DNA from: Gemmatimonadales bacterium
GTDB lineage: Bacteria > Gemmatimonadota > Gemmatimonadetes > Gemmatimonadales > GWC2-71-9
DNA length: 63,422 nt
Assembly: GCA_025927545.1 (NCBI GenBank)
Contig: JAICLE010000008.1
Coordinates: 1-63,422, forward strand
Direction: 5' to 3'
The notes under the pieces were generated by a model that was not told where the DNA came from, searched no databases, and saw nothing but the letters and a program-made list of their open reading frames with translations. Below are positions 1 through 63,422 of the stretch, piece by piece (positions within the stretch are counted from its first letter, which is position 1; each line of letters begins with the position of its first letter). A program made the position numbers and the translations under genes.

Positions 1-340
1 CCATGATGACGTAGTCGTTGGCCTTGTCCTGGGGAATGACGCCGCTGGCGACGGAGTCGACGACTGCGCGGGCCACGGCGGCCTGCGCCGGCCCGAACAT
101 CTGGACCGCCTGTCCGGCGCCCTTGATCGTGACCTTGTTGAACATCAGCGTATCCGGCTTCGCCGGCAGGTTCGGCGCGACGACAGCAAGCAGGGTCGTG
201 AACCCGTCCTTGTTGTTCGTGAGCGCGTTGCAGAAGGCCACGCCCGCGGGACCCGACTTGGACCCGATGATGAGGTCGATGTGCGCGATCTCGTTGCCAT
301 CGCCGACGAGCGATTCACCGATTGAGAAGTCCGCGGCCAT
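1..340 (-). CDS. fae: Formaldehyde-activating enzyme (Fae), 5' part
   Basis: The first 113 codons of a formaldehyde-activating enzyme are present; the 3' end lies outside the window. In methylotrophs and relatives Fae condenses formaldehyde with tetrahydromethanopterin to methylene-H4MPT in the cytoplasm. The family signatures are easy to read: [12 protein letters not shown] near residues 15-26, containing the catalytic His, then [19 protein letters not shown], then [10 protein letters not shown] and [14 protein letters not shown]. The family is usually about 165-170 residues. The start is set by a strong GGAGG six bases upstream of the ATG at 340. The preceding 295 bases (341-635) hold the promoter region of this gene and of the divergent small gene; I see no other gene there. 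The role here, methylotrophy or formaldehyde detoxification, cannot be decided without the neighbouring genes. Confidence 0.93.
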
Positions 341-635
341 ACCTGCCTCCATGTGCGATTTGGTGAAGAGCGAAAGGATTTGCCGAAACATTCGCAGCTC
401 GACGAGAGAGTGAGCCGGCAACTGGAGCGACGTGGACGGGAGCGAAGCCACGCGGTCCCGCAAGGCGGGTAGCTCGAACTGGGCAATGCAGCTCGTGCGT
501 AGAGGCCCCTAGTATGGCCGCCACCCATAGACCTGTCAAGGAGCCCGCCAGCGAGGCACGCCGGGCGATGCGCGATTGCAGTCGGCTCATTTTCGGTGTA
601 TATTCGGTGATCGGCAACCCGAACGCAAGTGGTTC

Positions 636-866
636 ATGACAAAGCGCTTAGTCCACAAGAAGCGCCCGCGTGAGCGGGCCAACCCATTCCAGGCTTACCT
701 CCGGCGGCTCCGGGCCGGCGGCCGCAGCAACATGTACGGCGCCATTCCCTACCTGATGCAGACGTTCGGGCTCGACCGCGAATCGGCCTTCCGAATCGTG
801 TGCGAATGGGTGGATCAGCAGGCGGAGGAGGCGGAAGAAAACCGGCAGTCGTCCTCCCGGCGCTGA
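636..866 (+). CDS. Small basic protein of unknown function
   Basis: A 76-residue protein with a Lys/Arg-rich N-terminus (MTKRLVHKKRPRER), a central segment NPFQAYLRRLRAGGRSNMYGAIPYLM, and an acidic glutamate-rich tail (DQQAEEAEEN). It has no signal peptide or membrane segment. It looks like a small cytosolic helical protein, possibly nucleic-acid binding given its basic start, but I do not recognise the family. An in-frame ATG at 576 exists; I chose 636 because the extra 20 residues look non-coding and lie in the shared upstream region with the divergent fae gene. Codon positions fit the GC-rich coding pattern of the neighbours. Confidence 0.55.
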   Translation: MTKRLVHKKRPRERANPFQAYLRRLRAGGRSNMYGAIPYLMQTFGLDRESAFRIVCEWVDQQAEEAEENRQSSSRR

Positions 867-1010
867 GGCGGCGGGGTCATCGCGTCTCGCCCCGGAGACG
901 GCCGCCCCTCCGCTCCGCGGCTCACCTCAGGAATTGCAACGCGTTACGTGCTGGCACGGCCCTCGCACATCGGGCGGGACGCTGTCTTCCCGTTCACAAG
1001 CGAGGCCACC

Positions 1011-1412
1011 ATGCACACCAGCATCATCGCGGGTTCGCTGATTGCCGCTCTGTCGCTCGCCGCACCGCTTCAGGGACAGCAGGTTGCCGCCGACGTCGTC
1101 ATCCGGACGGGTCCCGTCGCCGGCCATGTCGCAGTCAATGGCTACTCCACCTACCGGCGGCCGGTCACGGTGTACCGCCGGGCTCCCGCCCGGGTGATCG
1201 TGGTCGAGCGCATCGTGCGCGGTCAGCGTGGCCACGTTCGTGGCGCGTGGAAGGGCGGGTACCGCGCAGTGACGCTCTGGTATGGGGGCGGCAGGTATTA
1301 TGACCGGTACGTCCGCGGGTATCCGGGGCTGCGCGAAGTGGTGGTGTACGAACGGGCCGGCCACTTCTACCGCGTCGCGGATGGCGATGACGGCGGCCGC
1401 GGGAACGACTGA
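1011..1412 (+). CDS. Small secreted Arg/Tyr/Gly-rich protein
   Basis: A 133-residue exported protein. It begins with a clear signal peptide (MHTSIIAGSLIAALSLAAPL, cleavage after GQQVAA or nearby). The mature part is rich in Val, Arg, Tyr and Gly, with repeated short beta-like segments such as RVIVVERIVRG, YGGGRYYDRYVRGY and REVVVYERAGHFYRV. No catalytic motif is visible. The start at 1011 directly precedes the signal sequence; an in-frame upstream start at 948 would put a polar 21-residue extension before it and is less likely. A strong hairpin terminator follows 33 bases after the stop, so this is probably a single-gene transcript. Function unknown, probably an envelope or periplasmic structural protein. 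Confidence 0.7.
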   Translation: MHTSIIAGSLIAALSLAAPLQGQQVAADVVIRTGPVAGHVAVNGYSTYRRPVTVYRRAPARVIVVERIVRGQRGHVRGAWKGGYRAVTLWYGGGRYYDRYVRGYPGLREVVVYERAGHFYRVADGDDGGRGND

Positions 1413-1445
1413 CCACCCTTCCTGGTTCGGCCCGGTTCCACGATG

Positions 1446-1472
1446 GATATCCCCGCTTCCGGCGGGGATATC
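1446..1472 (+). terminator. Intrinsic terminator hairpin
   Basis: A perfect 11-bp stem, GATATCCCCGC pairing with GCGGGGATATC, closes a 5-base loop TTCCG. A weak T-containing tail (TGCGTTTG) follows. It lies just after the small secreted-protein gene and before the large peptidase/propeller gene. Confidence 0.75.
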
Positions 1473-1555
1473 TGCGTTTGGGGTGTGCGCTGAATCACGG
1501 CAAGGGCGTCAATCGAAGACATAATGGGAGTCCGAGACAGAGAGGCAGGCTCGCC

Positions 1556-4500
1556 GTGGCACGTCCCGCATACAGCTCCGCCTCAGCCAGGCTGATGGCG
1601 GGGCTGCTCGTCGGCCTGGGCTTTCTCGCCGGCCGCCCCGCGCACGCCCAGTACTTCGGCCAGAACAAGGTCCAGTACGACAACTTCAAATTCAAGACGC
1701 TCCGGACCGAGCACTTCGACCTCTACTTCTATCCCGAAGAGCGTGAGGCCGCGGGGATCGCGGCCCGCATGGCCGAGCGATGGTACGCGCGGCTCGCGAC
1801 GGTCTTCCATCACGAGCTCCGCGGGCGTCAGCCGCTCATCCTCTACGCGACGCAGCCGCAGTTCGAGCAGACCAACGTGGTCAGCGGGATCGCGGAGGGT
1901 ACGGGCGGCGTTACCGAAGCGCTGCGCCGGCGGATCGTCCTGCCCACCGGGGGCACCCTCGGCGACCTGAACCACGTGATCGGCCACGAGCTGGTGCACG
2001 CCTTCCAGTACGACGTGACCGGCGGCGGATCCTACGGCGGCATGCCGGGCGCCACCAACCTGCCGCTCTGGTTCATCGAGGGGATGGCGGAGTACCTCTC
2101 GCTCGGGCCCGAAGCGCCGCTCACGGCGATGTGGATGCGCGGGGGGCTGCAGGACACCACGCGTGACTCGCTGCCGACCTACCAGCAGCTCACCGATCCC
2201 CGGTTTTTCCCGTACCGCTACGGACAGGCGCTCCTGGCCTACGTGGGCGGCACCTATGGCGACGACCGCATCGGCGAGCTCCTGCGATCGTCCGCCCGGT
2301 TCCGCACCACCGACCAGGCCATCCGCGGCGTGCTGAGCCTCACGCCCGATCAACTGGTGGCCCGCTGGCATGCGGCCACGCATGCGGCCTACGATCCGCT
2401 CCGCGCACGCACCGAAACGCCGGATCGCTACGGGCCGAAGCTCGTGGGCGTGAAGGAGAGCGATCTGGGCCAGTACAACCTCGCGCCCTCGCTCAGTCCC
2501 GATGGCAGCCGCATGCTCTTCTTCTCGGACCGCGGCCTCTTCTCGATCGACCTGTACCTAGCGGATGCGAGGACGGGGAAAGTGGAGCGGCAGATCACCC
2601 GGACCGCGCTGGACCCGCACCTGCAAAGCCTGCAGTTCATCGAGTCCGCCGGCACCTGGTCGGGCGACGGGCGGCAGTTCGCCTTTGCCGGGATCTCGTC
2701 CGGGCGCCCGGTGCTCGACCTCTACGACGTGGCGCAGCACAAGGTCGCCCGCGAAATCAAGTTCCCGCAGCTCGGCGAGATCATCAACCCGAGCTGGGCG
2801 CCGGATGGAAGCGCCATCGCCTTTTCGGCCAACGTGGGGGGGCTCACCGATCTCTACGTCTACGACCTGAAGGCCGACTCGCTGGAGCGGCTCACCCGCG
2901 ACCCGTTCGCGGATCTGCAGCCCGCCTGGTCACCGGACAGCCGGAGCATCGCATTCGCGACCGACCGGTTCACGACCCGGCTGGATGACCTGGCCATCGG
3001 ACCCTACACCCTCGCGGTGCTGGACCGCGCAAGCGGGCGCATCACCCGGGTTCCGGGGTTCAGCGGGGCCAAGCACCTGAACCCCCAATGGTCACCCGAC
3101 GGCGCGAGTCTGTTCTTCCTGTCCGATCCCGACGGGATCACGAACGTGTATCGCGTTCGGCTGGCGGACGGTGAGCTGCGTCAGGTCACCAACCTGTTCA
3201 CCGGCGCCAGCGGGATTACCGAGACGAGCCCGGCGATCAGCGTCGCCGCGCAGTCAGGCCGGCTGGTCTACAGCGTCTTCCGCACCAACGGCTACGAGCT
3301 CTACGCCATCGACAGCGCCGAGACTCTGGCCGGCAGGACGCCCCCGCCGCCGTCGGCCGGCGGTGCCCAACTGCTGCCGCCGCGCGAGCGCGCGAGCGCG
3401 CAGCTCGTGCAGTTGCTGAACGACCCGGTGACCGGTCTCCCGCCCCGGGACACCACTTTCGGGGTGCAGCCGTATCGCCCGGGACTCTCGCTGACCTACA
3501 TCGGGCAACCGTCGCTGATCGCGGGATCCAGCCAGTTCGGGACCTACGTGGGCGGCGGTGCGTCGCTCTACTTCAGCGACGAGCTCGGCAATCGCAATCT
3601 GATCACCGGCCTCCAGGTGAACGGGGGGTTGAAGGACATCACCGCGCTGCTCGCCTACCAGAACGTCTCGCACCGGCTCAACTGGGGGGCGGTGGTCCAG
3701 CAGGTGCCGTATGTGACCGGGGGCTTCGCCGCGGGGACGACCACGCTCAACGGCCAGCCGGTCTACGTCGAGCAGGAGTTGCTCCAGCGGCAGACCAACC
3801 GCGACTTGCAGCTGCAGCTCGCATATCCGTTCAACACCGCGCAACGGATCGAGTTCGCCGCGGGATACACCAACATCTCCTTCGATACCGAGCTCCACAC
3901 GAACGCGTTCGACGTCTCCGGGGCGCAGGTGCTGGACGAGAAGCAGGACCTGCCGGCCGGCGACGCGCTCAACCTCGGCCTGGCGAGCGCCGCGCTGGTC
4001 TATGACAACTCGATATTCGGGGCCACCGGCCCGATTCTCGGACAGCGGTACCGGCTCGAGGTCAGCCCCACCGTGGGATCGCTCGGCTTCGTCAGCGCGC
4101 TCGCCGACTACCGCCGTTATTTCTTCCTGCCGGCCCGCCCGTTCACCCTGGCGACCCGCCTGCTGCACTACGGCCGCTACGGCGCCGACGGCGAGGACCC
4201 CCGGCTCCAGCCGCTCTTCCTCGGGTACCCCGGACTGGTGCGCGGGTATCATGTCGGGTCGTTTGCCGCCTCCGAGTGCCACGCGCCGGCGTCGGACCCG
4301 AACGCCTGCCCCGTGTTCGACCAGTTGCTCGGCAGTCGGATGGCGGTGGGCAACATCGAGCTTCGTTTCCCGCTCCTCGGCGTCCTCGGCCTCGGCTCGG
4401 GCTACTACGGGGCGTTGCCGCTCGATTTCCTGGTCTTCGGCGATGCCGGACTCGCGTGGGACACCAGCCACGAGCCCAAGCTTACCGGTGGCGACCGCCA

Positions 4501-4636
4501 GGCGGTCTACAGTGCGGGGGCCGGGCTCCGGTTCAACCTGTTCGGCTTTGCGGTGCTCGAAGCGGACCTGGTCCATCCATTCCAGCGGCCCGACAAGAAC
4601 TGGGTCTGGGAGCTGAATCTGCAGCCCGGGTTCTAA
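1556..4636 (+). CDS. Secreted HELVH metallopeptidase / TolB-like propeller / outer-membrane barrel protein
   Basis: A roughly 1026-residue chimeric envelope protein. After a signal peptide (hydrophobic MAGLLVGLGFLAG, then PAHA before QYFGQ) comes a zinc-peptidase-like region with HELVHAFQY at about residues 144-152 and a downstream FIEGMAEYLSLG that supplies the likely third ligand, as in gluzincins. The middle (about 300-590) has repeated TolB/PD40-type blades: LSPDGSRMLFFSD, WSGDGRQFAFAG, WAPDGSAIAFSA, WSPDSRSIAFAT and WSPDGASLFFLS. The C-terminal third is a BamA/surface-antigen-like beta barrel ending in Phe (NLQPGF). I chose GTG 1556 because a purine-rich AGAGGCAGG precedes it and it gives a normal signal peptide; an ATG at 1478 would add 26 polar residues. 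A role in outer-membrane proteolysis or assembly is inferred only. Confidence 0.85.
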   Translation: MARPAYSSASARLMAGLLVGLGFLAGRPAHAQYFGQNKVQYDNFKFKTLRTEHFDLYFYPEEREAAGIAARMAERWYARLATVFHHELRGRQPLILYATQPQFEQTNVVSGIAEGTGGVTEALRRRIVLPTGGTLGDLNHVIGHELVHAFQYDVTGGGSYGGMPGATNLPLWFIEGMAEYLSLGPEAPLTAMWMRGGLQDTTRDSLPTYQQLTDPRFFPYRYGQALLAYVGGTYGDDRIGELLRSSARFRTTDQAIRGVLSLTPDQLVARWHAATHAAYDPLRARTETPDRYGPKLVGVKESDLGQYNLAPSLSPDGSRMLFFSDRGLFSIDLYLADARTGKVERQITRTALDPHLQSLQFIESAGTWSGDGRQFAFAGISSGRPVLDLYDVAQHKVAREIKFPQLGEIINPSWAPDGSAIAFSANVGGLTDLYVYDLKADSLERLTRDPFADLQPAWSPDSRSIAFATDRFTTRLDDLAIGPYTLAVLDRASGRITRVPGFSGAKHLNPQWSPDGASLFFLSDPDGITNVYRVRLADGELRQVTNLFTGASGITETSPAISVAAQSGRLVYSVFRTNGYELYAIDSAETLAGRTPPPPSAGGAQLLPPRERASAQLVQLLNDPVTGLPPRDTTFGVQPYRPGLSLTYIGQPSLIAGSSQFGTYVGGGASLYFSDELGNRNLITGLQVNGGLKDITALLAYQNVSHRLNWGAVVQQVPYVTGGFAAGTTTLNGQPVYVEQELLQRQTNRDLQLQLAYPFNTAQRIEFAAGYTNISFDTELHTNAFDVSGAQVLDEKQDLPAGDALNLGLASAALVYDNSIFGATGPILGQRYRLEVSPTVGSLGFVSALADYRRYFFLPARPFTLATRLLHYGRYGADGEDPRLQPLFLGYPGLVRGYHVGSFAASECHAPASDPNACPVFDQLLGSRMAVGNIELRFPLLGVLGLGSGYYGALPLDFLVFGDAGLAWDTSHEPKLTGGDRQAVYSAGAGLRFNLFGFAVLEADLVHPFQRPDKNWVWELNLQPGF

Positions 4637-4674
4637 GCGTTTGCATTCGGTCGCCGGCGGGCGTTCATTCCCTC

Positions 4675-7260
4675 ATGCACCCGCCGCGCGACCACCATCT
4701 TCCCCCCGATCCCGACGCCTACCGACACGCGCCCCACGCCACGGGTCGCGTCATCGTCATCGCCCCCACGCGCGCGGCGTGCGAGACGATCGAGCTGGCG
4801 CTCGGCCTGCACCTCGAGACGCTGCTCGAGCGCGAGCACGGCGAGGAGATCCGCGAGCTCGCCGGGTCCGGCAAGGGGTTCGGAATCGTGGCCGGTACCG
4901 GCACCGGCAAGACGCTCGCCATCCGGCCGATTGCTGAATCCATCCTCCAGGAGCCGCTCGACGTCGGCGTCGTGAACCGGGAACGCGAGGCCACGCCCGA
5001 CACCCCCAACTGGAATGTCGTCATCGTTACGACCGGGATCGCCCGGCGGTGGTTCCAGGACGATCTCATCACCGGCCGCGACACCGTCATCGTGGACGAG
5101 ATCCACCAGACCTCGGCCGAGCTGGAGCTGTGCCTGGCACTCGGCAAGCGGGCCGGCTGCCGCTTCATCTGGCTCAGCGCGACCGTGGATCCTGCTTTCT
5201 ACGCACGCTACCTCGAGAGCGCGGACGTGCTGGCTACCCAGGCGTTCGACCCCAAGCTCAAAGCCAAGGTGCAGGTCCTGCCGCAGAAGCCCGACGAGTT
5301 CCTGAACGAGCGCTACATCCGGCACATCATCAAGGAAAAGCGCGGCGTTGCGGTGTTCCTGCCGACCCGCGCCGAGGTGGAGCGGCTGGGCGCCGAGCTG
5401 GGCGAGCAGTGGAAGCGGCTCAGCACCGCCTTCTACCATGGCGGCGAGCCGATCCGGGTCATCCGCCCCTTTCTCGAGGGCGACGTGGAGCGGCCGTTCC
5501 TCCTGGCGATGACCGCCGCGGGCCAGTCGGCGCTCAACGTGCCCGGGCTCGACACCGTGATCATCTACGACGCGCGCTACGGCAACGTCGTGGAGCGGGG
5601 CCGGAACGTGCTGCACCGGCTCTATCTCGGTTCCAACGAGATTCTCCAGATGGCCGGGCGGGTGCACGGACGAGTGCCGCACGGCGAGGTCGTGATCTTG
5701 AGCGACCGGGACCTCGTCTTCGACCAGCTCCGCCCGACGCCGCCCGAGTTCCAGCTCGCGGGCGACGCCGAGCGGGTGGCCCTCACCTGCGCCGCGCTGG
5801 GCGTGGACGCGCGCGATCTCGAGCTGCCGGTGCCGCTCGACCGGACCGCCTACCGCCGCACGCTCGCGCTGCTGACCAGCCGGGGGCTGGTGGAGGATGG
5901 ACGGCTCACCACCTACGGGCGCGCGGTCGAGGCGATGCCCGTGGAACGGGCGTGGGGGGAGCTGCTGGTCCACGCCGATGCCGCGCTGCTCCCCATCGTG
6001 GCGGTCTGCTCGAACATCGACTCGCTCCACCGGATGACGCGAGAAGAGCGCGACCTGCACGGCGTCGTGGTGAACGGGAGCGACCATCTGACCGCCTACA
6101 ATCTCTACGCCGAGGCGGTGAACCAGCACGGCTACGTCGGACAGGTGTACGGCCTGCCGAGGCACCTGTTCGAGGACGGCCTGGCGGAGTGGGCCGAGCG
6201 ACGTGGCGTGCTGGTGAAGGCCATCGAGGACGCGGCGTTGGGCACGGCCTCGGTGTACCGCTCGCTCGAGCTGCCGCTCCCCAAACAGCTTCCCTATGCC
6301 TCGAAGGAGATCCGGAAGGCCTGGGCCGATCTGCTCGCGCGGTTCATGCCGTTCGACGTCGTCATCGACGAGCACACCGTGGATGGGCAGGAGGCGCGGG
6401 TCTCGAAGACTTCGGTCGCGGGAAGCTGGGGGGCGGTGGCCGGGGTTCTCCGTTTCTTCGCCGACCGGTTCGGCGTTCCGCGCGCCGGCATCGAGGGCAC
6501 CACCCTGTCCTACGACCTGGTGCGGGAGCACGCCAGGTTGGGCCCCTCGCGCGTCGTGCTCACTGGCCCGCGGAAGCAGCAGGGCCTCGCCGTCGAGCGA
6601 CGGCGCTCGTACTTCGGATTCGACCTCGACACCGAGGTGGAGCCCCTCCGGGGAGAGCTCCCGGCAGCGCTGCGCGACGACGCCCGCGACGTGCTGGCGG
6701 GCGCCCTAATGGCGGGCGAGACCCCGCATCCCGACCAGGGCCGCGTCAGGCGCGCCGTCGAGGCGCTCGACGAGTTGTGGCGCCGCTCGGGCGGAACGCT
6801 CGCGGCGGCGGCGCCGGCGTCCGTCCGGGCGCTCGTGCGCGCCCAGCTCGAGCTGGTCGGGAGTTGGGACGACTTCCTGCACACGCGGATCGTGGTGGAC
6901 CCCGCGGGACTGGTGGACCCCGCCATCCGCGAGCGGCTCGAGGCGCTCCCGGCGATGGTCCGGCTCCGCGGCGACGCGGTGCCGGTGGACTACGAGCTGG
7001 CCGACGGAACGGGAGTGGCGCGGATCCGGCTCCGCGAAGGACAGGCCAAGCGGCTCCGGGCCGACGAGCTGCCGCCATTCGACCGGCCACTCCGCTTTGC
7101 CGTCTGGCGCGGCAGGCACGCGCCGGTCCTCGCCGATACGCTCCCCGAGCTGCAGGCCGAGCTGAAGCGCGCCCCGCGGGCACCGCGCCACGAGCGCGAA
7201 GGCGAACCGCGGCGACCCCGCCGCGGGCCCCACCGCCATCAGCCTGGCCGCCGCCGCTGA
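4675..7260 (+). CDS. DEAH-box (HrpA/HrpB-like) ATP-dependent helicase
   Basis: An 861-residue superfamily-2 helicase. Walker A is AGTGTGKT (residues about 73-80), the DEAH motif is DEIH (about 141-144), motif III is LSATVD, and motif VI is QMAGRVHGR. This identifies a nucleic-acid-dependent ATPase of the DEAH class, which unwinds RNA or remodels RNPs in HrpA/HrpB relatives. After the two RecA-like lobes, a winged-helix/ratchet-like region and a long unfamiliar C-terminal part lead to a very basic tail (RRPRRGPHRHQPGRRR). It is shorter than E. coli HrpA (about 1300 residues) and closer to HrpB in length. The ATG at 4675 lies 38 bases after the previous stop. The 177 bases after the stop (7261-7437) show no gene. 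The substrate is unknown. Confidence 0.85.
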   Translation: MHPPRDHHLPPDPDAYRHAPHATGRVIVIAPTRAACETIELALGLHLETLLEREHGEEIRELAGSGKGFGIVAGTGTGKTLAIRPIAESILQEPLDVGVVNREREATPDTPNWNVVIVTTGIARRWFQDDLITGRDTVIVDEIHQTSAELELCLALGKRAGCRFIWLSATVDPAFYARYLESADVLATQAFDPKLKAKVQVLPQKPDEFLNERYIRHIIKEKRGVAVFLPTRAEVERLGAELGEQWKRLSTAFYHGGEPIRVIRPFLEGDVERPFLLAMTAAGQSALNVPGLDTVIIYDARYGNVVERGRNVLHRLYLGSNEILQMAGRVHGRVPHGEVVILSDRDLVFDQLRPTPPEFQLAGDAERVALTCAALGVDARDLELPVPLDRTAYRRTLALLTSRGLVEDGRLTTYGRAVEAMPVERAWGELLVHADAALLPIVAVCSNIDSLHRMTREERDLHGVVVNGSDHLTAYNLYAEAVNQHGYVGQVYGLPRHLFEDGLAEWAERRGVLVKAIEDAALGTASVYRSLELPLPKQLPYASKEIRKAWADLLARFMPFDVVIDEHTVDGQEARVSKTSVAGSWGAVAGVLRFFADRFGVPRAGIEGTTLSYDLVREHARLGPSRVVLTGPRKQQGLAVERRRSYFGFDLDTEVEPLRGELPAALRDDARDVLAGALMAGETPHPDQGRVRRAVEALDELWRRSGGTLAAAAPASVRALVRAQLELVGSWDDFLHTRIVVDPAGLVDPAIRERLEALPAMVRLRGDAVPVDYELADGTGVARIRLREGQAKRLRADELPPFDRPLRFAVWRGRHAPVLADTLPELQAELKRAPRAPRHEREGEPRRPRRGPHRHQPGRRR

Positions 7261-7437
7261 GCGCGCTCGCGTGGGCCTCGCCGGCTGTGCAGACCGGCTC
7301 GCGGCCGACGTCCTGAAAGGATCGGCGGGCAAGTCGCCTGCCTCGAGCGCCCGCGCGGCGCGCCGGCGGGTCGATGTCCGAGTGCGAAGCAGCGCACGCA
7401 GTTACTGAAACTCCTCGGCTCCGGGCCCCGTATCCTG

Positions 7438-7899
7438 ATGAACATGCCAGACACGCTGCCACTCGGATCGCTGCCCTCGGTCTTTTCACCGCTCGCCAAG
7501 GCCCTGCTCGACGGCTTCAGCGAGGGCGTCATCGTGTTCGACGTCGAGGGCCGTCTGCTCTACGCCAACCAGCCCGCGCGTGACGCGCTCGCGGGCATGG
7601 ACCTGCACGAGGACGCTCCCGACCTTCTGCCCCGGCTGGCTGCGCTCGGCGGCCGCCTCCGGCCACTCAGGGTCGGTGCGCTCGAGCTCGGCGAGGCGAT
7701 GTTCATTCCAGGCATCGAAGGTCCCACTACGCTGGCGGACCGGGAAAAGGAGGCTATCGTCAAGACGCTCGACGCGAACAACTGGAAGCTCGCCGAGACG
7801 GCCAGACACCTGGGCATCAGCCGGACCACCCTCTGGCGCCGTCTCAAGGCGTATGGGCTACACCGAGACGGCCGGAGCAAATGGGCGCAATCTTCGTAA
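7438..7899 (+). CDS. PAS-like sensor with Fis-type helix-turn-helix
   Basis: A 153-residue DNA-binding protein. The N-terminal half has a short PAS-like segment (ALLDGFSEGVIVFDVEGRLLYANQPA, about 22-47). The C-terminal part is a Fis/NtrC-type helix-turn-helix: LADREKEAIVKTLDANNWKLAETARHLGISRTTLWRRLKAYGL at about 99-141. No AAA+ domain lies between them, so this is a small orphan regulator rather than a full sigma54 activator. A second ATG at 7444 is equally possible. The last 19 bases overlap the start of the downstream barrel gene, suggesting coupled translation and perhaps that it regulates that operon. The ligand or signal is unknown. Confidence 0.8.
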   Translation: MNMPDTLPLGSLPSVFSPLAKALLDGFSEGVIVFDVEGRLLYANQPARDALAGMDLHEDAPDLLPRLAALGGRLRPLRVGALELGEAMFIPGIEGPTTLADREKEAIVKTLDANNWKLAETARHLGISRTTLWRRLKAYGLHRDGRSKWAQSS

Positions 7900-10070
7900 C
7901 CCTCTTCGTGTCCGCCGCCGTCCTGCAGTCTCCTCCGCCCGATTCCCTCCCGACCTTCAGCAGCCCCGCGATCCACCAGCTCGTCGAGCGCGCCATGGCG
8001 CGCCGGCGGACGAGCGACTCGACCGTGCACGACTATCAGGCGACGATCCGATACCGGCTCTCGGTGGGCATGGGCCGGCGCGTCTGGTCGAAGGTGGCGG
8101 CCTCCGCGGTGGAGGAGCAGGTCGCGCGGGTGCAGTGGGAGCGGCCCAACGACCTCCGGGTGGATGTCATCGGCCGCCGGGCCCGCTCACGCAATGGAAT
8201 GATGGAGCTCTCGAGCGTGTGGGACCGGCCCTGGTTCGTGCCGCGCGGCGTGGACGACTCGGTCCGCATCTTCAGCAACGATTTTCCCGCGACCGGCACG
8301 CTGCATCCGCTCGCCCGAACGGGGCCGGATTCGTACCGCTACGTCATGACCGGCGGGCTCAGGCTCAACCCGGCGCGCGGCGGTGCGCTCCGGGTGGTCC
8401 GGATCGACGTCACGCCGAAGCGTACCGGCCCGGCGCTCATCGCCGGGCAGCTATGGATCGACTCTGCCAGCGCGGAAGTGGTGCGGCTGACCTTCCGCTA
8501 CGTCGGCACGGCGCTGTGGGTGCGGCCGGCGGCGGGGCCGCGGGGTCCCGACTCGGCCAAGGCGGGCCGGCTCAACGCACTGGCGAACGGGATTGTCAGC
8601 ATCGACGTGGACCTCGAATACGGTCTCCAGGAGGGGCACTACTGGATGCCGCGCCGGCAGGTGATCGCCGGGCGAGTAAGGCTCCCGCTGGTGAGCGACG
8701 TCGTGATTCCCTTCCAGGCCACCACGACTTTCGAGGATTACGCGATCAACAACGGCCGGGCGATCGCCTTCGCCATGCCGCCGCCGGCGGTAGCAGGGCT
8801 CAGCCGCGACTCCCTCCGGGCGCTCCGGCGCGCGCGCCGGGACTTCCGTCGCGGCCGCGAGCGCGCCCGCGCCGACAGCCTCCGCTCGTGGAGCTACGCC
8901 GGCCGCTGGGCGGGCGGACGCTACGAGCTGCACCGGCCATCCAACGTCGCGCTCGGCCGGTACCGTGACTGGCCCGACTCGCTCTCGCTCGAGCCGGACC
9001 CGGCCGACGTCCGCCGGCTGCGCGAGGCGGAGGTGGAGCTCGCCCGCCTGGCCGAAGCGCTGCCCGGCGCGCTTACCGGGGAGCAGACCCACGGCGTGGC
9101 ATACGAGCGGCCGTCGGACGCGCTGCGCTACGACCGCGTGCAGGGTCTCTCGCTGGGCGTGGGCTACCGGGTGCGGGTGCCCGCCCTCCGGTTCACCGAC
9201 CTGTACGCCACCGTCCGCTACGGCCTGAGCGACGATCGCGTGACCGGCCGCGTTTCGCTCCGGCGCGATGCGCCGGGCGGGCGACTCACACTGAGCGGGT
9301 ACCGCGACGTCGCCGACCTCGATCCGTTCTCGCCGGGCCACACGGTGGGGAATACCCTGAACGCACTCTTCGCCGCGCACGACGACGCCGACTACATGCT
9401 GGCCGCCGGCGGCTCGGCGAGCTTCGAGACTTCGCTCCGCACGGGCCTCGATCTCGTCCTCGGAGCCCGGGTCGAGCGGCAGCAGAGCGCCGGGCGCCGG
9501 GCGACGTCGGCGGTCAATGACTTGCTCGGCGGAGACGGGCGCTTCCCCCCCAATCCGCCGGTGGACGAGGGGACGTTCGCCGCGACATCGGCCCGGCTGA
9601 GCCACACGGGTGGGCTCCGCTGGAACCTCGCCGCCGACGTGCTGGGCGGCGCGGACCGGGTGACGGGCCGAGTGTACGGCGATCTGCGCCGGGACGTGGG
9701 CGACCAGGCCGGTGCGAGTCTCCGCCTCGCGGCAGGCGTCGCCACGAGCCCGGCGCCCCCGCAGTCGCAGTTCCGTCTCGGCGGGCTCGCGACGGTGCGC
9801 GGGTTCGACTACGCTGAGCGGCGGGGACAGGCGTTCTGGGCGGCGCAGCTCGACATCGCCCCCTTCGGCGGGCGGCTGCGTCCGGTGGCGTTCGTGGATG
9901 CGGGCCAGGCCGCGCGCGTGGCCGACCTGTTCTCGAGCGGAGCGCTCGTCGGCGCAGGCGCGGGCCTCTCGCTCTTTGGTGGGGTGCTCCGCCTCGACCT
10001 GAGTCATCCGCTCACTCCCGACACCGGAGGCAAGGTGCGGTTCGACATCGTCGTACGGGCCATGCGGTGA
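7881..10070 (+). CDS. Outer-membrane beta-barrel protein, surface-antigen type
   Basis: A 729-residue exported protein. A short signal peptide (MGAIFVTLFVSAAVLQS) is followed by an approximately 280-residue periplasmic beta-rich region with DSTVHDYQATIRYRLSVGMG and lipoprotein-carrier-like segments (IDSASAEVVRLTFRYVG). Next come a charged Arg-rich linker (RALRRARRDFRRGRERARADSLR) and a C-terminal barrel of amphipathic strands. The barrel includes FRLGGLATVRGFDYAERRGQ, which resembles the conserved VRGY/F loop of the Omp85/bacterial surface antigen family. It overlaps the preceding regulator gene by 19 bases and the next gene by GTGA, so the three are probably co-transcribed. Possible roles are protein insertion into, or transport across, the outer membrane; this is inference from the fold only. 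Confidence 0.75.
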   Translation: MGAIFVTLFVSAAVLQSPPPDSLPTFSSPAIHQLVERAMARRRTSDSTVHDYQATIRYRLSVGMGRRVWSKVAASAVEEQVARVQWERPNDLRVDVIGRRARSRNGMMELSSVWDRPWFVPRGVDDSVRIFSNDFPATGTLHPLARTGPDSYRYVMTGGLRLNPARGGALRVVRIDVTPKRTGPALIAGQLWIDSASAEVVRLTFRYVGTALWVRPAAGPRGPDSAKAGRLNALANGIVSIDVDLEYGLQEGHYWMPRRQVIAGRVRLPLVSDVVIPFQATTTFEDYAINNGRAIAFAMPPPAVAGLSRDSLRALRRARRDFRRGRERARADSLRSWSYAGRWAGGRYELHRPSNVALGRYRDWPDSLSLEPDPADVRRLREAEVELARLAEALPGALTGEQTHGVAYERPSDALRYDRVQGLSLGVGYRVRVPALRFTDLYATVRYGLSDDRVTGRVSLRRDAPGGRLTLSGYRDVADLDPFSPGHTVGNTLNALFAAHDDADYMLAAGGSASFETSLRTGLDLVLGARVERQQSAGRRATSAVNDLLGGDGRFPPNPPVDEGTFAATSARLSHTGGLRWNLAADVLGGADRVTGRVYGDLRRDVGDQAGASLRLAAGVATSPAPPQSQFRLGGLATVRGFDYAERRGQAFWAAQLDIAPFGGRLRPVAFVDAGQAARVADLFSSGALVGAGAGLSLFGGVLRLDLSHPLTPDTGGKVRFDIVVRAMR

Positions 10071-10615
10071 GGCGCGGGCTCCGGTGGTGCGTGGTGAGCG
10101 CCTTGCTCGCGGCCGCGCCGGCGTGCCGCAGGGAGGCGCGGCGCGAGCCGACCGGTCCGCGGCTCGAGGCCCGATGGTCGGGCACGGATACGGCGGCCTT
10201 TGCGGCCCCGGCGGTCGCCGAGTGGTGCGACTCGCTCGGTCTGCTGGAGTTCCGGGCTGTCGCCGGAGACACCGGGCTGGCGCTCGCGGTATACCACACG
10301 GACACCATCCAGCCGGGCGAGTATCCGATCCGCCCTCCCGATGTGGCCGATACCACCCCGCCATCGGCGGCCCTGGCCCTCCGCTGGTTCTCGCGCATGT
10401 CGGTTCGGGGGGTTCGGAGCGACAGCGGGACGCTGACTCTGCGCCGTGCAGCGGACGGCGCGCTGTCGGGGAGCTTTCGCGCCAAGGCCCGCGGGATCTC
10501 GGACGCGGGCCGGCTTACCGTAACGGGCTCGTTCGCCGGCCTTCGCGCGCGGCCGGCGCGGCGTGGATGCACGGCGCGGCCGGCGACGCGGGACTCCGCG
10601 GCGGGTGTACATTAG
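10067..10615 (+). CDS. Putative lipoprotein of unknown function
   Basis: A 182-residue product starting at GTG 10067, which overlaps the stop of the barrel gene by four bases (GTGA). The N-terminus has basic residues, a hydrophobic stretch (CVVSALLAAAPAC) and a cysteine that could be lipidated, although APAC is a weak lipobox. The remainder is a soluble domain with short beta segments (LEFRAVAGDTGLALAVYHTD, SGTLTLRRAADGALSGSFRAKARG), plausibly a small beta-sandwich. I do not recognise the family. Coupling to the barrel gene suggests a joint envelope function, for example an accessory lipoprotein. Confidence 0.65.
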   Translation: MRRGLRWCVVSALLAAAPACRREARREPTGPRLEARWSGTDTAAFAAPAVAEWCDSLGLLEFRAVAGDTGLALAVYHTDTIQPGEYPIRPPDVADTTPPSAALALRWFSRMSVRGVRSDSGTLTLRRAADGALSGSFRAKARGISDAGRLTVTGSFAGLRARPARRGCTARPATRDSAAGVH

Positions 10616-10620
10616 GGGGC

Positions 10621-11832
10621 ATGGAAAGCACTTACTTCCGGCGCGGTTTCGGTCTCAAGGCGGCGATCGAAGGGAGGCTCACCGCCGACTACCACAGCTC
10701 GGTCGTCGAGGCGCTGCGCGCGGGTCAGTACCGGCTCGACGTCGGACCGCTCACGTTCCGCCTGGCGCGCGAGTTCGGCTTCTGCTACGGAGTCGACCGC
10801 GCGGTGGACTACGCCTACGAGACCCGGCTCAAGTTTCCCGACCGTCGGCTCTACCTGGTGGGTGAGATCATCCACAACCCGCACGTCAACCAGAAGCTGC
10901 GCGACATGGGCGTGCGCTTCCTCGCACGCGGCGAGGGCGGCGAGTTCGACTTTTCCGACATCATCCCCGGTGATGTCGTCATCCTGCCGGCATTCGGGGT
11001 CACCATGGGCGACTTCGAGCGCCTCCGGGACATCGGCTGCGTGCTGGTGGACACCACCTGCGGCTCGGTGCTCAATGTCTGGAAGCGGGTGGAGGGCTAC
11101 GCCCGAGACGGCTACACCGCGATCATCCACGGCAAGCACTACCACGAGGAGACCAAGGCCACCGCGAGCCAGGTGATGAAGTACCCCGGTGGCCGCTACC
11201 TCGTGGTGTTCGATATGGCCGAGGCGCGCATCGTCTGCGACTTCATCGAGCGGAGCGGGGACGCGGCGGCGTTGGCGGAGCGTTTCGCGCGCGGGGTCTC
11301 GCCCGGGTTCGACTTCCAGCGGGACTTGGTGCGGGTCGGGATCGCCAATCAGACGACAATGCTCTCGGGGGAGTCGCTCGCCATCGCCGAGGAGTTCCGC
11401 CGCAGCATGGAGCGCCGCTACGGGACGGCAGCGCTGGCGGACCACTTCCGCTCGTTCGACACGATCTGCTCCGCCACGCAGGAGCGGCAGGATGCGGTGG
11501 TGGCCCTGGTGGAGGAGCCGCTCGACGTGATGGTGGTGGTCGGCGGCTACAATTCGAGCAATACCTGCCACCTGGCGGCGCTGGTGCAGTCGAAGGGCGT
11601 CCGCACCTTTCATATCGAGGATGCCGAGGGCGTGGACCCGGCCACCGGCGCCATCCGGCACCAGCCGATCGGCGGCCGGCACGAGGAGACGACCGCCGGC
11701 TGGCTCGGTGACGCCCGGATCATCGGGATCACCGCCGGCGCGTCGACGCCGAATAACAAGGTCGGCGAGACGATCGCGCGCATCTCCGCGCTGGCCGGCG
11801 TGGCGGAGGAGCTCCGCGCGCTGACCGGGTGA
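10621..11832 (+). CDS. ispH: 4-hydroxy-3-methylbut-2-enyl diphosphate reductase
   Basis: IspH (403 residues) catalyses the last step of the MEP isoprenoid pathway, reducing HMBPP to IPP and DMAPP with a 4Fe-4S cluster. The three cluster cysteines are visible at about residues 55 (GFCYGVDRA), 147 (VDTTCGSV) and 283 (DTICSATQ), together with the family motifs GEIIHNPHVN, IIHGKHYHEETKATAS and ITAGASTPNNKV. The length matches the long plant/cyanobacterial-type IspH rather than the roughly 315-residue E. coli type. The ATG at 10621 lies five bases after the previous stop. The gene is well preserved with no missing residues. Confidence 0.97.
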   Translation: MESTYFRRGFGLKAAIEGRLTADYHSSVVEALRAGQYRLDVGPLTFRLAREFGFCYGVDRAVDYAYETRLKFPDRRLYLVGEIIHNPHVNQKLRDMGVRFLARGEGGEFDFSDIIPGDVVILPAFGVTMGDFERLRDIGCVLVDTTCGSVLNVWKRVEGYARDGYTAIIHGKHYHEETKATASQVMKYPGGRYLVVFDMAEARIVCDFIERSGDAAALAERFARGVSPGFDFQRDLVRVGIANQTTMLSGESLAIAEEFRRSMERRYGTAALADHFRSFDTICSATQERQDAVVALVEEPLDVMVVVGGYNSSNTCHLAALVQSKGVRTFHIEDAEGVDPATGAIRHQPIGGRHEETTAGWLGDARIIGITAGASTPNNKVGETIARISALAGVAEELRALTG

Positions 11833-11841
11833 GCGGGGCCG

Positions 11842-12492
11842 GTGAGCTTCATGGACCTGAGCCACGTCATCGAGCACGGGATGACGACCTACCCCGGCCT
11901 GCCTGGGCCCCTCATCTGTGACTTCCTGAGCCGCGAGGCCTCGCGGGCGCGCTACGCTCCCGGCGTCGAGTTCCAGATCGGGAAGGTCGAGATGGTGGCC
12001 AACACCGGGACCTACCTGGATGCGCCATTCCACCGCTATCCCGGCGGGATCGACATCGCGGGCCTGCCGCTGGCGTCGCTCGCGCGCCTCGAGGCGATCG
12101 TGGTGCGGGCGCGCGGGGCGGGCAGGGCCATCGGCCCCGAAGCATTCGCCGGGCGCGACATCGCGGGCAGGGCGGTCCTGGTGCGCACCGGCTGGGACGT
12201 CCATTGGGGCACGTCAGCATACCTCTCCGGCCATCCGTTCCTCACCGATGCCGCCGCCAAGTACCTCGTGAACGGGGGCGCGGCGCTCGTCGGGATCGAT
12301 TCGCTCAACATCGACGACATCGACGACGGTGCACGTCCGGTCCACTCCCGGCTGCTCGGCGCCGGCATCCCGATCGTGGAACACCTCTGTGACATGGGCT
12401 CGCTGCCGGAGGAGGGGTTCCGCTTCTCGGCCGTGCCCGCGAAGGTCGCGGGGATGGGGAGCTGGCCGGTGCGGGCGTTCGCGGAGCTCTGA
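11842..12492 (+). CDS. Cyclase / kynurenine formamidase family protein with altered metal motif
   Basis: A 216-residue member of the cyclase family (kynurenine formamidase, isatin hydrolase). Family features include DLSHVIEHGMTTYPG at the start, VLVRTGWD in the middle and GIDSLNIDD. The usual metal-binding motif HxGTHxDxPxH reads NTGTYLDAPFH at residues 54-64, so the first His is Asn and the second is Tyr, while Asp60 and His64 remain. This either marks a subfamily with a different metal site or loss of the canonical activity. GTG 11842 and ATG 11851 are both possible starts; a purine-rich GAGCGGGG precedes them. It sits between ispH and an aldose-epimerase-like gene on the same strand. Confidence 0.85.
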   Translation: MSFMDLSHVIEHGMTTYPGLPGPLICDFLSREASRARYAPGVEFQIGKVEMVANTGTYLDAPFHRYPGGIDIAGLPLASLARLEAIVVRARGAGRAIGPEAFAGRDIAGRAVLVRTGWDVHWGTSAYLSGHPFLTDAAAKYLVNGGAALVGIDSLNIDDIDDGARPVHSRLLGAGIPIVEHLCDMGSLPEEGFRFSAVPAKVAGMGSWPVRAFAEL

Positions 12493-12508
12493 ACCGGGCG
12501 ACGCATTC

Positions 12509-13471
12509 ATGTCCTTCCGCCAGACCACCGTCTCCGGCTTCCCGGCGATCGCGCTCCGCTCCGAGGAGCTCGAAGTCGTGGCCGTGCCCGCCATCGGCGT
12601 GAAACTCACCCACCTCCGCCGGCTGCGCGGCCGGGAGTGGCTCTGGCGCAGCGACCAGATCCCGCTCGCGCTCCCGCGGCCCGGCGCCTCCTACGTCGAC
12701 ACCGCCGACAGCGGCGGGTGGGACGAGTGCTTCCCCACGGTGGGGCCGTCGCTGCTGCCGGGCGCGCCGGCGGACGCGCCGCCGCTGCCGGATCATGGGG
12801 AGCTGTGGAGCGCCGAGTGGACCAGCTCGGTGTTGGACCATGCAGGCGGGACCACGCTCGAGAGTACGGCGATGGGAACGCGGCTCCCCTACGAGTTCCA
12901 CCGGGCGGTGACGCTCGAGCAGGGCGCGCCGGTGGTGCGGATGGGCTACCGGCTGCGCCATACCGGCGAGGAGCCATTCCCCTGGATCTGGTCCGCCCAC
13001 CCGCTCTTCAACGTGCAGCCCGGGACCACCGTCGAGCTGGCCGGCGTCCGCCAGGTCAAGCTCGACCAGGTGCACGGCCGGACCGACCTCGGTCGAGACG
13101 ACGTGGTCAGCTGGCCCGGCACGATCGGCGGCGACGCCGGTCGGTTCACCCTGCCGCCGGACGGGGGCTGGGCGGTCAAGCTGTTCGGCGACGTCGGGCC
13201 GCAGGGTCGAATGGCGCTCACGGACCCGCGTGAAGGCGAGCGATTGGAGATCCGGGTGCGCCCGGAAGAGGTGCCGCAGGTGGGGCTGTGGATCAACTGC
13301 GAAGGGTGGGCGCCCGCAGGCCGGCGCCCGTATTACAACCTGGGGCTCGAGCCGTGCATCGGCGCCCCCGACCGGCTGGCCGACGCGGCAGGGTCGTGGG
13401 CCACGGCGCAGACGCTGATACCCGGCGAAGAGCGCCGCTGGACGCTGGAGGTCAGGCTTCCGGCGCCTTGA
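12509..13471 (+). CDS. Aldose 1-epimerase-like (galactose mutarotase superfamily) protein
   Basis: A 320-residue cytosolic protein with the fold signature of the galactose mutarotase superfamily. Markers are [13 protein letters not shown] (about 70-82), a His-containing HGELW segment, the central [16 protein letters not shown], which supplies the sugar-contacting His, and the C-terminal [17 protein letters not shown] with the conserved Glu. Such enzymes interconvert sugar anomers or bind hexose phosphates; the exact sugar is not predictable. ATG 12509 lies 16 bases after the previous stop. The last 20 bases overlap the 3' end of the convergent CDF transporter gene. Confidence 0.8.
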
Positions 13472-14396
13472 TCTCCGCGCTGTCGCCGGGCTTCCGCTCG
13501 AGCCGCGTGTCCTCCCACGAGACCGGGTCCTCCACCGGCTCCAGATGCGTGAACACCGTGCTGTTGGGCACGGCCGCGCGCACCTCCTCCTCCAGCCGCT
13601 CCAGCAGATCGTGTCCCCGTTTCACCGACCAGTTCCCCGGCACCAGCACGTGGAAGTCGATGAACCGCCAGGCGCCCGCCTGGCGGGTCCGCAGCGCATG
13701 AAAGCGCACCCCGCCTGAGGTATGGCGGGCGAGAATGTCGGTAACGCCGCGCTGCAGCTCGTCGGGAATCGCGGTGTCCAGCAGGCCCATCAGCGAGCGC
13801 CTCAGGATGCCGACGCCGGTGTACACGATGTTGAGGGCGACCCCGATCGCCACGATCGGATCGAGCCGCTGCCACCCCGTGACCGAAGCCGCCCAGATGC
13901 CGATGATGACGCCGAGCGACGTCCAGACGTCGGTCATCAGGTGGTGGGCGTCGGCCTCCAGGGTGATCGACTGGTGCCGGCGCGCGGCGCGGAAGAGCAC
14001 CCGGGCGACGAGCAGGTTGATGACCGAGGCAGCGACCGAGATCCCGACGCCGAGGGTGAGCTGCTCGATGGGCCGGGGCGAGAGCAGCCGGCGGATCGAC
14101 GCGTAGAGGATGCTCGCGGCCGCGAGCATGATGAGCGCGCCCTCGAAGCCGCTCGAGAAGTACTCGGCCTTGCTGTGCCCGTAGCGGTGGTCTTCGTCTT
14201 CCGGCCGCGCCGCCGCGGTCAGCGCGATGAGCGCCACCACGGCCGCGGCCAGGTTCACCAGCGACTCGAACGCGTCGGACAGCAGGCCGACCGATCCGGT
14301 GACCGCGTAGGCCCAGCCCTTGAGCCCGATCGTGGCGAGCGCCGCCAGGATCGAGATGACGGCATAGCGGCGGAGCGAGCGGCGCTGCTCCGTCAC
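13452..14396 (-). CDS. Cation diffusion facilitator (CDF) metal transporter
   Basis: A 314-residue inner-membrane metal/proton antiporter. The N-terminal half contains several hydrophobic helices, with membrane-embedded metal-site segments [10 protein letters not shown] (about 40-49) and [16 protein letters not shown], and the cytosolic loop [14 protein letters not shown] typical of the family. The C-terminal ferredoxin-like domain (about 215-300) includes [24 protein letters not shown] and [26 protein letters not shown]. The substrate is probably Zn, Mn, Co or Fe. It is the last gene of a tightly coupled minus-strand set: its ATG overlaps the stop of the DUF72 gene (ATGA). Its 3' end overlaps the convergent epimerase-like gene by 20 bases. 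Confidence 0.92.
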
Positions 14397-15310
14397 GCCG
14401 GCGCCCCGGGCAGCATCCGCAGCACCCCGGCCACGGTGAGCGGTGCGCTCCCTTCCGCCCGATTGTTCACCAGCAGGTATGCCGGGATGCGGGTGCGGAC
14501 GGCGGTCTCGATCAGTCGCAGCAGGTCGTGGCGGAGCGGGGGCGACGGGTCCTGGATGCGGTCGTATGGCGCGAAGGCATCCACCGCCTCGTCGTAGGTG
14601 CGGCCCGGCTGGAGCAGCGCCCGCGCCACGATGAAAGGGCCCGAGACCGCGCCCGGCAGGTCGAGCTGGTCGCCGATGGGCGGCATGCGCGTCCAGGAAT
14701 TGAAGACGTGGGCGACACCGTGCTCCCGGAGCACGGCGAAGTACATTGGCGTGAGAAACTCCTCGTTGCGGATCTCGACGGCGTACATCCCCTCGCGCGG
14801 CAGCACGCCGAAGAACTGGTCCAGCATTTCCGCGAACCGCCCCGCGGTCATCCCGCTGCCCCGGCCGATGGTCTGGAACTCGAAGACGAACGGCCCCGCG
14901 TGCCCGGCGAAATGTCGCTGGTACGGCTCATACACCGCTTCGAGGAACAGCTCGGGGCTCAGAAAGTCCGGATTGACCTTTCCGGCCCGCGCCTTGTCCT
15001 GCGCCTTGCTGAACGTGTGCACCGTGAGCTGGTTCCAGACCTTGCTCACGCAGGGGAAGCCGGCCGGCAGGTTTTCGGCGTAGGATCCCAGCACCGCATC
15101 CGTTGGCGGCGCGTAGAAGCTGGAGTCGATGCCGACGGTGCGGAAGAGGGGGAACGCCGCGTATTCCTCCAGCATCCTGGCCGGGGCACCCCGTCCCTCG
15201 TATTCTCGATGGTAGACCAGCCCCCGCCAACCCGGATAGTTCCATGAGGACGCCCCGAATCGGACCTCCGCCGGCAGCCGGGCCGCGAGGGCCCGGAGCT
15301 CCTCGGTCAT
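14393..15310 (-). CDS. DUF72 family protein (YecE-like)
   Basis: A 305-residue soluble protein of the DUF72 TIM-barrel family. Recognisable segments are [22 protein letters not shown] near the start, [65 protein letters not shown] and [17 protein letters not shown] near the end. No enzymatic role is firmly established for the family. Both ends are translationally coupled by ATGA overlaps: upstream with the glucose-dehydrogenase-like gene and downstream with the CDF transporter, giving a three-gene operon. Confidence 0.9.
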
Positions 15311-16482
15311 CGGTGCACGATCCGGAACACCCGACCCTCCGCGCTCAGGACGTACATCTCGCCGGCGGCATCCTGCCCGAAGCCCGGGACCCCGCCGCCC
15401 GGGGCGAGCGTGGGCCACTGCCGGGGGTCGGTCGCCTGGCCATCCTGGAAGCGAAAGCTCCGCACCCAGCCCTGGCAGTAGTCGGCGTAGAAATAATGCC
15501 CCTGCAGCTCGGGAATGGCAGCGCCCCGGTATACGTACCCACCGCTGATCGAGCAGCCCTCGGCGTGCGAGTACTCGAGCACGGGCAGGCTGAACGGGGC
15601 CGGGTCGCACGCCGGGTCGGAAAGGCAGTGGCGGCCTTCCATGACGTTCCAGCCGAAGTTCGCTCCCCGGCCTGTCCCGCCGGCGGCCGTGGCCACGTCC
15701 ACTTCCTCCCACGCGTTCTGGCCCACATCGGCAATGTAGAGGTCGCCGGTGGCGGGATCGAAGTTGAACCGCCAGGGATTCCTGAGGCCCACGCTCCAGA
15801 TTTCCGGCCGAGCGTCGGTGCGGCCCGCGAACGGATTGTCGGGGGGGATCGTGTAGCCCGTGGCGGCGGAGACGTCCACACGCAGGATGCCGCCCAGGAG
15901 ATCCGTCAGGGATTGGCCTCGCCCGCCGGGATCGTTTTCGCTGCCGCCGTCACCCAGGCCGAGGTACAGCATCCCGTCCGGCCCGAACAGCAGACGGCCG
16001 CCGTTGTGGTTGGCGAAGGGCTGCTCGGCCGTGAGGATCACCGTCTCGCTGGCGGGGTCCGCGCGGTCGGGGTCGGTCCCGGATACACGAAAGGACGAGA
16101 CTCTGGTGTTCCCGTCCGGATCGGTATAGTGGACGAGGAAGCGCCCGGTGGTGGCGTAGGCGGGGTCGAACGCCAGATCGAGCAGTCCCTGCTCGCCCCC
16201 GGTGGAGACCCGTCCAGCGAGGTCGAGGAACGGAGTCGGGAGCAGCGCCCCTTCCTTCACGACGCGAATGGCGCCACCCTTCTCGACGATGAACAGGCGG
16301 GGATCGCCGGGCGGGGCGGTCAGCGCGAGGGGGAAGCTCAATCCCGAGGCCACCTCCTCCAGGCCGACCGGCACGGCGCCGTCGGGCGGGCCGAGTCCCG
16401 CGGCATCACCGGATCCGCAGCCCTGGCCGGCGGCCGCGGCCAGCAGCCAGAGCGAGCGACTCAAGCACCGGACGCGGACCAT
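15307..16482 (-). CDS. Soluble glucose/sorbosone dehydrogenase-type PQQ protein, exported
   Basis: A 391-residue exported six-bladed propeller of the glucose/sorbosone dehydrogenase (GSDH) family, PQQ-dependent sugar oxidases acting in the periplasm. Family motifs include GLEEVASGLSFPLAL (first blade), GGEQGLLDLAFDP, HNGGRLLFGPDGMLYLGLGDGG, RPEIWSVGLRNPWRF, ADVGQNAWEEVD and the last blade SGGYVYRGAAIP. A hydrophobic signal ends in GQGC, suggesting a lipoprotein. The start at 16482 has AAAGGA upstream. It heads the minus operon (its stop overlaps the DUF72 start) and is divergent from the LEA14-like gene 27 bases away. Sugar specificity, and whether PQQ is actually used, cannot be read from sequence. 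Confidence 0.88.
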   Translation of the reverse strand: MVRVRCLSRSLWLLAAAAGQGCGSGDAAGLGPPDGAVPVGLEEVASGLSFPLALTAPPGDPRLFIVEKGGAIRVVKEGALLPTPFLDLAGRVSTGGEQGLLDLAFDPAYATTGRFLVHYTDPDGNTRVSSFRVSGTDPDRADPASETVILTAEQPFANHNGGRLLFGPDGMLYLGLGDGGSENDPGGRGQSLTDLLGGILRVDVSAATGYTIPPDNPFAGRTDARPEIWSVGLRNPWRFNFDPATGDLYIADVGQNAWEEVDVATAAGGTGRGANFGWNVMEGRHCLSDPACDPAPFSLPVLEYSHAEGCSISGGYVYRGAAIPELQGHYFYADYCQGWVRSFRFQDGQATDPRQWPTLAPGGGVPGFGQDAAGEMYVLSAEGRVFRIVHR

Positions 16483-16509
16483 GCTGAATCCTTTCGAGGT
16501 CGAGGCACG

Positions 16510-17013
16510 ATGAGGCGGTGCCGCCTGCTGGAAAAGACGTGGGTGCTGCTCCCGGCGATGGCCTGCACGCCGCTGGGCCTCTGGATGTACCAGGACCCGG
16601 GGGTGACGGTGTCTCGCGTGCGGCTCGGCAGCGAGCCGACGGACTCCGCGCCCGTCGTGGTGGCGCTCGACGTCCGCAACCCCAACGACTATGGAGTCTC
16701 TACCACCCGGGTCGAGCTTCGGCTGGCACTGGACGATCGGCCCATCGGCCGCCTCGATCGCGCCAGCCATGTGGCACTGCCCCAGGTGGCGACCTCCACC
16801 GTGGCTCTTCCGCTCGTGCCCGACCGGGCCACGAGCGCCGCCCAGCTCCGGGCGTTCGGATCCGGGGTCCATCGCTTCCTGGTCGAAGGCCGGGCCACGT
16901 TCGCTACCCCGATCGGGAGCCGGAAGGTCCGGTTCGCCCAGGAAGGCCAGTTGGCGTTCGGGCCGCCAGCTTTGCCAGCATCCGCTCCAGCCGGTCCAGC
17001 TGCGTCACCGTGA
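16510..17013 (+). CDS. LEA14-like (WHy domain) exported protein
   Basis: A 167-residue protein with an N-terminal hydrophobic segment (WVLLPAMACTPLGLWMY, possibly a weak lipobox at AMAC). A late-embryogenesis-abundant type 2/WHy fold follows: VTVSRVRLGSEPTDSAPVVVALDVRNPNDYGVSTTRVELRLALDDRPIGRLD. The NPNDYGV element and alternating strands are typical. Bacterial relatives are small envelope lipoproteins linked to desiccation or stress, a general family inference. The 3' 110 bases overlap the 3' end of the convergent DnaE2-like gene, so the Ala/Pro-rich C-terminus is read through the complementary strand of that gene. Confidence 0.75.
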   Translation: MRRCRLLEKTWVLLPAMACTPLGLWMYQDPGVTVSRVRLGSEPTDSAPVVVALDVRNPNDYGVSTTRVELRLALDDRPIGRLDRASHVALPQVATSTVALPLVPDRATSAAQLRAFGSGVHRFLVEGRATFATPIGSRKVRFAQEGQLAFGPPALPASAPAGPAASP

Positions 17014-20000
17014 GCGTCACCACCCCGAACTCCTCCTCGACCTTCCCCCGAAAGATGAACGGTCCCTGATCGAACAGCACGTGACCGCGCTCACGATAGA
17101 TGTCCGGGAAGAGCACGACCTCGATGAGGCCGTCGCCGTCGTCGAAGGTGGCGAACTCCATCGGCTCGTCCTTCAGCGTGTGGACCGGCTTGGCGCTGGT
17201 GAGCATCCCGGCCGCCAGCACGTGCTCGCCTACGTGCCGGTGCAGCTCGGTGCTGGGACAGAGCCGGAACCGCCGGAGATCGTCCGCGTAGAGCCGCATC
17301 GGGTGCGCGTCGGTGGTGAAACCGAGGGCGGCGTGCTCCTCCCGGCGGCGCCGCTCGGGGCCGTACTCCTTGAGCACGGGCACGGCGGGCGGAAGGTGGT
17401 CGAACCAGTCGCCCGGGCGGTCGTCGGGTGAGCGGACGCACTCGGCGGTCGAATCCACCAGCCAGAGCATCATCGGCCGGGTCCAGTCGCCCGCGATCGA
17501 GTCCAGCGCGCCGACCTTGATGAGGGCGCGCAGGTCGGCGGGGGAGACGCCGGTGCGGGCGCGGAGGTCGGCGAGGCTGGTGAAGGGGCGGAACGGGGGA
17601 AAGACGGAAGGACGGAGGGACGGAACGTCTCGCGCCTCCCGCAACCGCTCGACCCCCTCCGCCGACAGCTCCTTCACGAACTGCAGCCCGATCCGGAGCT
17701 CCCGCCCGCGGCCGGTCGTGCGGAAGTCGCTCGCGTTCACGTCCGGCGGCAGCACGGTCAACCCCATGCGCATGGCCTCGGCGACGTAGACGAACGGGTG
17801 GTAGAACCCGCCCCCGTTGGCCAGCACCGCGGCCATGAACTCGGCCGGATGGTGCGCGCGCAGGTAGCAGGCGTGCTGCGCCACCTGGATGTACGACGCC
17901 GAGTGCCCCTTGCAGAAGCTGTAGCCGGCGAACGACAGGATCATCGCCCAGACCCGTTTGGCCGTTTCGGCGTCGCGGCCGAGCGCCAGCGCGCCGGTGA
18001 AGAACTCCTCGGCGTAGCCGACAAGCGCCCTGGCGGGCCGCTTCTTGGAGAGCGACTTCCGGAGTCCGTCGGCAGTGGCGAGCGGCATCCCGGCAAAGGC
18101 GGCGCACACGTTGACCACGTCCTCCTGGTAGACCATGACGCCGAACGTCTCCGCCAGCGTGTCGCGCAGCACCGGGTCGAGCGGTTCGTAGGGCGCGCCG
18201 TGCAGCCGCTCGAGATAGAGTCGGATGAAGCGGTTCGAGGCGGGGCGGATGATGCTGGTGTTGAGCACCAGCAGCTCGAACGTATCGGCCCGGCTCTTGG
18301 CGCAGAGCGCCCGCGAGGCGGGCGACTCGGTGTAGAACACGCCCATCGTCCGGCCGGTGCGGAAGAGCTCCTTGGTGGGCTCGTCGTCGCCCGGGTCGGA
18401 GGAGGTGTAGTCGATGTGCCGGCCGGTGTGCGCGTGCACCGCGGCGATGGCGTCACGGATGACGGCCAGCGAGCGGTTGCCAAGCAGGTCGATCTTGATC
18501 AGTCCCGCGTCCTCGGCGCCGTCCTTCTCGAACTGGATGACGGGGACCGTCAGATCCGGGTGCCCGCCGAGCGTCCTGACCGCGCGCTCGGTCGGCACGT
18601 AGTCGGTGAGCGCGGTGGGCACGATGACGGCGCCGCCCGGGTGGAGCGAGAGGTGCCGCGGCACGCCCACCAGTGGCGCCGCCATCCGGGCCAGCTCCTG
18701 CCAGCTCGGTGGCAGGTCGAGCGCCTTGAAGTTGGGGTGGGTGGCGAGCATTTCCTCGAGCGGCTGCTCCTCGTACCACGGGATCCGGCGCGTCACCTCG
18801 CGGATCTCGCCGTTGGGCCGCCCGTGCACCTTGGCCACCTCGCGGAGCGCGCCGCGCAGGCGGAAGCAGTTGTGGTTGGCCACCATCGCGGCCTGCGGAT
18901 GGGGATAGCGCCGGAACACGTAGGCGAGCACGTCGTCGCGCTCGTCCCACGGGAAGTCGAGGTCGATGTCGGGCGGGTCCGTGCGCGCCGGATTGAGGAA
19001 CCGCTCGAACAGGAGCCCCGCGCCGAGCGGCTCGACGTGGGTGATGCCAAGGCAGTAGCTCACGATCGAGTTGGCGACGGAGCCGCGGCCGCAGTGGGTG
19101 GGGCCGTGCTCGACGATGTCGCGCACCACCAGGAAGTAGTCGGCGAACCCCTTCATGCCGATGATCCGGAGCTCGTGCTCGAGCCGGTCGCGCGTCACCG
19201 GCGCGATGGTGCCATAACGCCGCTCGGCGCCGGCATAGGCGAGCGTGCGGAGCTCCTGGGTGGCGTCGTCCGCGTCGGTGAAGCGCGGCGACACCACGCG
19301 GCCCACCGGAATCCGGTACGCGCAGCGCTCGGCGATCTCGGCCGCGGCCCGCAGCGCCTCCGGACAGTCGGGGAACTGGCGCGTGAGGTCGGCGGTGGGC
19401 CGGAGCCAGGCGTCGCGGGGAGCGGGGCAGTCGGGAGGAGGGTGAGATGGTGCCGCCGACCGCCCGACCGCCTGACCGCCCGACAGCGTCCCGTTGAGGT
19501 GGATAGCCCGGAGAAGCCGGTGGCGGCTCCAGTCTTCGGGGTGCGCCATGACGACGGCGTTGGTGACGACGGCCGGGAGGCCCATGCGGCGCGCGGCGAC
19601 GAGCACGGCGTGGCGCTCCTTACCGGGACGGAACTCGGCGTAGAGGTCCCGCGGCCCACTCAGGCGAAGGACCCGCTCCAGGAAGGCGGGGTCCTGTGAG
19701 AGGAGGACGAGGCCGGCGCGATCGGCGGCGAGGGAGGCGGAAAGACGGAAGGGCGGGGCGGAAGGACGGAAAGGCGGCGCAGGTAACCGCGATCGCGGCT
19801 GATTGTCTTTCCGTCCTTCCGACCAGTGAATCTTCGTGATCGCCCGGCAGAGCGCCGCCCACCCGCGCTCGTCCATCGCGAGGGCGACGGTCTCCTCATC
19901 CTCGGTGACGAGGTGCGCGCCCAGGATGGGCCGCACGCCGGCAGCCTCGCAGACGCGCTGGAACTCGACGGCTCCGTAGACGCCATTGGTGTCGGTGCAG

Positions 20001-20107
20001 GCAAGCGCGCCGAACCCCCGCTCGGCTGCCGCGCCGGCGAGGACCTCGGGGCTCGAAACGCCGATGCCGAAGGAGAAGTGGGTGTGGAGGTGCAGGTGGG
20101 TAAACAT
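16904..20107 (-). CDS. dnaE2: C-family DNA polymerase, DnaE2-like (error-prone alpha subunit)
   Basis: A 1067-residue replicative-type polymerase alpha subunit. The PHP domain opens with HLHLHTHFSF (about 4-13); the palm carries PPDIDLDFPW with catalytic aspartates; later come MVYQEDVV, FAGYSFCKGHSASYI and the OB-fold end VEEEFGVVTLTVTQLDRL. The length, the early PHP start and the C-terminus ending just after the OB fold fit the DnaE2/ImuC translesion class rather than the full-length replicative DnaE1, though this cannot be proven here. Three in-frame stretches of short word repeats interrupt otherwise conserved regions at about residues 96-123, 207-218 and 827-837; see the repeat entries. 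An ImuB-like gene lies 4.4 kb away on the same strand. The 3' end overlaps the LEA14-like gene by 110 bases. Confidence 0.85.
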   Translation of the reverse strand: MFTHLHLHTHFSFGIGVSSPEVLAGAAAERGFGALACTDTNGVYGAVEFQRVCEAAGVRPILGAHLVTEDEETVALAMDERGWAALCRAITKIHWSEGRKDNQPRSRLPAPPFRPSAPPFRLSASLAADRAGLVLLSQDPAFLERVLRLSGPRDLYAEFRPGKERHAVLVAARRMGLPAVVTNAVVMAHPEDWSRHRLLRAIHLNGTLSGGQAVGRSAAPSHPPPDCPAPRDAWLRPTADLTRQFPDCPEALRAAAEIAERCAYRIPVGRVVSPRFTDADDATQELRTLAYAGAERRYGTIAPVTRDRLEHELRIIGMKGFADYFLVVRDIVEHGPTHCGRGSVANSIVSYCLGITHVEPLGAGLLFERFLNPARTDPPDIDLDFPWDERDDVLAYVFRRYPHPQAAMVANHNCFRLRGALREVAKVHGRPNGEIREVTRRIPWYEEQPLEEMLATHPNFKALDLPPSWQELARMAAPLVGVPRHLSLHPGGAVIVPTALTDYVPTERAVRTLGGHPDLTVPVIQFEKDGAEDAGLIKIDLLGNRSLAVIRDAIAAVHAHTGRHIDYTSSDPGDDEPTKELFRTGRTMGVFYTESPASRALCAKSRADTFELLVLNTSIIRPASNRFIRLYLERLHGAPYEPLDPVLRDTLAETFGVMVYQEDVVNVCAAFAGMPLATADGLRKSLSKKRPARALVGYAEEFFTGALALGRDAETAKRVWAMILSFAGYSFCKGHSASYIQVAQHACYLRAHHPAEFMAAVLANGGGFYHPFVYVAEAMRMGLTVLPPDVNASDFRTTGRGRELRIGLQFVKELSAEGVERLREARDVPSLRPSVFPPFRPFTSLADLRARTGVSPADLRALIKVGALDSIAGDWTRPMMLWLVDSTAECVRSPDDRPGDWFDHLPPAVPVLKEYGPERRRREEHAALGFTTDAHPMRLYADDLRRFRLCPSTELHRHVGEHVLAAGMLTSAKPVHTLKDEPMEFATFDDGDGLIEVVLFPDIYRERGHVLFDQGPFIFRGKVEEEFGVVTLTVTQLDRLERMLAKLAARTPTGLPGRTGPSGSRSG
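17598..17629. repeat. Octamer word repeat inside the dnaE2-like gene (copy 3)
   Basis: Four consecutive 8-bp words on the plus strand: GGAAAGAC, GGAAGGAC, GGAGGGAC, GGAACGTC. They encode an Arg/Pro/Phe-rich insert (SLRPSVFPPFRPF) at about residues 827-837 of the polymerase. The period of eight does not match the codon period, so the repeat is a DNA-level feature kept in frame by its surroundings. The same words occur at 19739-19820. Confidence 0.8.
19454..19489. repeat. Octamer word repeat inside the dnaE2-like gene (copy 2)
   Basis: Words GACCGCCC (19458), GACCGCCT (19466), GACCGCCC (19474) and GACAGCGT (19482) on the plus strand. A purine-rich partial inverted partner (GGGGCAGTCGGGAGG) lies about 20 bases to the left. 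The stretch encodes an insert of small and Pro residues in the polymerase at about residues 207-218. The word is the reverse complement of the GGCGGTC word at 46844-46867. Confidence 0.75.
19739..19820. repeat. Octamer word repeat with inverted arm inside the dnaE2-like gene (copy 1)
   Basis: The left arm has words GGAAAGAC, GGAAGGGC, GGAAGGAC and GGAAAGGC (19739-19775). The right arm, GTCTTTCCGTCCTTCC at 19805-19820, is the inverted form of the same words. The element is translated in frame as a Pro/Phe/Arg-rich insert (RLPAPPFRPSAPPFRLS) at about residues 97-123, between the PHP motifs TKIHWSE and SLAADRAG. Confidence 0.8.
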
Positions 20108-20323
20108 TTGCGCGTGCGCCCACCGGGTACGGGACGGGGTGGCTTCGGGTTTTCTTCGGTAAGGTGGTGCCGGAGGCAGCGCGCGTCAAGGAGCGCGCTT
20201 GCAGAACGCCGCCCATGCCGCTGGCCGCGGGCCGGCCACCACTCGATACCCTCCGCCACCGCACCCGAGAAGCTGCCCGTTCCTTGCGTACCAGGCCTCG
20301 CACACACCCACGAGGCCGCCCCG

Positions 20324-21169
20324 ATGCTCCCCCGTCTCCAGGCCCAACTGCATGAGGTCCGTCTCGGCCTGCGCCGCCGGCAACTGCAGCGGCGGGAGCG
20401 GCTCGCGTTGCGGCGGCTCGGCGAGGAGATCGCCCGGGACTCCGAGCGGACCGGCCACGAAGCGCTCGGCGGGATCATCGCCGAGATCGACCATGCGCAT
20501 CGAGGGCTGGCGGCCCTCGCCGCGGAGAGCGACGCCTCGATGGAGGCGGACCGCACCGACCTGCGCCGGGTTGCCGCGTGGGTCAAGCCGGTAGTCGTCA
20601 CGCGCGGCGTGTGTACTCGGTTGGTTCTGCGACACCAGCGCCGAGCCGACCGTGGCCGGCTCGGCGCGCGATACGAGGCTCTGGGCGAGCTCGCCGCGCG
20701 GCTCGGCATTGGTGTGGCTCGGCCCGAGCTGAGGCACACCCGGGCCGGCCTCGGGCGAGTGCAGACGGAGCTCGAGCGGCGCCGGGCTCCCTTCGGTGGC
20801 GCCGCGCATCCGGCGTGGACCGTGCGAGCGGGCGCGGAAGCCGTTGGCCTCGGACGCGCCATACTGAGCCAGCTCCACGCCCACCTCCTGCCAAAGGCCC
20901 CGGCACTCGCCGGCATGGTGGCCGGCTGGTGGATCGCGAACACTTTCACCGATTCTCCCGTGCGTTCGGTGCTTCGCTCGGTCGGCATCGGCCGCGGAGG
21001 GACTCACGTGGTCAGCGGTTCGACGTACAAGGCGATGCACTTCTGGCTGCCGCTGCTGGCGGCGGCGCTCTGCGCCTATCTTGGCGAGCGCATCGCGAGC
21101 TATTACCGCCAGCCGGCCGGAGCACGACACCCCATCGCGGCTGCCGATTTCTCCCCCGATGATGCTTGA
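20324..21169 (+). CDS. Coiled-coil protein with C-terminal membrane segments
   Basis: A 281-residue protein I do not recognise. The first two thirds are charged and helical (Leu/Arg/Glu-rich, likely coiled coil). The last third has hydrophobic stretches PALAGMVAGWWIANTF and FWLPLLAAALCAYLGERIASYY, so it is probably anchored in the inner membrane with a large cytosolic helical domain. The ATG at 20324 starts LPRLQAQLHEVRLGLRRRQLQRRERL. The 216 bases between it and the divergent dnaE2 start hold only a 7-bp hairpin (AGCGCGC at 20178 with GCGCGCT at 20193) that could be regulatory. No catalytic motif is seen. Confidence 0.6.
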   Translation: MLPRLQAQLHEVRLGLRRRQLQRRERLALRRLGEEIARDSERTGHEALGGIIAEIDHAHRGLAALAAESDASMEADRTDLRRVAAWVKPVVVTRGVCTRLVLRHQRRADRGRLGARYEALGELAARLGIGVARPELRHTRAGLGRVQTELERRRAPFGGAAHPAWTVRAGAEAVGLGRAILSQLHAHLLPKAPALAGMVAGWWIANTFTDSPVRSVLRSVGIGRGGTHVVSGSTYKAMHFWLPLLAAALCAYLGERIASYYRQPAGARHPIAAADFSPDDA

Positions 21170-21332
21170 TATCTCTTCGGCCCGCGGTTAATCTTCCCGC
21201 GGGAGTCGCGTCCCGATGATGACTCGTAGCGGCGGCAAAGTTTCGATCGTCGGCGGGTGTGACCAGGCTGGTCACGATCATTGGTGGCGCGATTTTGCAT
21301 TTCGACCAATCACGAGCTCTCAGAGGAGCGGC

Positions 21333-21524
21333 ATGTTACTGTCGGTGAAGGCGCGGAGCAGCGAAATCAATCGGCTCCCACGGGGCGTGCATCGGACGCG
21401 GATGTCCGAGACTCGCACGCTACGGGGGAGTGCGGCGGTTCGGCGGGAGCGAACCGCACCGCGCTCTCCGTACCCGAGCCTGAAGCGCACTGAGGCCGTG
21501 AGGCTGCCCGAGTCCACCGGGTAG
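21333..21524 (+). CDS. Possible small basic protein
   Basis: A 63-residue frame starting MLLSVKARSSEINRLPRG, with a good AGAGGAG six bases upstream of its ATG and a stop only 26 bases before a strong terminator. The product is very basic with no hydrophobic stretch and no motif I recognise. The placement between a ribosome binding site and a terminator supports expression; the composition and the inverted segments inside it leave a non-coding RNA equally possible. Confidence 0.3.
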   Translation: MLLSVKARSSEINRLPRGVHRTRMSETRTLRGSAAVRRERTAPRSPYPSLKRTEAVRLPESTG

Positions 21525-21550
21525 TCCGTCACCGCCCTCCCGGCGGCAGC

Positions 21551-21587
21551 ATCGCCCCACCTGCGCTTCACGCTCAGGTGGGGCGAT
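21551..21587 (+). terminator. Intrinsic terminator hairpin
   Basis: A perfect 13-bp stem, ATCGCCCCACCTG with CAGGTGGGGCGAT, closes an 11-base loop. It is followed by GTGTTTTCGG. It isolates the upstream transcript from the DksA-like operon. Confidence 0.85.
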
Positions 21588-21690
21588 GTGTTTTCGGGAT
21601 AGCGAGCGCGACCTCGACGATCCCGGCTACCGAACCCGATCCGGGGGCAACGCAACCCCCGAGCCCTGACGCCATTGAAGGAGGCGAACG

Positions 21691-22020
21691 ATGAGAACAC
21701 TCGAGAAGAAGAAGACCTCGACTGCCGCACGGCACGCGGAGCTGAGGGCCGGTATGGAGGAGGATCTCCGGCGACTCGCATTCGGCCGGTCCTGGCGTGG
21801 TGCGGGACAGGTCACGATGGAGGCGGTCCAGCAACTCGAGCCTCGGGCCCGCCGGCGCGGGCTGGAACTGCTCGATGCCCTCCGCCGATTCGACGCGGGC
21901 ACCTACGGCATCTGCACCGGCTGTGGGATCCGGATCCCGTATGTGCGGCTCTCGGCCATTCCCGAGACGACCGTCTGCGTGGAGTGCAGCGGCGCCCGCG
22001 AGCTGCTGTTCCGGGCGTGA
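21691..22020 (+). CDS. DksA/TraR-type zinc-finger protein
   Basis: A 109-residue protein of the DksA/TraR C4 zinc-finger family. The N-terminal half is helical and charged. The C-terminal finger has all four cysteines in CTGC and CVEC, separated by a family-like GIRIPYVRLSAIPETTV. In E. coli DksA binds the RNA polymerase secondary channel and works with ppGpp in stringent and stress responses; shorter relatives often occur next to stress genes. The start has GGAGGCG eight bases upstream. It is the first gene of a same-strand trio with an HPF-like and a CBS-domain gene, suggesting joint stress or starvation control. Confidence 0.88.
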   Translation: MRTLEKKKTSTAARHAELRAGMEEDLRRLAFGRSWRGAGQVTMEAVQQLEPRARRRGLELLDALRRFDAGTYGICTGCGIRIPYVRLSAIPETTVCVECSGARELLFRA

Positions 22021-22067
22021 TCGGCATGCGAGCCGTAGAGGTGAGAACCCAGCCAGGAGGTTCGAAG

Positions 22068-22385
22068 ATGAAGATCAGGATCCGGAGTACCTCGTCCCTC
22101 ACGGACGGGCTGCGCGGACACATCGGGCGGCGGCTGCGATCGGCGCTCGAGCGGTTCCGCGGCCACGTGGATGACGTGCAGGTGCGCCTCAGCGACGTCA
22201 ACGGTCCGCGCGGCGGCGTGGACAAGCGGTGCCGTCTGGTACTGAGCGTCGCGCGCGGTGGCGTCGTCGTCGCCGAGGGGCGGGCACCCAACTTCTACCA
22301 GGCAGTGGATCTCGCCGCCAACCGCGCCGCCCGCTCGGTCCGGCGGGCATCCGCGGCCCCACATCTGATGAGGAGGACGGCATGA
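22068..22385 (+). CDS. Ribosome-hibernation factor-like (HPF/RaiA, S30AE domain) protein
   Basis: A 105-residue protein with the S30AE/HPF short-form pattern: KIRIRSTSSLTDGLRGHIGRRLRSALERF at the start, DDVQVRLSDVNGPRGGVDKRCRLVLSVARGG in the middle and NFYQAVDLAANRAARSVRR at the end. Such proteins bind the 30S decoding region and silence ribosomes in stationary phase. The set of an alpha helix with basic Arg patches and a central DVNGPRGG turn is typical of the divergent stand-alone HPF found in stress clusters. AGGAGG precedes the ATG at 22068. Its stop overlaps the next start (ATGA at 22382), so translation of the CBS gene is coupled to it. Confidence 0.85.
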   Translation: MKIRIRSTSSLTDGLRGHIGRRLRSALERFRGHVDDVQVRLSDVNGPRGGVDKRCRLVLSVARGGVVVAEGRAPNFYQAVDLAANRAARSVRRASAAPHLMRRTA

Positions 22386-22780
22386 GAGTCGCCCACGCCA
22401 TGCGCACGGATCTCAGGACGGTTCCCTCGAGCGCGATGGTCTCCGACGCGGTCGCGGCCCTGGTGGAGGCTCGGATCTCCTCGCTTCCCGTCATGGACGG
22501 CCAGCGGCCGATCGGGGTGGTCTCGCAGCAGGACATCCTCAGGGCCGCCATGGAGAGCGATGGGGAGGGTCGCCCGCGTTGGTTCGCGGAGCGCACCCCC
22601 GTGATCGCGATCATGTCCCCCTGGCCGCCCGCGGTCGCCGCCGACACGCCCGTGGCCGAGGCCGCACGCACGATGCTGTACCTCGACCTCAAGCGGGTGT
22701 TCGTGGTCGATGACGGCGAGCTGGTCGGCGTGCTCTCGCAGGCCGACATCGCCGACGCGGTGGCCGTGGCCAGACTGTAG
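22382..22780 (+). CDS. Tandem CBS-domain protein
   Basis: A 132-residue protein consisting of two CBS domains: MRTDLRTVPSSAMVSDAVAALVEARISSLPVMDGQRPIGVVSQQDIL (about 7-53) and IMSPWPPAVAADTPVAEAARTMLYLDLKRVFVVDDGELVGVLSQADI (about 77-123). CBS pairs bind adenine nucleotides or ppGpp-like ligands and signal energy or stress state. There is no attached effector domain, so it probably acts on a partner. The coupling to the HPF-like gene and proximity of the DksA-like gene suggest a role in sensing nucleotide state during ribosome or RNA polymerase shutdown; this is inference. Confidence 0.9.
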   Translation: MRVAHAMRTDLRTVPSSAMVSDAVAALVEARISSLPVMDGQRPIGVVSQQDILRAAMESDGEGRPRWFAERTPVIAIMSPWPPAVAADTPVAEAARTMLYLDLKRVFVVDDGELVGVLSQADIADAVAVARL

Positions 22781-22811
22781 AGCGGCGGGCGTGGGGTCAC
22801 GGGAAGTTATT

Positions 22812-22825
22812 GTTCCCACGGGAAC
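22812..22825. promoter_or_regulatory. Short perfect inverted repeat upstream of the quinone oxidoreductase gene
   Basis: GTTCCC and GGGAAC flank a 2-base centre, 50 bases upstream of the oxidoreductase ATG. The dyad is compatible with a repressor operator, for example for an electrophile or redox regulator, but a 6-bp arm could be chance. Confidence 0.3.
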
Positions 22826-22874
22826 CTTCACGTCTTCGTGATCCTCGCTTTCCGGTGAAAGGCCGGCGATTCCC

Positions 22875-23852
22875 ATGCGCGCGGTGATCTACACAGGTGC
22901 CGGTGGCCCCGAAGTCATCGGCATCGGCGAAGTCCCCAAGCCGGAAGTCCGCCCCGGGCACATCCGCGTCCGCGTCCACGCGGCGGGCGTCAATCGCGCC
23001 GACCTGATCCAGCGGCGGGGCCAGTACGCGGCCCCTGCCGGCTGGCCGGCCGACATCCCCGGGCTGGAGTACGCGGGCGAGGTCGAGGCGGTGCGCGGCC
23101 CCTCGCCGTGGAAGGTGGGCGACCGGGTGATGGGCCTCGTTGGCGGCGGTGCGCAGGCCGAGCTGGTGGCGGTGCCGCATGACGAGGCGCTGGCGATCCC
23201 GGACGGCCTGTCGTACGCGGAGGCGGCGGGCATTCCCGAGGTGTTCCTCACGGCCTTCGACGCGCTGGTGACGCGCGGCCGGCTGGCCGCCGGCGAGCGG
23301 GTCCTGATTCACGCGATCGGGAGCGGCGTCGGCACCGCGGCCGCGCAGGTGGCCAGGCACCTCGGCGCCACCGTGCTCGGCACCTCGCGGAGCGCCGAGA
23401 AGCTGGCGCGGGCGCTGGTCTACGGGCTCGATCACGGGATCGACACTTCGCGCGCGTCGTTCCGCGAAGCGGTGGGCGAGCCGGTGGACGTCGTGCTCGA
23501 TGTCCTCGGCGGACCCGCGTTCGCCGACAATCTCGCGGTGCTGGCGCCGCGCGGCCGGCTCGTGCTGCTCGGCTTCCTGGCCGGGAGCCGGACCACGGCG
23601 GACCTCGGCCCCATCCTGCGGAATCGCCTCGAGGTGATCGGCACGGTGATGCGCACCCGCGGCCCGGAGGAGCGGGCGGCGCTTGTGCGGGCCTTCGCGG
23701 AGCGGATGCTGCCGCTCTTCGACCAGCGGATCGAGCACGCGACACCGCTCCGGCCGGTGCTGGAGCGCACCTACCCCATGACGGAGCTCGCCGAGGCGCA
23801 CCGGGCGCTCGAGCGCAACGAGACGTTCGGGAAAGTCGTGGCGACGTGGTGA
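22875..23852 (+). CDS. NAD(P)H quinone oxidoreductase (zinc-free MDR family)
   Basis: A 325-residue medium-chain reductase of the quinone oxidoreductase/PIG3 type. Features are GGPEVIGIGEVPKPEVRPGHIRVRVHAAGVNRADLIQRRGQY at the start, PGLEYAGEVEAV, the NADPH-binding AIGSGVGTAAAQVARHLGATVLGTSRS (about 156-181) and the C-terminal FGKVVATW. The catalytic-zinc cysteines and the structural zinc lobe are absent, as in zeta-crystallin-like reductases of quinones or toxic enones. The start follows GAAAGG. The gene stands alone, 94 bases after the CBS gene, with a small dyad upstream. The 203 bases after the stop show no gene. Confidence 0.93.
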   Translation: MRAVIYTGAGGPEVIGIGEVPKPEVRPGHIRVRVHAAGVNRADLIQRRGQYAAPAGWPADIPGLEYAGEVEAVRGPSPWKVGDRVMGLVGGGAQAELVAVPHDEALAIPDGLSYAEAAGIPEVFLTAFDALVTRGRLAAGERVLIHAIGSGVGTAAAQVARHLGATVLGTSRSAEKLARALVYGLDHGIDTSRASFREAVGEPVDVVLDVLGGPAFADNLAVLAPRGRLVLLGFLAGSRTTADLGPILRNRLEVIGTVMRTRGPEERAALVRAFAERMLPLFDQRIEHATPLRPVLERTYPMTELAEAHRALERNETFGKVVATW

Positions 23853-24055
23853 GCGCGAGCTCCCGCATCCGTGGGCGGGTGACAGTCTGCCCGGGGCGGG
23901 CCGCGCACCGGGCCATGTTGTCCCTCCCGACTCGCCTGGCGTGCTGAATACCGGCCGGCATGCCCGCGACCGCGTGGTCCGGATGTTGCCCCCTCGCCGC
24001 ATTCCGAGCCGTCCGATCCTCGGGCGGCGCGACAAGGCTTCGATGGAGGCAACGC

Positions 24056-24571
24056 ATGTTCGGATATTCCGCGGTGGCGACGGCGCTTCTGATGCTGGGT
24101 GCCGCCTCGCTCGCGCAAGCTCAGCAGGCCACCAGTGACACTGCCGGGAGAGACAGTACTCACGCCATGCGCGTACGCGCACGGGATGAGCGCACCATCA
24201 CCACCGACACGGTCCGGCTGCATCGGGAGATGGCGATCCGGGACTCCGCCCGGACGCTGCTGGATCAGGACCAGGCACAAACGCACGCGACCGGAAAGCA
24301 GATCGACTCGCTCAAGGCCGTGCTCGATCGCGAGCGGAAGGCCACCCCGCGCGACACCGTGGCGATCAACCGCAACCTGGCCGCGCTGACGGGCCTGCGG
24401 CAGAAGCTCGACCGGGACCTGGACCGGGATCGCCGGGTGAAGACGCGGGTGGACTCGCTCGACACTCGAGTCCGGAAGGAGTCGGAAGCCGCGATCGACG
24501 CTCACCAGAACATCAAGGAGAGCCGCACCACGCCGCAGGCGCATGCCGCGGCATCGAAGACACATCGCTGA
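24056..24571 (+). CDS. Secreted helical (coiled-coil) protein
   Basis: A 171-residue exported protein with a clean signal peptide (FGYSAVATALLMLGAASLAQAQ). The mature sequence is hydrophilic and almost entirely helical, with repeated Asp/Arg/Ser/Thr-rich heptads (DSARTLLDQDQAQ, IDSLKAVLDRERK, LRQKLDRDLDRDRRVKTRVDSLDTRV). The C-terminus is Ala/His-rich. GGAGG is present nine bases upstream of the ATG. No known family is recognised; it is probably a periplasmic coiled-coil protein. The last 59 bases overlap the 3' end of the convergent ImuB-like gene. Confidence 0.65.
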   Translation: MFGYSAVATALLMLGAASLAQAQQATSDTAGRDSTHAMRVRARDERTITTDTVRLHREMAIRDSARTLLDQDQAQTHATGKQIDSLKAVLDRERKATPRDTVAINRNLAALTGLRQKLDRDLDRDRRVKTRVDSLDTRVRKESEAAIDAHQNIKESRTTPQAHAAASKTHR

Positions 24572-25772
24572 CGCGGGAGACGCCCGTTCCCCGCACCAGC
24601 CCCTGCCCGCCCCAGCGCCCCCGGATCCGATCGATCGCGTGCTGCAGGGCGCGGGCACGGACGGACGAGTCACCCCGGGGAGAGCTCTCCTCGGGGTGAC
24701 TCGCTTCGCCGGCATCCGGCCCCTCCCACAGCTCCAGTTGCCCCTCCGCCTCCTCCAGCCGGTCCAGCGTGAGCGCCACCGCGCGCACCGCCAGCCGCCG
24801 CGCATTGGCCTGGGTGAACGCGCGCCGCGCCGCGTCCCACAGCTCGGCATCGAGCGCCGCGGCGTGGAGCGCTACGGCGCGGGCGGCGGTGGCATGGTCG
24901 ACGTAGGTGAGGGCGACGCGGAGCCGCCGCGCCACCAGCCCGCGCCGGCGAAGTCGGCGGCCGAGCCGCTCGCCCATGAGACCTAGGAGCGGGAACAGCA
25001 CGCCAAGGTCGTTGGTGTCGGTGGCCAGCGTGTGGGCCACATGGAACTCGGCCTGCCGCTCGGGCGGCAGCACGGGGCGCGGGTCGATGCCGCGCGCCTG
25101 CGCCCGGAGCGTGCGCCCGGCGCCCCCGAAGACGGCACAGAGCGCGGTCTCGGAGATGGCCGCGACCTCGCCGATCAGATCGAGCTGATAGTCATCCAGC
25201 CGCCGGCGCATCTTCGGATGCAGCTCGGGGAGCACGTCCAGCGGATGCGGCGCCAGGAAGCGGGCCTCGGCACCACCGGGCACCTCGAGCAGCGGCTCGG
25301 GCTTGACCACGGTGGTGGCGGCCTGGCTCACGAGCTTGTTGGCGGCGATGCCGACGGAGACCGGAAGCCCCAGCCGTGCTCGCACCTCGCGCTGCACCCG
25401 CGCGGCCACGTCCACCGCGGGCCCGAAGAGCCGGCCGGTGCCGGTGAGGTCGAGGAAGGCGTGACCGTAGCCGTGGGGCTCGATGACCGGCGCGTACACC
25501 CGGAGCACCTCGTGCAGCGCCTGCGAGGCCCGCGCGTAGAGCCGCGGGTTGGGCGGGAGGAGCACGAGATCGGGACACCGCTTGAGCGCCTGCCGCGCCG
25601 GCATTCCCCGCTCGATGCCCGCCAGCCGCGCCTCGGCCGAGAGCGCGAGGATGGTGGCGCGGTCGGCGCCGGGCGGCGCGACCGCGACCGGTCGCGTGCG
25701 GAGCGCGGGTGCGACGAGGCCTTCGAGGGTGGTGCAGAAGGCGGGAGGGTCGATGAAAAGGACGGAGCGCAT
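24513..25772 (-). CDS. imuB: ImuB-like Y-family DNA polymerase homologue (catalytically degenerate)
   Basis: A 419-residue protein of the DinB/UmuC Y-family. The palm, fingers and helix-hairpin-helix parts are recognisable (VLFIDPPAF at 4-12, VSVGIAANKLVSQAAT at about 138-153). Of the three catalytic acids only Asp8 remains. The canonical SIDEA motif reads GYGHA at 101-105, so both the Asp and the Glu are lost, as in ImuB mutasome adaptors. A beta-clamp-like pentapeptide QLELW is present at 345-349, comparable to the QLPLW of mycobacterial ImuB. It therefore probably recruits a partner polymerase (DnaE2) and the clamp at damaged DNA rather than synthesising. It is the last gene of a minus operon, 12 bases after the radical SAM gene. 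Confidence 0.85.
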   Translation of the reverse strand: MRSVLFIDPPAFCTTLEGLVAPALRTRPVAVAPPGADRATILALSAEARLAGIERGMPARQALKRCPDLVLLPPNPRLYARASQALHEVLRVYAPVIEPHGYGHAFLDLTGTGRLFGPAVDVAARVQREVRARLGLPVSVGIAANKLVSQAATTVVKPEPLLEVPGGAEARFLAPHPLDVLPELHPKMRRRLDDYQLDLIGEVAAISETALCAVFGGAGRTLRAQARGIDPRPVLPPERQAEFHVAHTLATDTNDLGVLFPLLGLMGERLGRRLRRRGLVARRLRVALTYVDHATAARAVALHAAALDAELWDAARRAFTQANARRLAVRAVALTLDRLEEAEGQLELWEGPDAGEASHPEESSPRGDSSVRARALQHAIDRIRGRWGGQGLVRGTGVSRVSDVSSMPRHAPAAWCGSP

Positions 25773-25784
25773 GGACAGCGGGCA

Positions 25785-26813
25785 CTACAGCAGCCGCGGC
25801 TGCTCCGCCGCCGCCGCCCGGTCCTCGCGCCCCTCGAGCTGCCGGCTCCTCCGCATTCCCTCCTCCACCGGAAACCCATGCCGCCGCTGCAGCTCGTGCA
25901 GCCGCTCCGACAGCGCGCGCTGGTACACCGGGCTCACCCCCTCGCGCCGGGCGTAGTGCCGCTGGTACCGCTCGGCCAGCTCCGGAAACTCGCGGGCGAG
26001 CACGGGAAGGAAGCGCTGCCGCGCCGCGGGGCCGAGTCGGAGCGCCGACCCGACCACGTAGCGGGCACCGGCCGCCTTTGCCGCGCCCATGAGCCGGTCG
26101 AGCCCCGCGCGATCGTCGGTGATGCCCGGAAGGATCGGCGCCAGGAGGAGCCCGGCGTGAATGCCGCCGGCGGTGAGCCGGTCCAGGGCGCGGATCCGCG
26201 CCGCCGGCACCGGCGAGCGAAGCTCGAGCCGGCGCGCAAGCCGGCGGTCGAGTGTCGCCAGCGAGATGTTCACCGTGACCTCGTGCCGCTCGGCGAGCCG
26301 GCCGAGCAGGTCGAGGTCGCGCGTCACCAGCGGCGACTTGGTGATGATGCCGATGGCGAGCCCGCGGTGCCCCAGTAACACCTCAAGGATCCGCCGGGTG
26401 AGCCGGAACCGCCGCTCGGCGGGCTGGTAGGGGTCGGTGGCCGTGCCGATGACCAGCGTGTGTCCGGCGAGCCGCGCGGGGTCGAGCGTGCGGGCGAGCA
26501 CCTCGGCCACGCCGGTCTTGACCAGGATGCGCTTCTCGAACGCTTCCCACGCGGGGAGCGGCTCCGGCGCCGCACCGCTCCGCTCGACCGCGTAGCGGTG
26601 CGTATCGCGCGCGTAGCAGTAGGTGCAGCCGAACTCGCAGCCCACGTACGGGTTGACCGACCAGAAACCCATGCCGGTGGAGGCCGCGGTGTTGAGCACC
26701 GAGCGCACCGGGAGCTCGAGGAAGCGGGTGCCGCGCTGCCGCTCGTCCAGCACCGCCCACCGGCGCTCGGGCGCCTCGGGCGAGGGCAGCAGGTCGAGCT
26801 GCCGCGGAGTCAC
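25785..26813 (-). CDS. SPL-type radical SAM protein
   Basis: A 342-residue radical SAM protein related to the spore-photoproduct-lyase-like (Rv2578c-type) family. The 4Fe-4S motif is GCEFGCTYCYARD, with Cys at about 59, 63 and 66, preceded by NPYVGC. Further family segments are FEKRILVKTGVAEVL, VIGTATDPYQPAE, IGIITKSPLVTRDLDLL and LLLAPILPGITDD. The reaction is unknown; SPL itself repairs thymine photoproducts in DNA. I chose GTG 26813 because it overlaps the stop of the zinc-ribbon gene in a GTGA, which also removes a low-complexity Arg/Pro-rich extension. It is followed after 12 bases by the ImuB-like gene, linking it to DNA damage tolerance. Confidence 0.88.
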   Translation of the reverse strand: MTPRQLDLLPSPEAPERRWAVLDERQRGTRFLELPVRSVLNTAASTGMGFWSVNPYVGCEFGCTYCYARDTHRYAVERSGAAPEPLPAWEAFEKRILVKTGVAEVLARTLDPARLAGHTLVIGTATDPYQPAERRFRLTRRILEVLLGHRGLAIGIITKSPLVTRDLDLLGRLAERHEVTVNISLATLDRRLARRLELRSPVPAARIRALDRLTAGGIHAGLLLAPILPGITDDRAGLDRLMGAAKAAGARYVVGSALRLGPAARQRFLPVLAREFPELAERYQRHYARREGVSPVYQRALSERLHELQRRHGFPVEEGMRRSRQLEGREDRAAAAEQPRLL

Positions 26814-26980
26814 CCGCAGCGGCCCCAGCCGCAGTGCCGGCAACTCACGCAGCCGGAGGCGCGGACGAGCGTGCCGGCGCACTCGGGACAGACGCGGAGG
26901 ACGGTCTCGGTGGAGGGATCGCGCCGGGGTGGTTGGTAGCGTGTGGGTGCGAGGGGCGGGCGAGGGTGGAAGGGTGGCAT
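26810..26980 (-). CDS. Stand-alone NrdJ-type zinc-ribbon small protein
   Basis: A 56-residue protein: a Pro/Arg-rich N-terminus (MPPFHPRPPLAPTRYQPPRR), then a zinc ribbon with cysteines at 31, 34, 44, 47, 50 and 55 (VCPECAGTLVRASGCVSCRHC, split CPEC ... GCVSCRHCG ... CG). The ribbon closely resembles the C-terminal tail of B12-dependent class II ribonucleotide reductase (NrdJ), which re-reduces the active site in that enzyme. GGGAG five bases before the ATG and a GTGA overlap with the radical SAM start support it as a real first gene of the operon. Its role is unknown; a redox or nucleic-acid-binding partner for the radical SAM protein is a plausible guess. Confidence 0.75.
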   Translation of the reverse strand: MPPFHPRPPLAPTRYQPPRRDPSTETVLRVCPECAGTLVRASGCVSCRHCGWGRCG

Positions 26981-27123
26981 GGCGGCTCCCGCGGTTTCGG
27001 TATTTGTTCGGTACGCCTCCCATAAATGCGCCCCGCGGCCAGGCATGTCAAGGGCGGCCCGGGATCCATAGCTTCTTCCGCAACCGTGAGGTTGCTTTCC
27101 CAAGCCTTTGCCGGAGCTTGTCG

Positions 27124-27954
27124 GTGGAATCACAGGAGAGCTGGTACGAAGGATTCGACGGCGCGCGGCTCTTCCTGCGCACCTGGTCGCCAGCTTCCCG
27201 ATCCCGCGCCGCCGCCATCTTCCTCCACGGCCTCGGTGACCACTCCGGCCTCTACCCGATGATCCCCGACGCGCTGGTCCCGCGCGGCCTCGTGGTCTAC
27301 GCGCCGGATCTGCGCGGGAACGGGCGCTCGCCGGGGCAGCGGGGCCATGTGGAGTCGTGGGCGGACTTCCGGGAGGACCTCCACCGGCTGGTCGCGCGGG
27401 TCGGGTCGGCGGCGCCGGGCCAGCCGCTATTCCTCCTGGGCAACAGCCTCGGCGGGCTCATCGTGCTCGAGTACGCGCTGCGCTACCCGGCTGATGCGTG
27501 CGGGGTCGTGGCGCTCTCCCCGCCGCTCGGCGAACTCGGGGTCCCGTCCGCGCTCCTCGCCCTGGGCCGCGTGGCATCACGGATCTGGCCCCGCTTCTCG
27601 CTCCAGACCGGGATGGACCTGACCGGGCTCTCCCGCGATCCCGCGGTGGTTGCCGACGTGCTGGCCGACCCGCTCTTTCACCGGCGCGGCACCGCGCGGC
27701 TCTCGACGGAGGTGACCAGGGCGATTGCCCGGGTGCAGGAACAGGCGGCCCGATTCCCGGCCCCGGTGCTGGTCATGCACGGCTCGGCCGACCGCATGGT
27801 GCGGCCGGACGGGAGCCGGCGATTCATCGCCACCGTGGGCCGAGCCGACAAGCGGCTGATCGAATACGACGGCGCCTACCACGCGCTGCTCGCCGACCTG
27901 GACCGGGAGCGAGTGCTCTCGGATCTCGGCGCGTGGATCGCCGCGCATCTCTGA
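27124..27954 (+). CDS. Alpha/beta hydrolase, monoacylglycerol lipase / lysophospholipase type
   Basis: A 276-residue serine hydrolase of the Hydrolase_4 family. The oxyanion segment is AIFLHGLGDHSGLYPMI (about 28-44), followed by YAPDLRGNGRSPGQRGHVESW. The nucleophile elbow is GNSLGG (about 108-113), the acid comes from LVMHGSADRMVRPDGSRRF and the catalytic His from YDGAYHALLADLDRERV. No signal peptide is seen, so it acts on lipids or esters inside the cell or at the membrane. GTG 27124 is preceded by GGAG. It is divergent from the zinc-ribbon operon across 143 bases that hold both promoters. Confidence 0.9.
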   Translation: MESQESWYEGFDGARLFLRTWSPASRSRAAAIFLHGLGDHSGLYPMIPDALVPRGLVVYAPDLRGNGRSPGQRGHVESWADFREDLHRLVARVGSAAPGQPLFLLGNSLGGLIVLEYALRYPADACGVVALSPPLGELGVPSALLALGRVASRIWPRFSLQTGMDLTGLSRDPAVVADVLADPLFHRRGTARLSTEVTRAIARVQEQAARFPAPVLVMHGSADRMVRPDGSRRFIATVGRADKRLIEYDGAYHALLADLDRERVLSDLGAWIAAHL

Positions 27955-28083
27955 TTCGCGCGCTTGCGTCCGGGCCGTCGCGACTCCATTTTCTCCGCGC
28001 TGCACCAGCACGCACCCATCGTCCGCACAGCAGCTCACGCTTCCATTCGCCTCCCCCGAGGGGCGCCGTCTCATGAGGTCTCC

Positions 28084-29325
28084 ATGCCGACCCGTTTCCG
28101 GATCTTTCCGCTCCTCGCATCCACCGCCGCGCTGCTCGTAATCTCCGGCGCCGCCACGCCGGCGGAGGCGCAGTTCGGCAAGAAGCTGAAGGGCGCGCTC
28201 AAGCAGCACGCCGAGGACAAGGCCGTGCAGAAGGCGGTCGAGAAGGAAGACAAGGCGATCGACGCCGTTACCACCGGAGGCCCGGGCACCGACTCGGCCG
28301 CGAGCGCCTCCACGGCTCCGGCGGCGGGGGCGGCTGCGGCCCCCGCGGCCGACGCTGCGGCGCCGCCGGCGGGCGGCGACAAGGCCGAGTCGCTCAAGCC
28401 CGGCGAGGGCGCCTGGGCCAACTACGACTTCAAGCCCGGCGAGCGAGTGCTCTACGCCGACGACTTCACGGGCGACGAGGTGGGCGGCTTCCCCAAGCGG
28501 ATGGAGTTCAAGGAGGGGGCGCTGGAGATCGTCGAGTGGCAGGGGGCCCGGTATCTTCGCGCCACCAGCGACTCCAAGTTCTACCTCAGCCTGCCCGAAG
28601 TGCTGCCCGAGCGGTTCACGATGGAGTTCGACTACACGATCCCGGCCGGCGAGGTATGGATCTCCTTCGGCAACGAGAACAAGCGGATCGAGTTCGGCGG
28701 CGACGGCACCACGACCGTCTACAACCAGGACACCAAGATCACGGCCAACGGCCAGGTGGCCGACAACGAGCGCGGCAAGCTGCGGAAGGGCCGGGTGCTG
28801 GCCGACGGGAAGTACGTCAAGGTGTACGTGGACGATACCCGCGTCCTCAACGTGCCCAACGCCGATCTCGGGCGGGCCGACAAGATCCTGTTCTACACCG
28901 ACGCCGACGTGAAGACGCCGTCGCTCTTCGGCAACTTCCGCGTCGCGGCCGGCGGGAAGAAGCTGTACGACGCGCTGGCGGCCAAGGGCCGGGCGGCTAC
29001 GCAGGGGATCTACTTCGACACCGGCAGCGACCGCATCCGGCCCGAATCCACGCCCACGCTGAAGGAGATCGGGGCGATGCTCAAGGACCACCCCGAGCTC
29101 AAGCTCACGATCGAGGGGCACACCGACAACGTGGGTTCGGCGGCCTCGAACCAGGCCTTGAGCGAGAAGCGCGCGGCGGCGGTGCGCCAGTTCCTGATCG
29201 ACAGCTACCAGGTGGACGCCGCGCGGCTGCAGGCGAAGGGACTCGGCCAATCCAAGCCGGCCGGCTCGAACGACACGCCGGAGGGACGGCAGAACAACCG
29301 TCGGGTCGAGCTGGTCAAATCGTGA
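28084..29325 (+). CDS. OmpA-family protein with beta-sandwich region
   Basis: A 413-residue exported protein. A signal peptide (ends SGAATPAEA before QFGKKLKG) is followed by a Lys/Glu helical stretch, an Ala/Pro-rich linker (about 65-95) and a lectin-like beta region (DDFTGDEVGGFPKRMEF ... FTMEFDYTIPAGEVWISFG, about 120-290). The C-terminal OmpA domain is IYFDTGSDRIRPESTPTLKEIGAML ... GHTDNVGS ... NNRRVEL (about 305-412). The OmpA domain binds peptidoglycan, so the protein probably tethers an outer-membrane or periplasmic beta domain to the wall. ATG 28084 follows a purine-poor leader. A compound hairpin follows the stop. Confidence 0.88.
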   Translation: MPTRFRIFPLLASTAALLVISGAATPAEAQFGKKLKGALKQHAEDKAVQKAVEKEDKAIDAVTTGGPGTDSAASASTAPAAGAAAAPAADAAAPPAGGDKAESLKPGEGAWANYDFKPGERVLYADDFTGDEVGGFPKRMEFKEGALEIVEWQGARYLRATSDSKFYLSLPEVLPERFTMEFDYTIPAGEVWISFGNENKRIEFGGDGTTTVYNQDTKITANGQVADNERGKLRKGRVLADGKYVKVYVDDTRVLNVPNADLGRADKILFYTDADVKTPSLFGNFRVAAGGKKLYDALAAKGRAATQGIYFDTGSDRIRPESTPTLKEIGAMLKDHPELKLTIEGHTDNVGSAASNQALSEKRAAAVRQFLIDSYQVDAARLQAKGLGQSKPAGSNDTPEGRQNNRRVELVKS

Positions 29326-29331
29326 GGCGAC

Positions 29332-29378
29332 GGCGCGAGTAAGTGCCCGCGGGCGGATGTGACGCGGGCTCTCGCGCC
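29332..29378 (+). terminator. Nested hairpin, probable terminator or attenuator
   Basis: An outer stem GGCGCGAG/CTCGCGCC (8 bp) encloses an inner stem CCCGCG/CGCGGG (6 bp). It starts six bases after the ompA-family stop and 30 bases before the DUF983 start. There is no T-tract, so it may be a Rho-dependent or attenuating structure. Confidence 0.45.
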
Positions 29379-29407
29379 ACGGCGCCCGCGTCGCTAAAGT
29401 GAGACGG

Positions 29408-29824
29408 ATGCTGTCGCATTTCGCGCGCGCGCTGCGCCTGCATTGCCCGCACTGCGGGGGCGGACCGATCTTCACGAGCTGGTCGCGCCTGCTCCCCGCA
29501 TGCCCGGTCTGTGGACTCGGGCTCGAGCGCGACCAGGGCTACTGGGTCGGGGCGTACTTCTTCAACCTGATGGCCATGGAGGTGGCGTTCGTCGTCTGGT
29601 TCGTGGGCTTCCTGCTCGCCACCTGGCCCGACCCGCCGTGGGGACTGTTCCAGGCCATCACCATCCTGCTGATGGTCGTCGTCCCGTTCGTCTTCTTCCC
29701 ATTCTCCAAGACGCTGTTCCTGGCGTTCGACCTTCTGGTGCGCCCGCCCGAGGCCGGCGACTTCGCGGCACCGCGCGAGCCGGCCCGCCGCCTGCCCCGA
29801 AGCTCCCCCCGCGACGCGAGCTGA
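29408..29824 (+). CDS. DUF983 family membrane protein
   Basis: A 138-residue protein of the DUF983 family. It has a zinc-ribbon-like start (LHCPHCGGGPIFTSW ... ACPVCGLGLERDQGYWVGAYF, cysteines in two CxxC pairs). Two hydrophobic helices follow (NLMAMEVAFVVWFVGFLLATW and ITILLMVVVPFVFFPFSKTLFLAF), then a short Pro/Arg tail. The function of the family is not established. An upstream in-frame GTG at 29399 is also possible. It precedes the ClC channel gene by 22 bases, so the two are probably one transcript. Confidence 0.85.
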   Translation: MLSHFARALRLHCPHCGGGPIFTSWSRLLPACPVCGLGLERDQGYWVGAYFFNLMAMEVAFVVWFVGFLLATWPDPPWGLFQAITILLMVVVPFVFFPFSKTLFLAFDLLVRPPEAGDFAAPREPARRLPRSSPRDAS

Positions 29825-29845
29825 CGGCCGACGCTACATTGGCGC

Positions 29846-31672
29846 ATGCCGTTCTCCTTCCGGGCCCGCCGCCGGCTGGTCCGTCTTCGAGGTAGCGCAG
29901 TCGTCGGAAGGCCGGTCGTCGCGGCGCGAGGGGTGTGGGACGACTTCGTCGACTGGTTCAACGGGCTGGGCCTCAGCGAGAACGCCATCCTGCTGGCGTT
30001 CGCCGTGGCGGTGGGCATCGGCGGCGCGCTCGGCGTGGTGGCTTTCTACAAGCTGATCGACGCGGCCTACGCCCTCTTCTATCAGTGGCCCTCCGGCTTC
30101 CTCCCGCGCAACAGCTTCCTGGCCTATCGCCCGCTGATCACCGCCGCCGGAATCGCTTCCGCCTGGGCGATCATGCGTCGGCTCGGGCGCGGTCACGAGG
30201 GGCTCAACGTGCCGGACGTACAGCTCTCCGTGGCTCGCCGGGGTGGCCGGATTCCGGCGCGGCCGGCGCTCGCCCGAACGGCGGCGAGCGCCGTCACCAT
30301 CGGCGCCGGGGGGTCGGCCGGGAGCGAGGGGCCGGTGGCGGTCCTCGGCTCCGCGCTGGGCTCCTGGCTCGGCGGGATCTTCCGCTTCGAGTCCAGCCGG
30401 GTCGTGACGCTCGTCGGCGCGGGCGCGGCGGCCGGGATCTCCGCGGCATTCAACGCGCCACTCGCCGGGGCCTTCTTCGCGCTCGAGGAGATCCAGGGCT
30501 CCTTCGCGGCGGGCGCCTTCTCCGCGGTGGTGGTGAGCAGCGTCGTGGCCGCGGTCGTGTCCCGGGCGGTGTTCGGGAACCATCCCGCGTTCCCCATCCC
30601 GGTCGAGTACGGCTACACGCTCACGCGCGAGGTCGTGCTCTTCTACCCGCTGCTCGGCGCGCTCACCGGGCTCGTCTCCGCGCTGTTCATCCGGTGCTAC
30701 TTCGGAATGGACGGATGGTGGAAGCGGCTCCCCGTGCCGGCGGCGGCGCTGCCCTGGATCGGCGGGGTGCTGGTGGGCACGATGGTTTATCTCTCCCGTG
30801 GGATCCTGGTGGGCTACGGCCACCTGGCCGTGCGCGTCGACGTGTTCGGCCGCATGGCGTGGTACTACCTCCTGCTGCTCGCGGCAGGGAAGATCCTGGC
30901 GACCTCCGTGACGCTCACCACCGGCGGCTCGGGCGGCCTCTTCACGCCCTCGCTCTATATCGGCGCCGCCACCGGCGGGGCCTTCGGCGTCGCGCTCCAG
31001 GGGCTGTTCCCCGGCATGCACATCAGCCCCGAGGCGTACGCACTGGTCGGGATGGGCGCGCTGGTGGCGGGCGCGACCAACGCGCCGATCACCGGGATCC
31101 TCATCGTGTTCGAGATGACCAACGACTACGCGCTTGTGCTGCCCCTGATGCTGGCGACGGTCATCTCGTATCTCGTCGCGCGTCGTCTCGAGCCGGATTC
31201 GCTCTACAGCGGGTGGCTGCGCCGCCGCGGCGAGCGGATCGAGCAGGGGGCCGATCGGGCGCTGCTGACCGGCCTCAGGGTGCGCGACGCCTACGAGCGC
31301 TCGCCCCAGTCGTTCCGCGCCGAGGCGCCGCTGCCGACCCTGCTGCAACACCTCCAGCCGGGCGAGCAGACCACGTTCCCCGTGATCGATGCCGACCACA
31401 CCCTGCTTGGCGTGGTGACCATGGCGGAGCTGGGCCAGTTGGCGCGGGATCAGCCGCAGCTCTCGGGGCTGCTGATCGCTGCGGACGTGGCCGGGCCGAC
31501 GGAGACGGTGACCCCGGCCGACTCGCTGCTCGAGGCTACCCGGCGGCTGGGCACCCGGGGCGCCTCCGCGCTGCCGGTGGTGGATCAGCCCGGAGGAGAC
31601 CGGCTGATCGGGATGCTCACGAGGAGCCACATCCTCGCGGCGTACGAGCGGGCGCTGACGAGCGGTCACTGA
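29846..31672 (+). CDS. ClC-type chloride channel/transporter with CBS domains
   Basis: A 608-residue ClC-family protein: about ten to twelve hydrophobic segments (45-440) followed by two CBS domains (VRDAYERSPQSF... and ADVAGPTETVTPADSLL..., about 475-600). Anion-path elements are EGLNVPD (in place of GSGIPE), GGSAGSEGPVAVLGSALGS with the gating glutamate in SEGP, the internal ALEEIQGSF glutamate that suggests proton coupling, and GGSGGLFTPSLYIGAATGG. The C-terminal CBS pair likely gates the channel in response to nucleotides. It is probably an inner-membrane chloride/proton exchanger for acid or volume stress. It lies downstream of DUF983 on the same strand. Confidence 0.93.
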   Translation: MPFSFRARRRLVRLRGSAVVGRPVVAARGVWDDFVDWFNGLGLSENAILLAFAVAVGIGGALGVVAFYKLIDAAYALFYQWPSGFLPRNSFLAYRPLITAAGIASAWAIMRRLGRGHEGLNVPDVQLSVARRGGRIPARPALARTAASAVTIGAGGSAGSEGPVAVLGSALGSWLGGIFRFESSRVVTLVGAGAAAGISAAFNAPLAGAFFALEEIQGSFAAGAFSAVVVSSVVAAVVSRAVFGNHPAFPIPVEYGYTLTREVVLFYPLLGALTGLVSALFIRCYFGMDGWWKRLPVPAAALPWIGGVLVGTMVYLSRGILVGYGHLAVRVDVFGRMAWYYLLLLAAGKILATSVTLTTGGSGGLFTPSLYIGAATGGAFGVALQGLFPGMHISPEAYALVGMGALVAGATNAPITGILIVFEMTNDYALVLPLMLATVISYLVARRLEPDSLYSGWLRRRGERIEQGADRALLTGLRVRDAYERSPQSFRAEAPLPTLLQHLQPGEQTTFPVIDADHTLLGVVTMAELGQLARDQPQLSGLLIAADVAGPTETVTPADSLLEATRRLGTRGASALPVVDQPGGDRLIGMLTRSHILAAYERALTSGH

Positions 31673-31746
31673 GCCGGTGACCTCCGCCACACCTCGGCGC
31701 CGGGGATCCTGCTACCCTGGGCGGACATCGCCCGGAGCTTCATGCC

Positions 31747-32310
31747 ATGCCTGTCGACCGACCGGCCCCCCGTTTCCCGAGGTCCACCCCCGCCGGACTG
31801 TCCGGGGTGCTGGAACGCAACATCGCGGCGCTGGTGGAGCGGCGTCGGCAGGAGGAGCGCGAGCGCACCCTGGACGAGCGAGCCGCGGAGGCGATCTCCC
31901 GCTTCGCGGGGAGCATGCGCTTCGTCTACCTGCACCTGGTGCTGGTGGGCTTGTGGGTCGCCATCAACCTGGGCTTGACGCCGCTGCCCCGATTCGATCC
32001 CACCTTCGTGGTCCTGGCCATGGTGGCGTCGGTCGAGGCGATCTTTCTCTCCACCTTCGTGCTGATCACCCAGAATCGCATGGCGGCAATGGCGGACAAG
32101 CGGGCGGATCTCGACCTGCAGATCAGCCTCCTGGCGGAGCATGAGATCACGCGGGTCGTCGCGCTGGTGAGCGAGATGGCCGAGCGGATGGGGGTCGAAT
32201 CGGCGCGGAATCCGGAGCTGGCGGAACTCTCGCGGGACGTCGAGCCGGAGCGGGTGCTCGACAGCCTCGAAGCATCGGAGGCGGCGGCGCGGGAGGGGGA
32301 GGATGGGTGA
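31747..32310 (+). CDS. DUF1003 family membrane protein
   Basis: A 187-residue protein. A charged helical start (VLERNIAALVERRRQEERERTLDERAAEAISRFAGSM) is followed by two membrane helices, FVYLHLVLVGLWVAINLGL and VVLAMVASVEAIFLSTFVLITQNRM, the hallmark arrangement of DUF1003, ending in a cytosolic helical tail (KRADLDLQISLLAEHEITRVVALVSEMAERM). The function of the family is unknown. The start lies 74 bases after the ClC stop. A word-repeat element begins 35 bases after the stop. Confidence 0.88.
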   Translation: MPVDRPAPRFPRSTPAGLSGVLERNIAALVERRRQEERERTLDERAAEAISRFAGSMRFVYLHLVLVGLWVAINLGLTPLPRFDPTFVVLAMVASVEAIFLSTFVLITQNRMAAMADKRADLDLQISLLAEHEITRVVALVSEMAERMGVESARNPELAELSRDVEPERVLDSLEASEAAAREGEDG

Positions 32311-32344
32311 AGGGGGCCGGGTTTCCGAATTGCTCCGGACATCG

Positions 32345-32452
32345 GATTCACCAAAGCGGTACGGAGGCACGGAGGACCACAGAGAGAACAGCAAACAACT
32401 GGTTGTTTTTCTCCGTGCACCTCCGTGCCCTCTGTGCCTCTGTGGTGAATCG
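32345..32452. repeat. Inverted word-repeat element (CACAGAG/CACGGAG type)
   Basis: The left arm starts GATTCACCA and carries words CGGAGGCA, CGGAGGAC and CACAGAG. The right arm carries CTCCGTGCA, CCTCCGTGC, CCTCTGTGC and CTCTGTGG and ends TGGTGAATC, so the arms are imperfect inverted copies around a centre near AACAACTGGTTGTT (32394-32407). It lies between the convergent DUF1003 gene and the groES-like operon. From memory, elements with these words recur between genes in several phyla; that recollection is not checked here. Confidence 0.8.
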
Positions 32453-32466
32453 AATACCCGAACCAC

Positions 32467-32937
32467 TCAGGCGCCCACCACAATGGGCACGTCTTCCTCG
32501 AGCCAATCCCCGGGCCTCGCCAGTACGTCCGCCACTCGGACGGGGCGCGGCGGCAGCACGGTGGGTGCCGGCGTCTCCGCGGCACTGTAGCGGAGCAGGA
32601 AGAGCGTCTCGCCCGCGTTCCGCGCGTGCTCCGCGACGAAGGCAGCGAGCGCCCTGGGCCAGCCACCGGGCGGGGTGGCAATGCCCGCTCCGAGCCGGTG
32701 CCGCTCGATGGCCGCGATCAGCGAGCCGCGGGTGCGTCCGGCGCGCCGGTAACGCTCCCGGAGGTGCCGCTCGTCTTCGCGCGGGTCGGCGAGGCGGGGG
32801 CGGACGAGGTCGCACGAGCAGGCGCCGACGAGAAGGCGGATGACGGTCTGGGCGGCGGGGTGCAGGGCCAGAAGCGCCAGCCGGTCGGCGTTGTCGGCCG
32901 GCTGCGCGGCCAGGCCCGCGGGCAGCATCGACCGCAC
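32467..32937 (-). CDS. Conserved-looking soluble protein of unknown function
   Basis: A protein of at least 156 residues, read from GTG 32937. The frame is open and protein-like 15 codons further upstream (LCYVLFAASPLTLSEVRSML), back to a CTG at 32982 that lies four bases after the groES-like stop. A non-standard CTG start giving MCYVLFAA is therefore possible. Recognisable stretches are ALLALHPAAQTVIRLLVGACSCDLV with a C-x-C pair, REDERHLRERYRRAG and ALAAFVAEHARNAGETLFLLRY. No family is recognised. It is the third gene of the greA / groES-like transcript. Its end lies 14 bases from the word-repeat element. Confidence 0.6.
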   Translation of the reverse strand: MRSMLPAGLAAQPADNADRLALLALHPAAQTVIRLLVGACSCDLVRPRLADPREDERHLRERYRRAGRTRGSLIAAIERHRLGAGIATPPGGWPRALAAFVAEHARNAGETLFLLRYSAAETPAPTVLPPRPVRVADVLARPGDWLEEDVPIVVGA

Positions 32938-32985
32938 CTCACTCAGCGTGAGGGGGCTGGCAGCGAAGAGGACGTAGCACAGAGG

Positions 32986-33357
32986 TCAGATCGGGAGGTC
33001 GTCGCGGATCAGCACGAGGATCGCGGCCTGGGGCACCACGAGGTACTTCTGCTCCTCGAACGAGATCTCGACGGCGGCCTTGCGGAAGAAGATGGCGTGG
33101 TCGCCGACCCGCGCCTGCATGCCGCGGCCACGGCCCTCCCGCGCGTCCACCTTCCACGGCTCCTCGTCGAGCGAGCCGAGGTCGGCGATCGGGGTGCCGG
33201 GCCCGGTGGCGGCGATGAGGCCGGTCTGGACCTGTTGGGCGTCCAGGGCGGTGGCCGGCAGGTAGAGACCCACCCGGGTCCGGTCCTCCCCGTCCTCGGG
33301 GATGATGAGGACCCGGTCACCGACGACGAGGAGCTGCTTCCCGGGCTGGTCCGTCAC
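32986..33357 (-). CDS. GroES-like (Cpn10 fold) protein
   Basis: A 123-residue protein with the Cpn10 pattern: LLVVGDRVLIIPEDGEDRTRVGLYLPATA at the start, a TGLIAATGPG turn and the final strand VGDHAIFFRKAAVEISFEEQKYLVVPQAAILVLIRDD. It is longer than standard GroES (about 95 residues) because of an insert around GTPIADLGSLDEEPWKVDAREG. No groEL gene is in the window, so it may be a paralogue with a private role rather than the housekeeping co-chaperonin. Its ATG overlaps the greA-like stop (ATGA), so translation is coupled. Confidence 0.8.
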   Translation of the reverse strand: MTDQPGKQLLVVGDRVLIIPEDGEDRTRVGLYLPATALDAQQVQTGLIAATGPGTPIADLGSLDEEPWKVDAREGRGRGMQARVGDHAIFFRKAAVEISFEEQKYLVVPQAAILVLIRDDLPI

Positions 33358-33845
33358 CGATCCCCTCTGACTTCCTCCGCCGTCTGATGCACCGTGACCA
33401 GCTCCACGATGCGCAGCCGCCTGGTGGTGGCCGGCAGGCGAAGGCCGATCTCGTCGCCCACGCGGCCGTTGGTCAGGGCACGGCCGAGGGGGGAGGCGAG
33501 CGAGATGTGGCCGGCGTCGATGTCCATCATCTCGGCCAGCACTACCACGTAGGTGTCGGTCTCGTTGGTCTCCAGGTCGAGCACCGTGACTCGCGAGCCC
33601 AGCCCGACCCGGTCGGTGGGCGCTTCGGTCGTGGCGAGCTGGCCCAACTGGTTGAGCCGCTGGTGGAGCTGGCCCAGGCGGGCCTGGACGAACTGCTGCC
33701 GCTCGAGCGCGGCCTTGTACTCGGAATTCTCTCGCAGGTCGCCCAACTCGACCGCCTGGGCGATGGACTGGGGCAGGAGCACGTTCAGCTCGTGGCTGAG
33801 CTGGTCGATCTCGCGGCTCAGCTTTTCCCGCATCTCACGGATCAT
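33354..33845 (-). CDS. greA: GreA/GreB-family transcription elongation factor
   Basis: A 163-residue Gre factor. The N-terminal coiled coil (MREKLSREIDQLSHELNVLL ... ARLGQLHQRLNQLGQL) carries the acidic tip LGDLRENSEY with the Asp and Glu that place Mg2+ in the RNA polymerase active site to cleave backtracked RNA. The C-terminal FKBP-like domain includes VGLGSRVTVLDLETNETDTYVVV and SPLGRALTNGRVGDEIGL. It is the first gene of a minus operon with the groES-like and unknown genes. The 239 bases upstream are shared with the divergent cox promoter. It could be a second Gre paralogue. Confidence 0.93.
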   Translation of the reverse strand: MIREMREKLSREIDQLSHELNVLLPQSIAQAVELGDLRENSEYKAALERQQFVQARLGQLHQRLNQLGQLATTEAPTDRVGLGSRVTVLDLETNETDTYVVVLAEMMDIDAGHISLASPLGRALTNGRVGDEIGLRLPATTRRLRIVELVTVHQTAEEVRGDR

Positions 33846-33994
33846 GGTGGGACCAGGGAACAGAGAAAAGTCGGCCCCGAGCGGAGCCGCTCAGGGCGAT
33901 CGTGGTGAAAGCTTTCAGAAGATACCACCCCGGGCGCACGGGGGGAATGCGCGCCGGAAGGGAGCTTTAAGAATGCGGGCAGCAAGGACTTTCC

Positions 33995-34023
33995 TTGACC
34001 TTGCGACTTGAATCCCGTAAACT
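33995..34023 (+). promoter_or_regulatory. Sigma70-like promoter of the cytochrome oxidase operon
   Basis: TTGACC (33995-34000) and TAAACT (34018-34023) are separated by exactly 17 bases. The likely transcription start is near 34030, about 55 bases upstream of the coxB ATG. This is the clearest promoter in the window. Confidence 0.7.
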
Positions 34024-34084
34024 GCGGCGGCCCGCTGCCCGCGTGGGTGTGAGCGTCGATTCTCACCAACAGGATGGCCGTGTA

Positions 34085-35203
34085 ATGCCCCTTACCCCTG
34101 CCTCTCGGCACCTTCGCCGGTGGGCGTGCGTTCTGCCCCTGCTTGTCCTCGTCGCGGGCGCCTGCAGCCCGGGGCATTATCCGCAGACGACCCTCCGGCC
34201 GCTGTCGGACTTCGCGAGGATCGGCGACGACATCCAGAACAATACGCTCTACTGGGCAACCGGCGTCTTCGTGCTGGTCGAGGGGGCGCTGCTCTACGCC
34301 ATCTTCCGCTTCCGCGGCCGGCCGGACGATCCCGAGCCGAGCCAGGTGCACGGCAACACGGTCATCGAGATCATCTGGACCGTCATTCCGGCGCTGATCC
34401 TGGCCGCCATCGCGGTGCCGACGGTACGGGGAATCTTCCAGACGAACGCCATCCCCACCGGCGATGTCCTGCGGGTCGACGTGGTGGGCCACCAATGGTG
34501 GTGGGAGTTTCGCTACCCGACGCTCAACCTGACGACAGCCAACGAGTTGCACATACCGGTCGGGCAGACGGTGTCGCTCCACCTGGGCTCGGCGGACGTG
34601 ATCCACAGCTTCTGGCCGCCGAGGTTCGCCGGCAAGCGGGACGTCTTCCCCAACCGGGAGACGCGGCTCTGGTTCAAGGCGGAGCGGGCGGGCGAGTACC
34701 CGGGCCAGTGCGCCGAGTTCTGCGGGATCCAGCATGCGCGCATGGCCTTCCGGGTGCGGGCGCAGTCACCCGCGGAGTTCCAGACCTGGGTGGCGCACAT
34801 GCAGACGCTGGGCACGAAGCCGGCGGCGGCGGCCCCGGCCAGGGACTCGGTGCACACGGCAAGCGCCGGCGCCACGGTGCGGAGCGACCCGCAGGCCGCG
34901 CCTCCGGCCGGGCCCACGGATCCGGCCTACGCGGCGGGCGAGAAGCTGTTCGCGGCGAAGGGCTGCGTGGGCTGCCACTCGCTCACCGCGGTGAATGCCC
35001 CCAAGGGACTGGTCGGGCCGAACCTGGCCAACGTCGGGGCGCGCACGTACATCGCCGCGGGCACGCTCAAGAACACGGACGAGAACCTGGCCCACTGGAT
35101 CCGCGACCCGCAGGGCATCAAGAAGGGCGTGCTGATGCCGAATCTGGGCGTCACCGCCGACGAGGCCCGGTCGCTCGTCGCCTTCCTCCGCGCACATCAA
35201 TAA
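34085..35203 (+). CDS. coxB: Cytochrome c oxidase subunit II with fused cytochrome c (caa3 type)
   Basis: A 372-residue lipoprotein-like subunit (lipobox VAGAC). Two membrane helices (about 50-75 and 95-120) precede the cupredoxin domain with VVGHQWWWEFRYP and the CuA ligands in GQCAEFCGIQHARM (about 215-228). A linker rich in Ala, Pro and Thr leads to a C-terminal cytochrome c domain with CVGCH (about 297-301) and the distal Met in GVLMPNLGV. This is the electron-entry subunit of a caa3-type oxidase in the inner membrane. ATG 34085 is in frame with the strong upstream promoter. It is followed by coxA after eight bases. Confidence 0.96.
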   Translation: MPLTPASRHLRRWACVLPLLVLVAGACSPGHYPQTTLRPLSDFARIGDDIQNNTLYWATGVFVLVEGALLYAIFRFRGRPDDPEPSQVHGNTVIEIIWTVIPALILAAIAVPTVRGIFQTNAIPTGDVLRVDVVGHQWWWEFRYPTLNLTTANELHIPVGQTVSLHLGSADVIHSFWPPRFAGKRDVFPNRETRLWFKAERAGEYPGQCAEFCGIQHARMAFRVRAQSPAEFQTWVAHMQTLGTKPAAAAPARDSVHTASAGATVRSDPQAAPPAGPTDPAYAAGEKLFAAKGCVGCHSLTAVNAPKGLVGPNLANVGARTYIAAGTLKNTDENLAHWIRDPQGIKKGVLMPNLGVTADEARSLVAFLRAHQ

Positions 35204-35211
35204 GGGCTCGT

Positions 35212-37050
35212 ATGGCAACCACCGCACTCGACCAGCAACGGGCCCACGCGGCCGCGGGTCACGAACCGACCGGGCTCTGGAGCTGGATCACCACGGTCGA
35301 CCACAAGCGGATCGGCATCCTCTACGGCGCCACCGCCTTCACCTTCTTCCTCATGGGCGGCATCGAGGCCCTGCTGCTGCGCATCCAGCTCGGAACGCCG
35401 AACAACACGTTTCTGTCGCCGGAGACGTACAACGAGCTGTTCACGATGCACGGCACCACCATGATCTTCCTCGCGATCATGCCGCTCAGCGCCGCGTTCT
35501 TCAATTTCATCATCCCGCTCCAGATCGGCGCGCGGGACGTGGCGTTCCCGCGGCTGAACGCGTTCAGCTACTGGGTCTTTCTGCTGGGCGGCCTGTTCCT
35601 GAACGCGAGTTGGCTCTTCGGGGCAGCGCCGGACACCGGCTGGTTCGGCTACGCCAACCTCACGTCGAAGCAGTACTCGCCGGGGCTGCACGTGGACTTC
35701 TGGATGCTGGGCCTCCAGACCCTCGGCGTGGCCTCGCTGGCGGCGGCGGTCAACTTCTTCACGACCGTGCTGAACATGCGCGCGCCCGGCATGAAGCTCA
35801 TGCGGATGCCGATCTTCACCTGGATGAGCTTCATCACCCAGGTGCTGCTGCTGCTGGCCTTCCCGGTGATCACGGTGGCCCTGATTCTGCTCATGTTCGA
35901 CCGGTTCTTCGGCACCAACTTCTACGTGCCCACGGCCGGGGGCGACCCGCTGCTGTGGCAGCATCTGTTCTGGATCTTCGGGCATCCCGAGGTCTACATC
36001 CTGATCCTGCCGGCGTTCGGCATCGTGTCCGAGGTCCTGCCGGTCTTTGCCCGGAAGCCGCTGTTCGGCTATGCGGCCATGGTGTTCTCCGGGATCTTCA
36101 TCGCCTTCCTCGCGTTCGGCGTGTGGGCGCACCACATGTTCGCCACCGGCATGGGCCCGATCGCCGACACCTATTTCTCTCTGGCCACGATGCTGATCGC
36201 CATCCCCACGGGGGTGAAGATCTTCAACTGGCTCGGAACGGTCTGGGGCGGCTCGATCCAGTACAAGACGCCGATGTACTTCGCGCTCGCCTTCGTGGCC
36301 ATGTTCATCATCGGCGGCCTCTCGGGGGTCATGCACGGCTCCCCACCGGCCGACCTGCAGCAGACCGACACCTACTTCGTCGTGGCGCACTTCCACTACG
36401 TGATGTTCGGCGGCAGCATCTTCGGACTCGCCGCGGGCGCGTACTACTGGTGGCCCAAGATGTTCGGCCGGATGCTGGACGAGCGGCTGGGCAAGCTGCA
36501 TTTCTGGCTCATGCTGATCGGGTTCAACCTGACCTTTTTCCCGATGCACATCCTGGGGCTCAACGGAATGCCGCGCCGGGTCTACACCTATCCCGAGGGC
36601 CTCGGGTTCGAGGAGCTGAACCTGCTGGAGACGATATCCGCGTTCCTCCTCGCCGCCTCGTTCGCGGTGTTCCTGTACAACATCATCAAGACCTGGCGCG
36701 GGCCGCGCAACGCGCCGGCCGATCCCTGGAACGCCGCCACCCTCGAGTGGACGATCCCGTCGCCGCCGCAGGAGTGGAACTTCGCCGAGATTCCCGTGGT
36801 GCACGGGCGGGACCCGCTGTGGGAGGCCAAGCGTGAGCACGGGGGACCGCTGCCGGAGCCGCCGAAGGTGAGCGGGGCGGGCATCCACATGCCCAATCCG
36901 TCGTACTGGCCGCTGGTGACCGCCCTCGGGCTCTCCGCGATGATGAGCGGCCTGATGCTGATCCACCACCTCGGGCCCTGGGGCATCATCGCCGGTGGCG
37001 CGATCCTGCTGTTCGGGGTGTTCAACTGGGCGTTCGAGCCCGCGGGCTGA
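35212..37050 (+). CDS. coxA: Cytochrome c oxidase subunit I
   Basis: A 612-residue, 12-helix or longer haem-copper oxidase subunit I. Key residues: the low-spin haem region MHGTTMIFL, the CuB/Tyr motif WIFGHPEVYI (His-Glu-Tyr), the CuB histidines in WAHHMF, the K-channel Lys in PTGVKIFNW, and haem ligands in VVAHFHYVMFGG. These mark a type A1 aa3/caa3 proton-pumping oxidase. The C-terminal extension with two extra hydrophobic segments (YWPLVTALGLSAMMSGLML and WGIIAGGAILLFGVFNWAF) resembles the part of subunit III seen fused in caa3 oxidases, although a separate subunit III follows. It is the core of the operon. Confidence 0.97.
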   Translation: MATTALDQQRAHAAAGHEPTGLWSWITTVDHKRIGILYGATAFTFFLMGGIEALLLRIQLGTPNNTFLSPETYNELFTMHGTTMIFLAIMPLSAAFFNFIIPLQIGARDVAFPRLNAFSYWVFLLGGLFLNASWLFGAAPDTGWFGYANLTSKQYSPGLHVDFWMLGLQTLGVASLAAAVNFFTTVLNMRAPGMKLMRMPIFTWMSFITQVLLLLAFPVITVALILLMFDRFFGTNFYVPTAGGDPLLWQHLFWIFGHPEVYILILPAFGIVSEVLPVFARKPLFGYAAMVFSGIFIAFLAFGVWAHHMFATGMGPIADTYFSLATMLIAIPTGVKIFNWLGTVWGGSIQYKTPMYFALAFVAMFIIGGLSGVMHGSPPADLQQTDTYFVVAHFHYVMFGGSIFGLAAGAYYWWPKMFGRMLDERLGKLHFWLMLIGFNLTFFPMHILGLNGMPRRVYTYPEGLGFEELNLLETISAFLLAASFAVFLYNIIKTWRGPRNAPADPWNAATLEWTIPSPPQEWNFAEIPVVHGRDPLWEAKREHGGPLPEPPKVSGAGIHMPNPSYWPLVTALGLSAMMSGLMLIHHLGPWGIIAGGAILLFGVFNWAFEPAG

Positions 37051-37061
37051 GGAGAGCGAAC

Positions 37062-37694
37062 TTGACCGACACGGCGCACGCCGGGCATCTCGAGACCGCG
37101 ACGGGGCTGGACAACCGGAAGCTGGCCATCTGGACCTTCATCGGTTCGGAGTGCCTCTTCTTCGCCTCCCTGATCTCGAACTACCTGGTCCACAAGGAGA
37201 CCTGGCTCACGGGGCCGGGCCCGTTCCCGCACGAGGCGTGGACCTCGCCTGCCGGCAAGGTGTTCGAGCCGATCATCGAGATCCCGCTGGTCACGCTGGG
37301 CACGGCGCTGCTCCTGTTCAGCTCGCTGTTTGTGGTGCTCGCGCTGGCCAACGCGCAGCGAGGGAACCGGAAGGGGCTCCTCCTCTGGCTCGGGCTCACG
37401 CTGCTGTGCGGCGTGTTCTTCGTCGGGATGCAGGTCTACGAGTTCACCCACTTCGTGCACAAGGGGCTCACGCTCAAGACCAACCTCTTCGGCGGGAGTT
37501 TCTTCGTGCTGACCGGGTTCCACGGCACCCACGTGACGATCGGCGTGATCTGGCTGTTCACGCTCTGGATCGAGGCGTTCCGCGGCAAGATCCCGCCGGC
37601 CAAATCGCTCAACCTCGAGATCGCGGCCCTCTACTGGCACTTCGTGGACGTGGTCTGGGTGGTGATCTTCCCCGTCGTTTACCTGATCAAGTAG
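37062..37694 (+). CDS. coxC: Cytochrome c oxidase subunit III
   Basis: A 210-residue subunit III. Family elements are LAIWTFIGSECLFFASLISNYLV, EIPLVTLGTALLLFSSLFVVLAL, GGSFFVLTGFHGTHVTIGVIWL and EIAALYWHFVDVVWVVIFPVVYLI, giving about five membrane helices; the two N-terminal helices of long subunit III are absent, as in other short caa3-type versions. The start is a TTG at 37062, supported by GGAGAGCG five bases upstream and by the absence of any better in-frame start. It stabilises subunit I and probably the proton-pumping path. It lies 11 bases after coxA. Confidence 0.95.
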   Translation: MTDTAHAGHLETATGLDNRKLAIWTFIGSECLFFASLISNYLVHKETWLTGPGPFPHEAWTSPAGKVFEPIIEIPLVTLGTALLLFSSLFVVLALANAQRGNRKGLLLWLGLTLLCGVFFVGMQVYEFTHFVHKGLTLKTNLFGGSFFVLTGFHGTHVTIGVIWLFTLWIEAFRGKIPPAKSLNLEIAALYWHFVDVVWVVIFPVVYLIK

Positions 37695-37706
37695 GGGGCC
37701 GAACGC

Positions 37707-38063
37707 ATGGATGCCCACGCGACTTCCGCCGAACCCGAGCGCTCCCACCCCTCCGTGGGGGTGTACGTCCGGATCGGCCTCGTGCTCTTCGTGCTCACCG
37801 CGCTCGAGGTGGGGCTCTACGAATTCACCTACGGCGGGCACGCCGGGCCCGCGGGCGCTGCAATCCAGCCGTTCTTCGTCCCCCTGCTGCTGCTGCTCTC
37901 CGCCGGCAAGTTCGCGCTGGTGGCCATGTTCTACATGCACCTGAAGCAGGACCACCGCCTCTTTACCGGGGTGTTCGTCTTCCCGCTCATCATTGCGACG
38001 GTGCTCATCCTGGGGCTGGTAGTGCTCGAAGCGTACCACTTCGCCTTCGCGCGAGCCGGGTGA
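37707..38063 (+). CDS. coxD: Cytochrome c oxidase subunit IV (bacterial type)
   Basis: A 118-residue small membrane subunit with three helices: VRIGLVLFVLTALEVGLYEF, FFVPLLLLLSAGKFALVAMFYMHL and VFVFPLIIATVLILGLVVLEAY. The MFYMHLK segment is characteristic of the prokaryotic subunit IV (COX4_pro). Its role is structural or assembly-related. Its stop TGA overlaps the ctaG-like ATG by one base (TGATG). Confidence 0.92.
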   Translation: MDAHATSAEPERSHPSVGVYVRIGLVLFVLTALEVGLYEFTYGGHAGPAGAAIQPFFVPLLLLLSAGKFALVAMFYMHLKQDHRLFTGVFVFPLIIATVLILGLVVLEAYHFAFARAG

Positions 38064-38920
38064 TGCTGCTGCTGCCGTTCGCACCGCTGCTGGACGAGCG
38101 ATCGCGACCTACGGTGCCTTTCGAGTGGGCCTGGTCCCTGCACCCCAGCGTCCTCCTGGGCACCGGAATCCTCGGTGCCCTCTATTTTTACGGGATCGGG
38201 CCGTGGCGCCGGCGGCGCGGACTTCCCCCGGTTCCCGCCCGGAAGGTGGCGTCGTTCTGCGGGGCGATGCTCGTGCTGCTGGGCTCGCTCAACGGGCCGG
38301 TGCACGATCTCAGCGACTACTATCTCTTCACCGCCCACATGGTGCAGCACCTGCTGCTCACCCTGGTCTTCCCGCCGCTGCTTCTTGCCGGGACACCCGG
38401 GTGGCTGCTCCAGCCGCTGCTCCGCCCGCCCGCTGTGCGGTGGGTGGCCCGGGTGCTGACCCAGCCGTTGATGGCTGCCGTGCTGTTCAGCACCGCCATC
38501 ATCGTGTGGCATCTGCCGCCGTTCTACGAATTGATGATGCGCGACCACGACGTCCACATCGTGACGCATCTGATGTTCATGGCCACCGCCACCCTGCTCT
38601 GGTGGCCGGTCATGAGCCCGGTGCCCGAGCTGCCACGGCTCGGCTACGGTCTGGGTATGCTGTATCTCTTTCTGGTGGGGATCCCGATGCAGATCGTAGC
38701 GGCGATGATCTCGCTGGCCGGCGGGGTGCTCTACCCTTGGTACAGCGCGGCCCCCCGCACATGGGGCCTCTCCCCACTCGACGACCAGCAGCTTGGCGGC
38801 CTGATCATGTGGGTGCCCGCGAATCTCTACATGTTCCTGGCGATCGGCGTGCTGTTCTTCGCCTGGGCGAAGGAGAGCGAGCGGGAGGACGACGGTGAGC
38901 GGCAGGGGGTGAGAGGGTGA
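38063..38920 (+). CDS. ctaG: CtaG-type cytochrome c oxidase assembly protein
   Basis: A 285-residue inner-membrane protein of the caa3-type CtaG family (CtaG_Cox11-unrelated, seven-helix type). Typical segments are HPSVLLGTGILGALYFYGIGP, SDYYLFTAHMVQHLLLTLVFPPLLLAGTPGWLL, IIVWHLPPFYELMMRDHDVHIVTHLMFMATATLLWWPVM and QQLGGLIMWVPANLYMFLAIG. The conserved His-rich helices suggest copper handling during CuA/CuB assembly. It starts one base inside the coxD stop and closes the oxidase operon. Its last codons run into the GGTGAGA word repeats, so the C-terminus (DDGERQGVRG) is shaped by the repeat element. Confidence 0.9.
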   Translation: MLLLPFAPLLDERSRPTVPFEWAWSLHPSVLLGTGILGALYFYGIGPWRRRRGLPPVPARKVASFCGAMLVLLGSLNGPVHDLSDYYLFTAHMVQHLLLTLVFPPLLLAGTPGWLLQPLLRPPAVRWVARVLTQPLMAAVLFSTAIIVWHLPPFYELMMRDHDVHIVTHLMFMATATLLWWPVMSPVPELPRLGYGLGMLYLFLVGIPMQIVAAMISLAGGVLYPWYSAAPRTWGLSPLDDQQLGGLIMWVPANLYMFLAIGVLFFAWAKESEREDDGERQGVRG

Positions 38921-39274
38921 GAGGTAAGAGGTAAGAGGTAAGAGGTGAGAGCAGGTGGGCTGCGCTTTGTGAGCCATGCGTGCGGTGGGGAGATTGGGAG
39001 GGGCTGGCCACGGCGTGTAGGATGCGACCACATGCAGGATCACAAGTCGATCGTCGCCTGGCAGGAAGCCCATGAGGGGCCCGAGCCGCTCTCCGGACCT
39101 GCCGGCCATCGAGGAAGGAGTGCTCCCGGATCCGGAAGGTCAGGCCATCCTCGCGAGATGTCGCCGAACGCAGTCGCTCTTACTCGGACTCGTCCGGGGC
39201 TACCGACCGGCCACGTCCCGCTGATCGCCCCCTCTTACCTCTTACCTCTTACCTGTTACCTCCTGCCGCTCACC
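38908..39274. repeat. Inverted heptamer-word element flanking a decayed gene
   Basis: The left arm has seven-base words in tandem: GGTGAGA, one spacer base, GGTGAGA, then GGTAAGA three times, then GGTGAGA (38908-38950). The right arm has TCTTACC three times, then TGTTACC, TCCTGCC and GCTCACC (39233-39274), the inverted form of the same words. The interior of about 280 bases contains a remnant of a four-helix-bundle gene. The outer ends reach into ctaG on the left and the DUF423 stop codon on the right. The element fills the otherwise gene-free 38921-39255. Confidence 0.8.
39032..39190 (+). pseudogene. Decayed four-helix-bundle (S23/IVP-like) gene remnant
   Basis: The frame begins MQDHKSIVAWQEAHE, which matches the start of the four-helix-bundle family related to 23S rRNA intervening-sequence proteins (usual pattern W-Q-x-A-H near residue 10-14). 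Immediately afterwards the reading becomes low-complexity, and the typical middle motif (SVPSNIAEG) and length of about 120 residues are missing. Fragments such as SLLLGLVRGY in another frame hint at frameshifted decay. It sits inside the GGTAAGA-word inverted element, so it may be its former cargo. No Shine-Dalgarno sequence is obvious. Confidence 0.5.
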
Positions 39275-39630
39275 GCCCCCACGACCAGGCAGATCCACCC
39301 CGCCAGAAACGCCACACCACCAATCGGCGTGATCGCTCCGAGCCAGCGGATCCCGGACAATGCGAGCGCGTAGAGGCTTCCGGAGAAGAGCAGGGTCCCC
39401 AGAACAAAGAGCCAGCCGGCCCAGTGGATGAGCCCGCCCGGCCAGCGGGTGCTGGCCCACGCGGCCGCGATCAGTGCCAGCGCATGATACATCTGATAGC
39501 GGACGGCCGTCTCGAAGACGGCGAGAAGGTCCGGCGGGAGCCGGGTCCGGAGGGCGTGGGCGCCGAAGGCGCCGGCTGCGACGGCGATGAAGGCGGAGGC
39601 GGCCCCCAGGCCGAAGAAGAGTCGGTCCAT
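39256..39630 (-). CDS. DUF423 family membrane protein
   Basis: A 124-residue protein with four hydrophobic helices and the DUF423 hallmarks: LGAASAFIAVAAGAFGAHALR near the start, FETAVRYQMYHALALIAAAW in the middle, and LFSGSLYALALSG followed by ITPIGGVAFLAGWICLVVGA. The function of the family is unknown; it is a small inner-membrane protein. The last codons and the TAA stop (ending GAVSGRR) lie inside the right arm of the heptamer-word element, suggesting that element insertion or growth defines its C-terminus. Confidence 0.9.
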   Translation of the reverse strand: MDRLFFGLGAASAFIAVAAGAFGAHALRTRLPPDLLAVFETAVRYQMYHALALIAAAWASTRWPGGLIHWAGWLFVLGTLLFSGSLYALALSGIRWLGAITPIGGVAFLAGWICLVVGAVSGRR

Positions 39631-39640
39631 CGCGCCTAGC

Positions 39641-40339
39641 TCACCGCGTCGCGCGAGAGCCGGCCGCGAGCTCGGCCGGCGTGGCCGCGCGGTCGGCCCA
39701 GCCCGCGAGCAGGCCGAGGGCCAGGATGAAGATGATGTCGGCCGCGGCGATGGTCGGGATGCTCGGCGGGGGCGGCCCCAGGATGGATGCGGCGTAGGTG
39801 GCGACGAGGATGAGCACGACGACGGCCAGCCGCACCGGCCGGACCGGGTGCCGGCGCGAGCGCCACGACACGTATACCACGATGCCCAGTGCCAGCACGA
39901 TCAGCTCGACGGCGACGCTGAGACCCAGATGACGCCAGAGACCGAGCCCGAGCTTGGCGGAGTCGTTGCCCGCCAGTGGAAGGTCGGGGACGTGGACCAC
40001 CAGGTCGAGCAGCCAGTGGGAGAGCACGGTGGCGCCGACCATCGCGGCGGCTTGCCAGTGGCGGGTCACGTCGCGCGTAGGCCAGGAGTAGTAGAGCGCC
40101 GCCGCCGCGAGTCCCCACGCGATCGCACCCACCAGGCTGTGGGAGATCGGATAATCGTAGAACTGAAGCGTCAGGAGCGGGTTGCTGTCGGGAAGAAAGC
40201 GCACGTGCTCCCAGCCCAGCAGCAGAAACGCGCCCCAGAGCAGGTCGAGCAGTTGCGTCGCGATGAAAAGCGTGCCGAGCGAGATCTTGGGCTCCGCCCG
40301 CTTGAGGGCGAGCGCCGCGCCGTAGTGTCCCAGGAACAT
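39641..40339 (-). CDS. YdjM-like / metal-dependent hydrolase-type membrane protein
   Basis: A 232-residue inner-membrane protein. It begins MFLGHYGAALALKR, and further polar residues within helices (ATQLLDLLWG, YPISHSLVGAIAWG, LSHWLLDLVVHVPDLPL) give the His/Asp pattern of the YdjM (membrane-bound metal-dependent hydrolase) family. About five to six membrane segments are seen. The catalytic role is predicted only from the family. It starts one base after the SDR stop, so the two are co-transcribed with the hydratase gene upstream. Confidence 0.75.
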   Translation of the reverse strand: MFLGHYGAALALKRAEPKISLGTLFIATQLLDLLWGAFLLLGWEHVRFLPDSNPLLTLQFYDYPISHSLVGAIAWGLAAAALYYSWPTRDVTRHWQAAAMVGATVLSHWLLDLVVHVPDLPLAGNDSAKLGLGLWRHLGLSVAVELIVLALGIVVYVSWRSRRHPVRPVRLAVVVLILVATYAASILGPPPPSIPTIAAADIIFILALGLLAGWADRAATPAELAAGSRATR

Positions 40340-40340
40340 G

Positions 40341-41153
40341 TCAGGGCCTCCCGCACGCGAGCCAGGATCCGCCGTCCACCACCACGATCGCGCCGGTGAT
40401 CCATTCGCCGGCGGGGCCGGCGAGGAACGCGACCATCTGTCCCACGTCGGCCGGCGTGCCCCAGCGCCGGAGCGGGATGGCGCGCGCCGCGTACTCGTCC
40501 ATGAAGATGTCGGGCGCGCCGCCATCCGGCGGGGTGAACGCCTTCCGCACACCCTCGGTCGGGATCGGGCCCGGGGCGACAGCGTTGACCGTGATACGGT
40601 CGGCCGCCCACTCCAGTGCCAGGGTCCGGGTGAGCGCGTCCACGCCGGCCTTGGCGGCGGTAGCGTGCGCCATCAGCGGCCATCCCCGGTAGTGGAGCGT
40701 CATGGAGATCATCACGATGCGGCCACCGCCCTGCGCCTTCATCAGCGGATAGACGGCCTGGGCGCAGTAGAAGCTGCCGTAGAGATCGGTCTCCACGACG
40801 GCGCGCCACGCGTTCGGGCTGAGCGTCGCCGAGGGGGCGTAGAAGTTCCCCGCGGCGTTATTGACCAGGATGTCGAGCCGTCCATGCTCGCCGGCCACCT
40901 GCTCGACCATCCGGGCCGCCGCCTCGGGCTCGCGTACGTTGGTCTGCACCGTGCTGACCCGCGCGCCGGCAGCCCTGAGCTCGGCGGCCGCCGGCTCCAG
41001 GTGCTCGAGCTTTCGGCTGGCGATGGCCACCGTGGCGCCCGCCTCGGCGAGACATGAGGCGATGCCCAGGCCGATCCCGGTGCCGCCGCCTGTCACCAGC
41101 GCCACCCGGCCAGCGAGCATTCCCGGCCGGAAGATGCCGCCGGCCGCGGTCAC
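40341..41153 (-). CDS. Short-chain dehydrogenase, 2,4-dienoyl-CoA reductase-like
   Basis: A 270-residue SDR. NADP(H)-binding TGGGTGIG (about 21-28), NNAAGNF (about 97-103) and VDGGS near the end identify the 2,4-dienoyl-CoA reductase-like branch. The usual catalytic YxxxK is replaced by HATAAKAG, which is normal for that branch because it uses a different proton donor. The likely reaction is reduction of 2,4-dienoyl-CoA in beta-oxidation of unsaturated fatty acids. The ATG overlaps the hydratase stop (ATGA), supporting a fatty-acid role for both. Confidence 0.88.
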   Translation of the reverse strand: MTAAGGIFRPGMLAGRVALVTGGGTGIGLGIASCLAEAGATVAIASRKLEHLEPAAAELRAAGARVSTVQTNVREPEAAARMVEQVAGEHGRLDILVNNAAGNFYAPSATLSPNAWRAVVETDLYGSFYCAQAVYPLMKAQGGGRIVMISMTLHYRGWPLMAHATAAKAGVDALTRTLALEWAADRITVNAVAPGPIPTEGVRKAFTPPDGGAPDIFMDEYAARAIPLRRWGTPADVGQMVAFLAGPAGEWITGAIVVVDGGSWLACGRP

Positions 41154-41938
41154 TGACGCTCGGCCCGAGCGGCGACGCGCGCGGCGAACCCGTCGAGCCG
41201 GCGGCGGAACTCCTCCGCCTGCAGCGCCTGCAACTGGGCGGCACCCTCGGTGGCGAGCACCTGCTCGAGCGCGCCCATCTCCTGGGCCCGGACGAGCCGC
41301 TTGATGGCGCGGACACTCGCGGTGGCGCCCGCCGTGAGGCGGCCGGCCAGCGCCGTGAGCTCGGCTTCAACGACCGGGTCGTCCACGACTTCATCCACCA
41401 GGCCCATCGCCTGGGCGCGGATGGCGCCGATCGTCTCGCCCGCCAGCAGGATCCGGAGCGCCGGCCCGATGCCGACCAGCCGCGGAAGGGTGAACGTCGA
41501 GCCGCCGTCGGGCACGAGCCCCATGCGGGCGAACGCGGACGTGAAGGTCGCGCTCGCAGTGGCGAGGCGGAGGTCGCAGGCGAGCGCGAGATCGAGGCCG
41601 AAGCCCGCGGCGGTTCCCTCGACCACCGCGAGGACCGGCACGGGGCACCGCACGACCGCGAGGATGGCGGCCTGGAAATCGGCCAGGCCGCGCTGAAGCT
41701 CGGCCACGGGGGGAGCGTCTCCCAGACTGCGGAGCCAGTGGAGGTCGAGCCCGGCGGAGAAGTGCCCGCCGGCACCGCGGAGGATCACCAGCTCCGCGAC
41801 GCCCGTCTCCTCGACCTCGTCGAGCGCGTCCGCGATGGCCCGGGCCACCTCGGGAACGAGCGCGTTGCGACGGGCCGGCCGGTTGATGGTGAGCCGGTGG
41901 ACCTCACCGTCGGCGCGGGACAGCAGCTCCTGGGGCAT
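41150..41938 (-). CDS. Enoyl-CoA hydratase/isomerase family protein
   Basis: A 262-residue crotonase-fold enzyme. The CoA/oxyanion-hole segments are GAGGHFSAGLDLHWL (about 55-69) and VEGTAAGFGLDLALACDLRLA (about 105-125), with ARMGLVPDGGSTFTLPRLVG following. The position where hydratases have a second glutamate reads Asp/Gly-rich, so it may be an isomerase or another crotonase rather than a classical hydratase. The downstream SDR starts inside its stop. It is likely part of fatty-acid beta-oxidation. The start at 41938 lies 16 bases downstream of the fabI stop, so the fabI transcript may continue into it. Confidence 0.9.
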   Translation of the reverse strand: MPQELLSRADGEVHRLTINRPARRNALVPEVARAIADALDEVEETGVAELVILRGAGGHFSAGLDLHWLRSLGDAPPVAELQRGLADFQAAILAVVRCPVPVLAVVEGTAAGFGLDLALACDLRLATASATFTSAFARMGLVPDGGSTFTLPRLVGIGPALRILLAGETIGAIRAQAMGLVDEVVDDPVVEAELTALAGRLTAGATASVRAIKRLVRAQEMGALEQVLATEGAAQLQALQAEEFRRRLDGFAARVAARAERQ

Positions 41939-41954
41939 CGGTCCGAAGTATACG

Positions 41955-42854
41955 TCAGCCGGCGTCGGCCGGCACCGCCATCCCCATCGCGTGAAAGCCG
42001 TTGTCCACGTAAACGATGCTGCCCGTGATCGCCGAGGCGAGCGGGCTCGACAGGAATGCGGCGGCGTGGCCCACGTCCGCGGCGTCGATGGGGCGGGGGA
42101 GGGGAGAGTTGGCGGCGGTATACCGGATCATGGTATCGATGAAGCCGATCGCCGTGGCCGCGCGTGACGCCCAGGGTCCGGCGGAGATCGCATTGATCCG
42201 GACCCCCCAGCGGCGGCCCGCCTCGAACGCCAGCGTCCGCGTGTCCGCCTCGAGCGCCGCCTTGGCCGACGACATGCCGCCGCCGTAGCCCGGGATCACC
42301 CGTTCGCCCGCCAGGTACGTGAGCGAGAGGAACGCGCCGCCGGGCCGCATCAGCGGGGCCAGGTGCCGGACGAGACTCACATTGCTGTACGCGCTCACGC
42401 CGACGGCGGCGAGGTACCCCTGCCGGCTGGTGTCCACCAGAGGCAACTTGACCTCGGGGCCGTTGGCCAGGCTGTGCACCACGATGTCGAGCCCGGCCTC
42501 GCCGAAGTCCTGCCGCAGCCGCTCGGTCATCCCGTGGATGCTGAAGTCGCCCTGCTCCTTGTAGCGCTTGTTCTCGCGGATCTCGTTCGGAGCCTCGGCG
42601 AGGGTATCGAACGCCGCGTCGAGCGGATAGATCCGCTCGAACTCGAGCCGTCGTCCGTCGCCGAGCCGCATGGACTGGTCCATCTTGCCGCGCTCGAGGA
42701 GCTTGGTGAAGATCCCGAGCGCCGGCGGCCAGCTCGCGACGCAGATCGAGGCCCCCGCTTCCGCGAGTGCCTTGGCGATCGCGAACCCGAAGCCGCCGTC
42801 GTCGGAGACGCCGGCGATGAGGGCCCGCTTGCCGGTCAGGTCAATGGGGAGCAT
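41955..42854 (-). CDS. fabI: Enoyl-[acyl-carrier-protein] reductase, plant-type FabI
   Basis: A 299-residue NADH-dependent enoyl-ACP reductase of type II fatty-acid synthesis. The nucleotide site is [17 protein letters not shown] (about 14-30). The active site shows Tyr180 (LTYLAGER), Tyr190 (IPGYGGG) and Lys198 (SSAKAAL). The eight-residue Tyr-Lys spacing, the longer body and segments such as [10 protein letters not shown] and GFIDTM match the plant/chlamydial FabI type rather than the E. coli type (262 residues, spacing seven). The start was chosen at [13 protein letters not shown]; an upstream in-frame extension would run through the GTGGGTC word repeats. It is the first gene of the minus cluster with the hydratase and SDR. 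Confidence 0.95.
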
Positions 42855-42864
42855 GGGGGCTTTC

Positions 42865-42931
42865 GTGAGTCGTGGGTCGTGGGTCGTGAGTTCGACGATC
42901 GTCGGCCGCGGCGCCCGCGCCGCCGACTCAC
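42865..42931. repeat. Inverted heptamer-word element (GTGRGTC)
   Basis: The left arm has four tandem seven-base words: GTGAGTC, GTGGGTC, GTGGGTC, GTGAGTT (42865-42892). The right arm has the inverted word GACTCAC at 42925-42931. The interior contains a GC-rich palindromic stretch (GGCCGCGGCGCCCGCGCCGCC). It occupies the gap between the permease stop and the fabI start. Confidence 0.75.
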
Positions 42932-42954
42932 GACGTCCGAGCAAGTATATCCCT

Positions 42955-45501
42955 TCATTCCCCCCGCAGCACCTGGAGCGGCGGGCGGCGGATCACCTCG
43001 CGGCTGCTGACCAGGCCCACCGCCACGGTAAGGCCCACGACGGCCGCGCCGAGGCCGGCGAGCGGCAGCAGCGGCAAGGCGAACTTTCCGTCGAACACGA
43101 ACCGCGCGAGCGCCCAGCCCGCCACGCCCGACAACAGCAGCGCCACCACGGCGGCCAGCGCGCCAAGCGAAAGATATTCCGAGAGCACGATGCGGAAGAG
43201 CTGGCCGCGGGTCGCCCCGAGCGTCCGGAGCAGCGCCCCCTCCCGCACCCGCTGGAACCGGCTCGTCGCCAGCGCTCCGACCAGCACCACCGCACCGGTC
43301 CCCAGCGTGAACAGCGCCATGAACCGGATCGCCAGGACCACGCGATCGATGAGCCGCTCCAGCGTTTCCTGCACGGCGGACAGGTCCACCGTGGTCACGT
43401 TGGGCAACCGCTCGGCGATGCGGCGCTGAAGGGCCCCGCGCGCGGCCGCGTCCTCGACCCGGGTGAGCACCGCGAAGGTGCGGGGCGCCTGCTCGAGCGC
43501 GCCCGGCGCGAACACCGCGAAGAAGTTCGGCTCGAACCGGGCCCAGTCCACCTCGCGGAGACTCGCGACCCGGCTCGCGAGCGGCACGCCCTGGACGTCC
43601 CATACGATCCGGTCGCCCACGCGCACCCCGAGCTCCCCGGCCAGGTCGCGCTCGATGGAGACCTCGGGTTCCGCGCCCCCGGGGGTCCACCACCTCCCGG
43701 CCACGATCCGCTCGGATGCGACGAGGGTGTCGCGGTAGGTGGACCGGTACTCGCGACGGAGGGCCCAGGCGTTCGCGGGGCCCGTACCATCCCTTCCACC
43801 CCCGCTGTCCGCCAGCGCGAGCGTGACCGGCCGGCCCTTGATCGACTGGATCCGCATCGGCACGATGGGTACCGGTCCCACGGCCCGATAGCCGCCGGCC
43901 CGGAGCTCCTGCTCCGTGCCTGCGAGCTGGTCGGGCTGGATGTCGAACAGGACCAGGTTGGGACGCGCGGGGCCGCCGGTCAGTCGGAGCGTGCGGAGCA
44001 GATTGTCCTGTACGAGAAACACCGTGGCAAGCAGGAACGCGCCAAAGCCGATCGCCAGCACGATCGTGGTGGTTTGGTTCGATGGCCGGTGCAGGTTGGC
44101 GACTCCCTGTCGCCAGGCGTATGGCCACGTGCCCGGAAGCCAGCGGCGCGCCGCGCGGATCAGGGCCGACGCGGCGCCCCACAGGAGCAACAGGGCGACC
44201 GCGACACCGCCGGAAAAGATCGCCCCCTGGCGCCAGCTCCCGACCTGCAATGCCGCCAGCGCGACCGTGCTGCCGGCGAGCGCCGCGATGGCCGCGAGCC
44301 GCCATGGATCGAGCCCGGCGCCCGTCGGCACCACCTCCCGGCGCAGCGCGGCGAGCGGCGGCACCCGGCGCACCGCGAGCAACGGCGGCAGCGCGAAGAT
44401 GAGCGCCACCCAGATCCCCATCCCCATCCCGAGCGCCACCGCGCGCGGCGACACCGAGGTGTGCACGTCCACCGGCAGGAGCCCCGCCAACAGCCCCGGA
44501 AGCGCCCGTTGGGCGAGGGCGCCGAGCGCCGCGCCCGCGGCGCTTCCGACGAGCCCCATCACGGCAGCCTCGAGTCCGTAGATGGCGAGCACCCGGCCAA
44601 CGCTCGCGCCGAGGCAGCGGAGCACCGCCACGGTATCGAGCCGCTGGCGGATGAAGATGACGATCGCGCTCGCGACGCCCAGCCCTCCGAGCAGCAGCGC
44701 GATGAGCCCTACGAGTCCGAGATAGCCGGTGAGGCGTCCGAGCGTATCGTTCAGGTTGGCCTGGTCCTCGGCCACGGTGCGAACCCGTACGCGCTCGGGC
44801 TGGAGCACGGGCCGATACCGCCCGGCCAGCACCTGGGGCGACACTCCGGACGGAAGCCGCACGAACGCTTCGTACTCGGCGCGCGCGCCGAATCCGAGGA
44901 GGTGGGTGGCGGCGAGGTCCCGCGCCGGGATGTAGATGCGCGGGCCGAACGCGGCGCGGACCCCGACGTTGCCGGGGGCGCTCACCACGCCGCCGGCGAT
45001 GACGAAGCGCGCCTCGCCGAGCGCGAGCGTGTCACCCACCCGTGCGCTCAGCGCCGTCAGGAGCGAGGGCTCCACCACCACGCGGCCGCCCTGCTGCAGC
45101 CCGGACCACGCCTCCGCGGGATCGGTACGGATTCCGCCGTAGAACGGGTAGCCGGGCTCGACGGCGGCCACCTGCACGAGCCGGGTGCCGCGGGTGCGCG
45201 GCACGTAGGCCATCGCGGAGAAGCTGGTGAGCCGCGCGACGCGGCCGCCCTGCCGAGCCAGCGTATCGAGCACCGCCTCGGCCGTCCGCGGGAGAGGCTG
45301 GCGGGCGGAGAGAGCGAGATCGGCGCCGAGCAGCGCCCGGGCCTGGCCGCGGACGGAGTCGCGCAGGTTGTCGGCGAACGATCCGATCGCCACGAGCGCG
45401 GCCACGCCGATGGCCACCGAGGCGGTGAGCAGCAGCAGCCGGCGCGGGGCGGCCCGGATTTCCCGCGCCGCCATGCGCAGCACGAAGGGAATGCCGCTCA
45501 C
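42955..45501 (-). CDS. ABC transporter permease, FtsX/YbbP-like
   Basis: An 848-residue inner-membrane permease with two FtsX/MacB-type units. The N-terminal helix ([21 protein letters not shown]) is followed by a periplasmic domain, then a three-helix block ([23 protein letters not shown] ... [15 protein letters not shown]). The second half repeats this: [19 protein letters not shown], periplasmic domain, and [49 protein letters not shown]. The domain layout matches YbbP-type permeases that partner YbbA. The ATPase gene directly upstream is coupled by ATGA. A role in lipoprotein or envelope export is only suggested by the family. Confidence 0.9.
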
Positions 45502-46166
45502 GCCGCGCTGTCGGCCACGATCGCCCCGTCGGCCAGGCGGATGGTGCGCCGTGCGAGCGCGGCGAGATCGTGATCGTGGGTCACCAGGACCAGCGTCGTG
45601 CCCAGATCCCGGTTGAGCTCGGTCATGAGCTCGATGATCGTGGCACCCGTCCGGGCGTCCAGATTGCCGGTAGGCTCGTCCGCGAGCAGCACTTTCGGAC
45701 GCGTGCTGAACGCGCGCGCGAGGGCGACACGCTGCTGCTCGCCGCCGGAGAGCTGGGCCGGGTAGTGGTGGCCGCGGCCGCCGAGGCCGACCCGCTCGAG
45801 CAGCTCGGTGGCGCGCGCCGCGGCTGGCTCGCCGCGGAGCTCGAGCGGGACCTGCACATTCTCCACGGCGGTAAGGGTCGGGATGAGCTGGAAGGACTGG
45901 AAGACGAAGCCGATCTTTTGGCCGCGGAGACGCGTGAGGCGCTCCTCGTCGAGCGCGCCAAGCTCCTCGCCGTCGAGGTGCACCGTGCCGGCGCTCGGGC
46001 GATCGAGGCCCGCCAGCAGACCGAGCAGCGTGGTCTTGCCGCTGCCCGACGGTCCGACGATGGCGACGAACGAGCCGGGCTCCACGTGGAACGTGATATC
46101 CTTCAGCACCGTGAGCCGGTGGCCACCGGAATGATAGGTTTTCGAGAGCGAGGCGCAGCGCAGCAT
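45498..46166 (-). CDS. ABC transporter ATP-binding protein, YbbA/LolD-like
   Basis: A 222-residue ATPase. Walker A is GPSGSGKTT (about 39-47), the Q-loop is FVFQSFQLIPTLTA, the signature is LSGGEQQRVALARA, Walker B is VLLADEPTGNLD, and the switch His is in LVTHDHDLA. The GNLD ending and size are typical of the MacB/LolD/YbbA subfamily that energises FtsX-type permeases. Its stop overlaps the permease ATG (ATGA). Its ATG at 46166 shares the palindromic CATG with the start of the divergent lipase gene. Confidence 0.95.
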   Translation of the reverse strand: MLRCASLSKTYHSGGHRLTVLKDITFHVEPGSFVAIVGPSGSGKTTLLGLLAGLDRPSAGTVHLDGEELGALDEERLTRLRGQKIGFVFQSFQLIPTLTAVENVQVPLELRGEPAAARATELLERVGLGGRGHHYPAQLSGGEQQRVALARAFSTRPKVLLADEPTGNLDARTGATIIELMTELNRDLGTTLVLVTHDHDLAALARRTIRLADGAIVADSAA

Positions 46167-46872
46167 GGTCTCAATGATATCCCGGTGGGGAGGGCTCGGT
46201 CTGCTGCTGATCGCCGCCGCGGCATGCGACCGGAAGCCTGCGCCTCCGGCCGCGGCGCCGCCGCCCGCGGGATCAGCGGCCCCCGCGGCCGACTCGCGCG
46301 GCAGGGTGGTCTTTCTCGGCACGAGCCTGACGGCCGGCTTGGGCCTCGATCCGGCCGAGGCATATCCCGCGCTGGTGCAGCGGAAGATCGACTCCGCCGG
46401 GTTGCCCTTCGCCGTCGTCAATGCCGGCGTGAGCGGCGAGACCTCGGCGGGTGCACGGCGGCGCATTGACTGGCTCATGCGTGAGCCGGCGGCCGTGCTG
46501 GTGATCGAGACCGGCGCGAACGACGCGCTTCGCGGGCTCGACGTGGACTCGCTGGTGGCCAACATCCAGGCCATCATCGACCGCGCGCGGCAACAGGTTC
46601 CGCCACCGGAAATCGTGCTGGTGGGGATGCGGTCGCCGCCGAATCTCGGAGCCGCCTACGTCCGACGGTTCGACGCGGCCTACGCCACTCTGGCCCGGCG
46701 GAACCGGGTAGCACTGGTGCCATTCCTGCTCGAGGGGGTGGCGGGGGTCGACTCGCTCAACCAGGCCGACGCCATTCACCCGACGGCGGCAGGACAGCGG
46801 AAGCTGGCGGAGACGGTGTGGCCGGCGGTCGAGGGGGCGGCAAGGCGGGCAGGCGGTCGGGCGGTCAGGTAG
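46165..46872 (+). CDS. SGNH/GDSL esterase, TesA-like lipoprotein
   Basis: A 235-residue exported esterase. A lipoprotein signal (LGLLLIAAAAC, Cys at about 21) leads to an Ala/Pro linker and an SGNH hydrolase domain: block I LGTSLTAGLGL (Ser nucleophile; Thr replaces the usual Asp), block II NAGVSGETSAG, block III ETGANDALRG and block V DAIHPTAAG. TesA-like enzymes hydrolyse acyl-CoA or lysophospholipids in the periplasm. The order tesA-like / divergent ybbA-like / ybbP-like equals that of E. coli. ATG 46174 is an alternative start. The last codons (RRAGGRAVR) are encoded by the GGCGGTC word repeats. Confidence 0.87.
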   Translation: MVSMISRWGGLGLLLIAAAACDRKPAPPAAAPPPAGSAAPAADSRGRVVFLGTSLTAGLGLDPAEAYPALVQRKIDSAGLPFAVVNAGVSGETSAGARRRIDWLMREPAAVLVIETGANDALRGLDVDSLVANIQAIIDRARQQVPPPEIVLVGMRSPPNLGAAYVRRFDAAYATLARRNRVALVPFLLEGVAGVDSLNQADAIHPTAAGQRKLAETVWPAVEGAARRAGGRAVR

Positions 46873-46921
46873 CCTGGAGCTTCACAGGCTTGGCGGACCG
46901 CCCGCCCGCTCCGCCGACCCG
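46844..46921. repeat. Inverted octamer-word element (GGCGGTCR)
   Basis: The left arm is GGCGGGCA, GGCGGTCG and GGCGGTCA (46844-46867). The right arm, starting near GGCGGACCGCCC (46892), carries inverted words GACCGCCC and CGCCGACC. The element spans the end of the tesA-like gene and the gap before the aminotransferase stop. The word is the complement of the GACCGCCC word inside the dnaE2-like gene. Confidence 0.7.
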
Positions 46922-46922
46922 C

Positions 46923-48125
46923 TTACCTCCGCAGCACCTCCCTCAACGTCCCCACCGCCGCGTCGATCTCGGCCGCCGTGTTGTAGTAATGGGGTGAGAT
47001 CCGGAGCGCCGAGGCGGCGTGTTTTTCGTCCATGTCGATGACCGCGTCCTCTCGGACGGGTGAGCTGGTGTTGATCCCGCGAGCCCGCAGAATCAGCTTG
47101 ATCTCGGCGGCGGGGCGGCCCGCGGGCTCGATGGTGACGATGGCGCAGAGGTCGGCGCCCCGGTCGAGTACCCGGACACCGGCCAGCTCGGCCAGCCGAA
47201 CCCGGGCGTACGCGGCCAGTGCGCGGGCGCGGTCCCGCGCGGTCTCGATGCCGACGCCGAGCGCGTAGCGGGCCGCGGCGCCCACGCCGAGCACCAGCGC
47301 GGACGAGATCTCCCACAGCTCGAACCGGCGCGCGTCCGGCGTGAGCTCGAACCGGTCCGGATCCAGCCAATCGGCGCCGTGCATGTCCACCAGCAGTGGG
47401 TGCGCGCCGGCCGCGAGCACCCGATCGGACGCGTAGAGGAAGCCGACGCCGCGGGGGCCCCGGAGGAACTTGCGTGAGGTGGCGGCCAGGTAGTCGCACC
47501 CGATCGCCCCGACGTCGATCGGGATCTGCCCGACCGCCTGACAGGCGTCCACCAGGTACGGGACCGCGGCCGAGCGGCAGGCCTCGCCCACCGCGGCAAC
47601 GTCCTGCACCAGGCCCGAGTTGGTCGGCACCCAGGTGACGGCCACCAGCTTCGGCTGCTGCTGCCGAATCAGTCCGCGCACGGCATCCGGATCCACGCCA
47701 CCTTGGGCGAGGTCCGGCGCGCGCACGACCCGCACGCCCCGACGGCGGGCCAGTGACAGGTACATGATCTGGTTGGAGGCGTAGTCGGCCCGGCTCGTGA
47801 GGATGACGTCGCCCGGGGCAAAGTCGAAGACGCCGAGCGCCTGGGCAAAGGCGGCGGTCGAGTTCTGGGTGAACGCGATATTGCGCCGCGCCGCGCCGAG
47901 CAGCCGGGAGACGTCCTCCGCTGCCTCCCGGAGCGCTCCAGCGCAATGCTCCATGGCCTCGTACCCGCCCAGCTTGTCCTCCAGGTCGAGGTGAGCGTCC
48001 ACCGCCTCGCGGACGGGACGCGGAACCAGGGATGCGCCGGCGTTATTGAGGTGGATGCGCCGCTCGCAACCTGGGGTGTCGGCCCGCCAGCGAGCTACGG
48101 CCGGGGAATCGGCCGGCGCCTTCAT
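46923..48125 (-). CDS. Class V aminotransferase-like PLP enzyme
   Basis: A 400-residue fold-type I PLP enzyme of the cysteine-desulfurase/class V family. LNNAGASLVPRPV marks the start, FTQNSTAAFAQAL binds the phosphate, YLVDACQAVGQIPIDV supplies the PLP Asp, and the Schiff-base lysine is in ATSRKFLRGPRGVGFLY (about 225). The active-site Cys loop of true desulfurases is not evident, so it may be a lyase or aminotransferase, for example of the EgtE type; this is a guess. The start at 48125 overlaps the GntR stop (ATGA), so the regulator and enzyme form one coupled transcript. Confidence 0.88.
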   Translation of the reverse strand: MKAPADSPAVARWRADTPGCERRIHLNNAGASLVPRPVREAVDAHLDLEDKLGGYEAMEHCAGALREAAEDVSRLLGAARRNIAFTQNSTAAFAQALGVFDFAPGDVILTSRADYASNQIMYLSLARRRGVRVVRAPDLAQGGVDPDAVRGLIRQQQPKLVAVTWVPTNSGLVQDVAAVGEACRSAAVPYLVDACQAVGQIPIDVGAIGCDYLAATSRKFLRGPRGVGFLYASDRVLAAGAHPLLVDMHGADWLDPDRFELTPDARRFELWEISSALVLGVGAAARYALGVGIETARDRARALAAYARVRLAELAGVRVLDRGADLCAIVTIEPAGRPAAEIKLILRARGINTSSPVREDAVIDMDEKHAASALRISPHYYNTAAEIDAAVGTLREVLRR

Positions 48126-48778
48126 GGGGTGGGTGTCTCCAGGCGGCCGGCCGTCCACGCCTCAAGCTCGGCGAGGCCTCGGCGCCACTGCAGCTCGAAC
48201 ACTGCAGCGACGCTGTCAGGACCATCCGAGCGCAGGGCGCGGAGGATCTTAGCGTGGGGGAGTGTCGAGAGGCTGAGGCGGCCCGCGTCGCGCATGTAGG
48301 CGGCGAGATAGCGGCGCGGCACCTGACGCAGCGAGGCGATCAGCTCCAGCAGCCGTCGGTTGGGACAGCTCTCGAGGAGCACCCGGTGCCACTCATCCTC
48401 GATGTCGAGGCAGGCGGTAGCGTCGCCCCTGGTGTGCTCCAGGCGCCGGTCCAGCTCGGCCAGGTACTCGAGCCGTTCGGGCGGCGGCTCGGAGGAGAGC
48501 CGGAGCGCCAGGGACTCGAGGGTGCCGAGGATGGTGCCGACCTCGTGGAGCTCGGAGGCGTCAAGCGACCGCACCCGAAAGCCTCGGCCCATGCTGTTCT
48601 CCAGCACCCCCTCGCGCGCCAGGCGAAGCAGGGCCTCGCGCACCGGCGTTCGGCTCACACCGAGCTGGGCGGCGAGATCGGAGTCACGGAGTCGGGTCCC
48701 GTCGGGCAGGCTGCCGCGGTGGATTCGGTCGAGCACTTGGCGGTAGACTTCGTCGCGCAACGGAACTCGTGATATCAT
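48122..48778 (-). CDS. GntR-family regulator with FCD domain
   Basis: A 218-residue transcription factor. The winged helix is LRDEVYRQVLDRIHRGSLPDGTRLRDSDLAAQLGVSRTPVREALLRLAREGVLENS (about 7-62). The C-terminal helical FCD domain (about 75-205) has metal/ligand-type residues such as HEVGTILGTLESLAL and DIEDEWHRVLLESC. FCD regulators typically respond to organic acids or amino acids and repress by binding palindromes. A 23-base palindrome lies 46 bases upstream of its start, between it and the divergent secreted-protein gene, so it probably autoregulates and controls both directions. The coupled downstream gene is a class V PLP enzyme, suggesting amino-acid-related ligands. Confidence 0.93.
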   Translation of the reverse strand: MISRVPLRDEVYRQVLDRIHRGSLPDGTRLRDSDLAAQLGVSRTPVREALLRLAREGVLENSMGRGFRVRSLDASELHEVGTILGTLESLALRLSSEPPPERLEYLAELDRRLEHTRGDATACLDIEDEWHRVLLESCPNRRLLELIASLRQVPRRYLAAYMRDAGRLSLSTLPHAKILRALRSDGPDSVAAVFELQWRRGLAELEAWTAGRLETPTP

Positions 48779-48824
48779 GTTGACCGCGATTCTGACGGGG
48801 ACTACCAGACCAGTGGTGTGAAAG

Positions 48825-48847
48825 ATTCTGTATACGGTATGTAGAAT
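48825..48847. promoter_or_regulatory. GntR-type operator overlapping a promoter
   Basis: The dyad ATTCT-N2-ATAC-N-GTAT-N2-AGAAT is symmetric about 48836 and contains the GTATAC core common for FCD-type GntR operators. On the plus strand it overlaps a -10-like TAGAAT (48842-48847) with GTGAAA 18 bases upstream. Binding would block transcription toward the secreted-protein gene and probably the gntR gene itself. Confidence 0.65.
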
Positions 48848-48883
48848 GTGAATATTTCGCAAGCCAAACCGCCAGGAGGCCCC

Positions 48884-49756
48884 ATGCCCACGCGACAACT
48901 GCTCCTGCTCGCGCTCCTCCTGCTTCCCGCTGCTGCCCACGGCCAGTCCGAGGCCGATCTCAAGTCCTACTTCGAGGGGCGCACCGTCAAACTGAGGATC
49001 GCGATGCCGGGTACCGAGAGCGGAGTGGATGTGTATCCCGGCACGGCCAAACCGCTCGACTTCCCGCGCCACGCCAGTCGGCTCAAGGACAACGGTACGG
49101 CGCTCAGGTCAGGCGACGAGGCGCTGGTAACCAAAATCAAGGTGAAATCGAAGCTGATCGAGTTCCAGCTCGACGGCGGCGGCTACGGCACCATGGGTGA
49201 CGAGACCTCCAGCGGCCTCAGCGTGGGCAGCACGCCCAAGACCAGGCGCGAGCAGAATCTCGAGGGCGAGCTCAAGCGGGAGACCGATCCGGTCCGGCGG
49301 CGCGAGCTGAAGGAAGAGCTCGACGAGCTCCAGAAGGACCGGGAGCGGGAGGACGCCCGCAACCGGGCTGCGCTGGCGGATGCCCAGGAATCGAAGAAGG
49401 CCAACATCCGGCAGCGGCGGCTCGAGGGTGGGTCGCGATTCAACATCCGCTACAACAACGGCGTGCCCGCCGCCGCGCTGAGGCCGGAGGCCGTCCGGGC
49501 GGCGCTCGCCGCGTACGTCGAGTTCCCCGACGCGGCCGCCGCGGCCGAGCCAGCGCGGCCCGAGCCCCGTGGGCTCCCCGCCAAGGGAATGCTGCTCGCG
49601 GACGCCGACCGACTTCTCGGCACGCCGGAGAGCACTTCCGAACGGCTGGAGGGGAAGCTCCGGGTGACGACGCGCACCTACGCGTCGAGTGCCGGGCGCG
49701 TGGTCGCCGAGTTCGTGGAGGGGGTGCTGATCCGGTACACCGTCACGTCGGAGTGA
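48884..49756 (+). CDS. Secreted protein with coiled-coil middle, unknown function
   Basis: A 290-residue exported protein. It has a signal peptide (RQLLLLALLLLPAAAHG before QSEADL), a beta-rich first domain (SYFEGRTVKLRIAMPGTESGVDVYPG ... KSKLIEFQLDGGGYGTM), a strongly charged coiled coil (EGELKRETDPVRRRELKEELDELQKDREREDARN, about 138-171) and a C-terminal domain that includes SmpA/BamE-like wording (LLADADRLLGTPESTSERLEGKLRVTTRTY). AGGAGG precedes ATG 48884. It is under the GntR operator. The BamE-like tail is a resemblance only. The next gene starts inside its stop (GTGA). Confidence 0.7.
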   Translation: MPTRQLLLLALLLLPAAAHGQSEADLKSYFEGRTVKLRIAMPGTESGVDVYPGTAKPLDFPRHASRLKDNGTALRSGDEALVTKIKVKSKLIEFQLDGGGYGTMGDETSSGLSVGSTPKTRREQNLEGELKRETDPVRRRELKEELDELQKDREREDARNRAALADAQESKKANIRQRRLEGGSRFNIRYNNGVPAAALRPEAVRAALAAYVEFPDAAAAAEPARPEPRGLPAKGMLLADADRLLGTPESTSERLEGKLRVTTRTYASSAGRVVAEFVEGVLIRYTVTSE

Positions 49757-50346
49757 GCGGGCCCAGGCTGCTCGCCTTCGCCGCGTCGTTCCGGCGTAAT
49801 TCGTGGAACCGGAAGCTCATCACCCTCGCGGCCGACCTCGCCAGAGAGGGCGGTGCGGACGTGGACCTCGCGGACTTTCGCGAGTTCGACATGCCGCTCT
49901 ACGACGGTGACGTACAGGCGGAGCCCGGCATCCCGCCGGGCGCCGAGGAAATGGCGCGCCGCGTCGCCGCGGTAGACGGGATCGTGATCGCGTCGCCCGA
50001 GTACAATTTTTCGATGCCGGGCACGCTCAAGAACGCGATCGACTGGGTCTCGCGGGTGAAGCCGATGCCGTTCAGGGGAAAGACCGGGTTCCTGCTGGCC
50101 GCGTCGAACGGCCAGGTCGGCGGCATTCGCGGGCTCTGGCAGCTCCGGATTCCGCTCGAAGGGCTGGGCGTCACGCTCCACCCCGACATGTACGCGCTGC
50201 CGTGGGCGAGCAAGGCGTTCGGTCCCGACGGCCGACTCGTCGAGCAGGAGCGGCTGGACCGGCTGCGAGTGATGATTCAGCGGTATCTGGAGATGGCGCG
50301 GAAGCTGGCAGGTGGAACCGCCCTCAATCCGACAACCGGTAGTTGA
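49753..50346 (+). CDS. NADPH-dependent FMN reductase (ChrR/SsuE-type)
   Basis: A 197-residue flavodoxin-like reductase. The phosphate-binding start LAFAASFRRNSWNRKLI (about 7-23), the SPEYNFSMPGTLKNAIDW motif (about 77-94) and ASNGQVGG (about 112-119) are diagnostic of the NADPH-dependent FMN reductase family, which reduces quinones, chromate or azo compounds via FMN. GTG 49753 overlaps the previous stop (GTGA), so it is coupled to the secreted-protein gene, an unusual pairing. The 3' end overlaps the convergent barrel gene by 23 bases. Confidence 0.92.
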   Translation: MSGPRLLAFAASFRRNSWNRKLITLAADLAREGGADVDLADFREFDMPLYDGDVQAEPGIPPGAEEMARRVAAVDGIVIASPEYNFSMPGTLKNAIDWVSRVKPMPFRGKTGFLLAASNGQVGGIRGLWQLRIPLEGLGVTLHPDMYALPWASKAFGPDGRLVEQERLDRLRVMIQRYLEMARKLAGGTALNPTTGS

Positions 50347-50821
50347 ACCCGAGCGCCAGCCGGAACGGGCTGGTGTCGTTCACGAAGGTCCAGCGGAACT
50401 CGGCGAACGGCTTGAGCCGCTCGCTCGGCGCCGCGGTGCTGAGGCCGAAGAAGAGATTGTAGCCTGTCTTGGTCTCGCCCCCGCCGGGGTGCGCAAAGGC
50501 GACGCCCCCGCCCGCGTACAATCCACCGCCCTGCCCGATGTGAAGCGCGGCGTCGCCGTTGGCCTGCCAGCCGGTGTCGCCATCTTTCGGAAAGAAGAAG
50601 TCCCCGCTCGGCCGGAGCTCGAGATTATGGCCGACGGGCACGCTTATCTGGCCGCCGAGGCTCCAGGCATGGTTCTCGAAATCACGGCCCGCGCGTGGGC
50701 CGAGCGAGATGGGGCCCTGGAAGAGGCCGCTCCCGGGCCGGCGGGACTGGGCGGATACGCGGACAGGGGCCAGCGTGAGGACGAGCAGCAGGGCGAGCGC
50801 GGCGCTGCGCCAGGGCAACAT
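50324..50821 (-). CDS. Small outer-membrane beta-barrel protein
   Basis: A 165-residue exported protein. The signal peptide (ALALLLVLTLAPVRVSA) is followed by about eight amphipathic strands (WSLGGQISVPVGHNLELRPSGDFFF, GGGLYAGGGVAFAHPG, TGYNLFFGLST, LKPFAEFRWTFV, FRLALGFNYRL), consistent with an OmpW/OmpA-like small barrel. It has no ligand motif. The start at 50821 has AAGAGG upstream. It follows the M16 peptidase gene on the same strand after about 70 bases. Confidence 0.8.
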   Translation of the reverse strand: MLPWRSAALALLLVLTLAPVRVSAQSRRPGSGLFQGPISLGPRAGRDFENHAWSLGGQISVPVGHNLELRPSGDFFFPKDGDTGWQANGDAALHIGQGGGLYAGGGVAFAHPGGGETKTGYNLFFGLSTAAPSERLKPFAEFRWTFVNDTSPFRLALGFNYRLSD

Positions 50822-50892
50822 CGAAACCTCTTAACGGGACGCGAGATCTGGGGGAGGTGTCTCAGGAAGAGTACCCGGACACGCGTCCGACG

Positions 50893-53658
50893 TCACGGGC
50901 CGCCCGGCGCCCCGCTGCTGGCGAGCGCGTTGCCGTCCGCGTCCACCAGGTGGATTTCTCCCAGGTTCAGCTCCCGCACGCCCGACTCGATCTTCGTCCG
51001 GTCTCCCACGATCACCCACACCAGATGACCCGGCTGAACCGTCTCCTGCGCCGCTGCCGTGACGCTCGCCGGCGTCTGTGCGCGCACCTTCTCGGCGTAG
51101 GTGTCGAAGTAGCGGTCGCTCAGGCCGAACGCCACGAGCTCTTCGATCGAGCCCGCCACGGCCGCCATGGTCTCCCACGAGCCCGGCAGCGTCAGCGTCA
51201 GCGACGCCTTGGCCCGCGCCAGCTCGTCCGGCTCGATCGGCCGCGCACCCACGATGCCGCGCAGCTCCCGCTGCAGCTCGACGATCGCCTCCCGGGTCTT
51301 GTCGGTCTGCACCGGTGCGTAGGCGATGAACGGCCGCGGCCCGCGAGCGTCCCGGATGAAGCTGAACGCGCCGTAAGACCAGTGCTTGTCCTCCCGCAGG
51401 TTCATCGTGAGCCGGGAGCCGAAGTCGCTGCCGAGGACGGCGTTCATCGTCTCGATGGCCGGCTCCTCCGGGTTGGCCTTGGGGGGCGCCACGTTGCCGG
51501 CGATGAGCACCGTCTGGAGCGCGCCCGGCCGGTCGAGCAGGTAGACCTCCGGCTTCGGCTGCGGCGCCACGGCGGCGATGTTCTTCTCGGGCACCGTGCC
51601 CGGCCGCCAGGCCGCGAACAGCCGCTCGAGCTTCGGCTTGATCTGCGCCATCGTCGTGGCTCCCACCACCACCATGGTCGCGTGGTTGGGCTTGAACCAG
51701 GTCTGGTGGAATTTCACCAGGTCCTGCCGGGCGATTCGCTGCACCGATGCTTCGGTGCCCGATCCCGTCCACGGGTTGGCGTAGGCGTGACCTTCGCCGT
51801 AGATGAGCCGTGGAAAGACCCGTAGCGCCATTCCCACCGGGTCGGCCTTCTCGCGCTGGATCTGAACCAGCCGCTGCTTTTTCAGCCGCTCGAAGTCGCT
51901 CTGACGGAAGGCCGGGTGGAGGATGACGTCGGCGTACAGCTCGAGCGACGGGTCGAGCCGCTCGGTCAGCGCCGAAAGCGACACGCTCGACACATCGAGC
52001 CGAGAGGAGGCGCCGAGGTTGGCGCCCAGCTCGGCCAGCCGGTCGCTGATCTGCAGCGCCGAGCGGGTGGCGGTGCCTTCGTCGAGCATGCTCATCGCGA
52101 GGCTCGCGGTGCCCGGCTGGGCAAACTGGTCGGAGGCGTACCCCGCGTCGAGCACCAGGTCGAACATCACCTGCGGAATCGACCGCCGCTCGGCCAGCAC
52201 GAGCTTGAGGCCGTTCGAGAGCGTGTCGCGCTCGAGCGCCGGGAACTCGGCCGCCGGCGGCGCGCCGGGCGTGGGGAGCTTCGAGCGGTCCACCCCCTTC
52301 GGAGCGACCGTGTAGTCGGGGAACGGCTGCACCTCGAGCGTGTAGACGCCGTCGGAAAGCCAGCGGACCGCCGCGCTCCGGATCTGCGCGGCCGTGGCCT
52401 GCTCGATTCGCCGCTGCTGCACCTGGTAGAAGTCCGGCCGGCCCGCGAACACCTCGCCCATCGCCAGCACGTCCGACTTGCCGCCGTACCCGCCGATCCG
52501 CTCGACGCCCCGGATGAACCCCGCCCGCGCCAGCGATTTGGCGCGCGCCAGCTCGGCCGCCGTCGGTCCGCCGGCCAGGAAGCGGGCCAGTTCCTGGTCG
52601 AGCGCCCGCTCCACCTTCGCGGGGTCCACCCCGGGGCGTACGCCCGCCTCGATGCTCAGGAGCCCGCCGATCTCCCGCAGGTCGAGCGAGACGTCGACGT
52701 CCGTGGCGCTCTGCTCGTCGTACACCAGCCGCTTGTACAGCCGCGACGACTTGCCCGTGCTCAGTACCGAGGCCGCGAGCGTGAGATAATCGCCGTCGGC
52801 CGCACCCCACTGCGGAACATTCCACACCTTGTACAACCGGGTCTGGGGCACCCGGTCCTGCACCAGGCCGCGCTGGCTGCCGCTGCGCTTCGCGATCCAG
52901 ACGTCCTGGCGCGCCACCGGCGGCCCCGACGGAATGTCGCCGAAATAGCGTTCCACCTTGTCCCTGGCGGTCCTGGCATCGATGTCGCCCGCCAGCACGA
53001 CGACGGCGTTCGCGGCGCCGTAATAGGTCCGGAACCACTGCTTCACGTCGTCCAGCTTGGCGGCGTCGAGGTCCTCCATGGAGCCGATCGTGGTCCAGGA
53101 GTAGGGATGGTTGGCGGGGTACAGCTTGGGCGTGAGGAAGTCCCACACCGTCCCGTAGGGCTCGTTCTCGCCCTCACGCTTCTCGTTCTGGACCACGTCC
53201 CGCTGCTCGTCGAGTTTGGCCTGGCTGATGGCGCCCGTGAGATGCCCCATGCGGTCGGACTCGAGCCAGAGCGCCAGGTCGAGGGCGGAGGTCGGCACGT
53301 TCTCGAAGTAGTTGGTACGGTCCTCGTTGGTCGTCCCGTTCAGATCCGTGGCGCCCACGCGCTCGAGCGGGCCCTGGAACTCCTTGTCCCAGTGCTCGCT
53401 GCCGTTGAACATCAGGTGCTCGAACAGATGCGCGAAACCGGTGCGGCCCGGATGCTCGTTCTTGGAGCCGACGTGGTACCAGACGTTCACCGCGACGATC
53501 GGCGCCTTGTGGTCTTCGTGGACGATCAGCGTCAGGCCGTTGGGAAGCGTGAAGCGCTGGTAGGGGATGGTGACGGCAGACTGGGCGGCCGCGGGTGGCG
53601 CCGTGAGCAGCGTGGCAGCAAGGAGCAGGATCTGGGTGAGACGGGTACGCACGGGCAC
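50893..53658 (-). CDS. M16-family zinc peptidase, exported, two-domain
   Basis: A 921-residue exported pitrilysin-family protein with a signal peptide (ILLLAATLLTAPPAAA). The first half has the inverted zinc motif HLFEH (His77, Glu80, His81) and the distal glutamate region (EKREGENEPYG). The second half (about 475-920) is an M16 non-catalytic-like repeat with LSNGLKLVLAERRSIPQV and VFPRLIYGEGHAYANPWTG, lacking HxxEH. Such fused proteins are periplasmic and process peptides or envelope proteins. The two-domain layout equals a PqqL/ptr-like dimer in one chain. It is on the same strand as the small barrel gene. Confidence 0.93.
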   Translation of the reverse strand: MPVRTRLTQILLLAATLLTAPPAAAQSAVTIPYQRFTLPNGLTLIVHEDHKAPIVAVNVWYHVGSKNEHPGRTGFAHLFEHLMFNGSEHWDKEFQGPLERVGATDLNGTTNEDRTNYFENVPTSALDLALWLESDRMGHLTGAISQAKLDEQRDVVQNEKREGENEPYGTVWDFLTPKLYPANHPYSWTTIGSMEDLDAAKLDDVKQWFRTYYGAANAVVVLAGDIDARTARDKVERYFGDIPSGPPVARQDVWIAKRSGSQRGLVQDRVPQTRLYKVWNVPQWGAADGDYLTLAASVLSTGKSSRLYKRLVYDEQSATDVDVSLDLREIGGLLSIEAGVRPGVDPAKVERALDQELARFLAGGPTAAELARAKSLARAGFIRGVERIGGYGGKSDVLAMGEVFAGRPDFYQVQQRRIEQATAAQIRSAAVRWLSDGVYTLEVQPFPDYTVAPKGVDRSKLPTPGAPPAAEFPALERDTLSNGLKLVLAERRSIPQVMFDLVLDAGYASDQFAQPGTASLAMSMLDEGTATRSALQISDRLAELGANLGASSRLDVSSVSLSALTERLDPSLELYADVILHPAFRQSDFERLKKQRLVQIQREKADPVGMALRVFPRLIYGEGHAYANPWTGSGTEASVQRIARQDLVKFHQTWFKPNHATMVVVGATTMAQIKPKLERLFAAWRPGTVPEKNIAAVAPQPKPEVYLLDRPGALQTVLIAGNVAPPKANPEEPAIETMNAVLGSDFGSRLTMNLREDKHWSYGAFSFIRDARGPRPFIAYAPVQTDKTREAIVELQRELRGIVGARPIEPDELARAKASLTLTLPGSWETMAAVAGSIEELVAFGLSDRYFDTYAEKVRAQTPASVTAAAQETVQPGHLVWVIVGDRTKIESGVRELNLGEIHLVDADGNALASSGAPGGP

Positions 53659-53724
53659 CTCTCCGCAGGGGTCGTGATGTCGGTGGTTGGCCGGACGGAA
53701 ATCCCGCGGGAAAGGTGTCGCCGC

Positions 53725-54216
53725 CTATCCCACGCCCGCCCGCCCCGGCGGCGCGCTGTTGAGGCGGAGCCAGTAGCGCCCCAGCGTTCCGATCGTCTCC
53801 TCCAGCTCCCGAAACCCGACCGGCTTCCGGATACAGCTATTGGCCCCCGCCTGATAGCACTGGGCGACCTCGCGGGTTTCGTCGGACGACGTGAGGATGA
53901 CCGCGGGGACGGTGGCCGTGCGCGGGCTCGCGCGCAGTGCGCGAAGCACATCGACCCCGTCGAGCCGTGGCAGCCGCAGCGCCAGCAGAATCAGCCGCGG
54001 CGGGGCGGAGCCGAGCCGGTGCCGGTAGGGGCCGCGGGCGAGGAGATAGTCGAGCGCCTCCTCGCCGTCGCGGGCGATGCCGACGCGCTCGAGCGGGAGC
54101 AGCTCGGCGAGCGGGCGGAGGAGCAGTTCGACCTCGAGCGGGTCCTCCTCGACCAGCAGGAGGTCCAGCTCGTCCGGGAGGGCAGGACCGTGAGCCGGCG
54201 GCCCGTCCGGGGTCAC
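53725..54216 (-). CDS. Stand-alone receiver-domain protein lacking the phospho-acceptor Asp
   Basis: A 163-residue single receiver domain of the RcpA/phytochrome-partner type. The acidic pair (VEEDP, 22-26), the Thr/Ser site (VILTSSDE, about 106-113) and the Lys (IRKPVG, 131) are conserved. The phospho-acceptor position reads LILLALRLP (Ala79) where the family has Asp in LILLDLNLP. It therefore cannot be phosphorylated in the normal way and may act as a decoy or a constitutive binding partner. GTG 54216 overlaps the stop of the sensor kinase gene (GTGA), so the pair is made together. Confidence 0.85.
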   Translation of the reverse strand: MTPDGPPAHGPALPDELDLLLVEEDPLEVELLLRPLAELLPLERVGIARDGEEALDYLLARGPYRHRLGSAPPRLILLALRLPRLDGVDVLRALRASPRTATVPAVILTSSDETREVAQCYQAGANSCIRKPVGFRELEETIGTLGRYWLRLNSAPPGRAGVG

Positions 54217-56882
54217 CCCTCGGTCCGCTCGAAACGGCCCGCGTCGGCCGCCGCGCCCAGCGTGATGTAGAACGTCGCCCCACCGTCCGGCCCCGACTCC
54301 GCCCAGACCCGGCCGCCGAGCTTCTGGGCCACCCGCTGGACCAGCGCGAGCCCGGCGCCGTTCCCCTGGAATTCGTCCGGCCGGTGCAGCCGCTGGAACA
54401 TGCCGAAGAGCTTGCCCGCGTAGGCCATCTTGAAGCCTACGCCGTTGTCCTGCACCGCCAGGCCGGCCTGGCCTTCGTGCTCGATGGGGCGAATGGTGAT
54501 AACGGCGTGGTCCCGCGGCCGAGTGAACTTGAGCGCGTTGGCGAGCAGGCTCTCGAGTGCCGTCCGGACGAGCGCGGGATCGGTCTCCACTGTCGGGAGC
54601 TCCTGGACGCGCCAGTCCACCTCGCGTCCGTCGGCGTCGGGCTCCAGCCGGCTCACCACGTCCTCGGCCAGCGTGGTGAGGTCCACCGGGCGGCGCGAGA
54701 CGTCCTGCCGGGAGAGCCGGGCCAGGCGCACCAGGTCGTCTATGAGGCCGGACATGCGATCGGCCCCGTCGCGGATCCGGCCGGCGTAGTGCTGGACGGC
54801 GGGGTCGAGCGCCGCCCCGGCATCGTCGAGCAGGAGCTGGCTGAAGCCGCAGATGTGGCGCAGCGGATCGCGCAGATCGTGGGAGACGGCGTAGAGCATC
54901 GTCTCCATCTCGGCGGTGGCCGCGCGGAGGGCCGCGCTTCGGTCGGCCAGGCGGCGCTCGAGCTCGCCGGCCTGGCGGCCCAGATCTTCTCGGAGCCGCG
55001 CCTGCAGGAACGCGATCGCCACGGGCGCGGCGATTTCCGTCGCGCTCTCCCGGTGCTCGGCACTGAAGCCGCGTGGCGTATTGGAGGCGAGGTTGATCTC
55101 GCCGATGGTTTCCGACTCGGTCAGCAGCGGAACGGTCAGCACGCTCCGCATTCCCTCGTCGCGGAGCTGCCGCAGCAATCCGGCCGATTCCACCTCGGCC
55201 AGATCGTCGATCGACCGGATCGCGCCGCGCCGGAGGACCTCCGCCGGCGAGAGCAGGTCCATCGGCACCGTGGCCGGGGCGAGCGGCGAGCCCGCCGCGT
55301 AGCCGGCCACGATCTGCGCCTGCTCCCGCGGAAAGTCGAACAGCACCACGGTGCAGCGCTGGCACGGCACCAGCCGGCGCATCCGGGCCAGCGCCGCCCG
55401 GCCGATCTCGGCGGGCGAGCGGGCGGCGAGGATCGCCCGGTCCATGTCATGGAGCACGCCCAGCCGGTCGGCGGAGCGGCGGAGCCGCTCCTCGGTGCGC
55501 TTCCGCTCCGTGATGTCGGTGACCATGCCGACCGTGCCGACTGCCGCGCCGTCCCGGCCCGGAATCGCGCTCGCCGAGACGAGCCCCCACAGCTCGGCCC
55601 CGTCCTGGCGCCGGAAGCGCAGGTCGTGGCTCTCGCCCGTCGCGGGGGGGTGCGCGAGGAGGCGCTGCGCGCCGGCCCGCGCGGTGGCATCGATGAGGTC
55701 ATGGACCCGGCGTCCGATCAGCGCCCCGTTGTGGTAGCCGAGCAGTTCGGCCATGCGCTGGTTGGCGTAGGTGATCTCGCCGCGATCATCGGCCACCCAG
55801 ATCCCCTCCTGGGCCGCATCCACCAATTGCTTGAACCGCTGCTCGCTCTCCTGCAGCGAGCGGGTCCGCTCTTCAAGGCGCGCCTGGCGGGCCTCGAAGG
55901 CGGCGGCGTGCTCGAGCGAGACGCCCACCAGGCTGCCGAGGAGGCGGAGCGCCTTGGCGTCGCGGTCGCTGAAGGCGCCCGGCTCGGGCGACAGCACCTT
56001 GAGTACGCCGAGGATCCGCTGCTCGTCCTTGAGGGGCACGGCGAGCAGGGAGCGGATCCCTTGTTCCTGGTAGACCGTGTGGGTGATGCGTGGGTCGGTG
56101 ACCACGTCATCGCAGCGCTGTAGCTCGCCGGTGCTCACGCAGGCCCCGGAGAGGCTGCCGGCCGAGGGCAGCGTGGGACTTTCCGTCCCGATCCGGACCA
56201 GGGGGACCAGCTCATCGTTCTGCAGCATCTCGATGGCCGCGCCGCTGGCCCCGGTGAGGCCTCGGCTCCGCTCGGCGATGACCCGCATGACGGTGGCGGA
56301 ATCCAGCCCGGCGGCGGCCACCGCCTGCTGCACATCGATCACCGCCTGGAACAGCTCCGTGTCGAGCCGCATCTCCTCTTCGGCCAGCTTGCGCTCGGTG
56401 ATGTCGAACTCGGTGCCGAGATAGCCGATCTGCCGCTCCTGCTCATCGCGCAGCGGCTCCCAGGCGCTGGCGCACCAGCGCACCTGCCCCGCGCGATTCA
56501 CCAGGCGATACTCCTGGTCCCTGAGCGAGCCGCCCGCCGCCAGCCGGTCCCACTCGGCGAGCAACGCCGGCCGGTCGTCGGCGTGGACGTACTGCAGGAA
56601 CTCCTGGTCGCGCAGGTCCTCCTCGAGGTATCCGGTGAGCCGCTCGAACGCGGGGTTGACGAAGGTGAGCCGGAGATCCATGTCGTAGGCGATCACCCCC
56701 TCGCGCATGCTGGCGGTGATCGTCCGGAGCTGGCCGCGCGTGGTGGCGGCCCGGCGTTCCTCCCCCTTCCGCCGCCGCCACTCCACCAGCCATGCGACCA
56801 GCAGCACCAGAGCCAGCCCCCCGGCGACGACGGCCCAGGTGGCGGGGGACAGGTGCTCGAGGTCGGAGAGGGCAGGAACCAC
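54213..56882 (-). CDS. Membrane sensor histidine kinase, PAS-GAF-PAS-GAF
   Basis: An 889-residue kinase. An N-terminal membrane helix (WAVVAGGLALVLLVAWLVEW) is followed by PAS (about 50-165), GAF (about 175-320), PAS (about 345-465) and GAF (about 480-640) domains, then HisKA with His668 (AVSHDLRDPLRHI) and an intact HATPase (N-box LLANALKFT, G1 DNGVGFKM, G2 GNGAGLAL). It is bacteriophytochrome-like in C-terminal style, but no chromophore Cys is evident. It is translationally coupled to the receiver protein that lacks the acceptor Asp, so its true phospho-target is probably elsewhere. GTG start at 56882. Confidence 0.9.
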   Translation of the reverse strand: MVPALSDLEHLSPATWAVVAGGLALVLLVAWLVEWRRRKGEERRAATTRGQLRTITASMREGVIAYDMDLRLTFVNPAFERLTGYLEEDLRDQEFLQYVHADDRPALLAEWDRLAAGGSLRDQEYRLVNRAGQVRWCASAWEPLRDEQERQIGYLGTEFDITERKLAEEEMRLDTELFQAVIDVQQAVAAAGLDSATVMRVIAERSRGLTGASGAAIEMLQNDELVPLVRIGTESPTLPSAGSLSGACVSTGELQRCDDVVTDPRITHTVYQEQGIRSLLAVPLKDEQRILGVLKVLSPEPGAFSDRDAKALRLLGSLVGVSLEHAAAFEARQARLEERTRSLQESEQRFKQLVDAAQEGIWVADDRGEITYANQRMAELLGYHNGALIGRRVHDLIDATARAGAQRLLAHPPATGESHDLRFRRQDGAELWGLVSASAIPGRDGAAVGTVGMVTDITERKRTEERLRRSADRLGVLHDMDRAILAARSPAEIGRAALARMRRLVPCQRCTVVLFDFPREQAQIVAGYAAGSPLAPATVPMDLLSPAEVLRRGAIRSIDDLAEVESAGLLRQLRDEGMRSVLTVPLLTESETIGEINLASNTPRGFSAEHRESATEIAAPVAIAFLQARLREDLGRQAGELERRLADRSAALRAATAEMETMLYAVSHDLRDPLRHICGFSQLLLDDAGAALDPAVQHYAGRIRDGADRMSGLIDDLVRLARLSRQDVSRRPVDLTTLAEDVVSRLEPDADGREVDWRVQELPTVETDPALVRTALESLLANALKFTRPRDHAVITIRPIEHEGQAGLAVQDNGVGFKMAYAGKLFGMFQRLHRPDEFQGNGAGLALVQRVAQKLGGRVWAESGPDGGATFYITLGAAADAGRFERTEG

Positions 56883-57004
56883 GGGTGCAACCCCTGGGGG
56901 CAGCGTAGATGGGGCGCCGGTGGGCGCCAGTCGAGGTGTGGTTCGAAGATACAGCGGTTTGGCGGAGCGGTCGAGAGAGGACGCGGGTGTGGCCGGGGGC
57001 GCCC

Positions 57005-58543
57005 CTAGTCCCCGTTTTCCCCCAGCACCTGCCGCACCGTCCGCAGCAGCCGGTCGAGGGAGAATGGCTTCTCCAGAAACTGGGTGCCCGGCTCGAGCAG
57101 GCGGTGGCGGTCGATGGAGCCGTCGCTGGTGCCGGAGATGTAGAGCAGCTTGATGGCGGGGCGGTGAATGCCGAGCCGGGCGGCCAACTCCCGGCCGTTG
57201 AGCTCCGGCAGCAGCATGTCGGTCAGGAGCAGGTGGATGTGGCCGGGGTGTCGGTCCGCGATGGCGGTAGCTGTCCGGGCGTCACCCGCGGCGAGCACGG
57301 TGTAGCCCACCCGCTCGAGCACCCGCCGGGCAAGCTCCCGCACCTGCTGCTCATCTTCGACCAGGAGAATGGTCTCGGTCCCGCCGCTCGGCACCTCGGG
57401 AGACGGGTTCACCGGCCCGCTGCCCTCATGGCGCGGGAGATAGATCGTGAACGAGGTCCCCCGGCCCGGCTCGCTCGCCGCCTCGATGTGGCCGCCGCTC
57501 TGCTTGACGATGCCGTAGACCGCAGCGAGCCCCAGCCCGCCGGCGCCGGAGGGCCCGGTCCCATGGAACGGCTCGAAAATCCTCGCCAGCGCGGGTGCAT
57601 CCATTACCGGGCCGCTATCTCGGAGTTCGAGGACGACGTACGTCCCGGCCCGAAGACCGTGCAGGCGCGCTCCCGCGGCCGCATCGAGCCGTTCCTGGCG
57701 GGTGAGCAGCTCGAGCGTGCCACCCTCCGGCATCGATTCCTTCGCGTGCGCGCAGAGCTGGGTCAGGATCTGCTCGAGCTGGTTGGGATCGGCGACGATG
57801 GGGTCGAGCCCGGGAGTGGGCGTCGAGACGACGCGCACCCCGGGGCCCGCCAGCCGGCGCATCGCCGACAGGCGCCCGGCCACCAGGCGATTGAGATCGA
57901 GCACGCGGGGCGCGAGCACCTGACGGCGGCTGAACGCCAGGAGCTGGCGGGTCAGGCTGGCCGCGCGGTCAGCCGAGCGCTGGATCTGTGCCAGGTCGTC
58001 GCGCCCGAGCTGGGAAAGTCCCGGCTCCTCCTGCAGCAGCGCCACGTGGCCGATGATCCCCGTGAGCAGGTTGTTGAAGTCGTGGGCGACGCCGCCGGCG
58101 AGCTGGCCGACCGCTTGCGCGCGTTCGGCTCGCAGCAGGCGCTGCTCGAGCTGCCGGCGGTCGGTGACGTCGATGGAGCAGCCCACGAGGCCCAGGTATG
58201 CGCCATCAGCCGCGTAATGCGGGACGGCGGTGTCATGCAGCCAGCGATACTCGCCATCGTGCCGCTCGGCCCGGTACTCGACGTTCAGCGGAACCTGCTG
58301 CGCCAGCGCTACACGGAACTGCTCCTCGCACGCCGCACGGTCCTCCGGATGGAGCCGCTCCAGCCAGCCGAAACCGAGCTCGCCGGCCAGGGTTCGGCCG
58401 GTGAACTCGAGCCACCGGGCGTTGACGTAGTCACACGCGCCGTCCGGTGTCACCGTCCGGACGATCAGCGGCAGCGCATCGCAGCCGGGCCGCGCACCGA
58501 CGTGCGGCTCGCGAAGCGAGGTGAAGTCGTTCTCGATGCTCAA
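57005..58543 (-). CDS. PAS-histidine kinase-receiver hybrid with degenerate ATP site
   Basis: A 512-residue protein: PAS (about 20-130), HisKA with His154 (GGVAHDFNNLLTGI), HATPase (about 250-370) and receiver (about 390-508). The kinase core looks damaged. The N-box Asn is His266 (LCAHAKESM) and the G1 box is DSGPVMD (Val in place of the second Gly), while the G2 glycines (GAGGLGLA) remain. The receiver is intact (Asp442 in LLLTDMLLP). This suggests a protein that no longer autophosphorylates but can still receive or relay phosphate, or act as a phosphatase. No membrane segment is seen. It stands alone, about 120 bases from the neighbouring kinase. Confidence 0.88.
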   Translation of the reverse strand: MSIENDFTSLREPHVGARPGCDALPLIVRTVTPDGACDYVNARWLEFTGRTLAGELGFGWLERLHPEDRAACEEQFRVALAQQVPLNVEYRAERHDGEYRWLHDTAVPHYAADGAYLGLVGCSIDVTDRRQLEQRLLRAERAQAVGQLAGGVAHDFNNLLTGIIGHVALLQEEPGLSQLGRDDLAQIQRSADRAASLTRQLLAFSRRQVLAPRVLDLNRLVAGRLSAMRRLAGPGVRVVSTPTPGLDPIVADPNQLEQILTQLCAHAKESMPEGGTLELLTRQERLDAAAGARLHGLRAGTYVVLELRDSGPVMDAPALARIFEPFHGTGPSGAGGLGLAAVYGIVKQSGGHIEAASEPGRGTSFTIYLPRHEGSGPVNPSPEVPSGGTETILLVEDEQQVRELARRVLERVGYTVLAAGDARTATAIADRHPGHIHLLLTDMLLPELNGRELAARLGIHRPAIKLLYISGTSDGSIDRHRLLEPGTQFLEKPFSLDRLLRTVRQVLGENGD

Positions 58544-58662
58544 CGACGGAACTCCGACGGGCTGCTGGGTGGGGGAAACGGTCGCGTAATCTGGCGCGCC
58601 CCTCAGGATGCGGCAAGAGCGGTGCCGCTGGCGAGCCGGTTGGGCGGCCTCTACTCTTGTGC

Positions 58663-59739
58663 ATGCCCTTTCTCGATACCGAACGCCAGCGGGCGTCCGC
58701 GCTCATACTCGTGCTGGGCGTCGGTCTGGCGTACGCGCTGTGGCCGTTCAGCACCGGTCTGCTCGGGGCCGTCGTGCTGTACGTCGTCTTCGGGCCCGTC
58801 TATCGAGGACTTGCCCAGCGCGGGATCAGGCCCGGCATCTCCGCGGGGATCGTGGTGCTGCTCGCCCTGGTGCTGGTGGTGGGGCCGGGGATCTCGTTCA
58901 TCGGCCTCGTAGCCAACGAAGCGCAGGCAATGGCATCCGGGGTGATCCAGAGTCCGCTGCTCGCACGGCTCCGGGAGCTGCGCGTCGGTCCGTACGACAT
59001 CGGCGCCCACATCGAGGCGCTCGGCTCGCAGGTCGTCACCTGGCTCGGCAGCAGCGCGCTTAGCGTGGTGGGGACGGCCACGCGGCTGGGCATCCAGCTC
59101 ACGATCGCCTTCTTCGGCCTGTTCTACCTCCTGGTGGCCCCGGAAGGAGCCTGGCCCTCGGTCCGCCCGCTCATCCCGTTCTCGGCGCGCCATGCGGAGG
59201 CGCTGCGGTCGCGCTTTCGGGACGTGACCTTCTCCACCCTGGTGGGAACCGGATTGACGGCCGCCGTACAGGGGCTGCTCGTGGGAGTGGCCTTCGCCGC
59301 CGCCGGTCTGTCCAACGCACTCTTCTGGGGCGTGGTGACCATCATCGTGGCCATCCTCCCGGTCGTGGGAAGCGGCCTCGTGTGGGCTCCGGGCGTCGCG
59401 GCACTCGCGATCGAGGGCCGCTACGGTTGGGCCATCGCGATGGCCCTGTGGGGGCTGCTGGTGGTGGGCAACGTGGACAACGTCATCCGGCCCTACGTGT
59501 TCCGCCGGTGGGCGCGGATCCATCCGTTCGTGACGGTGATCGGCGCGTTCGCCGGGATCAATTGGTTCGGGCTGCTGGGGCTGCTGATCGGGCCGCTGGC
59601 CATCTCGTACTTCTTCGAGCTGATCCGGATGTACGGCGAGGAGTTCCTCGAGGAGGACGAATCGGCGACGGTCCGAGCTAGCCCGCGCCCCGGATGGCCG
59701 CGGTCAGGCGATCCGCCATTTCCCGCGCCGCGTCCCTGA
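58663..59739 (+). CDS. AI-2E family transporter (PerM-like)
   Basis: A 358-residue inner-membrane protein of the AI-2E exporter/PerM family with about eight hydrophobic segments. Examples are ALILVLGVGLAYALWPF, ISAGIVVLLALVLVVGPGISFIGLV, LGIQLTIAFFGLFYLLVAPEG, AAVQGLLVGVAFAAAGLSNALFWGVVTIIVAILPVVGSGLVWAP and GINWFGLLGLLIGPLAISYFFEL. The PVVGSGLVWAP turn and the VDNVIRPYVF segment are typical. Substrates in the family include AI-2 and sodium/proton exchange; the substrate here is unknown. ATG 58663 is preferred over the TTG two codons earlier. The 3' end overlaps the next, minus-strand gene by 62 bases. Confidence 0.9.
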   Translation: MPFLDTERQRASALILVLGVGLAYALWPFSTGLLGAVVLYVVFGPVYRGLAQRGIRPGISAGIVVLLALVLVVGPGISFIGLVANEAQAMASGVIQSPLLARLRELRVGPYDIGAHIEALGSQVVTWLGSSALSVVGTATRLGIQLTIAFFGLFYLLVAPEGAWPSVRPLIPFSARHAEALRSRFRDVTFSTLVGTGLTAAVQGLLVGVAFAAAGLSNALFWGVVTIIVAILPVVGSGLVWAPGVAALAIEGRYGWAIAMALWGLLVVGNVDNVIRPYVFRRWARIHPFVTVIGAFAGINWFGLLGLLIGPLAISYFFELIRMYGEEFLEEDESATVRASPRPGWPRSGDPPFPAPRP

Positions 59740-60034
59740 GCTCGAGCAACTCGCGCTGATGCGTGCCGAGCGGCCCCGCGTCGAGATCGGTGACGATGGC
59801 CCGGCAGATCTCCGTGGCGCGCCGGAGCCGGAAGCGCAGCAGCACCGCGTCCGGCTCGGCCGAGCCCGCCGCGGAGATCACGGCCCAGAGCCGGAGCCGC
59901 GCGTCGTCGAGCGCGCTCTTCAGGTCTGCCAATCCGTCCTGGGGCAGGTCTCCCTGGCGGAGCTTGGCCTCGATCGACTGCACGGTCGCGCGCAACGCCG
60001 CGACCGGGCTCTGTGCCGCGTAGTCGGCCATCAT
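59678..60034 (-). CDS. Small helical protein of unknown function
   Basis: A 118-residue, mostly helical soluble protein (ALRATVQSIEAKLRQGDLP, LADLKSALDDARLRLWAVISAAG, LLRFRLRRATEICRAIVTDL, LLELRDAAREMADRLTAAIRG). No motif or family is recognised; the helix pattern suggests a four-helix bundle. It follows the OmpA/TSP3 gene after 21 bases on the same strand, so it may be co-transcribed with it. The 3' 62 bases overlap the convergent transporter gene. Confidence 0.6.
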   Translation of the reverse strand: MMADYAAQSPVAALRATVQSIEAKLRQGDLPQDGLADLKSALDDARLRLWAVISAAGSAEPDAVLLRFRLRRATEICRAIVTDLDAGPLGTHQRELLELRDAAREMADRLTAAIRGAG

Positions 60035-60055
60035 TCCCCCATCCGGAGCCGCTGC

Positions 60056-61423
60056 CTAGTTGAGCCGGGTCAGCTCCACCCGCCGGTTCTGCGCCCGGCC
60101 CGCGGCCGTCCGGTTCGATGCGATCGGCTTGTTCGGCCCGAAGCCGGCCGCGGTAAGCCGGTCGGCCGCCACGCCCTTGGAAATGAGATACTCGCGGACC
60201 GCGTTGGCCCGTGCCGCCGAGAGCCGCTTGTTCACCGCGGCGGACCCGGTGTTGTCGGTGTGGCCGCCGACCTGCACCTTGATGGAGTCGTTGGCCACGA
60301 GCGACTCCGCCACCCCGTCCAGGATCGTCTGCGACTCCGGCGTGAGGTCGGCCTTGCCGGTCTCGAAGTTCACGCCTTCGAGGATCAGCGTCTTCTTCGA
60401 TTGCTCGAACAGCACCTGGCAGCCTTCCTGGTCGACCTTGACGCCGGCCGGCGTGCTCGGGCACCGATCCTTGTCGTCGTTGACCCCATCGCCGTCCGCA
60501 TCCTTGGGCAGCGGGCACCCCTTGGCATCCACCTGCTCGCCCGCGGGGGTGTCCTTGCACTGGTCCACATCATCGTTGACGCCGTCGCCGTCGGCGTCCT
60601 TCGGCAGCGAGCAGCCCTTGGCATCGACCTTGTCTCCGGCCGGGGTGTCGGGGCACTGGTCGGCGGTGTCCACCACGCCGTCGCCGTCGGCATCCTTCGG
60701 CAGCGAGCAGCCGCTGGCGTCCACCTTGTCGCCGGCCGGGGTGGCGTTGCACTTATCCACGTCGTCGAGGACGCCATCGCCGTCGCTGTCCTTGATGGTG
60801 CAGCCCTTCGCGTCCACCTTGGCGCCGGCGGGCGTGTCCTTGCACTCGTCCGCCTTGTCCGGCACGCCGTCGCCGTCCCGGTCGCGGACCTTGCCCCCGC
60901 GGTTGCCCAGGAAGAAGCTGAGCCCCGGCTGAATGCCCCAGTTGAGGTTGTCCGAGGCGCCATTGTCGGGCGAGGGGATGTAGTCGAGGTAGGTGTCGAT
61001 GCGGATCGAGGTGACATCGCCCAGGCCGAGCCGGAGGCCGACGCTGCCGGTGACGCCGTTGTCGCTCAGGTGGTAGTCGCGGCGGTAGAGCGTGTGGACG
61101 AAGCCCGCGGCAAAGATGAAACCCGTCTGCTCGCCCGCCGGCACGTTCAGCGCCAGCTTTCCCCGCAGCGGCACGTAGGAAACATCGGACTGCAACCGCC
61201 CCTTGGCCGGCACCCACGCGCCCTCCGCCTCCACCGCCAGATGGTCGGTGAGGAAGAGCCCGAGTCGTCCGCCCGGGCCGGCCTTCGCCTGCTGCATCTG
61301 CAGCGAGCGGTCGAAGTAGCTGACGTTGGGGAATACTCCAACTTCGAACGTGCCGGCCTGCTGGGCGGCGCTCTGCGAAGCGACGGCGATGGTCGCCAGA
61401 AGGAACAGGGCAAGGCTGCGCAT
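60056..61423 (-). CDS. OmpA-family outer-membrane protein with thrombospondin-3 repeats
   Basis: A 455-residue outer-membrane protein. The signal peptide (SLALFLLATIAVASQSAA) leads to an eight-strand barrel-like region (about 25-175). Five calcium-binding type-3 repeats of about 30 residues follow (pattern DxDGDGVxDxxDxCxxTPAGxxVDxxGC, about 180-335). The C-terminal OmpA domain is LEGVNFETGKADLTPES ... GGHTDNTGS ... AQNRRVELTRLN. It links outer membrane and peptidoglycan like OprF. GGAGAAGAAGTG precedes the ATG at 61423. The 293 bases upstream, shared with the divergent small gene, show no gene. Confidence 0.92.
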   Translation of the reverse strand: MRSLALFLLATIAVASQSAAQQAGTFEVGVFPNVSYFDRSLQMQQAKAGPGGRLGLFLTDHLAVEAEGAWVPAKGRLQSDVSYVPLRGKLALNVPAGEQTGFIFAAGFVHTLYRRDYHLSDNGVTGSVGLRLGLGDVTSIRIDTYLDYIPSPDNGASDNLNWGIQPGLSFFLGNRGGKVRDRDGDGVPDKADECKDTPAGAKVDAKGCTIKDSDGDGVLDDVDKCNATPAGDKVDASGCSLPKDADGDGVVDTADQCPDTPAGDKVDAKGCSLPKDADGDGVNDDVDQCKDTPAGEQVDAKGCPLPKDADGDGVNDDKDRCPSTPAGVKVDQEGCQVLFEQSKKTLILEGVNFETGKADLTPESQTILDGVAESLVANDSIKVQVGGHTDNTGSAAVNKRLSAARANAVREYLISKGVAADRLTAAGFGPNKPIASNRTAAGRAQNRRVELTRLN

Positions 61424-61716
61424 CACTTCTTCTCCGGTGTAACCGACTAGGCGATCGCGCAAGGTGGAACGCGGACGGCTCAATAGTGGCGAGGTACCCC
61501 GAGAGAGGGCAATGGGCCGTGCGGCGGCGACGAACGGCATCGGGCGGTTTGCCGAACGGGCCGGATTCGGTCTTTCTTCTCTTTCGCGCGCACCCGCCCG
61601 AAGGCAATGGTAGCTGGCCGCGGTCGCTCGCGGCTCGCGGGCGTCTGGCGCCGCCCCGCCTCCCGTTCGCCGGCCCGCGCCAGTCCGACCGGCTCGTCGC
61701 ACCGAGGACCTATGTG

Positions 61717-62043
61717 ATGCTCTCGACCGCCATGGAACAGGAGCGGCTCCTCATCGCCCAACGCCTCCTCTCCGAGATCGAACGCCGCCACGGACTTCCG
61801 CACCCGATACAACGCGAGCTTCACCCCGTCATCATGGATCGTTTTCTGGCTGTCTACCTCCCCGAGTCCCGGGAAGGCGAGCCGGTCCCCCAGGCGCTCG
61901 AATACGCCTTCGCTCCTCGTCTGACCGACGCCCTCGATCTGCTCCGGGATGTGGTGAGCGAATCGGACGAGGGTTGCGGCGCCGCCCTCTACGTGCACGA
62001 TCTCGATACCGGCGTGACCGCGGACACACGGGAGCCGCACTGA
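61717..62043 (+). CDS. Small acidic protein of unknown function
   Basis: A 108-residue soluble protein (ERLLIAQRLLSEIERRHGLPHPIQRELHPVIMDRFLAVYLPESREGEPVPQALEYAFAPRLTDALDLL...). It is helical with an acidic, Cys-containing C-terminus (SESDEGCGAALYVHDLDTGV). I do not recognise it. ATG 61717 is the first good start; 61732 is an alternative. The M42-like gene starts 44 bases after its stop on the same strand. Confidence 0.5.
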   Translation: MLSTAMEQERLLIAQRLLSEIERRHGLPHPIQRELHPVIMDRFLAVYLPESREGEPVPQALEYAFAPRLTDALDLLRDVVSESDEGCGAALYVHDLDTGVTADTREPH

Positions 62044-62087
62044 ACCTTCCCGGCTTGAGGATAGCCCGAGGCGAGCGCGTCCCGATC

Positions 62088-63053
62088 ATGGCCGCGCTCG
62101 CCTTGTTGCTGTCGGCGAGTGCCGGGCGCGCGGCGGCCCAGGCGCCGGACCCGGCGCTCGCCGGGCTCGCGGTGCGTCTCGCGGCGATGACCGCCGTCAC
62201 CGGCTACGAGCAGCGGATGATCGACTCGCTGATCGCCCTCGTGCCCGGTGCCGCGCGCGACCGCGCGGGGAATGCTGTCGTCGTGCTAGGCGCCGGCAGC
62301 CGGCGCCGGCTGGTGGCGTGTCCCGTCAGCGAGCCGGGGTTCATCGTTGGCGGCGTGCGCCCGGACGGATGGATGACGTTGCGCCGCGCGCCCGGCCGGG
62401 TCTCGCCGCTGGCGGAGCGGCAGATCGAAGGCCAGCGGGTGACCGTGTTCGGCCGCCGGGGCGCGGTCCCCGGCGTGATCGGAGTGCGCTCGATCCATCT
62501 CACGCGCGGCCGCGGCGCGGCGGCCGAAGGGGCGTTCACGGTGGATAGCGCCTACCTCGACATCGGTGCTTCGTCGAGGGCGGAGGTCGCCGGCGCCGGC
62601 GTGGGCGTGCTGAGCCCGCTCGCCCTCGCCCGAAGGCCGCAGCGCTACGGCCCCGATCTGCTCGCCGCGCCGATGGCCGCCCGGCGCACCGCCTGCGCGG
62701 CACTGGTGCTGGCGGCGCGCCGGGCGGTCGCGGAGCGGGGAATGGTGCCGCCGGACGAACGGGTCGTGATCGCCTTCATGGTCGAGCAGGAGCTTGGCGG
62801 GCGCGGGCTCGGGACGCTCGCCAACGCGAACGGGCCGTTCGAGGAAACCCTGGTCGTGGATGGCGCGCCGGGTGGGCCCGGTGCCGTCGTCCGGGCCCCC
62901 GACTCGCTCGCGGCCCGCTGGCCCGGACTCGGCGCCGTGACCCGCTGGTCGTTAGGCGCGCGGTACGCGGGCACCCCGGTGGAGACGACATCGCTTGGCG
63001 GCGCCGATTCGCTCCGGAGCGCGCTCGCCGCGTGGATCGGCGGCCGGCGGTGA
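62088..63053 (+). CDS. Exported M42-like protein with degenerate active site
   Basis: A 321-residue exported relative of M42 (FrvX/DUF-type glutamyl aminopeptidase-like) peptidases. It has a signal peptide (ALALLLSASAGRAAAQ), TAVTGYEQRM near the mature start, and the domain order of the family. Metal ligands are missing: the AHxDE position reads ACPVSEPGF (about 77-85), the bridging Asp region reads APMAARRTAC (Ala where LDDR-type motifs have Asp), and the catalytic Glu in EQELGG is Gln (Gln234). It is therefore probably a pseudopeptidase. A TTG at 62055 or GTG at 62079 are alternative starts. It overlaps the next M42 gene by GTGA, so both are made together and may form a heterocomplex. Confidence 0.8.
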   Translation: MAALALLLSASAGRAAAQAPDPALAGLAVRLAAMTAVTGYEQRMIDSLIALVPGAARDRAGNAVVVLGAGSRRRLVACPVSEPGFIVGGVRPDGWMTLRRAPGRVSPLAERQIEGQRVTVFGRRGAVPGVIGVRSIHLTRGRGAAAEGAFTVDSAYLDIGASSRAEVAGAGVGVLSPLALARRPQRYGPDLLAAPMAARRTACAALVLAARRAVAERGMVPPDERVVIAFMVEQELGGRGLGTLANANGPFEETLVVDGAPGGPGAVVRAPDSLAARWPGLGAVTRWSLGARYAGTPVETTSLGGADSLRSALAAWIGGRR

Positions 63054-63422
63054 GCCGCCCGTGCTGGTGCTGCGCTCTTGCCCTGCTCCCCACCGTGCTC
63101 TCGGCGCAGCAACCGGTGCCCCTCGACGAGGTCGAGCGGGTGCTCCAGCCGCTGGTCGAGAGCTACGGTGTCTCCGGCATGGAGGCTCCCGTGCGCGGGA
63201 CGGTGGAGCGGCTGCTGCCGCGCGGGATGCGGACGCGGACCGATACCGCGGGCAACCTGTGGCTCACCATGGGCCGCGGCGAGCCGACGGTCGTCTTTGT
63301 CGCCCACCTCGACGAGATCGGGTTCAAGGTGACCGCGATCCGCGACGACGGCACCCTCGACGCCGTTGCGGTCGGGGGCCTCTTTCCCACGCTCTGGGAA
63401 GGCCGACCGGCGCTGGTGCACA
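63050..63422 (+). CDS. Exported M42-family metallopeptidase, 5' part
   Basis: The first 124 codons of a second M42-like peptidase; the rest lies outside the window. GTG 63050 overlaps the previous stop (GTGA). A short signal (WCCALALLPTVLSAQ) leads to the mature start, and the first metal motif AHLDEIGF is intact at about residues 85-92 (His86, Asp88), unlike in the gene directly upstream. It is the likely catalytic partner of the pair. Confidence 0.85.
   Translation, partial: MSRPCWCCALALLPTVLSAQQPVPLDEVERVLQPLVESYGVSGMEAPVRGTVERLLPRGMRTRTDTAGNLWLTMGRGEPTVVFVAHLDEIGFKVTAIRDDGTLDAVAVGGLFPTLWEGRPALVH

What the first reader, a model, noticed from the sequence alone, without database searches (positions are those of the whole stretch)
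17598..19820. Three in-frame repeat insertions inside the DnaE2-like polymerase
Word-repeat stretches at 19739-19820, 19454-19489 and 17598-17629 are translated as Pro/Arg/Phe- or small-residue-rich inserts, while the flanking polymerase motifs read normally. The period of eight is not a codon multiple, yet the frame is kept across each insert. A mutagenic polymerase that itself carries length-variable repeats could be phase-variable.
Basis: partly seen in the sequence, partly recalled or inferred. Interest (0 to 1): 0.58.

Follow-up and report, generated by a model that had tools for sequence, protein, structure and literature searches.

The report
Species-private repeats invade polymerase loops
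Short eight-letter DNA words scattered through this soil bacterium's genome have inserted themselves, without breaking the reading frame, into floppy loops of a DNA polymerase, and related species carry their own different words in the very same loops.

Summary
The three inserts are real: word-repeat stretches at aa 96-123, 207-218 and 827-837 of a 1067-aa DnaE-family polymerase. They are not local microsatellites. Their words (GACGGAAR, GGCGGTCR) are dispersed through the genome (124 exact double-word matches for the first), mostly between genes, often as inverted pairs. In 21 Gemmatimonadota orthologues, 22 of 23 such arrays fall in four sites (6.1% of bases), the four internal low-confidence loops of a good AlphaFold model. 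Species mostly carry their own word there. An alanyl-tRNA synthetase loop behaves alike (5 of 17 genomes); the replicative DnaE hardly does (2 arrays in 15 genes). So permissive loops repeatedly accept in-frame copies of species-private repeats, as with Rickettsia palindromic elements, but built from short words with mostly unrelated spacers. Unexpected: in 46 of 46 inverted pairs (about 15 words, 11 genomes) the G-rich arm comes first, so both G-rich 3' ends point inwards. No RAYT-type transposase or reverse transcriptase was found; Ku is present. Phase variation is untested: frame is kept in 21 of 22 genes; one has a frameshift at site 3. The polymerase fails the NCBIfam error-prone (DnaE2) cut-off.

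The parts
16904..20107 (-). DnaE/Pol III alpha-family DNA polymerase (PHP, NTPase, finger, HHH_6 domains), 1067 aa, host gene of the inserts
   Evidence: ORF; Pfam; NCBIfam, over the polc superfamily cut-off only; Foldseek to solved Pol III alpha, best 7pu7_A E 6e-60
19738..19824 (.). Site 1: inverted-pair element of word GACGGAAR (G-rich arm, 33-nt spacer with no other copy found in the genome, C-rich arm), aa 96-123, loop in the PHP domain
   Evidence: inverted repeats; DNA fold z -4.86; 44 places in own genome match, nearly all through one arm; pLDDT < 50 at 99-116
19452..19489 (.). Site 2: array of word GGCGGTCR (CCGACCGC on + strand), aa 207-218, loop before the palm/NTPase domain
   Evidence: TRF, period scan; same word in the alanyl-tRNA synthetase of this genome; pLDDT < 50 at 212-223
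17590..17629 (.). Site 3: array of word GACGGAAR, aa 827-837, loop in front of the HHH_6 region's C-terminal half
   Evidence: TRF, period scan; 55 matches for this region in own genome at E <= 1e-3; pLDDT < 50 at 833-836
17390..17458 (-). Site 4: linker aa 884-906, no array here but arrays in MAG-65, RA47, G006 and Ww334a orthologues
   Evidence: pLDDT < 50 at 891-905

Best explanation
The three inserts are in-frame copies of the genome's own dispersed word-repeat elements: tandem arrays of a species-private G-rich 7-9-mer, often two arrays in inverted orientation around a short, usually unrelated spacer, landing in surface loops that tolerate extra residues. Such elements enter DNA at many places. 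Inside genes, only copies that keep the frame, contain no stop and fall in disordered loops survive selection. That is why different species carry different words at the same four loops of this polymerase and at one loop of alanyl-tRNA synthetase. Shown: dispersal, near-privacy of the words tested, recurrence at fixed loops, frame retention, loop disorder in the model, rarity in the replicative paralogue. Inferred: that loop tolerance and purifying selection, not targeting, explain the sites; that the polymerase still works; and the physical insertion process.
For: Word A: 124 exact double-word matches in G000, 38 in G005, 18 in G029, at most 6 in each of the other 58 genomes. The G007 word: 48 in G007, 29 in G003, at most 4 elsewhere. 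The G034 word: 91 in G034, at most 2 elsewhere. The G008/G009 word: 50 and 65, at most 4 elsewhere. In 21 orthologues 22 of 23 period 6-9 runs lie in four sites making up 6.1% of bases; codon-shuffle mean 0.0. Control: replicative DnaE, 2 runs in 15 genes, both in G008. The alanyl-tRNA synthetase loop carries arrays in 5 of 17 genomes examined (G000, G007, G003, G006, G042). All four internal pLDDT < 50 segments are the four sites; model mean 87.6. 18 of 19 in-gene word variants are stop-free on both strands, against 5 of 11 seen only outside genes or at their edges. MAG-65 has three different words at its four sites, and of two gene copies in one genome (Ww334a/b) only one has arrays, so insertions are repeated.
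Against: No insertion event was seen directly and no empty site was compared between close strains. Loop tolerance is inferred: among 364 predicted genes in the sample only two carry word arrays, so many other loops have none and targeting of these genes is not excluded. Some words are one or two substitutions apart, so an old insertion whose word drifts in concert with the genome could also put different words at one site. Broken copies and fragments (G002, second copy of G006, short pieces of G005, G007, G008, G010) were left out of the 21-gene count; G002 has a frameshift at site 3. 12 of 17 alanyl-tRNA synthetases have no array at the loop, and G015, G019 and G042 have runs elsewhere in that gene.
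Confidence: 0.82

Rival explanations
1. Phase-variable contingency locus: gain or loss of an 8-bp unit switches a mutator polymerase on and off.
For: The unit is not a multiple of 3; one orthologue (G002) is out of frame exactly at site 3; length differs widely between species.
Against: The repeats are genome-wide and mostly intergenic. Arrays in this gene are short and imperfect. Frame is kept in 21 of 22 genes. An aminoacyl-tRNA synthetase carries the same kind of insert.
Confidence: 0.06
2. Concerted drift: the insertions at these loops are ancestral, and their word changes together with all other copies in the genome (homogenisation), so a different word at one site does not mean a new insertion.
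For: Species words can be ordered in chains of one or two substitutions (GGGGAAAC, GGGGAAGC, GGGGCAGC; GGCGGAAC, GGCGGTAC), seen. G007 and G003 share both the word and the alanyl-tRNA synthetase site.
Against: G008 and G009 share a word but carry it at different polymerase sites (1 and 2). Several orthologues have no insert and MAG-65 has three words in one gene.
Confidence: 0.2
3. The elements are bidirectional transcription terminators or mRNA-stabilising hairpins (REP-like) kept for function between genes; the in-gene copies are accidents.
For: 22 word-blind runs lie in 38,287 intergenic bases against 11 in 348,528 coding bases. Many start within about 5-60 bases of a gene end. Site 1 folds strongly.
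Against: It explains neither the private words nor the fixed order of G-rich and C-rich arms. Arrays without a nearby partner are common (word A: 55 clusters, 18 pairs within 600 bp).
Confidence: 0.25
4. They are MITE- or REPIN-type elements moved by a transposase.
For: Inverted arms, high copy number, intergenic preference; eight of 20 word-A pairs in G000 wrap a related palindromic core.
Against: 26 of 35 spacers have no relative among the others. No fixed sequence borders the arrays inside or outside. No Y1 transposase (PF01797) in the own genome (genome 91% complete).
Confidence: 0.2

Closest known systems
Rickettsia palindromic elements (RPE)
   Same: Dispersed palindromic repeats that insert in frame into unrelated protein-coding genes and are translated (passage read in PMC10969869)
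   Different: RPE families are about 150 bp with a conserved peptide; here only 7-9-bp words are shared, the spacer is usually unrelated, words differ between species, and the same loops are hit repeatedly
REP / REPIN with RAYT transposase
   Same: Inverted pairs of short repeats, intergenic (listing and abstract start of PMC3116915; details recalled)
   Different: Arms are tandem arrays of a word rather than one REP; no Y1 transposase found in this genome
Heptamer direct repeats (STRR of cyanobacteria, recalled; TAACTGA of Beggiatoaceae, PMC4679880)
   Same: Dispersed tandem 7-mers, mainly between genes; some inside ORFs (passages read)
   Different: TAACTGA has 169 direct sets and one indirect repeat in one genome and the same word in distant taxa; here inverted pairs are common and words are near-private
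Repeats reported in Gemmatimonadota chromosomes (90- and 150-bp classes, PMC11237797)
   Same: Same phylum, short dispersed repeats, density differs strongly between strains (passages read)
   Different: The passages read do not describe word arrays, polarity or in-gene copies; the method used 32-bp seeds
DRT10, a bacterial reverse transcriptase making tandem-repeat DNA in a telomerase-like way (PMC12632851)
   Same: A bacterial source of short tandem repeats (abstract start seen)
   Different: No RVT_1 domain found in this genome; chromosomal repeats are not mentioned in what I saw

Membership tests
Rickettsia-type palindromic element (in-frame) | Insertion in frame into host ORFs | tested here: met
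   21 of 22 DnaE-like genes open across the sites; alanyl-tRNA synthetase too
Rickettsia-type palindromic element (in-frame) | Copies share one element sequence and peptide | tested here: not met
   26 of 35 spacers unrelated; site-1 spacer has no other copy
MITE | Conserved terminal inverted repeats with target-site duplication | tested here: inconclusive
   Arms are word arrays with no fixed border; target duplication not tested, no empty-site pair available
REPIN/RAYT | Cognate Y1 (RAYT) transposase in the genome | tested here: not met
   PF01797: 0 matches in G000, 5 of 14 control genomes ring. The genome is 91% complete, so this is not final
REPIN/RAYT | Two short repeats in inverted orientation with fixed order | tested here: met
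   46 of 46 inverted pairs in G-rich, C-rich order
Phase-variation contingency locus | Tandem unit whose length is not a multiple of three inside an ORF | tested here: met
   Units of 8 bp at sites 2 and 3
Phase-variation contingency locus | Copy-number switching within one species | not testable with these tools
   One genome per species held; the single frameshift in G002 is unverified
DnaE2 / ImuC error-prone polymerase | Curated error-prone model over its cut-off | tested here: not met
   NF004225: 550.1 bits, cut-off 939
DnaE2 / ImuC error-prone polymerase | Neighbouring imuA/imuB (Y-family) genes | tested here: inconclusive
   Four flanking window proteins show DUF72, GSDH, ADH or nothing; in MAG-65 (L091) a Y-family IMS gene and a methyladenine glycosylase lie upstream
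Telomerase-like repeat addition | Reverse transcriptase in the genome | tested here: not met
   PF00078: 0 matches in G000; diverged RTs could be missed and the genome is 91% complete

The most novel reading that the evidence does not exclude
The polarity rule points to an unknown process that extends 3' DNA ends with a species-specific G-rich word. In every inverted pair the G-rich strand runs 5' to 3' towards the spacer from both sides (46 of 46), as if both 3' ends of a chromosome break had received telomere-like repeats and were then joined (Ku is encoded). The polymerase and synthetase inserts would then be scars of repaired breaks that happened to keep the frame. Arms are not mirror copies of each other (13 of 29 variant positions agree, 0.45 against 0.54 with shuffled partners), as expected if each end is extended separately.
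Probability: 0.13. Interest if true: 0.92.

Novelty: new variant of a known kind. Interest (0 to 1): 0.62.

Why it matters
It is a natural insertion-tolerance experiment: different species have put different DNA words into the same four loops of a polymerase and one loop of an essential synthetase, so the permissive positions can be read off directly. The strict order of G-rich and C-rich arms across about 15 words is a constraint that any model of how such repeats arise must meet, and it makes a break-end model testable in a cultured Gemmatimonadota strain. It also warns that contigs of metagenome assemblies in this group often end at these repeats.

Tried and rejected
Looked for a Y1/RAYT transposase and a reverse transcriptase in the own genome: none. 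Tested whether the second arm is a mirror copy of the first (fold-back copying): unit variants are not mirrored. Tested whether spacers define a mobile family: 9 of 35 have a relative, all in G000; eight hold the nested TCATCC-type palindrome and one is a weak relative. Looked for a conserved border sequence: none beyond the word. Looked for inverted array pairs in 722 kb around distant homologues of other phyla: 32 runs, 0 inverted pairs. Strain variation could not be searched: the collections hold one genome per species. Literature searches for such repeats in Gemmatimonadetes/Gemmatimonadota listed nothing that describes them by title or abstract start; I read passages of one paper on repeats in the phylum. 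No claim of absence from print is made beyond those searches.

Sampling limits: of the 20 stretches, seven were placed on known word-A matches (on C60, C93 twice, C100, C118, C130, C177), so array density per kb there is inflated; gene context was not known when they were chosen. The polarity count used loci fetched around word matches; for G034, G007 and G008 they were taken in the order listed, not by strand; two loci that duplicate others (L008, L060) were dropped. Genes in the sample come from a simple codon-usage gene finder of my own, not from a published one. The numbers 'about 15 words' and '11 genomes' are my own tally of the pairs printed.

Full report
Observation. The gene at 16904-20107(-) encodes a 1067-aa DnaE-family polymerase. 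Stretches 2 and 3 are period-8 arrays; stretch 1 is an inverted pair around a 33-nt spacer. The window has 6 period 7-9 arrays against 0-1 in ten shuffles.

The words belong to the whole genome. The region of insert 3 matches 55 places in the own genome at E <= 1e-3, its own included; insert 1 matches 44, its own included, nearly all the others through one arm only, and its spacer shows no copy elsewhere. In 386 kb of the own genome (window plus 20 stretches) I found four word families: GACGGAAR and GGCGGTCR (8-mers), GGTRAGA and RGTCGTS (7-mers). Word-blind counting gives 22 runs in 38,287 intergenic bases and 11 inside genes in 348,528 coding bases; of the 11, four are arrays of these words, all in two genes, this polymerase and an alanyl-tRNA synthetase.

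The words are largely private to species. In 61 genomes of the own genus, family and order, the double word of insert 3 has 124 matches in the own genome, 38 in G005, 18 in G029 and at most 6 in each of the other 58. The word found in the G007 orthologue has 48 matches in G007 and 29 in G003, none in the own genome. That of G034 has 91 in G034 and at most 2 elsewhere. That of G008 and G009 has 50 and 65 there and at most 4 elsewhere. Controls with the reversed pattern gave 0 for the first word, 0-1 for the second and third, and up to 4 per genome for the very G-rich fourth. A separate palindrome, TCATCCYGAGCGNAGCGARGGA, is shared more widely: 9 of the 10 genomes of the genus (own included) have it, up to 235 matches in G003.

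Relatives carry their own words at the same places. I aligned 21 Gemmatimonadota DnaE-like genes and 9 more distant ones. Period 6-9 runs in the 21 genes number 23, of which 22 lie in four sites (aa 94-125, 207-223, 827-840, 884-906 of this protein; 3,576 of 58,599 bases); codon-shuffled genes gave a mean of 0.0. Examples: GGCGGAAC at site 1 of G007, GGGGCGGC at site 1 of G008, GGGGCAGC at site 2 and a GAGCGCAGCGAGG-type palindrome at site 3 of G009, GTCGAAG at site 2 and GGGAACG at site 3 of G034, and arrays at all four sites of MAG-65 with three different words. Orthologues without any array exist (for example G017, G025, G011, G019, G027). Left out of the 21: G002 (frameshift at site 3), the second copy in G006 (in-frame stop), and fragments from G005, G007, G008 and G010.

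Loops. An AlphaFold model made from this alignment has mean pLDDT 87.6; its segments below 50 are 99-116, 212-223, 833-836, 891-905 and the C-terminal tail 1054-1067. The four internal ones are the four sites. Foldseek places the model with solved Pol III alpha chains (best 7pu7_A, E 6e-60).

Controls. The replicative DnaE of 15 of the same genomes has 2 runs in 52,764 bases, both in G008 and one possibly before the start codon. Alanyl-tRNA synthetase has a loop after the CGPCTEIYVDLE motif that carries arrays in 5 of 17 genomes examined (G000, G007, G003, G006, G042); 12 have none there, and G015, G019 and G042 have runs at other places in that gene. So the polymerase is not unique, and a loop of an essential enzyme is hit too. 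In-gene words are stop-free on both strands in 18 of 19 variants, against 5 of 11 of those seen only outside genes or at their edges, which fits selection after insertion.

Polarity. Scanning the Gemmatimonadota loci held, without naming any word, I found 48 neighbouring array pairs within 300 bp with shared words: 46 inverted, 2 direct. All 46 inverted pairs have the arm with more G than C first, over about 15 words and 11 genomes by my tally of the printed pairs. For four named words in four genomes the count of inverted neighbours is 33 of 33 in this order, with one further same-strand pair (overlapping data). If each word had a random order, 15 of 15 would have a chance of about 3e-5. Unit variants are not mirrored between arms, most spacers are unrelated (26 of 35), and no sequence beyond the word marks the borders. 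In 722 kb around homologues in other phyla there were 32 runs and no inverted pair.

Mechanism. Best supported is repeated insertion of word elements followed by selection for frame and loop position. How the elements are made is open. A RAYT-type transposase and a reverse transcriptase were not found; Ku is encoded. The inward G-rich 3' ends would follow if broken 3' ends were extended with the word and then joined; this is inference, and I give it 0.13.

Identity of the polymerase. It is over the cut-off only for the general polc superfamily, and below cut-off for both the replicative and the error-prone models. In MAG-65 a Y-family polymerase and a methyladenine glycosylase lie upstream, and in RA47 a methyladenine glycosylase, which suggests a repair role, but the name DnaE2 is not secured. 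In the window the neighbours tested are DUF72, a glucose/sorbosone dehydrogenase, an unknown protein and an alcohol dehydrogenase.

Known relatives. Rickettsia palindromic elements are the nearest precedent for in-frame palindromic repeats (passage in PMC10969869); they differ in sharing a long common sequence. Heptamer repeats in Beggiatoaceae (passages in PMC4679880) are direct rather than inverted and not private. REPINs (PMC3116915, listing and abstract start only) are inverted pairs linked to RAYT. Repeats in Gemmatimonadota are described as 90- and 150-bp classes without the features seen here (passages in PMC11237797). DRT10 (PMC12632851, abstract start only) shows that bacteria can make tandem-repeat DNA.

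Verdict. Real, in-frame, loop-located inserts of genome-wide, species-private repeats; phase variation untested and less likely; a strict arm order that is unexplained.

Noticed in passing
window 38912-39269: Inverted pair of GGTRAGA heptamer arrays (arms 44 nt, 82% complementary) around about 255 bp near gene ends; same G-rich-first order.
   Followed up: partly
window 42860-42894 and 46835-46869: Further word arrays: a GTCGTGGG-type heptamer array and an AGGCGGTC octamer array near gene ends.
   Followed up: partly
L049:1802-4537: Alanyl-tRNA synthetase of the own genome carries a complete inverted GGCGGTCR pair in frame in a loop.
   Followed up: yes
G000, G002, G003, G005, G009 and other genomes of the genus: A palindrome TCATCCYGAGCGNAGCGARGGA occurs in up to 235 matches per genome and is nested inside word-array pairs in the own genome; it or a close variant also sits at polymerase site 3 in G003, G008 and G009.
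   Followed up: partly
contig ends of G000, G007, G008, G009: Many contigs stop near these arrays with the G-rich strand running towards the end, probably because assembly breaks in the inverted pair.
   Followed up: no
G002:C64 (L018/L097), polymerase site 3: Reading frame changes exactly within the site-3 insert; real out-of-frame allele or assembly error.
   Followed up: partly
window 60435-60878: Four to five 96-bp tandem repeats (a multiple of three), possibly a coding repeat.
   Followed up: no
L084 and L085 (isolate Ww334), G006: Two copies of the DnaE-like gene in one genome; in Ww334 only one copy carries word arrays.
   Followed up: partly

Follow-up and report, generated by a model that had tools for sequence, protein, structure and literature searches.

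A probable LexA-controlled, ImuA-less iPolY-DnaE2 mutasome locus in a Gemmatimonadales bacterium, with a radical-SAM gene and a ribonucleotide reductase-like ribbon in the iPolY operon

The closest described systems are the ImuA-ImuB-DnaE2 mutasome, in which LexA controls DnaE2 and a catalytically dead Y-family adaptor that bears a clamp motif, and a putative ImuA-less mutasome of DnaE2B, a gbDinB2-like iPolY and RecA (PMC12926913; earlier PMC6511836). According to these two papers, this second system has an inactive Y-family protein with a RecA-N-terminus-like motif, a motif class of Y-family tails described in PMC6511836, a DnaE2 outside the ImuABC group and a wide phyletic spread, and it has neither ImuA nor the ImuB-C domain. 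SplB-like radical-SAM genes of other phyla have been reported under SOS control (PMC3323433, PMC8565304) and in neighbourhoods with ImuB-C (PMC3765255). The cysteine-rich domain of the ribonucleotide reductase (RNR) NrdJ contains six essential cysteines, four of them predicted zinc ligands and two forming a redox pair; the isolated tail failed in trans, and electron transfer between NrdJ subunits was reported (PMC5704485). Additionally, modelling of the DUF72 protein Tm1631 predicted lesion binding much like that of endonuclease IV (PMC3828134).

We analysed a stretch of 63,422 nucleotides (GCA_025927545.1 JAICLE010000008.1:1-63422), hereafter the window, which carries a minus-strand run of ribbon, radical-SAM and Y-family genes. 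All four ORFs, including the DnaE2-like one, were confirmed. The tight packing described in an earlier, sequence-only reading was found as stated: the GTG start of the radical-SAM gene overlaps the ribbon TGA as GTGA, and the Y-family gene begins 12 bases after the radical-SAM gene. The DnaE2-like gene that this reading had placed 4.4 kb downstream on the same strand is also present, with its domain confirmed. Plus-strand genes occupy the interval between 20.1 and 24.5 kb, and dnaE2 is therefore a separate transcription unit (Table 1). A GSDH gene separates the DUF72 gene from dnaE2. PADLOC returned no match.

Table 1. Features of the locus, in positions counted from the first letter of the window
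Feature	Position	Strand	Evidence or remark
LexA-type box CCGAACAAATACCGAA	26996..27011	-	exact family motif; 15 bases before ribbon start codon
Zinc ribbon, NrdJ-tail-like, free-standing, 56 aa	26810..26980	-	NF006417, cysteine order
Radical-SAM protein, Rv2578c/PA0069-like, 342 aa	25785..26813	-	PF04055 6.5e-16
iPolY, inactivated Y-family polymerase-like adaptor, 419 aa	24513..25772	-	IMS, IMS_C, Pol IV alignment, model
Putative beta-clamp-binding motif QLELW, residues 345-349	24726..24740	-	directly after little finger
RecA-N-terminus-like motif ALQHAIDRIRGRWGGQGLVRGT, residues 375-396	24585..24650	-	pattern, predicted helix
LexA-type box CCGAAGAAAACCCGAA	20144..20159	-	exact match; 36 bases before dnaE2 start codon
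DnaE2, error-prone DNA polymerase III alpha, 1067 aa	16904..20107	-	DNA_pol3_alpha, catalytic motifs, tree
DUF72 protein, probable accessory of iPolY-DnaE2 type mutasome	14393..15310	-	PF01904 3.1e-26

The box CCGAA-N6-CCGAA was derived from over-represented dyads in the regions preceding lexA of 30 family genomes. An initial matrix, built solely on lexA promoters, proved too specific: it missed the ribbon site and was replaced by this half-site pattern. The pattern was picked after the ribbon site had been seen, but this had no bearing on the tests with recA and with the other radical-SAM promoters. LexA sites had been proposed upstream of 26980 and 20107, and exact boxes stand at both places; of all positions in the window, the box before dnaE2 scores highest with the lexA-derived matrix. 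With a third at 592-607, the window holds three exact boxes against 0.14 expected, a number reached in 0 of 100 shuffles. Genome-wide, 14 exact sites were counted versus 7 for the reversed control, two of them upstream of lexA and another next to a uvrA-like gene. The recA gene of this genome is truncated by a contig end, which leaves its promoter out of view. In relatives, the box precedes recA in 21 of 22 genomes. It also precedes many iPolY genes, some dnaE2 genes and, across several families, 63 of 73 radical-SAM homologues. The lineage box thus lies in both promoters and is conserved in relatives. On these strong comparative grounds we assign both units to the SOS regulon and infer LexA binding itself.

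The Y-family protein matched IMS (8.5e-37) and IMS_C (1.8e-11), and alignment to E. coli Pol IV revealed that D103/E104 are replaced by G/H. Its catalytic residues are thus disrupted, as in the Y-family partner of the DnaE2B-iPolY-RecA system. A structure model built from 34 sequences (mean pLDDT 86) matched the Pol IV and Dpo4 structures. The tail carries QLELW, with a similar motif in many iPolY homologues, followed by ALQHAIDRIRGRWG, a sequence similar to the RecA N-terminal motif as judged by motif and pattern rather than by a published profile. The RecA-like pattern recurs in iPolY tails of several phyla, and the model predicts a helix at residues 368-387. The protein ends about 23 residues past the RecA-like motif in a low-confidence tail, too short to accommodate an ImuB-C domain, and that domain is absent; canonical ImuB identity was therefore ruled out. 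What had been called an ImuB-like pseudo-polymerase is indeed an inactivated Y-family partner, but not ImuB.

DnaE2 matched DNA_pol3_alpha (2.2e-66), retains the catalytic motifs PDIDLDF and KIDLLG and, judged by its sequence, is apparently active. In a tree built without a labelled DnaE2B reference, it groups with the DnaE2s of lexA-iPolY operons and of Bacteroidota, apart from the Agrobacterium ImuABC DnaE2, with moderate support for the deep fork (87/89). The ImuA model NF033429 gave zero matches in this genome and only RecA in the same-genus genome G008 (98% complete), while it does detect ImuA-size proteins in four related genomes (G018, G150, G153 and G159). A PF00154 search of the genome found RecA and one weak match, probably RadA. 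The earlier remark that ImuA was not seen thus extends to the whole genome; with 181 contigs and a completeness of 91%, the assembly makes these absences provisional, and the missing imuA is not proof.

Scanning with a DnaE2 alignment yielded 80 loci from many phyla. The neighbours included LexA in 34 loci, PolY in 53, a radical-SAM protein of the window kind in 1 and ImuA in 0, and lexA-iPolY-dnaE2 operons were found in many phyla. These loci and the DnaE2 tree lead us to equate the core with the ImuA-less system proposed in PMC12926913: the window shares with it an inactive Y-family protein with a RecA-N-terminus-like motif, a DnaE2 that groups outside ImuABC at moderate support, the lack of a detected ImuA and of ImuB-C, and the wide phyletic spread, but has dnaE2 and iPolY in two separate boxed units and an iPolY that shares its operon with the ribbon and radical-SAM genes. 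It resembles ImuA-ImuB-DnaE2 in its dead, clamp-motif-bearing adaptor and LexA-type control, and differs in the undetected ImuA, the missing ImuB-C and a DnaE2 outside the ImuABC branch. A further difference is the DUF72 gene near dnaE2, a family unmentioned in the searched text of PMC12926913 and PMC6511836. DUF72 genes lie beside dnaE2 in 29 of the 80 loci; all 29 fall within the 446 kb next to dnaE2, against 0 in 545 kb of distal flank, and 28 are on the same strand. The groups that carry them include Thermodesulfobacteriota, Spirochaetota, Nitrospirota, Krumholzibacteriota, Marinimicrobia and KSB1, and a Desulfosarcina plasmid has a lexA-DUF72-iPolY-dnaE2 operon. A literature search turned up nothing relevant that connects DUF72 to DnaE2.

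By its profile scores, the radical-SAM protein is related to the Rv2578c and PA0069 families and is a member of neither (NF038135, 231 bits versus a cut-off of 430; NF033668, 216 versus 360). Its nearest named relative among plasmid records is from Gemmatirosa. An AlphaFold model from two sequences (mean pLDDT 47.5) was too poor for a fold search. The label "SPL-type" had implied direct photoproduct repair. In spore photoproduct lyase (SPL), the hydrogen donor is an extra cysteine, Cys141 in B. subtilis. The window protein has just Cys59, Cys63 and Cys66 of its CxxxCxxC motif, and no further cysteine is conserved in the radical-SAM proteins of its family. No SPL family model was among the NCBIfam matches at 1e-3, nor was a solved SPL chain found up to E 1 in a single-sequence search. 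With neither a profile nor a structure match to SPL and no cysteine beyond those of the cluster, that label is unsupported, and an SPL identity of the protein is not demonstrated. Compared with the SOS-regulated SplB-like COG1533 proteins (PMC3323433, PMC8565304, PMC3765255), it belongs to the same broad radical-SAM group, with LexA-type control and mutagenic polymerases nearby, but differs in its Rv2578c/PA0069-like subgroup, the ribbon in front and its three cysteines only.

The ribbon has cysteines at 31, 34, 44, 47, 50 and 55 of its 56 residues and matches positions 727-759 of NF006417, the last 33 of this B12-dependent RNR model (E 7.9e-7). Across the phylum, it matches the ends of ORFs of about 830-900 aa, the size of RNR. 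Like the NrdJ C-terminal domain (PMC5704485), it has six cysteines in the same order at the extreme C-terminus, with Cys44/Cys55 as the predicted redox pair, so that the earlier term "redox-type ribbon" is apt as a resemblance to the NrdJ redox relay. Unlike the NrdJ tail, it is its own 56-aa ORF rather than part of an RNR polypeptide, has a LexA-type box, is coupled to a radical-SAM gene and has a last cysteine spacing of x4 instead of x5.

Genomes were compared in groups termed families (f1, f2 and so on), f1 being that of the window. Ribbon and radical-SAM genes are kept together in f1 and f3. Of the 30 f1 genomes that possess the radical-SAM gene, 21 have a DnaE2-type mutasome gene no more than 10 kb away from it; the cluster is therefore more than chance. 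The f1 pair is found near three DnaE2 systems: the iPolY type of the window, a second type (L085-L092) with a small separate ImuB-C-resembling protein between PolY and DnaE2, and a reduced ImuA-ImuB-DnaE2 cassette in G018. The small protein has no Pfam or NCBIfam match and is thus identified by resemblance only. In five f1 genomes the pair occurs and no DnaE2 was seen. G008, a genome of the same genus, repeats the exact three-gene operon, and L211 comes close to it; in other genera, further genes are interposed and a separate box frequently precedes iPolY. Conservation of the neighbourhood thus holds for the clustering, but the three-gene operon is local to the genus. The f2 radical-SAM genes are generally ribbon-less, and orphan ribbons with a LexA-type box and no radical SAM occur in G012 and G104, so the pairing is not obligatory. 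As a side observation, the radical-SAM proteins of f2, which go without a ribbon, frequently carry cysteines at positions corresponding to 224, 256 and 309, and f1 proteins have none; the idea of a cysteine in cis versus a ribbon in trans is suggestive, but f6 and f8 have neither.

Taken together, gene anatomy, homology, active-site loss, conservation of the LexA-type box and the undetected ImuA are the observations behind our main reading, an SOS-controlled iPolY-DnaE2-RecA core in a mutagenic repair locus, to which we assign a probability of about 0.75. Since iPolY and DnaE2 match the ImuA-less mutasome as described in PMC12926913 and PMC6511836, RecA most likely replaces ImuA through a predicted contact with iPolY. 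The sequence-only reading had instead suggested a possible split ImuB-DnaE2 mutasome with an SPL-type radical SAM and ribbon in ImuA's place, a model that would couple direct photoproduct repair to translesion synthesis in one complex. The tight operon, the common LexA-type box and the occurrence of the radical-SAM gene near three different DnaE2 systems are consistent with this, but we consider it very improbable: the iPolY-DnaE2 module exists in many phyla without this radical SAM, the boxed gene persists in DnaE2-less genomes and ribbon-less families, SPL matches and a spare cysteine are missing, and the RecA-like motif points to RecA as the partner. The radical-SAM protein was accordingly rejected as an ImuA substitute. 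Its gene is SOS-boxed across the phylum yet beside only one of the 80 mutasomes, and the protein is therefore a co-regulated neighbour rather than a core part.

How far this neighbour is functionally tied to the mutasome is a separate matter. Independent SOS genes (radical SAM, iPolY, dnaE2 and DUF72) may simply lie close by descent or shared regulation, an explanation that we rate as a serious contender at somewhat less than even odds; quinone oxidoreductase and GSDH genes, which are unrelated, likewise persist from genus to genus and each unit has its own box in other genera, but plain descent predicts poorly that linkage outlasts changes in order and orientation (L044 and L054 versus L035) and that three different DnaE2 systems adjoin the same radical-SAM gene. 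For the ribbon, a redox pairing with the radical-SAM protein is our tentative reading, held with a little less confidence than inherited neighbourhood. The orphan ribbons of G012 and G104 also suggest that the ribbon may have its own role, for instance on NrdJ. As an SOS-induced spare electron-relay tail, it would adjust dNTP supply in repair synthesis instead of serving the radical-SAM enzyme. Its only detected relatives are NrdJ tails, the boxed orphan ribbons lack a radical-SAM gene, and the reported transfer between NrdJ subunits fits such a role, but the GTGA translational coupling, the near-constant pairing in f1 and f3 and the failure of a separately expressed tail to restore NrdJ in trans (PMC5704485) make it unlikely. 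Somewhat more doubtful still is the most far-reaching proposal, that a freed, SOS-inducible NrdJ tail powers a radical-SAM repair enzyme in trans and that this pair, along with a DUF72 protein that would bind lesions, serves ImuA-less mutasomes as true accessory modules.

For the iPolY-DnaE2-RecA core, we propose the following sequence of events. LexA would repress two promoters, that of the ribbon, radical-SAM and iPolY genes and that of dnaE2. Upon DNA damage, RecA filaments would trigger LexA cleavage, and the predicted induction would lead to expression of both units. The inactive iPolY would then act as an adaptor, holding the beta clamp via QLELW and RecA via the RecA-N-terminus-like helix, and recruit active DnaE2 to copy past lesions. 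The radical-SAM enzyme may contribute a co-induced, separate DNA-repair or DNA-modification activity, for which the ribbon, by analogy with the class II RNR tail, would most likely be the thiol or electron donor.

Several leads follow from the locus. One is a ribonucleotide reductase redox tail that has apparently become a protein of its own and come under the control of DNA damage; another is a candidate radical-SAM repair enzyme in which the SPL cysteine is missing. The third is DUF72, a family of unknown function that repeatedly accompanies DnaE2/iPolY operons in several phyla and whose lesion binding is a computational prediction only (PMC3828134). If the accessory modules are real, lesion processing and lesion bypass would be delivered as one system. 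The main reading places an ImuA-less, RecA-type mutasome under probable LexA control in Gemmatimonadota, and CCGAA-N6-CCGAA provides a testable SOS box for the phylum.

DUF72 genes were found in 29 of the 80 loci from many phyla gathered by scanning with a DnaE2 alignment (L152-L231), adjoining dnaE2 in every case, and none was present in the distal flanks of the same 80 loci. The operon order lexA-DUF72-iPolY-dnaE2, in which iPolY is the inactivated Y-family polymerase-like adaptor, was seen repeatedly in several phyla. Our literature search found no paper connecting DUF72 with such lexA-iPolY-dnaE2 operons. In several relatives within the window's own family (f1), a gene read by eye, not from a profile match, as 3-methyladenine DNA glycosylase I-like lies directly upstream of dnaE2, and that of L038 carries its own LexA-type box.

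In G018, about 4 kb separates the ribbon-rSAM pair from a reduced ImuA-ImuB-DnaE2 cassette, whose ImuB is missing most of its palm. Extra cysteines at the equivalents of positions 224, 256 and 309 are frequent in ribbon-less radical-SAM proteins of family f2 and absent from 29/29 f1 radical-SAM proteins. In genomes G012 and G104, ribbons resembling the NrdJ tail carry an exact LexA-type box and stand without a radical-SAM gene.

Features and their positions
Feature	Location	Remark
DUF72 gene	window 14393-15310	
Glycosylase-like gene	L038 9986-10546	also L039, L040, L041, L042, L211, L215
Reduced ImuA-ImuB-DnaE2 cassette	L095 2-4100	genome G018
f2 radical-SAM proteins without ribbon	L083, L084, L100, L268-L285, L297-L301	
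Orphan NrdJ-tail-like ribbons	L304 near 1095-1345; L305 near 1124-1390	
Third exact LexA-type box of the window	592-607	motif match
76-aa ORF	window 636-866	box 592-607 ends 28 bases ahead

The 76-aa ORF forms a divergent pair with the gene at 2-391; an NCBIfam search of it returned no match. This ORF may encode a small SOS-induced protein.
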